Source of the DNA: a virus
Length of the DNA stretch: 34,741 nt
Strand: one strand, 5' to 3'
Virus record (IMG/VR): IMGVR_UViG_3300042673_000319
Coordinates: 1-34,741 of that record
Shown here: piece after piece, positions 1 to 34,741 of the stretch
Layout: each line of letters opens with the position of its first letter
How positions within the stretch are numbered: position 1 is the stretch's first letter
Made by a program: the position numbers and the translations under genes
The notes under the pieces: model-generated
The model's input: only the letters and a program-made list of their open reading frames with translations
What the model was told of the DNA's origin: nothing
Databases searched by the model: none

Positions 1-2666
1 TGGGCAGGAGAATTAGTATTGTAAGCTACACCACTTGGAGAGAATCTGTAGTTGTACATGTTCTCATAAACGTTAAGTGTTTGATTCTCAAGCTTGTTCT
101 GAGCAGTTTTATTAGCAATAGATTTAAGAGCTTCAAGAGCTTGAGCTCTAGTGTTAGATTTAGCTTGGGCCTGTCTAACGTATTGTTGATCAAGAATTTG
201 TAAGTTTTTCAACTGAGCATCATTTAACAAAGCTCTGTTTCTATTGTAAGTACCCATCTTGTTAGCTTGATTGACTCTGCTTTGTTCTCCCAATACTCTG
301 TTCTTAGCTTCTAATGACTGAGCCATAATCTGTGCTTGGGCTGCTGGATTTGAACCTGCAGCTCTGATGGCAGCTCTAGACTGAGAGTCAATAGCATTAA
401 TCTGATCATTAAAAGAAATGTCATATGGAGTATCTAACATTGGCTGGAAGGTTTGAGCCTGTACAGGTTCTAACTGATTGGTAGCCATTGCATAATATTC
501 AGGATATATCTCTTCAGGGTCAAGACCTAATTTAGTTCTAGGTCTTAAGAATGGAGCAATGTTTGACAAAGCCATTTGACCTAATCCTTTCCAATCAAAA
601 CCTTTTCCTTTGTCTGAAGCTTCTTCAGCTCCACCAACCCCACCAGGAAGTAAGTTATTACTTGTACTTAACTTATCACCAGTCACTGTAACTGTAGGAA
701 GAGTTGTATTCATTGAACTAAATCCTGGTTGATAAGGTATTTGAGTATATTCATCTCTTGTAGGAACTCCACTTAATGCTGAAGACACAACATTGTTTAC
801 AATATCTCTTCCTGTAGGGCCAGGATATAAATCAGGAGCATCTGAAAATGGTGTACCACTATATGGAACATTAGTTCCTTTTTGTGCTATCATACGAGGA
901 TCTTTTTCTTTTACTAATTTACCTTGTGCTAACTCATCACTCTTAACACCTAACTCACTAGCTGTATCAAGAATAGCATTCTGAACAGCTGCTAAGTTTT
1001 GTTTTAAAATAGCTGCACTTCTTAATTTCATGTTGGCTCCCATAAGTTGAGCTTGACTTGTATTCATTTTCAATTGATCAAACCCACTATTTCCTGTAGT
1101 CATATCTGCTCTTTCTGTAGCTTTTTCTATTAGCTTATTTTGTTTCTTTTCCACCTTGCTTATATCTTCAGCAACACGTTTGAACTTCTTACCTTTTGCA
1201 TCTGCTATACCAAACTCATCAGCAGCCATTTGTGATAATTTCATATTACCAAATACCACCATGCTGCTATCACGTCCACCATCTCTCAATTTAACTGCTG
1301 GTTCACCACCTTCAACTTCTACACCATTCTCACCAAAGTTAATAGGAATACCACCATCATCATGTGATCTACCTTTGAACATAACTGTCTCACCACCATC
1401 TGGTAAGAAAGGATTATAAGAAATAGTTTCTGCTTTACCACCTTCAATCACTTCTAAATCACCATTCATATCTGATGCTGTACCATTTTGAGCTTTAGGC
1501 ATATTTAGTCTACCAGTGAACATTGCTGCTGCACTAGGAGGAGTATAAGGTACTTGTGCAAGATGACCACCACTTCTTAACATATCTGCATCATAAGGAG
1601 GCTTTAACAAATCTTTAACATTATAATCACCAAACTTAGCAATCACTTGTGGATTGTATTCAGGATTCATATATCCACCATGTTCCATAGACTTACTAAA
1701 CTGACCACTTTGTAATTGATTTTGCCATGCTGCTTGTTGTGTATTCATAGCAGTTTCATCTTGATACTTTTTTAATTTTCTAGCATCTTTAGCACCACCT
1801 AATAAGTTACCTCCAACTTGACCTAACAACTTACCAGCCATTCCACCTAAAGGACCAAACAAAGCAGTTCCTGCAGCTTCTCCTACAGCACCACCTATTT
1901 GTGCTTGACCAGAATCTTGGAAGTACTCTCCTAATTCTGCTTTGGGCATCTTACCACCTTTCTTATATTGTTTTATATTCTTAGATTCAATTGGTTCATA
2001 TCCACCATCTGTATAAATATCACCAGGATTGTATGTATTTTGAATCTCTGTAGGATTGCCACCAATCATTGTACCATTCTGAGCTGCCAAATAGTTTGTA
2101 CCTGATCCATAAGGATTACCTAATTGTCCAGGTTGTACTAAAGAATCTTCTGGTCTTACATACTTACGCTCAACTTTTTCTCTTGTAGTAGCAGCTTGGC
2201 TAGCAAGTCCTGCTAGTTGAGCTGATTGATTAGCCTTCTTGATATTTTTCTTTTGTTGACCTATTGCTTGTGCACCACCTATAATTGCTGGTAATGCATT
2301 AAGACCAGCCATAGCTGCACCTGCAGCACCTCCACCAGCACCAGCAGCTTTTGCACTACCAAATCCTTCAGGAGGAGGAGTTGCTCCATAACCTGCAGCC
2401 ATTGTATCATACTGACTTACAGACTTTCCACTCATAGGCATTTGAAACATTCCTGTATTAGGATTAACTGAACTACCATATTGAGCAATAGGAGGATTAC
2501 CAAAGTCAGTCAACTGATGTAATTGATCATTAACCATTTTACTTCCCATAGCAGCTTTCTTAAATGCTTTACCATGAGCTTTCATAAATGCTTCCTCTGA
2601 TGGATACTTCTTGTAGAACTCCTTCTCAGATTTAACTTTAGCCATCTTTAACATTTGGTCTTTCAT
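1..2666 (-). CDS. crAss-type virion cargo/ejection protein (partial, runs off left edge)
   Basis: An uninterrupted leftward frame of about 888 codons has a start here but no stop before the window edge, so the C-terminus is missing. The N-terminus (MAKVKSEKEFYKKYPSEEAF) and the internal motif HDDGGIPI...VEVEGGEPAVK (about residues 440-465) resemble large internal virion proteins of crAss-like phages. Two Gly/Ala-rich hydrophobic stretches (about residues 107-137 and 250-290) could insert into membranes, as expected of a protein ejected with the DNA. The C-terminal part is rich in Gln, Asn and Ala and looks helical. It follows the other cargo gene by 18 nt. An alternative start is the ATG at 2645 (MAKVK...), which may be the true one. 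No enzymatic domain was recognised. Role inferred from family and position. Confidence 0.75.
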   Translation of the reverse strand, partial: MKDQMLKMAKVKSEKEFYKKYPSEEAFMKAHGKAFKKAAMGSKMVNDQLHQLTDFGNPPIAQYGSSVNPNTGMFQMPMSGKSVSQYDTMAAGYGATPPPEGFGSAKAAGAGGGAAGAAMAGLNALPAIIGGAQAIGQQKKNIKKANQSAQLAGLASQAATTREKVERKYVRPEDSLVQPGQLGNPYGSGTNYLAAQNGTMIGGNPTEIQNTYNPGDIYTDGGYEPIESKNIKQYKKGGKMPKAELGEYFQDSGQAQIGGAVGEAAGTALFGPLGGMAGKLLGQVGGNLLGGAKDARKLKKYQDETAMNTQQAAWQNQLQSGQFSKSMEHGGYMNPEYNPQVIAKFGDYNVKDLLKPPYDADMLRSGGHLAQVPYTPPSAAAMFTGRLNMPKAQNGTASDMNGDLEVIEGGKAETISYNPFLPDGGETVMFKGRSHDDGGIPINFGENGVEVEGGEPAVKLRDGGRDSSMVVFGNMKLSQMAADEFGIADAKGKKFKRVAEDISKVEKKQNKLIEKATERADMTTGNSGFDQLKMNTSQAQLMGANMKLRSAAILKQNLAAVQNAILDTASELGVKSDELAQGKLVKEKDPRMIAQKGTNVPYSGTPFSDAPDLYPGPTGRDIVNNVVSSALSGVPTRDEYTQIPYQPGFSSMNTTLPTVTVTGDKLSTSNNLLPGGVGGAEEASDKGKGFDWKGLGQMALSNIAPFLRPRTKLGLDPEEIYPEYYAMATNQLEPVQAQTFQPMLDTPYDISFNDQINAIDSQSRAAIRAAGSNPAAQAQIMAQSLEAKNRVLGEQSRVNQANKMGTYNRNRALLNDAQLKNLQILDQQYVRQAQAKSNTRAQALEALKSIANKTAQNKLENQTLNVYENMYNYRFSPSGVAYNTNSPA

Positions 2667-2684
2667 ATTGAACGTTTGTATGAT

Positions 2685-4280
2685 TTATTTATATTTGTCT
2701 AACCAGCCACCTTGTTTGTATTCAGGAGATTCAAAAGGCATCAGTCCTTCTGGAGGAGCATCTGTTGGTCCTTGATTTCCTAATCCTTTTTTACGATCAA
2801 GAAACAACTTTTGATTATATGCTCTTATTTCTTCATTAGTAAGTCGTCTTGATGTGCTAGTTGGTTTAGGAACTTCTTTATATCCTTGTAACCAATTTTC
2901 TTTATATAACTTAACATTAGGATTAGATGTAGATATAGGTGCTTTTGAATAAACAACTGGATCGTCAAACATAGGTCCAGTAAAACCCTGTGTATTCTCA
3001 TTTACAAAAAGTTCTGAATTTCCTTTTACTTCTGCCATATATGGTCCTTCATATCCTGCTCTTCCAGTAGCGTTTCTAAATCTTGTATCTAAAGGATATC
3101 CTTTATTATAATATGCATACTCTTGACCTAGTTCTTTTGGAGGTCTAACTATACCACTCTCTAGAGCATCTGCATATCCTCCTTCACCTATCATTCTATA
3201 ATAAGCATCTGTCTTAGGTTTAAATGCTAAAGGATTTAACTTATAAGCATTCTTTAAAGCTGTCTCTTCTGTAAGATATTTACCTGCAGCTTTAGCACCC
3301 TTACCAACAAGCTTACCTGCAAGTAGTCCACCTTCCATTATCATTGCTGCTTCTATAGCATCTTGTAGATTACCAGATGCTTTAGATCTAGCAAACTTAT
3401 TTAATGGTTTGTTTTCATCAGCTATTCTTTGTAACTTCTCTCTATCTAATCTCTCTGCTTCTCCTTTCTTAGGAGTGTATTGAGACATTGTAGTTCTGTT
3501 AGCATTTTGTCTAGCTAAGAACTCCTCAGCTTGTTTCTTTAAATCTACATTTAATCTTGTACCATCTTGAGCCATTGGATACTCTGTAACTTTCTCACCA
3601 TCAAATTTATAATCTTGACCAGGCTGCATCATTTTTGTATCACCTGTATCAGATACACCAAGTACAGGATAGTCAACTCCCTGCATAGTGATGTCATTAG
3701 AATTGATTTCTGTTATCTCACCTGGATAAGCTAATTGTCCTCTGTCATCTTTGATTACAGAGCCATTCTGAGCACTTGCTTTTGTCTTCTTAGTATACTT
3801 ACCATTAGCAGGAGCTGAGCCAGCTGTGCGTGCGTATGTGAATCCTACAGATCCTGGTAAAGATCCACCCATTTGAAGTGTTGCAAGTTCTGGATCAGGA
3901 TCTGTTCCTCCAGTAGCTTTCCAATTATTATCAAATACTATTGTAGCTCCACTTCTTGTTCTAACTTGCTTAGCACCAATCTTTTTAGCTTGTTTTGCCA
4001 TAGCTTCCCAATCAGGAACTTTTGATCCATCCTTACCAATTTTTTCAATGTCATCAATCACTGGAAAAGATTTAGCCTTTTGCATATACCCACCATTCTG
4101 AAACTGACCCCCCCATGCAGGAGAATAGTCTCTACCCTTAGTATTATATCCAAGTCCTACAAAGTCAGGACCTACAGATGCTTTTGCATCATTGTAGTTA
4201 CTTTGTTTGCCATAGTTATCCTTAGTCTTTTTCTTTAAGACCAAGCCACCTTGTTCATATTTGTCTAACCAATTTGCCAT
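2685..4280 (-). CDS. Cargo/ejection protein with C-terminal ADP-ribosyltransferase-like domain
   Basis: A 531-residue protein. The N-terminal half carries crAss virion signatures: GFTYARTAGSAPANG (146-160), KTKASAQNG (165-173), then blocks around YPGEITEI (185-192), ITMQGVDYPVLG (197-208) and VTEYPMAQDG (231-240). Residues 309-336 form a Gly/Ala-rich hydrophobic segment. After it, residues 347-460 look like a separate globular domain: YYRMIGEGGYADALESGIVR (360-379), an aromatic-rich stretch (387-410) and a GPYMAEVKG strand (412-420). This layout recalls ART/PARP-type toxin domains, but the assignment is inference. The motif WLDKY occurs at both ends (4-8 and 526-530) beside Gly-Gly. The start overlaps the upstream stop as TAATG. 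It is probably packaged in the virion and delivered into the host. Confidence 0.75.
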   Translation of the reverse strand: MANWLDKYEQGGLVLKKKTKDNYGKQSNYNDAKASVGPDFVGLGYNTKGRDYSPAWGGQFQNGGYMQKAKSFPVIDDIEKIGKDGSKVPDWEAMAKQAKKIGAKQVRTRSGATIVFDNNWKATGGTDPDPELATLQMGGSLPGSVGFTYARTAGSAPANGKYTKKTKASAQNGSVIKDDRGQLAYPGEITEINSNDITMQGVDYPVLGVSDTGDTKMMQPGQDYKFDGEKVTEYPMAQDGTRLNVDLKKQAEEFLARQNANRTTMSQYTPKKGEAERLDREKLQRIADENKPLNKFARSKASGNLQDAIEAAMIMEGGLLAGKLVGKGAKAAGKYLTEETALKNAYKLNPLAFKPKTDAYYRMIGEGGYADALESGIVRPPKELGQEYAYYNKGYPLDTRFRNATGRAGYEGPYMAEVKGNSELFVNENTQGFTGPMFDDPVVYSKAPISTSNPNVKLYKENWLQGYKEVPKPTSTSRRLTNEEIRAYNQKLFLDRKKGLGNQGPTDAPPEGLMPFESPEYKQGGWLDKYK

Positions 4281-5146
4281 TACTTGTAAGAGATTTGAGA
4301 TGGTGCAACAATGAATTGAGAAACTATATGAGCTGTAGAACTGTTATCTAAGATGTGTCTCACCTTAAGATCTTTAGCTCTTAGTGGTTCTTTCTTAAAT
4401 GATCTTTTTCCATAATCCATATTTGCTTGGTTTACAAGCTTATCTATTGATAAAGACTCACAGCTTGTTGTAAACAAAGGTACAGATTTACTTTTAATTA
4501 ATCCCCAGAAAGTATTATATTGATAGAAATTATCTGACTTAGTATAAGTGATAGTTTTACTTTCAGTATTATAGATTGGGTAGGTTAAGTATTGTTGTAG
4601 GTTATGCATTGGCTTTGGTACCAATTCTAATATACCTGTAGACTGTTGGCTATTGTATAGCACAGCTTTGTTAAACCATTGATTATCAACACTTATCTGA
4701 GCATTATCATTAAACACACCATCAACAATAGGTAAGTAGTTAAACACCTTACTGTAGTCTTTTATATTTTGAAGAATCTCATCATACGTTTGGTAGGCAA
4801 ATGGATACTCTATTATGTAAGGTTCTACGTTACCATAGTATTTATTGTAGTTAACTACATCAGTTAAGTGTCTCCATAAAGAACCTGTATTACATTCTGT
4901 GTAAGGCAATGCAGCAAGTTGTTCTATAGTGGCAGTGCCAATAGTAACTTGTAAAACTATATGGCATTTACCTGTAGATGTTATAGTAATTGTAGTGACA
5001 GAATTATCCACACTGACAGTATACCCATCAATAAGATTTTGTTTGGTTATATCAGTGCCCAAGACAGTCCCTAAGTTATCAGAGATATCAAAGGGTCCAG
5101 TTCTGCCACCTGAACATGTTAATCTTATTATTACTGTTTTAGCCAT
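4280..5146 (-). CDS. C-terminal part of split muzzle protein, fused to a GPF-type N-terminal domain
   Basis: 288 residues in two parts. Residues 1-72 are a small beta-rich domain (TVIIRLTCSGG, RTGPFDI, LIDGYTVS, STGKC) closely matching the N-terminus of the 187-residue protein at 14375-14938. Residues from about 85 on (SLWRHLTDVVNYNKYYGN, NVEPYIIEYPFAYQ, KSFxxEPLRAKDLKVRHIL-type ending, VSQFIVAPSQISYK) look like the C-terminal portion of the crAss muzzle/stabilisation protein. That portion is normally continuous with the protein encoded just upstream. It lies 10 nt after the muzzle stop and overlaps the next gene as TAATG. I infer a muzzle gene broken into two co-expressed parts. Recognition of the C-terminal part is from memory of the family, so moderate. 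Confidence 0.65.
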   Translation of the reverse strand: MAKTVIIRLTCSGGRTGPFDISDNLGTVLGTDITKQNLIDGYTVSVDNSVTTITITSTGKCHIVLQVTIGTATIEQLAALPYTECNTGSLWRHLTDVVNYNKYYGNVEPYIIEYPFAYQTYDEILQNIKDYSKVFNYLPIVDGVFNDNAQISVDNQWFNKAVLYNSQQSTGILELVPKPMHNLQQYLTYPIYNTESKTITYTKSDNFYQYNTFWGLIKSKSVPLFTTSCESLSIDKLVNQANMDYGKRSFKKEPLRAKDLKVRHILDNSSTAHIVSQFIVAPSQISYK

Positions 5147-5156
5147 TTATTATTTT

Positions 5157-8100
5157 TTAAAGACAATCTACTCCAGCACAAGATGTTACTGGGTCTGAAA
5201 ATAAACCAACTGATCCTTGAATTCTTCTATATCCATTAGCTGCACCTCCATAGTAACCAGCAGGAGCAGGTATGGTTAAAAACTGATCTACATACATAAC
5301 TGATGCAAATTCAAAATATGGAACACCATTATCATCTACCCAGAATTGAGTCACTAAGGTATATCCTGATGGTACAGGAACTATTGGAAGTTCTGAAAAT
5401 ATAAATGCACCAGAACTATTTACATATATTAACTTTTGTACACAACAAATACCAGTGTAAGGAGCATTTGTTTCATTATAACCAATAGCACTTGCATCCA
5501 AAGGTACATATGTAGGTGCTGGTGGTAATGTAGTAGTAGTGGTTGTAGTTAGTGTTCCACATTCAGCTATACCTGTTACTTCGCCATCAAAACCTGTTAC
5601 TTCATAAGTACAGTTACTTCCAGGAATATTACATGGTCTAGCATAGAACCCAGCAGGAGCAGGATTTCCAACACTAGGTAAAGAATAGAAATGACTTCCT
5701 AATACAATAGGAGTTTCAACTACTAATACATATACAGTTGTGAGAACATTAAGTTCATAATTATCACAAGCTTGGTTTGGATCAAATGCATTAAAACCAT
5801 ATTCTATAGTTGTCCATTCAGATTGTGTTGTACTAGTACTTGTAGTAGTTGTTATCTCACCACATGTTCCAACTTGAGTAGGCCCTATAACTATACCTGA
5901 AGCAGAAGGAGTTTGACCATCGCATAAACACCCACTACCTGAATCATTTGGACCTAAAGCGTTACTTTGAGGATTACCATTACAATCTGTCCACTGTACT
6001 ATTCCACCTTCTTCACCTGCTGTCCAAGTCCAATTGAAACAGCCAACTACACCAATTGATTGACAATAAGTTGTAGTGGTGGTACTAGTGGTACTTGTGC
6101 TTGTACTTGTAGTTGTACTTGTACTTGAACTTGTAGTAGTAGTAGTGGTTGGTGGTGGAACATATGTAGCTGTACCATTTAAAGCACACTCTAATGGAAC
6201 TGCTGTTGTAGTAGTTGTAGTGGTTGGAGAAGGTATCTCTGTAACAGCTACTGCTGATAATTCACATCCTTCATTTAATCCAGAATAGTAGAAACCATTT
6301 TCTCCTATGTAGAAATTAGGTATGTATGTATGGAAACTTACCCAAGCTTTGGTGTTCATGTTAAATGATGCAGTCCATGACTTATTGCAGAAGTATTCTA
6401 CATCTGTTAGATTTACATATCTTATAACTGATGTATTACCAGCCACTGGTTGATTTATATAAAACTTTTGTAAAGCTTCATTATAGTATATTTGCTTATT
6501 AGGTTGAGGGATATAATCTAACTTAGTTATAATTATTCTCTCAAACTTACTATCATATACACCATGTAAACCAAGACCATTGAAGTGGTTATCTATATTT
6601 GCTGTAGGGAAGTGTCTTAATATTTCAAATGCTAAATGGTCTGTAAAGAATCTGTTTAGACCACTACCAAACGCTGAGATATCTATTGCTTTGGTAGCAC
6701 CAGCTATCAAAAATATTTGACCTCTCTTAGCATCTATTGTTATTTGTCCATCAGGTATTTTAAGTAAGAACTTGTTTTGAGAACCTACATAACCTAGGTC
6801 AGTTTCAGCATAATCAATTGCAGGAGCTGATGTGAATAATGTAGGATTACCTAAGAACGCTGCCTGAGGACTACTTGTGTTCATTGTTAATAAGTTACCA
6901 TAAAGCAATGACTTGTTTTCAAATCTAGCTAGGGTAGCTTTATTCTGTATACCATCTAGTGATACTAACTTACCATAGTTCTGAGGGAAGTCAAAGAAAC
7001 TTATTGGACGATATATCAACCAATTATTAATTCTATTATCAGAATAACTTTCTTGTGGATCAGAGTATATAGCTCTGAATGGGAAGTATGTAAAGCAAAG
7101 TTGCTTTATCCAATCTGAAGGTAAATGAGAGAAAAAGTTCTCTGTGTTTTGTTTAGAGAAAGTTGTATTGTAATAGTATGTGTTATCAAGTGCAATAGGA
7201 ACTCTGCTTTCTTGGAACCAAGTATCAGGAATACCTGAGCTCACGTGTGGGTAGAAGTCACCCTCTAGGTTATTAAATGCCTGACGTAAGTCTACATTAA
7301 TAGAACTCTCTACATAGAAGTAAGGAATACCATAAGCAAATAGATACATCTTACCATCATAGATATAGTTTTGTGAACCAGCTAATACAGTACCTGGAGC
7401 AGGAGTTGTAGAAGAGGTAGTGGTAGTTGTACTAATATTATCCACTATATAATCATTAGGACAGTCTAAATAGTGAGCTTTGGTAGAAATGATATTCTTC
7501 ATTAAAGTACCACCTACAAAGTAATCAGATAATTCAGATCTAGCAGAATACCAATATTGTGGATAGGCTACATTACCTAACTCATCGTAGTAAATGTCAC
7601 TATCATCAGGAGCTCCCACTCTATTATCAATAAAGAAAGGAAGCTTAGTTTTGAATCCAAACTTACCAATATATGTATCACCACCAAATATTACTTCAGT
7701 GGCTGGAAGAGAACTAAATATTCTTTGGAATCCTGTATCAATTGTTTGATAAGAATATATTTGTCCATATTGATTATTATTAATAGCCTTTATTGAAGCA
7801 TAATAAGATACAACTTTTATATCTTCTTGCTGCTCAGGAGCACTACAGTTATTTGCTTGAGAAATAGTAAATCTTGAATCATCAGATATCTGACTTACAC
7901 CTGCTATGTATAAAGAAGGAGTTTGATTAGGGAATGGTAGAGGATCAATAGGATTTACTACCCCAGTTCTTTTTTCAATAGTTTTAGTATATATTGAAGA
8001 CTCTCTATTAAAGTTATTAAGATCATGATTATCACCTACATTCTGTACACCTGGGAATACATATTGACACTTATCAAGTTGTCTTTGTTTAATACCTATA

Positions 8101-10775
8101 TTACCAGTTAGAGGATTAGTAGCAGCATTCTGTATATCTGCACTATAGTCATAGCTAGAGACAGAGTTAAATGATTGTGCAAAGTTCTTTCTACTAATAC
8201 CATTTAGATAGATTTGTAAGTAAGTTTGATATGCTGTAAAGAATGCTACAGCACTAAATCCTCCTAGGTCAGCAATCTTCTTGCTAGAGTTTAAGGCATC
8301 TATTTGAGTTTGTCTGGTAAGAAGCTTGTACATAGAATGCTTCTGTACCTCAACAAAATGAGATCTTCCACCACCAAACAATACACTTTCTAATTTAAGA
8401 ACATTACCTAATGTAGGTTGTCCAAAAGAAGTTTCTGGTGAATTAAATACTTGTCTATATTTAGATTCAATACTACTAAATCCATCTAAGTTATTTGGAA
8501 AACAATTAATATTTACTTTACTATTTTCCACTATAGTGAAACGATCACATCCTGATACAAATGTAGGAGCACCTATTGAATTAACTGTCACTGATGTATT
8601 AAATGGTACAGTGATAGTTTGTAAAGCTCCAGTTATAGGATCTAAATAATTAAATACAGGTGCTGAAAAAGTTACACATTTATAAGTTGAAGAGATTATA
8701 TAAGTGCTAGATGTAATGTTTGTAAATGTAGCTGCTCCTGTATTTACAACAGGAAGTGTAAGAGAACATATTTCAGTGGTAGCTGTAGTAAAATTTTGAC
8801 TTGATACAGTGCCTGTATAACAATCTGTATATTGTAATGCACCATCAACTGTAGCTGTCACTTGGAAAGTATCACATTGAGACATGTAAGAATTGCTCTT
8901 CTCAAGTAAGAATGGATCTTTAGCAAGGTCATTATATGGATAGTTAGGATAGTAAAAGTTTGTACCTTCTCTATTGTACTTACCTACATTTCTCAATATA
9001 CCTTTAGCAATAATAGATTTGTTTGCACTTCTATTTCCTCTCACTATTTTAAATCCAACAATTGAAGCTTTTTCTTCAGTTGTTAAAGTAGATGTTTGAA
9101 TTAAGAATGCTACCTGTTGTACATCTATTTTTACACCTATTGGATAGATGGCATTAGAAGTTTGCATGATTGGTTCTATCTGACCACCTGCATATGTAAT
9201 AGGAGGAGTCTCAAAGTAAGGAGAAACTAATACATCAGGAAATTTGTGATGTCTAATTTTTTGATCAGCAAGGTCTCCCCATACATCTACATTACAAGGA
9301 TATTTTTCATCTTGAGCTTCCCAATAGGCAAATTCTCCAGATTGATATGGATATGCTTGTCCTATATTTTCATTGGTAGAAACAGGATATGTAGTGGATA
9401 CAGTGGCAGTGTTATATATCTTCCAATAAGGTTGAGGAGCTCCATCTCCTATGTAATCTGCATTAGCTGTTGTTACATCTGGCTGAGATAACTCTTGAGC
9501 ATTTTTAACTCTACCAGGAATATGAAAGCCATCTGTTTGTTTACCATTATCTAATAAAAAGACTATCTCAAATGCATATACTTCATCTCTTAGATATCCT
9601 CTAAGATTAGCTGTATAGAAAGGATCTGCATAGCTATTACCTGCTGGTAACTTATAAGTTTCCCATTCTAATGTTATTTTACTAGCAATTGATTGATAGT
9701 TAATTCTATCAACAGAAGTAAGATTGTCCCAAACGATATAGTCTTGCACACTTGTAACATCTTGTGCAATATCATAATAAGGGAACTTCTCTAATATGTC
9801 ACCTAAGCTTAAAGGTATTTGTGTTTGGTTTTGACCTGAATAAGTGGCTGTTGTTGTCTCGTCTTGAATCTTATAAGTTCCTACAAGTTCTACACTTGTA
9901 CCATTATTAATAGTCTTAATAACAGCTAAATTAAAATATTGGAAGTATCCTGTAATATCTACATTACCAATACTTAACAATATAGACTTTCCTACAGAGT
10001 ATTGAAAATCAGGAGTAGTTATCTCTGTATTTGCAATAGATGTAGGATTAGTTACAGAATAATAGGATGTGTATCCATCTCCTGAAGCATTACAATATTG
10101 AACAGCAAACTGATATGTACCTGCTTGTAAATCTCCACCTACAGCTGTTCCAGTAATATCTATGCTAGGAATAGAGAAGTTAGGTTGTACTTTTAACTTA
10201 TTACAGTCAAGTATAGGGGTGACAGTTGGCTCACAACTTGAAGCTTCTGGATCATAAGTTGAAATATAGGGAACTTGTTCAATGTTTATATATCTTCTTG
10301 GATTTAATCCATCAGTCCAATATACCTCAGTGGTACAGTTTGTAATCTTATGTACAGCCTTATGAATAGGATAGTTTATATCAAAGTTTAAGCATACAGA
10401 GTCAGCACATACAGTGATTCCTAAATCAGGATATTCTGTACATAGTGTATGATATTCACAATCATTGTTATCCATATATCCAATTTCACTTCCTCCTGTT
10501 TCAGGATTAGCTAAAAAGAATATGTGTTTGTTTTTCTCTTGAATGAAATGAGTTCCAATTAAATGATAGCCTTCAGGAAACTCTAAACAAGCTTCATTAC
10601 TTGGCTCATTTTGATAACTTACAGAATTAGCATCAAAGTTTTCTAATGCTCCATTTAGGGCATAAGAAAGTTTACCCTTCTGTATTTGGTTTACAGAAGA
10701 ATCCATATCTAGTCCAACTCTGCCAAGATTATACTCTTGTCTTATGTTAGATGTTCCTTCTTGGTTATCTGCCAT
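5157..10775 (-). CDS. crAss-like muzzle (tail stabilisation) protein with Thr-linked adhesin-like extensions
   Basis: About 1872 residues from the ATG at 10775 (MADNQEG...). An in-frame ATG at 10826 exists, but it lies well inside the upstream gene and the family-like N-terminus begins at 10775, giving an 11-nt overlap. The first ~1500 residues resemble the crAss muzzle/stabilisation protein: QNEPSNEACLEFPEGYHLIG, a segment around KNKHIFFLANPETGGSEIG, and an ending NKSWTASFNMNTKAWVSFH then PNFYIGENGFYYSGLNEG. In this family it forms the distal tail muzzle. Thr/Ser-rich linkers occur near residues 1115, 1520, 1550, 1640 and 1745. The last four string together small Cys-containing domains, two sharing a PAPAGxY motif. 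That ~350-residue tail is unlike the core and looks like an adhesion add-on. The expected C-terminus seems to be encoded by the next gene. Confidence 0.85.
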   Translation of the reverse strand: MADNQEGTSNIRQEYNLGRVGLDMDSSVNQIQKGKLSYALNGALENFDANSVSYQNEPSNEACLEFPEGYHLIGTHFIQEKNKHIFFLANPETGGSEIGYMDNNDCEYHTLCTEYPDLGITVCADSVCLNFDINYPIHKAVHKITNCTTEVYWTDGLNPRRYINIEQVPYISTYDPEASSCEPTVTPILDCNKLKVQPNFSIPSIDITGTAVGGDLQAGTYQFAVQYCNASGDGYTSYYSVTNPTSIANTEITTPDFQYSVGKSILLSIGNVDITGYFQYFNLAVIKTINNGTSVELVGTYKIQDETTTATYSGQNQTQIPLSLGDILEKFPYYDIAQDVTSVQDYIVWDNLTSVDRINYQSIASKITLEWETYKLPAGNSYADPFYTANLRGYLRDEVYAFEIVFLLDNGKQTDGFHIPGRVKNAQELSQPDVTTANADYIGDGAPQPYWKIYNTATVSTTYPVSTNENIGQAYPYQSGEFAYWEAQDEKYPCNVDVWGDLADQKIRHHKFPDVLVSPYFETPPITYAGGQIEPIMQTSNAIYPIGVKIDVQQVAFLIQTSTLTTEEKASIVGFKIVRGNRSANKSIIAKGILRNVGKYNREGTNFYYPNYPYNDLAKDPFLLEKSNSYMSQCDTFQVTATVDGALQYTDCYTGTVSSQNFTTATTEICSLTLPVVNTGAATFTNITSSTYIISSTYKCVTFSAPVFNYLDPITGALQTITVPFNTSVTVNSIGAPTFVSGCDRFTIVENSKVNINCFPNNLDGFSSIESKYRQVFNSPETSFGQPTLGNVLKLESVLFGGGRSHFVEVQKHSMYKLLTRQTQIDALNSSKKIADLGGFSAVAFFTAYQTYLQIYLNGISRKNFAQSFNSVSSYDYSADIQNAATNPLTGNIGIKQRQLDKCQYVFPGVQNVGDNHDLNNFNRESSIYTKTIEKRTGVVNPIDPLPFPNQTPSLYIAGVSQISDDSRFTISQANNCSAPEQQEDIKVVSYYASIKAINNNQYGQIYSYQTIDTGFQRIFSSLPATEVIFGGDTYIGKFGFKTKLPFFIDNRVGAPDDSDIYYDELGNVAYPQYWYSARSELSDYFVGGTLMKNIISTKAHYLDCPNDYIVDNISTTTTTSSTTPAPGTVLAGSQNYIYDGKMYLFAYGIPYFYVESSINVDLRQAFNNLEGDFYPHVSSGIPDTWFQESRVPIALDNTYYYNTTFSKQNTENFFSHLPSDWIKQLCFTYFPFRAIYSDPQESYSDNRINNWLIYRPISFFDFPQNYGKLVSLDGIQNKATLARFENKSLLYGNLLTMNTSSPQAAFLGNPTLFTSAPAIDYAETDLGYVGSQNKFLLKIPDGQITIDAKRGQIFLIAGATKAIDISAFGSGLNRFFTDHLAFEILRHFPTANIDNHFNGLGLHGVYDSKFERIIITKLDYIPQPNKQIYYNEALQKFYINQPVAGNTSVIRYVNLTDVEYFCNKSWTASFNMNTKAWVSFHTYIPNFYIGENGFYYSGLNEGCELSAVAVTEIPSPTTTTTTTAVPLECALNGTATYVPPPTTTTTTSSSTSTTTSTSTSTTSTTTTTYCQSIGVVGCFNWTWTAGEEGGIVQWTDCNGNPQSNALGPNDSGSGCLCDGQTPSASGIVIGPTQVGTCGEITTTTSTSTTQSEWTTIEYGFNAFDPNQACDNYELNVLTTVYVLVVETPIVLGSHFYSLPSVGNPAPAGFYARPCNIPGSNCTYEVTGFDGEVTGIAECGTLTTTTTTTLPPAPTYVPLDASAIGYNETNAPYTGICCVQKLIYVNSSGAFIFSELPIVPVPSGYTLVTQFWVDDNGVPYFEFASVMYVDQFLTIPAPAGYYGGAANGYRRIQGSVGLFSDPVTSCAGVDCL
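6070..6160. repeat. Low-complexity Thr/Ser codon tract in the muzzle gene
   Basis: Trinucleotide-rich tract of ACN and AGT/TCN codons (read leftward) encoding a nearly pure Thr/Ser linker of about 28 residues. Similar shorter tracts lie at 5525-5560, 5825-5860, 6205-6225 and 7405-7435 in the same gene, at 14665-14710, at 16135-16165 and at 21245-21320 in other genes. Length changes by whole codons would keep the frame. Confidence 0.8.
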
Positions 10776-11721
10776 ATCTTGAGCTTCTGTTTGGTAATTC
10801 GTATTGTGCAAAGCGTTGTAAATCATTTCTTACTCTTCTTTGCTTAGTCCATACATCTTGTTTCTTAATCTCAGTGTAAGCCATAATAAAAGCTTCTTCT
10901 GAAAGTTGCTTATAGTAAACTAACTTAGCTTGTATTTGGTTGAATGTCTCATCATTGATTTGGTTAGATAAGGTTTCAAAAACTTTATATTTAATAAAGG
11001 CTTCTACGTATTCTCTTATACGATAGTTATCAGGAATTAATTGATTACCTGTAGCATCATAGTCTGTAGCATAGAAAATCATATGAACAACACCACAGCT
11101 GAAGTTTGTAACAAACTTATTATCTCTAATATCAAAGCTATCATAACCAGCACTTCCTGGAGTGAACTCATGCACAGGGGGTGCATTTGTATAAAACTGC
11201 CAAGCATCTGTATAGCTTACATCACATTTACCTTGGCAAGATATATTGCCTGGTTTTAATAAATACTCTTTTCTTATACCTCTAGCTATCTGTTGATTGG
11301 TTTTATATACAGCTTGGATGATATCAGGCATACACGTAGGACATCCTGTTGTACATTGTGGATTAGTACATGGTACTCCACCACTAATAACAGGAGAGAC
11401 TTGTATTGTTGTTTGGCTAGCTGCCTGAGAATAGAATGAGTTAGCTGTTTGATATGGAAGCTGAGGAATCTCTGTACACATCCAAGCTTCTCTAACAGCA
11501 AAGAAGTTGTCAGGAAGTCTAGCTTCATATCCAGAAATATCTAATGTCTGTTCAGCAATGACATAACTTGATCTACCCATCTTTTGTAGACACTTGTCTA
11601 AATAGGTGGGGAACATTAAATCATCAACTGCTCCTGTGTCAAAGTAAGATTTTAACTCTTCTTTAACAATTGAATAGATTGGCTCAGGAGAGACAAAGTT
11701 GTATCTGTAATAGTATGCCAT
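10765..11721 (-). CDS. Tail tubular / ring protein (crAss-type, P22 gp4-like position)
   Basis: 318 residues. The N-terminus (SPEPIYSIVKEELKSYFD, then YLDKCLQKMG and ISGYEARLPDNFFAVREAW) is typical of the tail tubular/ring protein encoded directly before the muzzle in crAss-like phages; such proteins build the tail barrel below the portal. A Cys-rich loop around residues 115-132 (CTNPQCTTGCPTCMP) and C-C pairs nearby may bind metal. The C-terminal region (VRNDLQRFAQYELPNRSSRYG) is basic. It lies 6 nt after the IHF-like gene and overlaps the start of the muzzle gene by 11 nt. Function inferred from family and order. Confidence 0.8.
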   Translation of the reverse strand: MAYYYRYNFVSPEPIYSIVKEELKSYFDTGAVDDLMFPTYLDKCLQKMGRSSYVIAEQTLDISGYEARLPDNFFAVREAWMCTEIPQLPYQTANSFYSQAASQTTIQVSPVISGGVPCTNPQCTTGCPTCMPDIIQAVYKTNQQIARGIRKEYLLKPGNISCQGKCDVSYTDAWQFYTNAPPVHEFTPGSAGYDSFDIRDNKFVTNFSCGVVHMIFYATDYDATGNQLIPDNYRIREYVEAFIKYKVFETLSNQINDETFNQIQAKLVYYKQLSEEAFIMAYTEIKKQDVWTKQRRVRNDLQRFAQYELPNRSSRYGR

Positions 11722-11727
11722 GTTATT

Positions 11728-12204
11728 TTATTTTTTCCATTCCCTATAAAGGTGCTGGTATTTGTCATCTGTTTTTATGTAATGTGACAGCAATCTAGAA
11801 GTTGAACGAGAAGGTTTGAAGTACCATAAGTTGATGTTACGAATTCTTGTAGACTCTTTAAACCACATCCAACCAAAGAAGAATCCTTCTGTATGGAAGT
11901 TAAAGTTATAAATGATCTTACCCTTTTGTTTTGTCTTTTGCCAATCAACTGGTAGGTTAACCATCTCCTTACCATCAACTGTTTTCATCTTCTTTCTCTT
12001 CTTTTTATTGATAGAGAATTCACCAAAGCCAAAAGGAAGTCTTGCTTTCTCTCCTGTTTCTAGAATGTAGTTTTTGAAATGTTCATTATATTGATATATA
12101 ATGTTTCTCCACTCATCAAATGTAACTTTTATGGTGGGATTTTTTCTGCAGAAATTGTTGTAGTTTTCTTTACTGGAGCTTCTCCAGTCAATCTTGGTTC
12201 GCAT
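11728..12204 (-). CDS. IHF/HU-like fold protein among tail genes (crAss ring/IHF protein)
   Basis: 158 basic residues. The core GEKARLPFGFGEFSINKKK (51-69) matches the beta-arm region of IHF/HU proteins (GFGxFxxxxR-type), preceded by two helices (about 12-50). A C-terminal block (WMWFKESTRIRNINLWYFKP, about 112-131, then SRSTSRLLSHYI) is not part of classical HU. crAss-like phages usually encode two such proteins. As I recall, virion structures of crAss001 place IHF-like folds in tail ring proteins, so a structural role is at least as likely as DNA bending. Coupled by TAATG to the upstream gene. Confidence 0.7.
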   Translation of the reverse strand: MRTKIDWRSSSKENYNNFCRKNPTIKVTFDEWRNIIYQYNEHFKNYILETGEKARLPFGFGEFSINKKKRKKMKTVDGKEMVNLPVDWQKTKQKGKIIYNFNFHTEGFFFGWMWFKESTRIRNINLWYFKPSRSTSRLLSHYIKTDDKYQHLYREWKK

Positions 12205-12941
12205 TAACTAGTTGGTTTAGCATTAGGAGCCTGACCATCTATACCATCAAATGTCATGTCAGTCTTAATGCTAAAGTAAGTAGATAATAGTTTTTGAGAA
12301 GTTAACTCTAATACTTGCTTTTCTAAATAACCAGGACATCCAAACTCCTTATCCAATGGATTCATACAGTATTCTTCATTGCTTACTGTAGGAGCTGGGC
12401 CACATGCACAGTCTGATGGGTATAGTATATCATTAGGAACATCTTCTTCAAAGAATGCAGAAATTCTCACTGAGTGCAAATTAGGATTATTAATGTATAA
12501 ATATCCTCCATTTGCTATCCAGTAATATTGTTCAGCTCTAATGATAGGTAGCTTTAATAAATTTAAGTATCTGTTAATTGTAATCTCTTTAAATCTTTTT
12601 CCTTTACCACCCATAGCGTTGATAGAATATACACCTTGTATTAGATATTGATAGTTTCCTTCACTGATGCGAGGAAGTTTGAATCTGCTTCTTGCCACTT
12701 GACAAGGATCAACATACTCACAGCAATCAGAAATAGGAACCTCTATCATCTCTAAACAAGGAAGTGTTTGGAATACAGTGTCTGTAGCCCAAAGCTTTCT
12801 GAGATTTGTTTCTCTCTTTACCAATAAAAATGTATTGTTTCTAACCTCAGACGCAACAACCCTATCAGTGATAAGGTTATCTGTTGTTAATAGTTTGTGC
12901 ATTGCACGAACATCTGAGACCATTTTTCTTAATGTAGCCAT
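12204..12941 (-). CDS. crAss-conserved ring/head-tail structural protein
   Basis: 245 residues with a strongly family-like N-terminus: TLRKMVSDVRAMHKLLTTDN, ITDRVVASEVRNNTFLLVKR, ETNLRKLWATDT, then LEMIEVPISDCCEYVDPC (about 83-100). crAss-like phages carry this between the capsid genes and the muzzle, and it is thought to form a ring below the portal. Cys pairs occur at about 93-100 and 176-180. The C-terminus (QVLELTSQKLLSTYFSIKTD) is helical. Both its start (12941) and stop (12204) overlap neighbours by one base as TAATG, so translation is probably coupled through this three-gene block. Confidence 0.78.
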   Translation of the reverse strand: MATLRKMVSDVRAMHKLLTTDNLITDRVVASEVRNNTFLLVKRETNLRKLWATDTVFQTLPCLEMIEVPISDCCEYVDPCQVARSRFKLPRISEGNYQYLIQGVYSINAMGGKGKRFKEITINRYLNLLKLPIIRAEQYYWIANGGYLYINNPNLHSVRISAFFEEDVPNDILYPSDCACGPAPTVSNEEYCMNPLDKEFGCPGYLEKQVLELTSQKLLSTYFSIKTDMTFDGIDGQAPNAKPTS

Positions 12942-14191
12942 TATAAATACTGTTTGAATATATTTGTTATTCCTTCATCATAATCAATTAGGAATCCTGT
13001 AACTTCTGCTTTAGACATCGTATGACCATTCTTATCATCCCATAGACTCTTAGCATTTGAGAATGCTGGGATCTGGTAAAATTTAATACCATTGAAATCA
13101 TGACTCACTTCATGGTGTTTGTCTCCTGTGAATATATAAAACTTATCATGGTAAGACCATCTTGCTCTGTATTCTATTGGAAACAATGCAGCAAGCTTTG
13201 CAGGTTTAATAGCATCTCCATGATTAAACATCAATGCTGATTGACCATAGCTTACATACTTTCTATACTTAGGAGAACAATCAAATGTTACTCTCTCTGT
13301 ATTTCTGAAGTAGGTTTGTAACCAATTCACCATATGCCATCCTACAAACTCATCATGATTACCTGCTACATATACTACCTTCACTTCTTTACCATACTGT
13401 AATAACATTGTAATCATTAAGATCTCATGTCCACAGATATACTCAAAAGAAGTGTGATATGTGTGAGTGTTTGTTTGAGGAGTTCCTTTTGTAGTCATAC
13501 CACTGTATTCACTATTGAACTCATCAGACCCAATGATATATGTAATTTGTTCTAAGTTGTTTGAAAGCTGAGCTTGGTTAGCTATTAACTCCACCTTGTA
13601 CATGATATGAGCTAGTCTATTAGTAACATCATTGTTACCATCTATGTCATATTTGTTCAAGTGAGAGTCTTGTTTGTTGATGACTAACATACCTTTTGGT
13701 TTGTCAAAGTCAACCTTAGGACTCATAACCTCTTGACTTACAGGCTTATATGAAGCTAAAAAGTCTACAAACGCATCTTGAAAAACTTGTTCTGTAGACT
13801 TCTTCCCTAACCAGGCTTTGACTTGCCAATGTGGATTCCCACCATTTCCCCAGTAGTTCTGTACGTACTTGGTGATTTCCCATTTGTCTGTGTCAATCTT
13901 ACACTTTACTATGAGCTCATCTAAGCTCTTAATTTCATCTTTTGTATTGAAGACAATCTCTCCTGTTCCTTTAGCTATATCCTCTTCAAATCTTACTATT
14001 GTTTCCTCTAGCTCAGAAACATAGTTACCTACCTCTGCCACTTCTTCAACAAGTTCTCTATTTCTTAACTCTATCAACAACTCATCAACCTCTGATTCTG
14101 TAATTCCAAGCTTGTCAGCGTAGAACTTTTTACTCTTTTTCCAATGTAGGATTTCTTCTAGCTGGTTTAGTAATGCTTGATTCTCAGGCAT
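12941..14191 (-). CDS. Calcineurin-like metallophosphoesterase with N-terminal helix-turn-helix-like region
   Basis: 416 residues. The C-terminal domain (about 165-416) shows the metallophosphoesterase motifs in order: DSH (175-177, in place of DxH), GSDEFN (221-226), GNHD (277-280), NHGD (323-326) and GDKHHE (356-361). It should therefore be an active two-metal phosphatase or nuclease. Residues 1-55 are helical, with a winged-helix-like LGITESEVDELLIELRNREL segment (28-47). A helical block KYVQNYWGNGGNPHWQVKAW (108-127) follows. It heads a new transcription unit with its own promoter and a terminator just upstream, and is TAATG-coupled to a ring protein. DNA processing at ejection or packaging is possible; the substrate is unknown. 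Confidence 0.85.
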   Translation of the reverse strand: MPENQALLNQLEEILHWKKSKKFYADKLGITESEVDELLIELRNRELVEEVAEVGNYVSELEETIVRFEEDIAKGTGEIVFNTKDEIKSLDELIVKCKIDTDKWEITKYVQNYWGNGGNPHWQVKAWLGKKSTEQVFQDAFVDFLASYKPVSQEVMSPKVDFDKPKGMLVINKQDSHLNKYDIDGNNDVTNRLAHIMYKVELIANQAQLSNNLEQITYIIGSDEFNSEYSGMTTKGTPQTNTHTYHTSFEYICGHEILMITMLLQYGKEVKVVYVAGNHDEFVGWHMVNWLQTYFRNTERVTFDCSPKYRKYVSYGQSALMFNHGDAIKPAKLAALFPIEYRARWSYHDKFYIFTGDKHHEVSHDFNGIKFYQIPAFSNAKSLWDDKNGHTMSKAEVTGFLIDYDEGITNIFKQYL

Positions 14192-14219
14192 ATGTAGTTT
14201 ATTTTGGTTAAAATTATTG

Positions 14220-14251
14220 TAAAGATAGGAACTATTTCTGAATTTCCCAAA
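14220..14251 (-). promoter_or_regulatory. Bacteroidota-type promoter for the metallophosphoesterase-tail unit
   Basis: On the minus strand, TTTG (14251-14248), 20 nt, then TATCTTTA (14227-14220). This fits the Bacteroidota -33 TTTG / -7 TAnnTTTG pattern except for the last base. It lies about 29 nt before the ATG at 14191 and directly after a terminator. Confidence 0.55.
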
Positions 14252-14258
14252 AATAAAC

Positions 14259-14273
14259 TAACTATTTTGGTTA
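14259..14273. promoter_or_regulatory. Imperfect inverted repeat, candidate operator
   Basis: TAACTATTTTGGTTA: arms differ at one position from a perfect TAACTA/TAGTTA palindrome. It sits 7 nt upstream of the -33 box at 14248-14251. A related perfect repeat lies at 14280-14296 and another at 34356-34374. Confidence 0.5.
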
Positions 14274-14279
14274 TATGGA

Positions 14280-14296
14280 ATAACTTTTTTAGTTAT
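14280..14296. promoter_or_regulatory. Inverted repeat, candidate operator
   Basis: ATAACT-N5-AGTTAT, perfect 6-bp arms. Its centre is about 22 bp from that of the neighbouring copy at 14259-14273, which places both near the same face of the helix (two turns). Confidence 0.5.
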
Positions 14297-14300
14297 AGTT

Positions 14301-14334
14301 AAAACAAAAACTCCCAGGGTAGAAACCCCAGGAG
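14301..14334 (-). terminator. Intrinsic terminator after the adhesion cassette
   Basis: In the leftward transcript the segment 14334-14311 forms a 10-bp stem (CTCCTGGGGT with ACCCTGGGAG, including two G-U pairs, loop TTCT), followed at once by TTTTTGTTTT. A second small hairpin (TCCTGT/ACAGGA, 14339-14360) lies between it and the stop at 14375. Confidence 0.8.
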
Positions 14335-14374
14335 AACTTCCTGTAAACCAACAAACAGGATTTTTAAAATTGTA

Positions 14375-14938
14375 TTAGCATTGGAACTCATAATATTCAA
14401 AACTGCCACTTGTAATATTCCAACATATATTCTCTGAATCATAGAATAAAGCAGTGATAGGAGCACCTACAGCGTTTCTAGCAATTGCTGTACATGTTAT
14501 AGAACTGCCTCCTCCTAGGCCTGCAAATGAATCACCATTGGCTTCAAACAATGCATAGTCAGAAGCATCTAAGTATATTCTTAAAATTGAACCTGTAGGA
14601 CATCCATCATATCCAGCATAACGTCCTATATCAGCTAAATATAATTCATCTGGATTAGGGGTTGTAGATGTAGAGGTTGTGCTTGTACTACTTGTAGAAG
14701 TGGTGGTGGTTGTTGGAGCTCCAGATACAATTAAGTAAAGGTCTCTTTGACAAACTCCTGTAGATCTTACAAGAACTTGTGTAGTTCCATCTGGAGCTAG
14801 GCTTGAAGTATATCCAGCAATAAGAGCTGCTCTAGAAATACCAGTTTCAAATGCTGTTGTGTAACCATTTGCATTTGAGTATAAGTTGAATGGACCTGTA
14901 TCAGATCCTGCTAGGGTAAGTGTTATTATTACTGTCAT
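14375..14938 (-). CDS. Small virion adhesion protein: GPF-type domain, Thr linker, C-terminal domain
   Basis: 187 residues in three parts. Residues 1-74 form a beta-rich domain (TVIITLTLAGSDTGPFNLYS, LIAGYTSS, STGVC) homologous by eye to the N-terminus of the 288-residue protein at 4280-5146. Residues 75-95 are an almost pure Thr/Ser linker. Residues 98-187 form a small domain starting ELYLADIGRYAGYDGCPTGS; the propeller protein at 15892 has a similar YYLAD segment right after its Thr linker. There is no signal peptide. It is the last gene before a strong terminator and is probably a tail or fibre tip component; binding target unknown. Confidence 0.65.
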   Translation of the reverse strand: MTVIITLTLAGSDTGPFNLYSNANGYTTAFETGISRAALIAGYTSSLAPDGTTQVLVRSTGVCQRDLYLIVSGAPTTTTTSTSSTSTTSTSTTPNPDELYLADIGRYAGYDGCPTGSILRIYLDASDYALFEANGDSFAGLGGGSSITCTAIARNAVGAPITALFYDSENICWNITSGSFEYYEFQC

Positions 14939-14949
14939 AATTATTATTG

Positions 14950-15876
14950 TTATGGTCTTACTAAAACTAAAAATCCTCGTCTAAATCCTGCACCATCTCC
15001 TAAGTTTATACTATAGAAATATGTTCCGTCAATAGCATCTGTTCCTACATTATTGTACTTACCATTCCAAGGAACATATACAGCTCCTGAATAATTAGCA
15101 TACCAAACATTTTGACTTATATCAAAAATTTCCCATACTGCATTTGGATAACACGTATAGTTTAAAAGTTCCCATGTACCACCTCTTTTGCCTTGCCATT
15201 GCCATGTGTCATCTATACCATCACCATTGGGAGAAAATCCCCCTGAAAATAATATCTGTGTATATGCACATGGTCCTGGAGGTGGGGGAGGTGGTAAAGA
15301 ACAACCTCCACTAATTCCAAGAGGTGCTGATATCAATTGTACATTAGTTGATGTACTATAACAAGAACCATCACATATACCTGACATTGCACAGTTCCTA
15401 TATGTATAAGTTCCAAATTGTCCAAATCCTTGATATTGACCTGCATTTACATTAAGATTTGTAATGAGTGTATCATTTATTGTATAAGGAGGAATATCTT
15501 CTTGTTCAAAATAATCATACTGAACTTCAAAAGTTAAAGTAGTTGGTGTATAATAAGCATTGCCAAACTGATCAATAAGAGATATTGTCCAAGTCTCATA
15601 TGTATCTGTATAACTATTACAACCTGGATACGAGTTATTAGTTATAGTTAAATTATAACAAAGTAAAAATGGTGTAGTTTGTGGAACTATATCCTGATAT
15701 GGAGGAAGTCTATTTCCAGTATATCCAGATAATGCAGCTGTATCTGCATAATAATTTGTAAGAATAAAGTCTTTTGTAGCACATTGATTTCCACTAGGAG
15801 GATTTGCTCCTGGTTTTTGAATTAATCCCATTGTGGTTAAATCTGTATATGTTACTAAAGCATTATTTGTTTTCAT
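14950..15876 (-). CDS. Virion protein with C-terminal CHU_C-like (type IX secretion) domain
   Basis: 308 residues. The N-terminus carries a fibre attachment-like segment (NQCATKDFILTNYYADTAAL, about 29-48) also recognisable in the propeller protein. The middle is a beta-rich Tyr/Thr-rich region, then a Pro-rich linker (PPPPPPGP, about 195-202). Residues 210-308 match the gliding-motility-associated C-terminal (CHU_C) domain: FSPNGDGIDDTW (214-225), a YPNAVWEIFD strand (243-252), VPWNGKYN (268-275), then DGTYFYSINLGDG (283-295) and a final GFLVLVRP. In Bacteroidota this domain ends type IX-secreted surface proteins and is usually about 85-100 residues. It lies 15 nt after the propeller gene. 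A host-derived adhesion or surface-mimic role is inferred. Confidence 0.72.
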   Translation of the reverse strand: MKTNNALVTYTDLTTMGLIQKPGANPPSGNQCATKDFILTNYYADTAALSGYTGNRLPPYQDIVPQTTPFLLCYNLTITNNSYPGCNSYTDTYETWTISLIDQFGNAYYTPTTLTFEVQYDYFEQEDIPPYTINDTLITNLNVNAGQYQGFGQFGTYTYRNCAMSGICDGSCYSTSTNVQLISAPLGISGGCSLPPPPPPGPCAYTQILFSGGFSPNGDGIDDTWQWQGKRGGTWELLNYTCYPNAVWEIFDISQNVWYANYSGAVYVPWNGKYNNVGTDAIDGTYFYSINLGDGAGFRRGFLVLVRP

Positions 15877-15891
15877 TTAACTACAATTGGT

Positions 15892-17451
15892 TTATAATAT
15901 ACAAGCTCCATTACAAGTTGTGGCAGATGGAAGAGTAAGTAATATTGGAGTACTACCTGAACTAGTTGATTGTGTTATTTGATAAACAAATCCAGTTCCA
16001 TTTAAATCTGCATAGAATCTATTTATTATAACAGAAGTTCCAGTTGGAAATCCTACTAGTACATTTGTACTTGTTATATTACAACCTGAACAATTATATT
16101 CATCTGCTAAATAATAATCATAATTTGGATTTGCTGTGGTAGATGTTGTAGTTGTAGTGGTACCAGGAATATCAAGAAATCTTGACTTACTTAATCCTCC
16201 AAAAGTATAAGCTGTTGGAATAGGTTGTGACGCCCAACTTGACCATGTTATACCATTGTTATAAGTTATTTCAGCACTGTCTATATATGTTACCAATGCA
16301 AAAGTTCCATCTGAATTAACAAATACTCCTCCTGGTGTTTGTCCAATTGCTGGAATTGGTGGATTAGTATCAAAGACAGTAAAGCTAACACCATAATTTG
16401 TAGAGAAGTAAAATTTATTTAATGTATTATTAGTATTGACTAATGCTACTAACATATACTGTCCATTCTCAGACATATCACAATAGAGTGCTCTATAATA
16501 TTGATCATATGTTTTTTCAATAAATGATGCACCATAGTTAGAAGATAAATATATCCTTCCTTCTCCTTGTGTATTACCTGTACCAAAACCAGACATTTGT
16601 GATAATAATTGATATTGTCCTGAAGTATTTATAGCTACATCTGTCCAATATTTTAAATTATAATCACCACTAACACTAAATGACACTCCAAAGTTAGAAG
16701 ACTTAATTATTCTAGATCCCCAATCAAATGAGTTATTTTGTTTATTTACAACACATGTAATATATCTACCATCACCAGAACATGCTATTTTTGGATAAGG
16801 AATTTCTATAAGTTCATTAGAACCAATAGCAGAATAGTAAATTTCACTCCAAGTAACTCCATAGTTAGATGATTTACATATAGATGGTCCTACTGTGTTA
16901 CTACCATATGTAATTATATACATATATTGACCATCGCTTGAAACAGCTGTTCCAACAATACTTTGAATTGAAATAGGTGATGCTGGTAATGAACATGAAC
17001 GTGTTGTCCATGTTACTCCATAATCACTTGAGACTTTTATATTATTAGTTTGTGTACCTGTTAATACATATTGTCCTCTACCACTTCTAGAAACACTATA
17101 TCCAGTAACAGTAGTACTTGACCATGTTATACCTGAGTTACTTGAATATATTACAGTTCCATAGGTTGGTACACCTGGTGGAGTATAAGGATTTACGTCA
17201 TCAACTCCATATATTCTATTAGAATATAAAAGAGGCTCCAAATCACTTTTAACAACTAGTTGATTAGGAAATTTACTAGAAAAGCTTGGATAGGAAGTAT
17301 CTAAGGCAACATAAGATGATGCCTCAGTTTTAGTTATTTGTTTTTGACTTACAGGAATAGTAGAGGTAGGAATAAATACACCAGTATCTACACCATCCTG
17401 AAGATTATTACAAGAAACTGTTTGATTACTTGCTATACCTGACCAACTCAT
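15892..17451 (-). CDS. Seven-bladed Asp-box beta-propeller tail/fibre protein
   Basis: 519 residues. Seven Asp-box/BNR motifs (SxNxGxTW type) occur at 103-110, 141-148, 194-201, 251-258, 303-310, 350-357 and 397-403, most alternating with SxDGQYxL-like strands; this suggests a closed seven-bladed propeller. Residues 1-75 look like an attachment domain (VSCNNLQDGVDTGV, then QITKTEASSY and NQLVVKSDLEP). After the propeller come a Thr linker (431-439) and a small C-terminal domain starting YDYYLADEYNCSGC. Asp-box propellers occur in sialidases and in non-enzymatic binding proteins; no sialidase catalytic set was recognised, so glycan or surface binding is more likely. Coupled by TAATG to the collagen-like fibre gene. 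Confidence 0.75.
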   Translation of the reverse strand: MSWSGIASNQTVSCNNLQDGVDTGVFIPTSTIPVSQKQITKTEASSYVALDTSYPSFSSKFPNQLVVKSDLEPLLYSNRIYGVDDVNPYTPPGVPTYGTVIYSSNSGITWSSTTVTGYSVSRSGRGQYVLTGTQTNNIKVSSDYGVTWTTRSCSLPASPISIQSIVGTAVSSDGQYMYIITYGSNTVGPSICKSSNYGVTWSEIYYSAIGSNELIEIPYPKIACSGDGRYITCVVNKQNNSFDWGSRIIKSSNFGVSFSVSGDYNLKYWTDVAINTSGQYQLLSQMSGFGTGNTQGEGRIYLSSNYGASFIEKTYDQYYRALYCDMSENGQYMLVALVNTNNTLNKFYFSTNYGVSFTVFDTNPPIPAIGQTPGGVFVNSDGTFALVTYIDSAEITYNNGITWSSWASQPIPTAYTFGGLSKSRFLDIPGTTTTTTSTTANPNYDYYLADEYNCSGCNITSTNVLVGFPTGTSVIINRFYADLNGTGFVYQITQSTSSGSTPILLTLPSATTCNGACIL

Positions 17452-19079
17452 TATTTATTTAATTTAGCTTCTAACTCAGCAATACGTTTTTCTAGTTGAG
17501 CAATCTTCCAGCTATGTACTTGTGTATAATCCACTACTAAGAAACCATCATCTTTTACTTCTATAGCATCAGGAAGAAACTGTTGTACTTGTTGTGCTAT
17601 GTATCCCCAGTGTTGTTTAGTATCTCTTTCTGGATTATTCCAAGCATACATTACAGTTTCTATATTTTCTGATTGAATAGCACCTAAAACAGTTTTAAGT
17701 CTTAAGTCAGAGTTTTGGAAGAAAGAGTCTGCATATATTGAATTACCACTTACATATACACTTGAGTTTGTAAATCCAGAGTTTGCGTTAGTACATATAA
17801 CTATTGCTCCTGCAGTTGCTGGAGAGATAGTTGTAAATCCAGGACCAGTTGGGCCAGTAGGGCCAGTTGCTCCTTGGGGACCTTGGGCACCTTGAGGACC
17901 AGTAGGACCAGGTCCTCCTGTTGCTCCTTGAGGTCCTGTAGCTCCCTGTGGTCCAGTTGGACCAGGACCTCCTGTAGGACCTTGTGGACCAGTAGCTCCT
18001 TGTGGACCTTGAGGGCCAGTGGGACCAGCAGCACCAGAAGTACCAGCTGTTCCTGTTGCACCACTAGAGCCAGTAGCTCCAGATGTGCCAGCTGTTCCTG
18101 TACTAGTTCCTGCTGTAGCTGATGTACCAGAACTAGCTGATGTACCTGCTGTACCTGATGTACCTGCTGGTCCAATAGAACCAGAAGTACCACTTGTTCC
18201 ATTACCACCAGCAGCTCCAAATAAGTTTACAATCCAAGCTGCATATATTCCTGAACCTGTTGTTGCTACTATATTAACAACCATGACACCTGTAAGGCTA
18301 TCATAGCTTGTAACAGTGCCTTCCATTGTATTAGAACCATCATATGCCAAAAGTATTGTTTGAGCAACACTATAAGCTAATCCTGTACCAGTAGTTAAAG
18401 TTTGAGTACCATTTCCTATTGTTAAAGATGTGACAGAAGATGATAGGTATCTATCTCCATCTAAACCAGCTGTACCAGAAGTACCTGCTGGTCCTATTGA
18501 ACCTGACGTTCCTGCTGTTCCTGCTGGTCCTATTGAGCCTGATGTACCAGATGTACCCATTGTACCATCTGCAGCAGATGTACCTGAAGTTGCAGAACTT
18601 CCTGAACTTCCAGAAAGACCAGAAGAAGCAGATGTACCATTAGTTCCAGAAAGACCAGCAGAACCTGATGTACCATTAGAACCTTCTCTACCAGAACTTC
18701 CAGAGGTTCCACTAGAACCAGTTTCACCACTTGTGCCAGATGAACCAGCAGCACCACTAGCACCTGAGCTACCTGAAGTGCCAGATGAACCACCAGGTCC
18801 TGTAGCACCTGAACTACCAGATGTTCCAGAGCTTCCTGTTATACCACTAGAACCAGAAGTTCCAGAAGTACCATTAATACCAACAACACCATTGCAAAGA
18901 GCGTCATCTATTTTTGATAGAGCACAGTCTAAGTTATCTCCAGTGTGAATTCCTGAACAAGGAAGGTTTGGTCCATTATATATAACATTACCTGCTGTGG
19001 TTGCACAAGGAAGTGAACTACAGTTTTGGTTAGGATGATAGTAAGCATTGTAACAAGGATCTCCAGGATTGCAAGCCAT
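17451..19079 (-). CDS. Collagen-like tail fibre with C-terminal S74 self-cleaving chaperone
   Basis: 542 residues. The N-terminus (1-66) is Cys-rich and contains [19 protein letters not shown] (32-50), shared with the collar protein encoded upstream. Two Gly-X-Y collagen-like blocks follow: 67-208 (mostly GTSGSSG) and 289-414 (changing to GPTGPQGA). They flank a small beta domain (209-288, starting [16 protein letters not shown]). The C-terminus is an S74 intramolecular chaperone: NSDLRLK (456-462), with Ser457 and Lys462 as the likely dyad, then [13 protein letters not shown] and a terminal coiled coil ([10 protein letters not shown]). S74 domains drive trimerisation and then cut themselves off, so the mature fibre probably ends near residue 456. 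Likely a host-contact fibre. Confidence 0.88.
17838..18215. repeat. Collagen-like Gly-X-Y repeat block 2
   Basis: Nine-base periodicity encoding about 42 Gly-X-Y triplets, moving from G-T-S/G-S-S units to G-P-T/G-P-Q/G-A-T units. It is the C-proximal half of the fibre shaft. Confidence 0.85.
18456..18881. repeat. Collagen-like Gly-X-Y repeat block 1
   Basis: Nine-base periodicity encoding about 47 Gly-X-Y triplets, mostly G-T-S and G-S-S, with a few breaks near residues 149-170. The opposite strand stays open over this block and gives Val/Pro-rich spurious frames. Confidence 0.85.
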
Positions 19080-19100
19080 TTTATAATTAGTTTAAAAAGA

Positions 19101-20201
19101 TTAAGGAATATACATAATATAATATGCAGCTATGACAGGTTGAATATTTGCGTGAGCTGCTCCACCACCTGTATTAGCATTTGTAACACTTGTACTTACG
19201 TCAACAGTAAGACTAACACTACTTGTAGTTTTAACATTTGATGAAACTTGACTACCAATTACATTTGAACCATCTCCAGCACCTTTATTTAAATAACTAA
19301 TAGTATGACTATGAGGATTTGGAGATATAGTACCAACAGATGTAGCAGTTGCACTATGTGAGTGAGAAGGCATCTGTGATGCAATAAGCGTCACTGTATT
19401 TGCTCCAGCTGTATTAAATATTGCATAGTTTGGATTACCAGGATTTGCAGGATTAACTGCAGCATCTAATGGACCACCTGGAACATTTTGAATAGCTCCA
19501 ACAGCAACACGTCCTCTTCTATCAGGAGTGCCATTTAAGCCATTGCATAGATTTACCTTATAGAATCCAGCAGAATTTAAGCCTGCACCTGTTCCATCAA
19601 AGTTAGTTAATGGTCCATAGTATTCATATGCTACATATGGAACCATTTTTAAATTTTGTTGGTTTGAACCACCACCACTTTGACTAGCTAAATAAGCTGC
19701 AATCAAAGCATCTAAGTCTGCTAGCTTAACATAGTTTGTATCTACATCAAGTGTAAGAGCAGCAAGATCAGCTACTGTTGTACAAAGCTTTGTTATAACA
19801 GCTTGTAAAACATCATGAGTGTCAGAAGAAGCTGTTACTCCTGTAAGACAACCAATTGTGTAATTAGCATTAAGTATAGCTAGTGTATTATTAATAGCTA
19901 CAATCTGTGCTTGTAAATTACATTCTCCTTTAGAAAGAGCTATGATCCACTCTCTAGATGTATGAGTTAAACCTGCTGTAAGATAACTAGTAACTAATGC
20001 ACATACATCTCCTGCACTAAGAGTGATGGCATCTCCTGTACCATCTAATAAAGGAACTAACGCATTCATTATAGCTTGTTCAACAGAAACTAAATTGTCT
20101 CCTGTTTCAACACCTAATGCAGGATAGTTTATACCTGTATATCTGACACACTCATCAGATACTGTCTGAACACATCCATTATAACAACTTTCGCAAGACA
20201 T
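19101..20201 (-). CDS. Tail-collar domain fibre protein
   Basis: 366 residues. The C-terminal domain (about 186-366) resembles phage tail-collar/microcystin-dependent proteins: PDRRGRVAVG (226-235), MPSHSH (277-282), HSHT (297-300) and AHANIQPVIAAYYIMYIP (349-366). The paired HxH motifs bind metal in short tail fibres of the T4 gp12 class. The N-terminus is Cys-rich and contains VRYTGINYPALGVETGDNL (19-37), matching residues 32-50 of the adjacent collagen-like fibre. The middle (40-175) is helical or trimer-stalk-like. It lies 21 nt before the fibre gene and is probably attached at the same virion site. Confidence 0.8.
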   Translation of the reverse strand: MSCESCYNGCVQTVSDECVRYTGINYPALGVETGDNLVSVEQAIMNALVPLLDGTGDAITLSAGDVCALVTSYLTAGLTHTSREWIIALSKGECNLQAQIVAINNTLAILNANYTIGCLTGVTASSDTHDVLQAVITKLCTTVADLAALTLDVDTNYVKLADLDALIAAYLASQSGGGSNQQNLKMVPYVAYEYYGPLTNFDGTGAGLNSAGFYKVNLCNGLNGTPDRRGRVAVGAIQNVPGGPLDAAVNPANPGNPNYAIFNTAGANTVTLIASQMPSHSHSATATSVGTISPNPHSHTISYLNKGAGDGSNVIGSQVSSNVKTTSSVSLTVDVSTSVTNANTGGGAAHANIQPVIAAYYIMYIP

Positions 20202-20209
20202 GGTTTAAT

Positions 20210-20485
20210 TTATTTATTAATTAACACTTTAACTCTACTTACCACCTGAGATGTAGTGGGAAGTCCACACACCATAGCATAGTTAGGAGTACAAAGTCTA
20301 TATGTTAATATTTGTTTGTAATGTAATAAATCATCAATTATCTCTCCAGGAATATAATTGTTCATGGAGAAGATAATATTATTATACTGGCGATTTGCCC
20401 AGTAAGTTAATCTTTCATCAATTTGTAATAGTGTAGCAGGGATGCTAGCATCAACTACACAATCTGTTAATCTTGGTGATAACAT
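20210..20485 (-). CDS. Small conserved-looking unknown protein
   Basis: 91 residues, not recognised. It is predicted to be helical (IPATLLQIDERLTYWANRQY, then IIDDLLHYKQILTYRL) with Cys at about 9, 59 and 68. It lies 8 nt before the collar gene and overlaps the upstream 48-residue Cys-rich gene by 35 nt. Such tight packing in a virion operon suggests a small structural or chaperone role, but nothing in the sequence proves it. Confidence 0.6.
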   Translation of the reverse strand: MLSPRLTDCVVDASIPATLLQIDERLTYWANRQYNNIIFSMNNYIPGEIIDDLLHYKQILTYRLCTPNYAMVCGLPTTSQVVSRVKVLINK

Positions 20486-20597
20486 CTTTTATTCTTTTTG
20501 TAGCGTTTTTAAGTTTGTTGTTGCATGCTGAGCATAGGCCATTAATCAATTGACAGCCACAGCCCACCTTCATACCACATCCTCTACAGTTTGCCAT
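20451..20597 (-). CDS. 48-residue Cys-rich (zinc-ribbon-like) small protein
   Basis: Reading from ATG at 20597 to TGA at 20451 gives 48 residues: MANCRGCGMKVGCGCQLING, then LCSACNNK and a basic tail ending NRLCS. Four CxxC/CxC-type pairs (Cys4/7, 13/15, 22/25) resemble a zinc knuckle, and similar short Cys-rich ORFs occur in other Bacteroidota phages. The gene fills the gap between the 185- and 91-residue genes: it starts one base after the TAA of the former (20599-20601) and overlaps the latter by 35 nt in another frame. The ordered Cys pairs and exact fit to the gap support a real gene. Confidence 0.6.
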   Translation of the reverse strand: MANCRGCGMKVGCGCQLINGLCSACNNKLKNATKRIKDVITKINRLCS

Positions 20598-20598
20598 A

Positions 20599-21156
20599 TT
20601 AAGGGAAATTAATTACATAGTTGTTTCCTGTACAACCACATTGGTTTGCAATAAAATAATCCAATTGTCTATTGGCTTGGACATATAATTTATTGGCTGT
20701 ATCAATAGCACAGTTATTAGCTGCTGCTATAGAGCCTTGAATCATATACCAAATACTATTCAATACTACTTTTGACTGGGTTCTTATAGCTGAATCACAT
20801 TCCATCATGTCAAGCTTCATAAATGCACTATCAAACTTTTCTTGAATAAGTTCAGTACGCATAATGTTCTTCTCTACAAAGTTTGTAGTAGCTGGGGCAA
20901 CTGAATATTTCATGAAATAAATTCCATCAGGCAATGGTGTCACTGCTGGGAATGGACTTAATCCTAAAATAATTGAGTTGTAAACATTAAAGCTATTCAC
21001 ATTGAATGGAATAGAAACAGGTGTAGGAAAACCAGGAACAGTAATTTGCATAGTAGGAGCACTAACATTAGGTGGATCTGTATCATAAACAGATATATCA
21101 GCCACACCAAGTGTTTGTGTGTTATATGTGTTGATTACTAAAAAATCTAATATCAT
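20599..21156 (-). CDS. Virion structural protein, unknown
   Basis: 185 residues. The N-terminal half is beta-rich and Pro-rich (TMQITVPGFPTPVSIPFNVN, LPDGIYFMKYSVAP); the C-terminal half is helical (LIQEKFDSAFMKLDMMECDS, ANKLYVQANRQLDYFIANQCG). A beta domain followed by a helical pack suits a head or connector accessory protein. It starts 14 nt downstream of the terminator hairpin that ends the 386-residue gene, so it may head its own unit. No enzymatic motif is seen. I cannot name a family with certainty. Confidence 0.6.
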   Translation of the reverse strand: MILDFLVINTYNTQTLGVADISVYDTDPPNVSAPTMQITVPGFPTPVSIPFNVNSFNVYNSIILGLSPFPAVTPLPDGIYFMKYSVAPATTNFVEKNIMRTELIQEKFDSAFMKLDMMECDSAIRTQSKVVLNSIWYMIQGSIAAANNCAIDTANKLYVQANRQLDYFIANQCGCTGNNYVINFP

Positions 21157-21169
21157 GGTTTTTTATAAT

Positions 21170-21210
21170 AAAAATGCCAGAGGATTTGAGATATCCTCTC
21201 ACCCTCTGGC
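21170..21210 (-). terminator. Intrinsic terminator after the 386-residue structural gene
   Basis: In the leftward transcript GCCAGAGG (21210-21203) pairs with CCTCTGGC (21183-21176), with a possible inner AGGAT/ATCCT stem, followed by ATTTTTATTAT. It is 28 nt past the stop of the upstream gene and just before the next start. Confidence 0.75.
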
Positions 21211-21238
21211 ATAGGTTAATATGATGCTACTTTTATTC

Positions 21239-22399
21239 TTAAGGAATCAAAGTAGTTGTTGTTGAAGTACTAGGCCATACAGTAGTTGTAGTGCTAGTAG
21301 TTGTGATACAAGCAGTATCTCCAGCTACAGCTCCTAAAGCAGCTACTAATATAGCTTCAATTCCAGATGTTTGATTCTCAGGAACAGCAATAATTACCAT
21401 GCTATCTTCCATAATGTAATCACCCCATTGGTAAGCACTCTTATCATACTCATTGAATTTGATATAGTACAAATCATAGATCTGACCATCAGTTACCCAA
21501 GACTCAAAGTTCTCGTTGTAACCATTCATTCTGTAGAGATGCTTCAAGTAACCAGCTTGGTAACTATAGAAGTTCTTCTCTAATTGTTGAACCTCAGCAG
21601 AAGTACCAACAGCATAGTTAGAACGTTGTGTAATTACAGGTTGAGCTACTCTATTACAAGGATCGTCAACAATGAAGTCAGCAGTTGTAGCTGGACCAGA
21701 GAAGATGAAAGTTCTAAAGTAGAATCTGTCATACTCAAAAGGGAATGCAGCAACGTCACAAGGTTGTCCATAAACAGTCAAAGGTTTACCAGTAATACGT
21801 AACAACGCAGATGAATCGTTACCAATTCTTTGGAATTGATAAAATTGATTTAAAGTGATGTTATCAGGGTTATTACCTGGAGCATCTAACTCTAAATGAT
21901 AGATAAGATCATCAATTAAAGCAGGAACATCAACGTCTGTACAAGGATCATCACCACATCCAAGACATGGAGCATTAACTGTTACAGAACGAGTGAAACC
22001 ATTGAAATACAATGTGTTTAAGTAGCTAGAGAAACCACGTAAAGTTAATGTTACAATCTCACCAGGTTTTACTGTGAAGTCAACTACATCAGTTACTTGA
22101 TTCACTGGAGTAGGACAACCTAAAGATTTGTACCATTCAGTTACGTTTGTTTTACAAGAGTTACCACTAGGACATCCAGCAATTTTGTCTGAACGCTTAG
22201 AACCTTGTAAGTAGGTGTTAACTCTACCTTGAGCTACATAAAAATAAGGGGCAGCAGCAATGTTACCTGCTGTTGCAACAGAATAGTCATTTAGGAATAT
22301 TCCTACTTGACCTGCTGTTAAGTCTTGTGTTGATCCAGAGCTAGGTAATGTATTTCCTACTGGTACAACAAAGAGGGTGGTTAGGGAAAAATCAGCCAT
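21239..22399 (-). CDS. crAss-type virion structural protein with Thr-rich tail
   Basis: 386 residues. The N-terminus (FVVPVGNTLPSSGSTQDLTA, then GQVGIFLNDYSVA) is a crAss-like structural-protein signature. The middle is beta-rich with Cys motifs (CPSGNSC around 76-82, PCLGCGDDPC around 142-151), suggesting metal-stabilised or disulfide loops. The last ~22 residues are a Thr/Ser tail (TTSTTTTVWPSTSTTTTLIP) of the type that elsewhere in the window links domains, but here no domain follows. Its codon use and good terminator suggest an abundant product. A head-decoration or auxiliary capsid role is possible. Confidence 0.65.
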   Translation of the reverse strand: MADFSLTTLFVVPVGNTLPSSGSTQDLTAGQVGIFLNDYSVATAGNIAAAPYFYVAQGRVNTYLQGSKRSDKIAGCPSGNSCKTNVTEWYKSLGCPTPVNQVTDVVDFTVKPGEIVTLTLRGFSSYLNTLYFNGFTRSVTVNAPCLGCGDDPCTDVDVPALIDDLIYHLELDAPGNNPDNITLNQFYQFQRIGNDSSALLRITGKPLTVYGQPCDVAAFPFEYDRFYFRTFIFSGPATTADFIVDDPCNRVAQPVITQRSNYAVGTSAEVQQLEKNFYSYQAGYLKHLYRMNGYNENFESWVTDGQIYDLYYIKFNEYDKSAYQWGDYIMEDSMVIIAVPENQTSGIEAILVAALGAVAGDTACITTTSTTTTVWPSTSTTTTLIP

Positions 22400-22425
22400 T
22401 TTGCTTTATATTTAATTGTTAAAAA

Positions 22426-23157
22426 TTATTCGTTTGTTTGTATTCTGTAAATTGAGCTTTGAACAGCACTTTGGTTTTCTGTATACATAGCCAAGTTTTG
22501 TACTGTAAGATCTAATAGTTCATCTTCTAGGTATAGTTCAAGTTCGCAATCCTGATCGAATGATGGTAATCCATCAAGCATGATATATCCTGCCTTATTT
22601 ATATATTGAGGATATCTCATGTAAGACATATATATATCCTTAGGTATAAACGTACCATCTGTAAATATAGAGATCTCATCAGAAGATATAAAGTTGAATG
22701 TCTCTTGATATTCAAAAGAGGGTTTATAGTGAGTGTTGTTTAAGCAAAACTGTAAGTCACCATGCTTAGCCAAGTCTCTATTAATCCATACCTTTCTATC
22801 TGTACATCTTCCTTTATCAGCTAATATATAACTATCTATGTAGAACATGTACTGAGGTACAAGGAGATGAACGTTTGCAAACCATTGATTTAGTTCAGCA
22901 TTCTTCAATGCTAGGGTAAGTGGTTGGTGATTGTAAGGCTGTACAAGACTTTGTAAGTCTTCATAACGCTTCTTAAACGCATCCATACCTAATCCAGAAA
23001 CTGTACTAAACCCATCAACTTTTTGCTTTATCAATTTGATTTGAGCTTCATTCAGTGCTAGAATTTTATCTTCTACAGGAATCTCTTGATGCTCGTTAGT
23101 GGATAGTTTATTTAGTTTCTGATCAATCTTATATAATAAACTATCTACTGGGATCAT
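22426..23157 (-). CDS. crAss-conserved head-tail connector / ring structural protein
   Basis: 243 residues. The N-terminus is helical (DSLLYKIDQKLNKLSTNEHQ, KILALNEAQIKLIKQKVDG), then a mixed domain with YKPSFEYQETFNFIS and a helical C-terminus (ELYLEDELLDLTVQNLAMYT). This arrangement and the position downstream of the capsid gene match a crAss-conserved protein thought to belong to the head-tail interface. It overlaps the upstream gene by 4 nt (ATGA type), so translation is probably coupled. Exact ring assignment is not possible from sequence alone. Confidence 0.65.
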   Translation of the reverse strand: MIPVDSLLYKIDQKLNKLSTNEHQEIPVEDKILALNEAQIKLIKQKVDGFSTVSGLGMDAFKKRYEDLQSLVQPYNHQPLTLALKNAELNQWFANVHLLVPQYMFYIDSYILADKGRCTDRKVWINRDLAKHGDLQFCLNNTHYKPSFEYQETFNFISSDEISIFTDGTFIPKDIYMSYMRYPQYINKAGYIMLDGLPSFDQDCELELYLEDELLDLTVQNLAMYTENQSAVQSSIYRIQTNE

Positions 23158-24119
23158 ATTGCAGCTATTTTTTTACCTTTCAATTTACCTTCTAAAATTA
23201 ATAATTGGTCTTGGTTATCTTCATCTGCTAAGAACTTCACTAAATCATCTTCGTCTTTAGCTATCTCAAACTCACCTTCATAAATCTTACCATTAGGTTT
23301 AGCTCTATATACTGAGTGAGCAACAGCTTGTTTAACCAAGTCTTTAATATGGAGTAAGTTTTCTTTCATATCTGCAAATCTGTTGAATACCTCAATTGGA
23401 TTCAAACCTTGATATCTGCCATTCTTGAATTCAGTTTGTTTCAATAGGTTATCCACCTGATTGTAAACTGCTTCTTCTTTGGAATCATCTGACACTGGAA
23501 GACCAAGTAGACGAGCCACTTTCTTCTTCTTCTCAGGAGTCATACTATCAAACTTGACAATTGCTTTGTTGATAAGTTGTTTCTTCTTAAACATTACCTT
23601 GTTCTCAATATCATCATCAGCAACATAGTACTGAATATCAGCAGGGAATTCACCTCTCTCCCAAGCTTGGTAGCTAGAAGCAATTGTTGGATGAACTCTT
23701 AACCATGAGAATGCTAATTCTTGTAATGGTAATGTAAAGTCAAAATAGTTATCACCATCTAGTAACTTTACTGGTTGAACGTGCAAAGAATCATCAACAG
23801 AAGTTGATAAGCCATAGTTCCAGAATTGAGAACGAGGACTTAAGTCAGCATTTAAAGCTGCTTGAAGTTTATCTCTTAACTCTGTTACTCTTTCAATCTC
23901 CATCTCCTTTTCTAAAGGATCTTGGATTCTTTTGATGTAACTAGCGTTAGGATCTAAGCCTGTTCTATACTGACCATCTAATTCTTTGTAAGGATATTTA
24001 AAAACTCCTGTACCAGGAATTCTTGTGTATCCTCTTGCTGCAAGTCCACCTTGCATCGTTTGCAATTGCGAGTTGTTGTACTCTTTCTTAATAGTAGAGA
24101 TTTTTCCTATCTTACCCAT
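23154..24119 (-). CDS. crAss-conserved structural protein downstream of the capsid gene
   Basis: 321 residues, basic N-terminus (GKIGKISTIKKEYNNSQLQT), a central Trp-containing globular part (LPLQELAFSWLRVHPTIASS, about 129-148), a Lys-rich helix (SMTPEKKKKVARLLGLPV) and an acidic-then-basic end (DQLLILEGKLKGKKIAAI). It resembles a protein commonly encoded next after the capsid gene in crAss-like phages; role unknown. The gene is preceded by a 192-nt hairpin-rich gap and by a leader motif (AACCAAA...ACTACATATG) also found before 27188 and 14191. Confidence 0.6.
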   Translation of the reverse strand: MGKIGKISTIKKEYNNSQLQTMQGGLAARGYTRIPGTGVFKYPYKELDGQYRTGLDPNASYIKRIQDPLEKEMEIERVTELRDKLQAALNADLSPRSQFWNYGLSTSVDDSLHVQPVKLLDGDNYFDFTLPLQELAFSWLRVHPTIASSYQAWERGEFPADIQYYVADDDIENKVMFKKKQLINKAIVKFDSMTPEKKKKVARLLGLPVSDDSKEEAVYNQVDNLLKQTEFKNGRYQGLNPIEVFNRFADMKENLLHIKDLVKQAVAHSVYRAKPNGKIYEGEFEIAKDEDDLVKFLADEDNQDQLLILEGKLKGKKIAAI

Positions 24120-24153
24120 ATGTAGTTGTTTTTGTTTGGTTTATTTGCAGATG

Positions 24154-24171
24154 GTTCCCATCGAAGGGAAC
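24154..24171 (-). other. Hairpin with UUCG-type loop in the leader of the 321-residue gene
   Basis: Perfect 6-bp inverted repeat GTTCCC/GGGAAC; in the transcript the loop reads TTCGAT. It sits 35 nt before the start codon at 24119. An 8-bp palindrome CTGTACAG (24173-24180) adjoins it. Confidence 0.5.
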
Positions 24172-24210
24172 ACTGTACAGCATTTACTTGTACATGTCCA
24201 TCTGTGATTT

Positions 24211-24250
24211 AGAAGACTCCCCCACTGGGAGAGTGGGGGGAATGTCTTCT
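24211..24250 (-). terminator. Long hairpin downstream of the capsid gene (terminator or processing structure)
   Basis: A stem of 7 + 8 bp (AGAAGAC/GTCTTCT and CCCCCACT/AGTGGGGG) with a small internal mismatch and a 5-nt loop. In the leftward transcript the base after the stem is not U-rich (AAATCACAG). The U-run (6 T, 24254-24259) is on the plus-strand side, where there is no gene to terminate. It may therefore act as an mRNA 3'-end stabiliser or boundary rather than a classical terminator. Confidence 0.55.
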
Positions 24251-24264
24251 TAGTTTTTTGCGAA

Positions 24265-24299
24265 ACACCATTGGTGTCAGTCTAAGGATACTATCCTTA
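24265..24299 (-). other. Two short palindromes in the 3' untranslated region of the capsid gene
   Basis: ACACCA-T-TGGTGT (24265-24277) and TAAGGATA-C-TATCCTTA (24283-24299), both perfect. With the hairpins at 24211-24250 and 24154-24171 they make a dense structured gap. Confidence 0.5.
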
Positions 24300-24311
24300 A
24301 AGGGGCATTTA

Positions 24312-25865
24312 TTAGAATTGAGGAATCTCTTCAATCAATACTGTACGAGATAAATCTTCGATAAATACATCACAACGATCTTTCATCCAAATCTCATATC
24401 CAGGGAATTTATTTGCAGAACTCATACCTTGAGACTTAGCAAAGCCTAAGTGGTGACGAGTACCATCGATATAACCCCAAGTCATAGAAGGTGCACCCTT
24501 CATACGTACTTCACGAATATTATTGATCATAGAACCATCAGACATTGGAGATACATCAAACACCATAAATACTGGAGTTGATTTCTTGTTTTGTCCAAAT
24601 TCTAAATTTGTTTGAGGTAAGTCTAATTCTTTCAAGTGAATTAATTCAACACGACCAGTCTCACGAGTTACCATTGCATCGAATGCAAAGTTGTAAGTGA
24701 TATGTTGACCTTCACCTTGCATGTATCTGTTACCAGAATCAGCCATGAAAGTAAGACCAGAATTCAAAGCATCTGTTTTTAAAGCTTGTTGGAATACATC
24801 AAAGCCAGCTTCATTAGTGTACATTTTAACACGTCTGTCTTTAACATCCACACGTCTGTAGAATAAGTCACCAAATACAGAACGAATTAAGTTCGCAGTG
24901 AACTCACCTCTGTTGTACTGTACTAAGTTACCATTGTTACGCATTCTGTGGTATACACCAGCAGATGTACGCTTTAAGTTTTGTTGAGAACCATTAGTTT
25001 TTACAGTTCCAGGACGAGCCCAGATCATACGCTTAACTTTTAATTCTAACATAGACTTACGCATCCAGAACTCAATAAATGGTTCCCACTTAACATCGTT
25101 ACGAGTTAAAGGTAATTGGTTACGTCTTTGAGGAGCATATACTAAGATGTCTAAAGGTTTGCCAGAAGCATCTCTCATCATCTTGTCATCAGCCCACTCA
25201 GTGATTTTGTGCTCATAACCATATGCAGAACCTAAAGATTCAAACATAGTGATTTGCTCACCTAAACGAGGAAGACCTAATAAGTCTTGGTCGAATTCAC
25301 CAATCGCAGCATCAACTAACTCTAATTCCACACCCACTTGCAAGAAGATAGGGCTTACGAAATCTACAGTTGGGTTGTCACTCACTAAAGTGAAAGTGTA
25401 TAAGAATCCAACGTTCCAAGGAACTGGATCTTTTACTACGTAAAAACGAGGACCATATTGACGTGTACCTACAGAGATAATTGCGTTCTTAGAAAATTCA
25501 TTAGTATCAACAATTACTTGAAACTCTTGTCCATCAATACCAGGCTTGTTTAATTCCTGTGTAGAAGTTGGAACATCAATAAATTTTGGGAACTTGTAAG
25601 GTACTTGCACTTGCCATTTCCAAGCATCACTATTGTTATCGATATAGTAAGGAGTAGACTTGTTAATCATGTCTAAGAAGTCATTACTATAAAGAGAACT
25701 CTGAGTGTATAAGCTGATGATTTTCTTATCATAGTCAGCAGGCTCAGTTGAGTGAAAGCTCTCTAAATGGTTTGCGTCAGTCAATTTACCTACAGCACGC
25801 TTGTCCATAGAAGCTACTCTAGCATAGGTAAAACCAGTTAAACCTGGGATTGTTTGAATTGCCAT
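24312..25865 (-). CDS. Major capsid protein (crAss-type)
   Basis: 517 residues, a usual length for crAss-like capsid proteins. The N-terminus IPGLTGFTYARVASMDKRAV then GKLTDANHL is a family signature, followed by TPYYIDNNSDAWKWQVQVPY (about 66-85). The C-terminal half contains KVKRMIWARPG and NLKRTSAGVYHRMRNNGNLV, also family-like. Members adopt the HK97 fold and form the icosahedral shell. There is no obvious cleaved N-terminal pro-region; the acidic scaffold-like gene lies just upstream (36-nt gap). A structured gap follows, suggesting a stabilised, abundant transcript. Confidence 0.88.
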   Translation of the reverse strand: MAIQTIPGLTGFTYARVASMDKRAVGKLTDANHLESFHSTEPADYDKKIISLYTQSSLYSNDFLDMINKSTPYYIDNNSDAWKWQVQVPYKFPKFIDVPTSTQELNKPGIDGQEFQVIVDTNEFSKNAIISVGTRQYGPRFYVVKDPVPWNVGFLYTFTLVSDNPTVDFVSPIFLQVGVELELVDAAIGEFDQDLLGLPRLGEQITMFESLGSAYGYEHKITEWADDKMMRDASGKPLDILVYAPQRRNQLPLTRNDVKWEPFIEFWMRKSMLELKVKRMIWARPGTVKTNGSQQNLKRTSAGVYHRMRNNGNLVQYNRGEFTANLIRSVFGDLFYRRVDVKDRRVKMYTNEAGFDVFQQALKTDALNSGLTFMADSGNRYMQGEGQHITYNFAFDAMVTRETGRVELIHLKELDLPQTNLEFGQNKKSTPVFMVFDVSPMSDGSMINNIREVRMKGAPSMTWGYIDGTRHHLGFAKSQGMSSANKFPGYEIWMKDRCDVFIEDLSRTVLIEEIPQF

Positions 25866-25901
25866 TTGTTATTCTTTTTTAATTTTTGTTATATAAATTG
25901 T

Positions 25902-27188
25902 TTATTTAAACCAAGAAGTGGATTGTGTAACTGGTTTAGATTTCACTGAACTCTTCTGGGCTTGTCTGGCAACTTCACCAAATAATTCATTAGACTTTTT
26001 GGTGATACCTGTCTTTTGAATAGTTGATAATGTAGGATCTTTCTCCATTATCTTCATTAGCAACGCAAGCTTTACTTTTGTTGCATGATTCTCAGGACGT
26101 TTCAGCTCCAGAATTGTACGATCAAAATCAGTGAGAGTCTCACCTGAATTTGTTTTGTACTTGTCTGTTACTAGGAAATCTTGTAGTTCACCAGCTAATT
26201 TAGTGTTAATTGGTATGCCATCAAATTCTTTAGCTTTTATTTTCTCTTGTAAAACATTGTTTACATTTTGATAATATTGCTGTTTGATAGCTTGTTGTTG
26301 TTGTAATTGGGCCTCTCTTTCTTGCTCCATTTGTTGGAGCTTTTGGCCTTCTTTCTTTATTAGGACTTTATGGTGTTTCGTAGCAACACTTTCTAGGTCA
26401 CCATAATTTTTTAATCTTTCAACTTCTGTTGTAACATCTTCAGGCTCAAATCCTTGATCAGTCAAAGCTTGTTTAATAACAGCTATTTGATTGTTCTCTT
26501 GAGTTAAGTCCATATCAGAGAAAGATTTGATTTGGTTAAATGCACCAAAGTAATCTTCAGGTTTTACACCTTTTACATATATGGCATCAAATGCTTTTTG
26601 ATAATCTTCTCCAAACTGACCAATGAAGTTATCTACAATTTCAATAGCTCCTTTCTTCTTCTCTGCTTGGAACTTTTCCAAGAAAGCTTCAGGAGTATCT
26701 ATTGTAACGTCTTCCTCATCTTCTTCTTTTGAGAATACACCTAGTTTGAAAAGATCTCTTGATAATGCAGTGAATTGACTCGTAGGAGCTTCTTCACCTT
26801 CTTCATTATCAGCATCTTTACTATCTTCTTGATTATCAGCATTTTGTACAGCTTTCTTAGCTGGTGCAGCTGCTGGTTCATCATTTGTTTCTTCCTCGCT
26901 TTCTTCATTATCCTCACCATATAAGAAACTTTGAATATCCTTTGTAGGATTTTCATCTTTCTTTTCAGGTTCTGGTTCTGAAGCAGCTGGTTGTTTAGAA
27001 GTAGTTTTCTTTGTTGGAGCAGGAGCAGGTGCAGGTTCATTATTAATGTCCTGAATATCATCAGGGCTAGAAGTTGCACTTTCAGGGGACAATAAGTCAT
27101 TTAATAACTCTTGACTACCCATTCCCATGTCCATAGTATCTTGAATACTAAAGTTGCCCAGTTGGGGCATATCTAGATTTTCAGCCAT
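25902..27188 (-). CDS. Acidic scaffold-like protein upstream of the capsid gene
   Basis: 428 residues, very acidic and low in complexity in the first ~150 (repeated APAPAP, EEGEE and DEEDV-like runs), then helical with a Gln/Lys-rich coiled coil (about 270-320: QQMEQEREAQLQQQQAIKQQ). The basic C-terminus (KSSVKSKPVTQSTSWFK) could bind the capsid protein. Charge, predicted disorder, coiled coil and position directly before the capsid gene fit a scaffolding protein; in crAss-like phages a gene of this kind lies here. No protease motif is seen. It has its own promoter (27218-27248) and the shared leader motif. Confidence 0.65.
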   Translation of the reverse strand: MAENLDMPQLGNFSIQDTMDMGMGSQELLNDLLSPESATSSPDDIQDINNEPAPAPAPTKKTTSKQPAASEPEPEKKDENPTKDIQSFLYGEDNEESEEETNDEPAAAPAKKAVQNADNQEDSKDADNEEGEEAPTSQFTALSRDLFKLGVFSKEEDEEDVTIDTPEAFLEKFQAEKKKGAIEIVDNFIGQFGEDYQKAFDAIYVKGVKPEDYFGAFNQIKSFSDMDLTQENNQIAVIKQALTDQGFEPEDVTTEVERLKNYGDLESVATKHHKVLIKKEGQKLQQMEQEREAQLQQQQAIKQQYYQNVNNVLQEKIKAKEFDGIPINTKLAGELQDFLVTDKYKTNSGETLTDFDRTILELKRPENHATKVKLALLMKIMEKDPTLSTIQKTGITKKSNELFGEVARQAQKSSVKSKPVTQSTSWFK

Positions 27189-27217
27189 ATGTAGTTGTAT
27201 TTATTTGGTTTTCAATG

Positions 27218-27248
27218 TAAAAGTATATCAAGTTAAATTAATAGCAAA
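27218..27248 (-). promoter_or_regulatory. Bacteroidota-type promoter for the scaffold/capsid unit
   Basis: Minus strand TTTG (27248-27245), 19 nt, TACTTTTA (27225-27218). The final base departs from TAnnTTTG. The perfect palindrome AGAGGC-AA-GCCTCT (27248-27261) adjoins the -33 box; it could be an operator or a weak terminator for the SPFH gene. The start codon is 30 nt downstream. Confidence 0.5.
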
Positions 27249-27306
27249 GAGGCAAGCCTCTATATAGATCATTATTCAATATAATATAGCATTAATGTTT
27301 TTTACT

Positions 27307-27837
27307 CTAATCTAATTTGTTAGTAAAATTGTCATTTATAAGTCTAAAGCTTCTGATTGGAGCCAAGTCAGTAAGGGTAACTTGTTGAACCTCAACTCCC
27401 CACTTCCTAGCTTCCACCCTAACCTTCTTTGTCAAAGTGTTGTCAAGTTCTGAATCTGTACATTCATCCATACTCATAGACATAATGACATTTTTGATGA
27501 TGCTTTGAGACATATCTGACAGAGCATCCTGGGCATCAAATACCTCAAGAAGAAATATCTTGACATCAGCTATCTTATATTTAATGACTCCTTTCACTAC
27601 AATGTTCTGCTTGTCTTTAGTATATAAAGATTGGGCATCTAAACTGAGAGTTGTGACAACCACATGTTGGTCAATCACTTCATCAAATAGAGGCATCTTG
27701 AAATGTATTCCAGGTTTGAGTACTCTTTTAAAGATACCAAACCTGAGTAATACTGCTTCTTCATAGTCTCTAATAATGATAGCTGGTGTGAGTTGTAACC
27801 ACCAATTGGTGATTATCTCTATCAGTTTATCAAACAT
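27307..27837 (-). CDS. SPFH/Band 7 (prohibitin/HflK-like) domain protein
   Basis: 176 residues that are almost entirely one SPFH domain: YEEAVLLRFGIFKRVLKPGI then HFKMPLFDEVI (about 25-56), LDAQSLYTKDKQNIVVKGVI (65-84), KYKIADVKIFLLEV, and the C-terminal RKWGVEVQQVTLTDLAPI (about 144-161). Cellular members are membrane-bound scaffolds that regulate FtsH-type proteases and are usually longer, with a coiled coil after the domain; that part is missing here. Residues 9-22 are hydrophobic but short. It sits 2 nt after the portal gene, inside the head module. A host-protease or membrane role is inferred; a virion role is possible. Confidence 0.8.
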   Translation of the reverse strand: MFDKLIEIITNWWLQLTPAIIIRDYEEAVLLRFGIFKRVLKPGIHFKMPLFDEVIDQHVVVTTLSLDAQSLYTKDKQNIVVKGVIKYKIADVKIFLLEVFDAQDALSDMSQSIIKNVIMSMSMDECTDSELDNTLTKKVRVEARKWGVEVQQVTLTDLAPIRSFRLINDNFTNKLD

Positions 27838-27839
27838 AT

Positions 27840-30422
27840 TTATTTAGTTTTCTTAGCTCTGCCCTTGGCATTCTCCTTGGCCACAGCTAAATCATTTGCT
27901 TGGTTTTCTCTAGCTATCTTTAACTTCTCTCTTTCTATTTCTAGTTTTTGAGAAGCTAATTGATTTTTACTTTGTACATCCATCATCTTAGCCTGATAGT
28001 CTCTTTCAGCTTTTGATTGAGCTAGGGCTAGTTTATCTATTTCTAAAACATCAGGGGTACCACTTGCGTCAATATCTGATAAAGGACCTGTTTTAGATTC
28101 AGCTGCAATAAGAGCAATCTCTTTCTTGTTTATTCTATCAAGCTCTGCTTGGTAGTTTTCATTAGCTATTTTCTCTTCAGATTGTTGTTGAGCTAATTGA
28201 ATTTGAGCTTGAGCTTGTTGTTGTTGTTGCTCAAGTTCTTGTTGTTTTTGTTGTAACTGAGCATTCTGTAAAGCTTCTTGTCTGTCTTTCAACTTCTTAA
28301 AGACTTGCTTCATTTGTCTCATTGAGTTAGTACTGTAAAGCTCAATCACATCATGTAAGCTACCACCATTTTGGATGACAGCTTGAGATAATCCTCTAAT
28401 CTCACTAAACATTTGTCTGTCTTCTGGTCTATTAGTTAAGAATACTTTAAGATCTCTGAAACGTAAATCTGTACCATTTACAGAAACAAACGCAGATTCT
28501 CCTTCATTAGTAATATAAGAAATAGTAGATTGTGGTTTAGCACTTTCTATATATAAAGCTGCGTCAACAATTGCTTGATACAATTGACCTAGTACATATT
28601 CATGAGCTACAAATAAAGGTTCTGTCTGAGCGTAAGATTGTGTAATAGCTGCATTAGTACCTGTAGCTGATTCACTAGCTTGTACAGATCCAAGTCTTTG
28701 TCTTGACATACCAATTAATTCCCAGCACTCATTCTTTATTTGTTGTGCTAGAGTATATCTTGCTTGGATTTCCTGTGTACGTGTAAGGTCAAGACTTGTA
28801 AATTGGTTGAAGCTAGATGGACTCTTTAAGTTCTCAGGACTATCATCAACAAATACTACACCTCTATTACGTGCTTCCATTTCCCAGATATCTAATGCAT
28901 CTTGAGCATCACCATCTTTAGGAATAGGAATATGTCTTATAGACATTAACTGCACCTTACCTACTTCTTTCTCTAATAACTTATAAAGTTGATTCATACA
29001 AACATTATAAATTACTTGGAAAGGCTTCATCATATCCACTAAGCTCTTAGCTTCTGTGTTCTTAACTTCAAATGTTTGTCCAATGATTGGGCAATAAGGT
29101 AATAACTTATAAGGTTTAATATGATAGATGTCTGGACCAATCTTAATACCTTGGTACCATTGGTTAATCCATCCCCACTCTAATGAAATTTGTGTAGGAA
29201 TATTATTAGACTTATAGTCTTCATCAACTAACATAGACTGTTCGTTGCCCATCTCATCTGTATATATAACTTTACCAATCTTCTTTTTACTAATCCAATA
29301 TGCTCTTACCACCACATACTTATAACCAAATGAGCTTACATTAGATGTAAGTCCTAAGAAGTCTTTAAGACCATCATTGTTTTCTTTCATCTCAGACTCA
29401 ATGATCATTCTAGTTTGTAGAACAAGAGGATCGTATGTATCATATTGAATAGAGTCATTACCTGGAACAGCATTAGGATTACCTAAGTTAGATTCACGTA
29501 CATTGATTAATCCATAGTCTTGTAATGAACTACGTAAGTGATCAATCTCATCTTTAGTTAAGTCAGGAACTGATTCAATAATCTCAGATAGTTCTAATAC
29601 CTGTACAGTACCAGCAGCATATGCTCCTTGATTTCTACCTGTAGGATCTGAAATATATTTTCTATCAGGAGTAGTTAAGAACCAAGTGTTTTTAGGGTTA
29701 GCTACCTCAATGTTAAAACCAGTTTTAGAATTGTCTTCGTATACATGGAAGAACTCTCTAGAAGAAATTAAAAGATCTCTAAATGCATCTTCAGATTTCT
29801 CCTTTAATACAAACTCAGCTTTCTCAGCAGTCAATACGTGGTTTGCCCATTTCTCTGCTACAGATGTATAATTGTCAAGTTCATCTTTTACTTGTTGTAA
29901 TGTTTTCTCTTGTAACTCCTCATCTGTAATCTCCACTCCATCAAATGAAGCTTTTTCTAATATCTTTCTTTGTGCTTGAGAAACAACATAGTCTTGTAAT
30001 AGTTGAGTTTTAAATTCTAACTCTTCAGACTTACTATCATCATCAAATGCTTTGACACGAAATGCATCAGGTCTTTTACTAATCTCTCCCACTAATTCAT
30101 TAATAGGAGTGGTCATTATAGAATAATGTTTTACATAGGCAGGAAGTTCAAGATCTGCTGTAAGCACATCTGTGAAGCTTCTTACTTCTGGTTCTACAAA
30201 GAAATCCTCTCTTCTTAAAATACCCTTTACAAGATCATAGTTCTTTACAAATGTATCTCTAGCTTTAACATATTCAGCATATGCCTTATTGGCAAAGTAA
30301 TCCATTGAATTCTTTATCCAGCTCTCATCCATCTTTTCCTTCTCAGTTTTAAACTGATCAGGGAAGATATTCAGATAAGCATATCTTATAGTTGCGTCTT
30401 TCGTGTATCTTATAATTGCCAT
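27840..30422 (-). CDS. Portal protein (crAss-type)
   Basis: 860 residues, directly downstream of and TAATG-coupled to TerL, as in crAss-like phages. The core (about 90-640) includes VKHYSIMTTPINELVGEISK and RPDAFRVKAFDDDSK near the N-terminus and IKNECWELIGMSRQRLGSVQ then SESATGTNAAITQSY (about 560-600), typical of large podoviral portals. The C-terminal ~170 residues form a Gln-rich coiled coil (QQKQQELEQQQQQAQAQIQL) ending in a basic tail (KGRAKKTK), as expected for a portal barrel or DNA-contacting extension. It forms the dodecameric DNA entry channel and docks TerL and the ring proteins. Confidence 0.87.
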   Translation of the reverse strand: MAIIRYTKDATIRYAYLNIFPDQFKTEKEKMDESWIKNSMDYFANKAYAEYVKARDTFVKNYDLVKGILRREDFFVEPEVRSFTDVLTADLELPAYVKHYSIMTTPINELVGEISKRPDAFRVKAFDDDSKSEELEFKTQLLQDYVVSQAQRKILEKASFDGVEITDEELQEKTLQQVKDELDNYTSVAEKWANHVLTAEKAEFVLKEKSEDAFRDLLISSREFFHVYEDNSKTGFNIEVANPKNTWFLTTPDRKYISDPTGRNQGAYAAGTVQVLELSEIIESVPDLTKDEIDHLRSSLQDYGLINVRESNLGNPNAVPGNDSIQYDTYDPLVLQTRMIIESEMKENNDGLKDFLGLTSNVSSFGYKYVVVRAYWISKKKIGKVIYTDEMGNEQSMLVDEDYKSNNIPTQISLEWGWINQWYQGIKIGPDIYHIKPYKLLPYCPIIGQTFEVKNTEAKSLVDMMKPFQVIYNVCMNQLYKLLEKEVGKVQLMSIRHIPIPKDGDAQDALDIWEMEARNRGVVFVDDSPENLKSPSSFNQFTSLDLTRTQEIQARYTLAQQIKNECWELIGMSRQRLGSVQASESATGTNAAITQSYAQTEPLFVAHEYVLGQLYQAIVDAALYIESAKPQSTISYITNEGESAFVSVNGTDLRFRDLKVFLTNRPEDRQMFSEIRGLSQAVIQNGGSLHDVIELYSTNSMRQMKQVFKKLKDRQEALQNAQLQQKQQELEQQQQQAQAQIQLAQQQSEEKIANENYQAELDRINKKEIALIAAESKTGPLSDIDASGTPDVLEIDKLALAQSKAERDYQAKMMDVQSKNQLASQKLEIEREKLKIARENQANDLAVAKENAKGRAKKTK

Positions 30423-32461
30423 TATGAAAACAATTTATTGCGTTTATATTTATTTTTTGTTTGTCCAAACATGTTGTTTCTAGAATCAGTGAAGAGTATG
30501 TTTCCTCTCTTCTTCTTAAACATAGAAGCAACTCTCTCATCTGATGTTCCACCTATCCTACCCATAATTGGGTCCATCTTTAAAGCCTGTGCTATGGCTA
30601 ACTCTGCAGCTACAATTCTATCAAAGTTTCCTTGATCATTGTATTGAATGATTTCTTCAAGTAATACAGGATCAAATATCTTACTTACACCTAGCACTTC
30701 TCTTATCACTTCACCTGCTTCATTTGTTTCTTTAAAGATTGCAGCTTCCATATACTTCTTTAAACAAGTGTGAAGATAGTCAATTATCTTTGCAGCTGAA
30801 CGATGTATACCATAGTCTCTTTTTACAGTGGTGTTTGGTACAATCTCCTTTAACCATTCAGGTTGTTTTTCTAGATAATGAGCATCTCCTTTACTCTTCA
30901 TATATTCAATAAAGGATATATCATCATTCTCACAAAGAGCTCGTGCATTATAATACTTTATAAGAAGTCTAGCTTGTTCTTCCCAAGTTTCTTTCTTATC
31001 AGGTCTTGCACAATACGAAGCTACGAACATATCTTGATATTTCTCACCACTAATTTCATGCATCCTTTTATAGATGTATACAGATCCAAGTGAAGTTGAA
31101 TATGCAGACTTACCTTGTCTATATGGATCGACTCCTGCTACATACAATCCATAAGGTGGATTATCTATAGGGAATTCATATATAACTATAGGTGCTTCTT
31201 TTAGATCTGAGTTCTTTAGAGGAAAGTTAGAGATGGGTAGTTTATCTGTAAACTCATGAGCTATCTTCTCTCCATCATTAAACAATACAACAGGAGTTCC
31301 TGTTTTTTCTTGTTGTAACAATCTAGCTTTCTGTCTCTTAGCACTCTCAATATCAAATATATTTGTATCCTCATTTAGAAAGATATCATCCACTTCCTGA
31401 GGATAGTACATCTTTTCTTTTAGATAGGCTATACGATCACCAGCCTTTTTAAGTCTCTCTAAATCTCTATTAGTAATTTCTGTAGCTTTCTCTTCATCAC
31501 TTACAAGCATCTTAACATTATGTAAATCAGATTTACCTGATATATTTAAATATGCTCCTAGTGTAGATTCATCTTTAGCCTCCATCCTATACTTATGTGA
31601 GATGAACAAACCATGTATACGTTTGTCATCTTTAGCATTGTTATATGTAAGGAAGTTAAAGTTATCTACGTCAAACATTAAGGATTTAGCATCCATGAAT
31701 TTCTTCATGTCACCACCAGTCCCAGTAAGTATGGGGCTACATCCCCAGCCATAGGGTGTAGTGAAACCTGGAATAGCAGCTTGTAAGCCTCGAAGGAAAT
31801 TACCTTTACCAATCTCATCTATAATTAATTTACGTGGTTTTGTACCTGCAATAGCTTCTTCATTATTACCTTCATCAAGGTTACGTATTAGAATGGAAGA
31901 GAATGGGATACGTTCACCAGACTTGGTCTTTATACCTAGAGTCACTTGGTTCTTCCAGTTGTCCTCAATTCTCTGCCATCTCCAATACTCAGGAATGAAA
32001 TTCAATCCTTTGTCAATCTTATCAGTAATCAGTTTAATATCTGGGGCATTTAAGCCTGCTATGATATTCTGACTGTTTTCATCAAAGGTTGCACCCCATG
32101 CAATATAGGATGCTTCAAGAACAGACTTGGCAAAACGTCTAATACCTAGAATGACTAAGCCCCTCTTTTCTTGTTGAGCTCTGTCAATTTCGTTCGTCAC
32201 AAGCCATTCATTATCTCTCAATAGGGGATTAGAATATTTCTGTGCAATCCTCCCATAACTATCTATTATATCTACTTCTGTATGCCATATGTTAAGGTGC
32301 CAATATAAAAATGGGTTGATATATGTACCACCCATCATAGCTCCATTTAAACATAACTCTCTGTGAAAGTCAAAGAATGGCTTACACTCCTGAGAGTCTT
32401 TATCAGGAATACGCTTCTGATTTATAAACCAGTCTTTGTAGTCTATACTTTGTAGTTCCAT
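30422..32461 (-). CDS. terL: Terminase large subunit (TerL)
   Basis: 679 residues with both activities visible. ATPase: Walker A-like GIRRFAKS (106-113), Walker B KLIIDEIG (211-218) and a coupling motif TGTGG (246-250). Nuclease (RNase H-like): GVDPYRQG with Asp445, ALCENDD with Glu511, and NFDRIVAAELAIAQAL with Asp614. These assign it as the DNA-packaging motor that cuts and pumps DNA through the portal. The N-terminus (PFFDFHRELCLNG, INPFLYWHLNIWH) is crAss-like. Its start overlaps the 110-residue gene and its stop the portal gene, both as TAATG. Confidence 0.93.
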   Translation of the reverse strand: MELQSIDYKDWFINQKRIPDKDSQECKPFFDFHRELCLNGAMMGGTYINPFLYWHLNIWHTEVDIIDSYGRIAQKYSNPLLRDNEWLVTNEIDRAQQEKRGLVILGIRRFAKSVLEASYIAWGATFDENSQNIIAGLNAPDIKLITDKIDKGLNFIPEYWRWQRIEDNWKNQVTLGIKTKSGERIPFSSILIRNLDEGNNEEAIAGTKPRKLIIDEIGKGNFLRGLQAAIPGFTTPYGWGCSPILTGTGGDMKKFMDAKSLMFDVDNFNFLTYNNAKDDKRIHGLFISHKYRMEAKDESTLGAYLNISGKSDLHNVKMLVSDEEKATEITNRDLERLKKAGDRIAYLKEKMYYPQEVDDIFLNEDTNIFDIESAKRQKARLLQQEKTGTPVVLFNDGEKIAHEFTDKLPISNFPLKNSDLKEAPIVIYEFPIDNPPYGLYVAGVDPYRQGKSAYSTSLGSVYIYKRMHEISGEKYQDMFVASYCARPDKKETWEEQARLLIKYYNARALCENDDISFIEYMKSKGDAHYLEKQPEWLKEIVPNTTVKRDYGIHRSAAKIIDYLHTCLKKYMEAAIFKETNEAGEVIREVLGVSKIFDPVLLEEIIQYNDQGNFDRIVAAELAIAQALKMDPIMGRIGGTSDERVASMFKKKRGNILFTDSRNNMFGQTKNKYKRNKLFS

Positions 32462-32793
32462 TATTTTCTATTTGCTAAGAACTCAGCAGCAGCTCCTGAT
32501 AACTCACCTTTACCTCTCACTTCCACCTTTGCTTCTTCCATGCTTCTTAGCTTATCAACCACCTCTATTAATGCTAAATAGTTCTTCATTGTCTCTTGAA
32601 CAAATTTACCTTGAGCTTCTATAGAGGCTATTACCATTGGTAACATTCCTCCTTTAGCTGTAGGTTTCCACTCAATCCTATCTTTCAATTCATGTAGTGG
32701 GTTAGCATTCACATAAGCTTTCCATGAAACGAGTTGTGACTCAGCCCATTCAAGCTCTGTATTTACATATGTAGTTTTCTTAATAGTCGCCAT
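32461..32793 (-). CDS. Small protein before TerL, candidate small terminase
   Basis: 110 residues, helical (ELEWAESQLVSWKAYVNANP; MKNYLALIEVVDKLRSMEEA), not recognised as a known family. It lies directly before TerL, overlapping by one base as TAATG. That position and the helical, oligomer-like make-up allow a small terminase role, but no DNA-binding helix-turn-helix is obvious. Overlaps the upstream gene by 14 nt. The assignment is a guess from position. Confidence 0.5.
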   Translation of the reverse strand: MATIKKTTYVNTELEWAESQLVSWKAYVNANPLHELKDRIEWKPTAKGGMLPMVIASIEAQGKFVQETMKNYLALIEVVDKLRSMEEAKVEVRGKGELSGAAAEFLANRK

Positions 32794-33064
32794 CTTCTTC
32801 CTCCTCCTTGAGGATGTTATCGAGGTCCATTCCCTCTTTGATTATTTTTTCTAGTTCAGATTCATCTGTATGTGGAACATCCATTTCTATTTCAGACTTA
32901 TACTTGCTAAGAGCAAATGCAAGTTCTTTATCTGTCAATCCCCAAATATCACCATAATCTGCAAGAGCTGTAGCTAGGTGTCTTCCAATGTTATACGTTG
33001 GAAAGTCCTTATGTAGTTCTTGTAATATATCAATCACTTCTGTATAGTGAGTCTTTTTACTCAT
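32780..33064 (-). CDS. Small acidic protein conserved in crAss-like late modules
   Basis: 94 residues: HYTEVIDILQELHKDFPTYN, then IGRHLATALADYGDIWGLTD, a KELAFALSKYKSEIEMDVPH segment and an acidic tail (LKEEEEDGDY). I recall similar proteins near the terminase genes of crAss-like phages, but no function is known to me. It is helical and probably an adaptor or packaging accessory. Overlaps the downstream 110-residue gene by 14 nt. Confidence 0.55.
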   Translation of the reverse strand: MSKKTHYTEVIDILQELHKDFPTYNIGRHLATALADYGDIWGLTDKELAFALSKYKSEIEMDVPHTDESELEKIIKEGMDLDNILKEEEEDGDY

Positions 33065-33069
33065 TAGTC

Positions 33070-33324
33070 TTATATTAATTCATTTAAATCATCATCTGTT
33101 AACTTCTCAGTTCTAATCTCCACTTCTAGATCAATACCTTCAAAGTTTTTCTTTCCCTGGTCTGTCATATATTCTCCAGTAAAGGCTATGCCCATTCTAT
33201 CAAACTCTTTGCCAGGAACTCCCACTACATCAATATAATCTATACCCTTGTTATATAGGTCAACAAGTGTATCAATTAACTTGTCCAGTGGAATCTTCTC
33301 TATTTTTACTTCCCTCTTTGCCAT
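33070..33324 (-). CDS. Small unknown protein
   Basis: 84 residues, alternating charged and hydrophobic (KIEKIPLDKLIDTLVDLYNK, IDYIDVVGVPGKEFDRMGIA, VEIRTEKLTDDDLNELI). It is compact alpha/beta in appearance and not recognised. Overlaps the Cys-rich gene upstream by about 53 nt in another frame and lies 5 nt before the 94-residue gene, consistent with one transcript. Confidence 0.5.
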   Translation of the reverse strand: MAKREVKIEKIPLDKLIDTLVDLYNKGIDYIDVVGVPGKEFDRMGIAFTGEYMTDQGKKNFEGIDLEVEIRTEKLTDDDLNELI

Positions 33325-33619
33325 ATATTGTTTCTATTAATTGATTTTCATCATCCCTAGATTCTATTTCTGCAACCCATTTTTCTATGGGACAAGCACA
33401 AGATAAACACTTAGTTTTGGCTGAGAGAACACATCCACAATGTGTACAATGTTTATCAAACCTACGAGGTTTCTTAGGTTTGTTTTCAGAACACCATTCA
33501 CATGCATCACAGATAGCCATACGTTCTTGACTCACCTGTCTTATATGTTCCTTCATGTCGTCTGCTGGAAAGAGGTTATTCTTCCACCCCTCGTAAATCT
33601 GAGAGAAGTTGATCTTCAT
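33272..33619 (-). CDS. Cys-rich zinc-binding protein (DUF6171-like)
   Basis: 115 residues. CDACEWC (37-43) and HCTHCGCVLSAKTKCLSCAC (57-76) give about nine Cys that could form one or two zinc sites, followed by PIEKW. The pattern ICxxC...HCxxCGCxLxAKTxCLSCxCPxxKW is widespread in large tailed phages of several groups, usually of unknown role. The C-terminal ~30 residues are charged and overlap the next gene. Overlaps the IHF-like gene upstream by 44 nt. Confidence 0.65.
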   Translation of the reverse strand: MKINFSQIYEGWKNNLFPADDMKEHIRQVSQERMAICDACEWCSENKPKKPRRFDKHCTHCGCVLSAKTKCLSCACPIEKWVAEIESRDDENQLIETIYGKEGSKNREDSTGQVN

Positions 33620-33962
33620 AGATAGTTTTTGTTTTTAACAAATTGATCAGAGCTTCTGTTTTTTCTAGTGTCACTTGAGACGAACGTCTCTTTTGTTCAG
33701 ATGTCGTTTCATCTGATATTATCTTTTCCATTGCCTGCTTCTTAGCATTCAATTGTCCAAGTCGTTTTGTAGCCTTCTTTTCATTGAAGTAAAACTTACC
33801 AAAGCCAGATATCTCTAGACTATTGTTAAGATCCATCGCCTCGTTTGCAGACTGAAACTGGTGGTTTATCACAGTCTCAATTGTCTTCTCACTTGTCAAC
33901 ATCTTCACTGCCAGAGTTCTAATTAGGTAGTCTTTGACAGACATGCTTATAGGCTTATCCAT
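33576..33962 (-). CDS. IHF/HU-like DNA-binding or structural protein
   Basis: 128 residues. Helical N-terminus (VKDYLIRTLAVKMLTSEKTI; VINHQFQSANEAMDLNNSLE), then SGFGKFYFNEKKATKRLGQL (52-71), which matches the beta-arm of HU/IHF (GFGxFxxxxRxxRxGRN) without the typical Pro-containing arm tip. The C-terminal ~55 residues are a charged coiled coil instead. crAss-like phages usually encode two IHF-like proteins and this is one of the pair; the other is at 11728-12204. It overlaps the HTH gene upstream by 8 nt. It could bend DNA or be a virion part. Confidence 0.7.
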   Translation of the reverse strand: MDKPISMSVKDYLIRTLAVKMLTSEKTIETVINHQFQSANEAMDLNNSLEISGFGKFYFNEKKATKRLGQLNAKKQAMEKIISDETTSEQKRRSSQVTLEKTEALINLLKTKTIYEDQLLSDLRGVEE

Positions 33963-34314
33963 GTATTAGACTTATTTGCAATATGATGTCCTTCTCGAAG
34001 TTCAGCAGAATAAGAGGATTGACCTTCACCTTTGTCCCATCCTTTACAAACACCCCCATCTTCTTCAGCTTACTAATGATGTTATTAATAGCAGCAGATG
34101 TGCTGTCATATGTCTGGCAAAACTCCTGTCTAATATTAGCATAGGATATGTTACCCTTTATAGCAGCAAACGCAATTAATTGTATCTCCCTATTGGTGAG
34201 CTTAAGGTCATTGATGGCTGACAAGATTCTATAATACTTCTCAGCCAAGGCAATATCATCCTTCACTGATTTTTTCAGTCGCTGTACAATGGGAGATTTT
34301 GGTTTGGTTTCCAT
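33955..34314 (-). CDS. Winged-helix-like regulatory protein
   Basis: 119 residues. A predicted helix-turn-helix with wing spans LTNREIQLIAFAAIKGNISY, SAAINNIISKLKKMGVFVKD and GTKVKVNPLIL (about 39-107). Helix 3 would be TYDSTSAAINNIISKLKKMG. Small size and the promoter directly upstream suggest a transcription factor, possibly controlling the palindromes at 34356-34374 and 14259-14296. The start codon lies only about 12 nt after the -7 box, so the mRNA may be almost leaderless. Target and sign of regulation are unknown. Confidence 0.6.
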   Translation of the reverse strand: METKPKSPIVQRLKKSVKDDIALAEKYYRILSAINDLKLTNREIQLIAFAAIKGNISYANIRQEFCQTYDSTSAAINNIISKLKKMGVFVKDGTKVKVNPLILLNFEKDIILQISLIHG

Positions 34315-34326
34315 AATTAGTTAACA

Positions 34327-34357
34327 CAAAGGTATGTATATTCCATTGATTGTCAAA
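34327..34357 (-). promoter_or_regulatory. Bacteroidota-type promoter for the HTH/IHF/packaging unit
   Basis: Minus strand TTTG (34357-34354), 19 nt, TACCTTTG (34334-34327): a full match to TTTG-N19-TAnnTTTG. The -33 region also reads TTGACA. The ATG at 34314 follows 12 nt after the -7 box. Confidence 0.7.
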
Positions 34358-34374
34358 TAACTATTTTAGTTATT
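34356..34374. promoter_or_regulatory. Perfect inverted repeat, candidate operator
   Basis: AATAACTA-TTT-TAGTTATT: 8-bp arms, 3-nt centre, touching the -33 box of the promoter at 34327-34357. The same core (TAACTA-tttt-AGTTA) recurs near 14259-14296, beside another promoter. Confidence 0.6.
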
Positions 34375-34392
34375 ATAAAAGTTAATGCTATA

Positions 34393-34638
34393 TTATGCAC
34401 CAAATCTCCTGAACAGGAAAATAACACTGAATATAAGCAAGCCTATTCTAAGCTCTTGCTCTAGTCCACCATCGTCTGTAACGTAGTTTCTATTAGATAT
34501 TCCTAGTTCAAAACTATTGTAATCCTTAGGGAGAAACTCTATACCAAATTCCCATTCTTCAAAATTGGCAAACCCCCATATCACTACAGCTATCATAAGG
34601 ACAGCCACTATTGTTAACAACACATTTAATACTACCAT
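34393..34638 (-). CDS. Small membrane protein
   Basis: 81 residues with two hydrophobic segments: VVLNVLLTIVAVLMIAVVIW (2-21) and LRIGLLIFSVIFLFRRFGA (63-81), separated by an acidic, aromatic loop (FEEWEFGIEFLPKDY). It is probably an inner-membrane protein of the infected cell. No homologue recognised. It is the first gene after a consensus promoter with a G-rich initial transcript, and is separated from the next gene by a further promoter. It could be a small modulator of host envelope or lysis, but that is a guess. Confidence 0.55.
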   Translation of the reverse strand: MVVLNVLLTIVAVLMIAVVIWGFANFEEWEFGIEFLPKDYNSFELGISNRNYVTDDGGLEQELRIGLLIFSVIFLFRRFGA

Positions 34639-34676
34639 ATATCTAAGCTTTGTTTAATGAGGAGGTATTAGCAGGG

Positions 34677-34695
34677 CCCCCCCTAAATCCCCCCC
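34677..34695 (-). promoter_or_regulatory. G-quadruplex-capable double G7 tract at the transcription start
   Basis: Minus strand GGGGGGG-ATTTA-GGGGGGG. Taken as four G3 runs with loops of 1, 5 and 1 nt it fits the canonical quadruplex pattern. It overlaps the last base of the -7 box and the expected transcription start, in an otherwise very AT-rich genome. Confidence 0.55.
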
Positions 34696-34727
34696 AAAGA
34701 TACAGGTAAATATTCTTACCCACCAAA
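34695..34727 (-). promoter_or_regulatory. Bacteroidota-type promoter at the right edge
   Basis: Minus strand TTTG (34727-34724), 21 nt, TATCTTTG (34702-34695): a match to the Bacteroidota consensus. Transcription should begin inside the adjacent G-rich tract, about 50 nt before the ATG at 34638. Confidence 0.65.
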
Positions 34728-34741
34728 TTTATTTTTTAATG

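Follow-up and report, generated by a model that had tools for sequence, protein, structure and literature searches.

The tail muzzle of the virus studied here is made as two proteins. In the window, the whole stretch of 34,741 nucleotides that was analysed (IMG/VR record IMGVR_UViG_3300042673_000319), one gene encodes most of a crAss-type muzzle and ends in a string of Thr/Ser-linked blocks, and the next gene encodes the rest. The crAss muzzle is a hexameric nozzle that closes the end of the tail and serves as the gate for DNA and cargo. The break recurs in a large clade of relatives, and the evidence below makes it probable that these phages build a two- or three-chain propeller muzzle whose opened hairpins carry exchangeable host-contact modules on free C-termini. 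The names GPF and CxLxGxA are working labels, from a preliminary description of this DNA or from the present analysis. The features concerned are as follows:

4280-5146, minus strand: C-chain gene, 288 aa, stop at 4280-4282.
4283-4885, minus strand: muzzle C-terminus of the C-chain (phrog_15100; 7qol_P 1242-1366 at Z 8.4; hhalign to gp44).
4886-5146, minus strand: GPF domain, the first ~87 residues of the C-chain (GPF profile; Ig/FN3-like in the model).
5147-5159, minus strand: N-chain stop codon (5157-5159) and a 10-base gap (read from the sequence; frames in 174 loci).
5157-10826, minus strand: muzzle N-chain gene, 1889 aa from the first ATG or 1872 aa from M18.
5160-6245, minus strand: variable tail of the N-chain, Thr/Ser linkers and three blocks.
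6168-6188, minus strand: first CxLxGTA repeat, CALNGTA (motif count against shuffles; DNA comparison with the relative L018).
6246-10826, minus strand: muzzle body of the N-chain (crAss_MUZ and PHROG matches; one-chain alignment; HMM end).
10765-11721, minus strand: ring protein gene (Pfam CrAss_Ring_1, E 1.9e-8), followed by the muzzle N-chain and then the 288-aa gene.
14375-14938, minus strand: separate GPF protein, 187 aa, with a Thr/Ser linker and tail (second match in the window to the C-chain query; translation).

The N-chain has two candidate starts, the first ATG at 10826 or M18 at 10775. Its muzzle body contains IG and crass domains together with the greater part of the propeller, the last conserved muzzle residues are YYSGLNEG (ending at 6267), and the blocks of its tail lie at about 5856-6065, 5556-5825 and 5160-5525. 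The muzzle part of the C-chain begins with the last propeller strand (LWRHL, 4865-4879) and continues as the ring-joining, or platform, domain.

Sequence comparisons assign both proteins to one muzzle. Pfam crAss_MUZ (PF25731) matches the N-chain with an E-value of 9.3e-32 (110.6 bits against a cut-off of 27), as do PHROGs 37948 and 15100, which are virion structural proteins. The C-chain alone has no match in Pfam, and phrog_15100 matches its residues 89-286 at profile positions 1589-1781 of 1783 only (E 5.8e-11). A sequence search of the PDB returned no match for the N-chain and, for the C-chain, only E-values of 0.21-0.39. N-chain residues 55-1525 and C-chain residues 89-267 map to adjoining stretches of a single 1654-aa gene in Leptolyngbya phage Lbo-JY46, and the two parts likewise adjoin in Flavobacterium phage Fpv1, csAssE-Sib (annotated 'Muzzle protein') and MT837925. 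Alignment with one-chain muzzles places the junction at about residue 1516-1520 of the N-chain and residue 88 of the C-chain. Intact muzzles have a short turn at this point, F.TG-(short)-(V/L)WSH; the window N-chain exits after FYYSG and the C-chain re-enters at LWRH. The equivalent position in crAss001 gp44 is about 1234/1235, from an alignment of the intact-muzzle profile with gp44 (probability 97%).

The preliminary description had read the muzzle as divided in two, with the 288-aa protein as its missing C-terminus and foreign-looking blocks joined by Thr-rich linkers behind the muzzle part of the larger chain. This reading stands. One-chain muzzles go on past the point where the N-chain breaks off, residues 88-288 of the smaller protein are the muzzle C-terminus by sequence and by predicted fold, and the blocks fill 5160-6245. 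In the proposed alignment to unsplit homologues the two parts sit back to back in intact genes, and the split is derived, not ancestral. Although gp44 and the other one-chain members are single chains and the window has two ORFs in different frames, the window protein is still classed as a crAss muzzle, a single chain being usual and not a definition.

The two ORFs are separate coding units. Two in-frame TAA codons directly precede the C-chain ATG in the window, and the N-chain itself ends in TAA. It is very improbable that programmed frameshifting, read-through or an altered code joins the ORFs and that the split is one of annotation only. Short gaps separate the halves in most loci, and in 34 of the 174 distinct split loci the C-chain start shares the frame of the stop before it, as such joining would allow; in the other 140, however, it starts in the two remaining frames (70 and 70), an in-frame stop lies within ten codons upstream of the C-chain ATG in 132 of the 174, and other genes intervene between the halves in 60. 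Counting ORFs of at least 60 aa, 114 loci have none between the halves, 51 have one, seven have two, and one locus each has three and four; 50 of these 72 ORFs carry GPF, 11 are muzzle pieces and 11 are neither. Between the window and eight relatives, dN/dS is 0.17-0.29 in the N core, 0.08-0.35 in GPF and 0-0.15 in the muzzle C-part. Both halves are under purifying selection, and the low ratios indicate that both chains are maintained. An assembly or sequencing error was rejected as the source of the split, given this selection and the same type of break in 174 distinct locus sequences.

The split muzzle is widespread among the relatives sampled. Among 313 viral loci, 247 are split (174 distinct, meaning different in N-end and C-chain sequence), 32 are intact, counting repeats (L110, L182, L185-L187, L267), 11 have the N part only, one has the C part only and 22 have neither; some contigs carry several locus ids. 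The 34 loci that are neither split nor intact include two pieces of the window (L102, L103) and crAss001 (L183, L184), which is beyond the reach of the profiles used though its gp44 is intact. An earlier set of 183 loci, drawn from three scans of viral contigs together with the window and named phages, held 149 split, 27 intact, two N only, one C only and four with neither; three more scans brought it to 313. These scans are non-random samples of loci: one with the C-chain as query (best 80 of 404) gave 79 split and no intact loci, selecting split loci by construction, and a profile scan, its matches confirmed with an intact sequence, had among its best 80 of 541 a total of 22 intact and 56 split loci and two with the N part only. 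A scan with L109, the nearest intact outgroup, returned only two contigs already in the set, so the state just before fission is poorly sampled. A pattern scan of genome contigs with the 288-aa C-chain gave 19 pattern matches and no relative, and hence no hint of the host.

Trees were computed for 121 rows after near-identical rows had been dropped, for a careful 41-row subset that omits 16 long-branch intact and 64 split rows of the 121, and by a quick method for 62 of 131 rows. In one MAFFT alignment a few N-row residues are misplaced after the break. On both the 121-row and the 41-row tree the split state needs three changes, taken here as one fission plus two returns. In none of 200 bootstrap trees (0%) does a single branch set the split rows apart, because two intact muzzles, L115 and L118, are placed among them. 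The row nearest to L115 is a split muzzle, L287, which is 87.9% identical over 1441 aa and has a 537-aa tail and a GPF C-chain. The C-parts of L115 and L118 are 67 and 70% identical to that of the window, compared with 47-49% for the nearest intact outgroups (L108, L109, L113). The gene therefore seems to have been fused again in two lineages; recombination that brought in an intact segment is the weaker alternative. The two-chain muzzle is supported as the derived state relative to one-chain muzzles.

Re-fusion in two lineages is matched by further breakage in others. A third chain is present in 13 loci (11 distinct). In these the N-chain is cut short, with a Thr-linked end, at a hairpin that comes earlier in the propeller; the middle chain holds ~50-60 aa of propeller and another tail. 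Three origins of this arrangement are needed on the quick tree, and three further fissions seem to have produced it. An insertion private to the window phage was rejected, the trees placing the split in a large clade with a single fission. The earlier suggestion that the cassettes of the window phage divided its muzzle gene is accordingly not supported: the split is common to that clade (247 of 313 loci), and the cassettes turn over afterwards.

Structure prediction places the break within the propeller. Residues 94-280 of the C-chain model (mean pLDDT 82.9) align to the gp44 segment listed above, and the next rows reach at most Z 5.9. The model of the C-terminal half of the re-joined relative L115 has a mean pLDDT of 66.9 and is poor at the junction (~41-46 around residues 351-390); it matches the crAss001 muzzle at Z 13.2 and the nozzles of Pa223, SU10, GP4, VP1, P22, Sf6, Pan3, Pam1, T7, Kp9 and others at Z 7.1-9.9, a range in which unrelated propellers also fall, reaching Z 8.3. 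Between them, the two models have the fold of the gp44 propeller and ring-joining domain. Among the 50 matches listed for L115, 20, all unrelated propellers, end exactly at residue 375, and 22, nozzles or muzzles, continue to 549-568. The break corresponds to the turn at 365-371, between strands 361-364 and 372-375 of this model, so the C-chain seems to supply the final strand of the propeller, followed by the platform. Three-chain muzzles have their second break in a turn near 315-317.

Related nozzles suggest where the tails emerge. The T7 platform meets the adaptor, and a fibre dock joins the end of the propeller to the platform at the outer surface (PMC6702177); in SU10, blade 1 is where the chain both enters and exits the propeller, at a distance from the axis (PMC9509320). 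In these related nozzles the ring-joining end faces the tail barrel (PMC6702177, PMC9509320). In crAss001 the crass domain is the distal part of the muzzle, and the fibres dock on barrel hub proteins, not on the muzzle (PMC10172136). From the break before the ring-joining domain and the layout of homologous nozzles, the cassettes probably exit the muzzle at an outer, barrel-near shoulder. The preliminary description had put the new modules at the very tip of the tail; a break in the last propeller hairpin, before a barrel-joining domain whose homologues face the barrel, speaks against that placement.

The GPF domain is the constant partner of the break. It stands at the N-terminus of every split C-chain, with 0 exceptions in 247 split loci, and is N-terminal and single in 328 of 328 distinct ORFs, 170 with a muzzle C-part and 158 others. 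Ser/Thr runs of at least six residues occur in none of 169 C-chains and in 143 of 159 other GPF proteins. Its recurrence in the window, noted in the preliminary description, is borne out by the protein at 14375-14938 (38% identity over residues 3-75). Outside the muzzle part, the GPF proteins of the window have no match in Pfam, PHROGs or NCBIfam. GPF in the C-chain model is Ig/FN3-like with weak matches only, among them a Type IX secretion C-terminal domain (8gl8_D; Z 5.9, rmsd 2.5, 65 aligned), with FN3/Ig rows close behind at 5.0-5.3.

The N-chain tails of split loci range from 6 to 797 aa, so that a large module is dispensable. A Ser/Thr run of at least five residues is found in 169 of 174 tails (absent in 5) and a CxLxGxA repeat in 116 (absent in 58); neither is obligatory. 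The first 112 distinct tails contain 135 copies of the repeat (in 86 of them), whereas 200 shuffles average 0.18 copies. The cores have none, and 1537 other ORFs longer than 100 aa have ten. This enrichment raises an alternative, unlikely though worth weighing, in which the open ends are docks and not adhesins: the tail repeats and GPF would serve to attach further proteins such as the separate GPF proteins, much as short tail fibres are held by the SU10 fibre-dock loop. That loop contains three repeated Trp segments (PMC9509320), and the GPF-bearing ORFs without a muzzle part, some of them between the halves, could be the proteins held. Against docking, the motif is missing from a third of the tails (58/174), the ten matches elsewhere show that it is not confined to them, and lectin-like tails resemble end-point adhesins.

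Tails are replaced as blocks. Their similarity is lost faster than that of the cores: at 75-80% core identity the tails of 117 of 195 pairs share nothing detectable, as against 1 of 33 pairs at 95% or above. The DNA of L018 is 95.7% identical to the window over 11721-6161, unalignable over 6160-5161 and 96.4% identical over 5160-4108, its unrelated block filling precisely the space from the first tail repeat to the N-chain stop. The closest relatives of the window (L006, L012) keep its tail throughout. L053-L055, with a muzzle core about 64% identical to that of the window, have a GPF gene between the halves, and a stretch of this gene is 62.5% identical to a block of the window tail. Overall, 26 of 112 tails have a segment that recurs in another gene.

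The window tail (5160-6245) has no Pfam or PHROG match, C-lectin-like domains included. A Pfam scan of 92 tails and between-genes, out of a non-redundant set of 149, found Fib_succ_major in four, DUF5122 and DUF5977 in two each, and Lcl_C, Rax2, CBM_56 and ASPRs in one each; most tails of relatives match no known family. Lectin-like or CBM domains are seen in a few relatives (Fib_succ_major 4, Lcl_C 1 and CBM_56 1 of 92).

It is improbable that the split is a neutral relic, left by a tolerated old insertion that brought a stop and a start, with tails that are selfish or drifting sequence and play no part in adsorption. Two lineages do seem to have lost tail and GPF and re-joined the gene, very short tails exist, and the window's tail is without a known domain. 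Yet the C-chain GPF is kept in every split locus at the dN/dS given above, and the tails remain in frame and are swapped for other whole blocks, some of them lectin-like or carbohydrate-binding.

The multi-chain muzzle with exchangeable modules would work as follows. The N-chain would fold the crass and IG domains and nearly all of a seven-bladed propeller; the C-chain would present GPF, then contribute the last propeller strand, then the ring-joining domain, by which the muzzle sits on the tail barrel. Co-assembly of the two chains is the best reading of the data and would involve strand complementation. With the break at the turn of the last propeller hairpin, the C-terminus of the N-chain and the N-terminus of the C-chain would exit at the same surface point. 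A free C-terminus could carry any Thr/Ser-linked domain string without a return into the fold, which would allow the part of the tail that follows the first CxLxGxA repeat, up to the stop codon, to be exchanged as a cassette. We infer that the modules most likely bind the host surface. A broader formulation, a little less likely than not, is that propeller strands, in some phages a whole blade, are supplied in trans, that opened hairpins are standard reversible sockets for host-binding modules, and that gene fission is a device letting a DNA-gating nozzle evolve.

The nearest known system, the crAss001 gp44 muzzle (PDB 7QOK/7QOL; PF25731), shares the sequence family, the propeller and the C-terminal ring-joining domain. 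It is one 1371-aa chain, whereas in the split clade there are two or three, and the breaks bear GPF and variable tails. Length variation in gp44 is ascribed to insertions into the crass and IG2 domains, and the available text does not name the last propeller hairpin (PMC10172136). The fibre docks of the T7 (gp12) and SU10 nozzles are outer structures near the join of propeller and platform (PMC6702177, PMC9509320). The muzzle break lies one strand before the platform in the L115 model and, judged from the layout of those nozzles, may lie on the outer surface. The L115 model matches T7 (6r21_a) at Z 7.8, no higher than unrelated propellers, and SU10 (7z47_G) at Z 9.7. Those docks are part of one chain and hold fibres, whereas in the split muzzle the chain is broken and the inserts are unlike docks.

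The C-lectin-like Fib_succ_major and Lcl_C domains are known DGR targets. In the split clade they appear in the tails of a few relatives, attached to a muzzle chain, and are absent from the window's tail. To our knowledge, discussions of domain exchange usually concern tail fibres, spikes and DGR targets, not the DNA-gating nozzle, and no report of a split muzzle or nozzle was found by title or abstract opening in a literature search whose coverage excluded most subscription journals. The case is also a warning for annotation: the second half of the muzzle and the adjacent GPF proteins lack a Pfam name and would end up annotated as hypothetical. A clade in which the nozzle gene was broken once, apparently re-joined twice and re-broken three times, each time at a propeller hairpin, would be a natural experiment in which a core machine acquires modular surfaces while keeping its fold.

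Several relatives carry a three-chain muzzle, in which an additional break falls at a propeller hairpin earlier than the first break (muzzle loci L020, L067, L191, L195-L197, L201, L203, L205, L207, L217, L236 and L248). At L203, a Fib_succ_major domain forms the end of the N-chain.

CxLxGxA repeats are arranged as follows in two further relatives. The C-chain at muzzle locus L173 (10905-11834) bears CxLxGTA repeats N-terminal to its GPF domain (our label for a domain of ~87 aa), and the N-chain ends in one further CxLxGTA repeat; the layout looks as if the N-chain end and the C-chain start had formerly been one continuous stretch. At locus L165, the tail (10885-11646) starts without a Thr linker and contains tandem CxLxGxA repeats of ~12 residues each.

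Three other genes in the window were also noted:
2685-4280, minus strand, 531-aa protein
17451-19079, minus strand, protein with collagen-like G-x-x repeats
14950-15876, minus strand, phage protein with a C-terminal CHU_C domain

The 531-aa protein has no match in Pfam or PHROG; one short motif is common to both termini (NWLDKYEQGG at the start, QGGWLDKYK at the end). The collagen-like protein matches collagen-like adhesin models, all below the models' cut-offs, and its end may be an intramolecular-chaperone (S74-type) domain. CHU_C, a type B sorting domain used in type IX secretion, scores above the Pfam cut-off, and the protein matches NCBIfam TIGR04131 below cut-off. This tail-region gene carries the fold of a host secretion signal.
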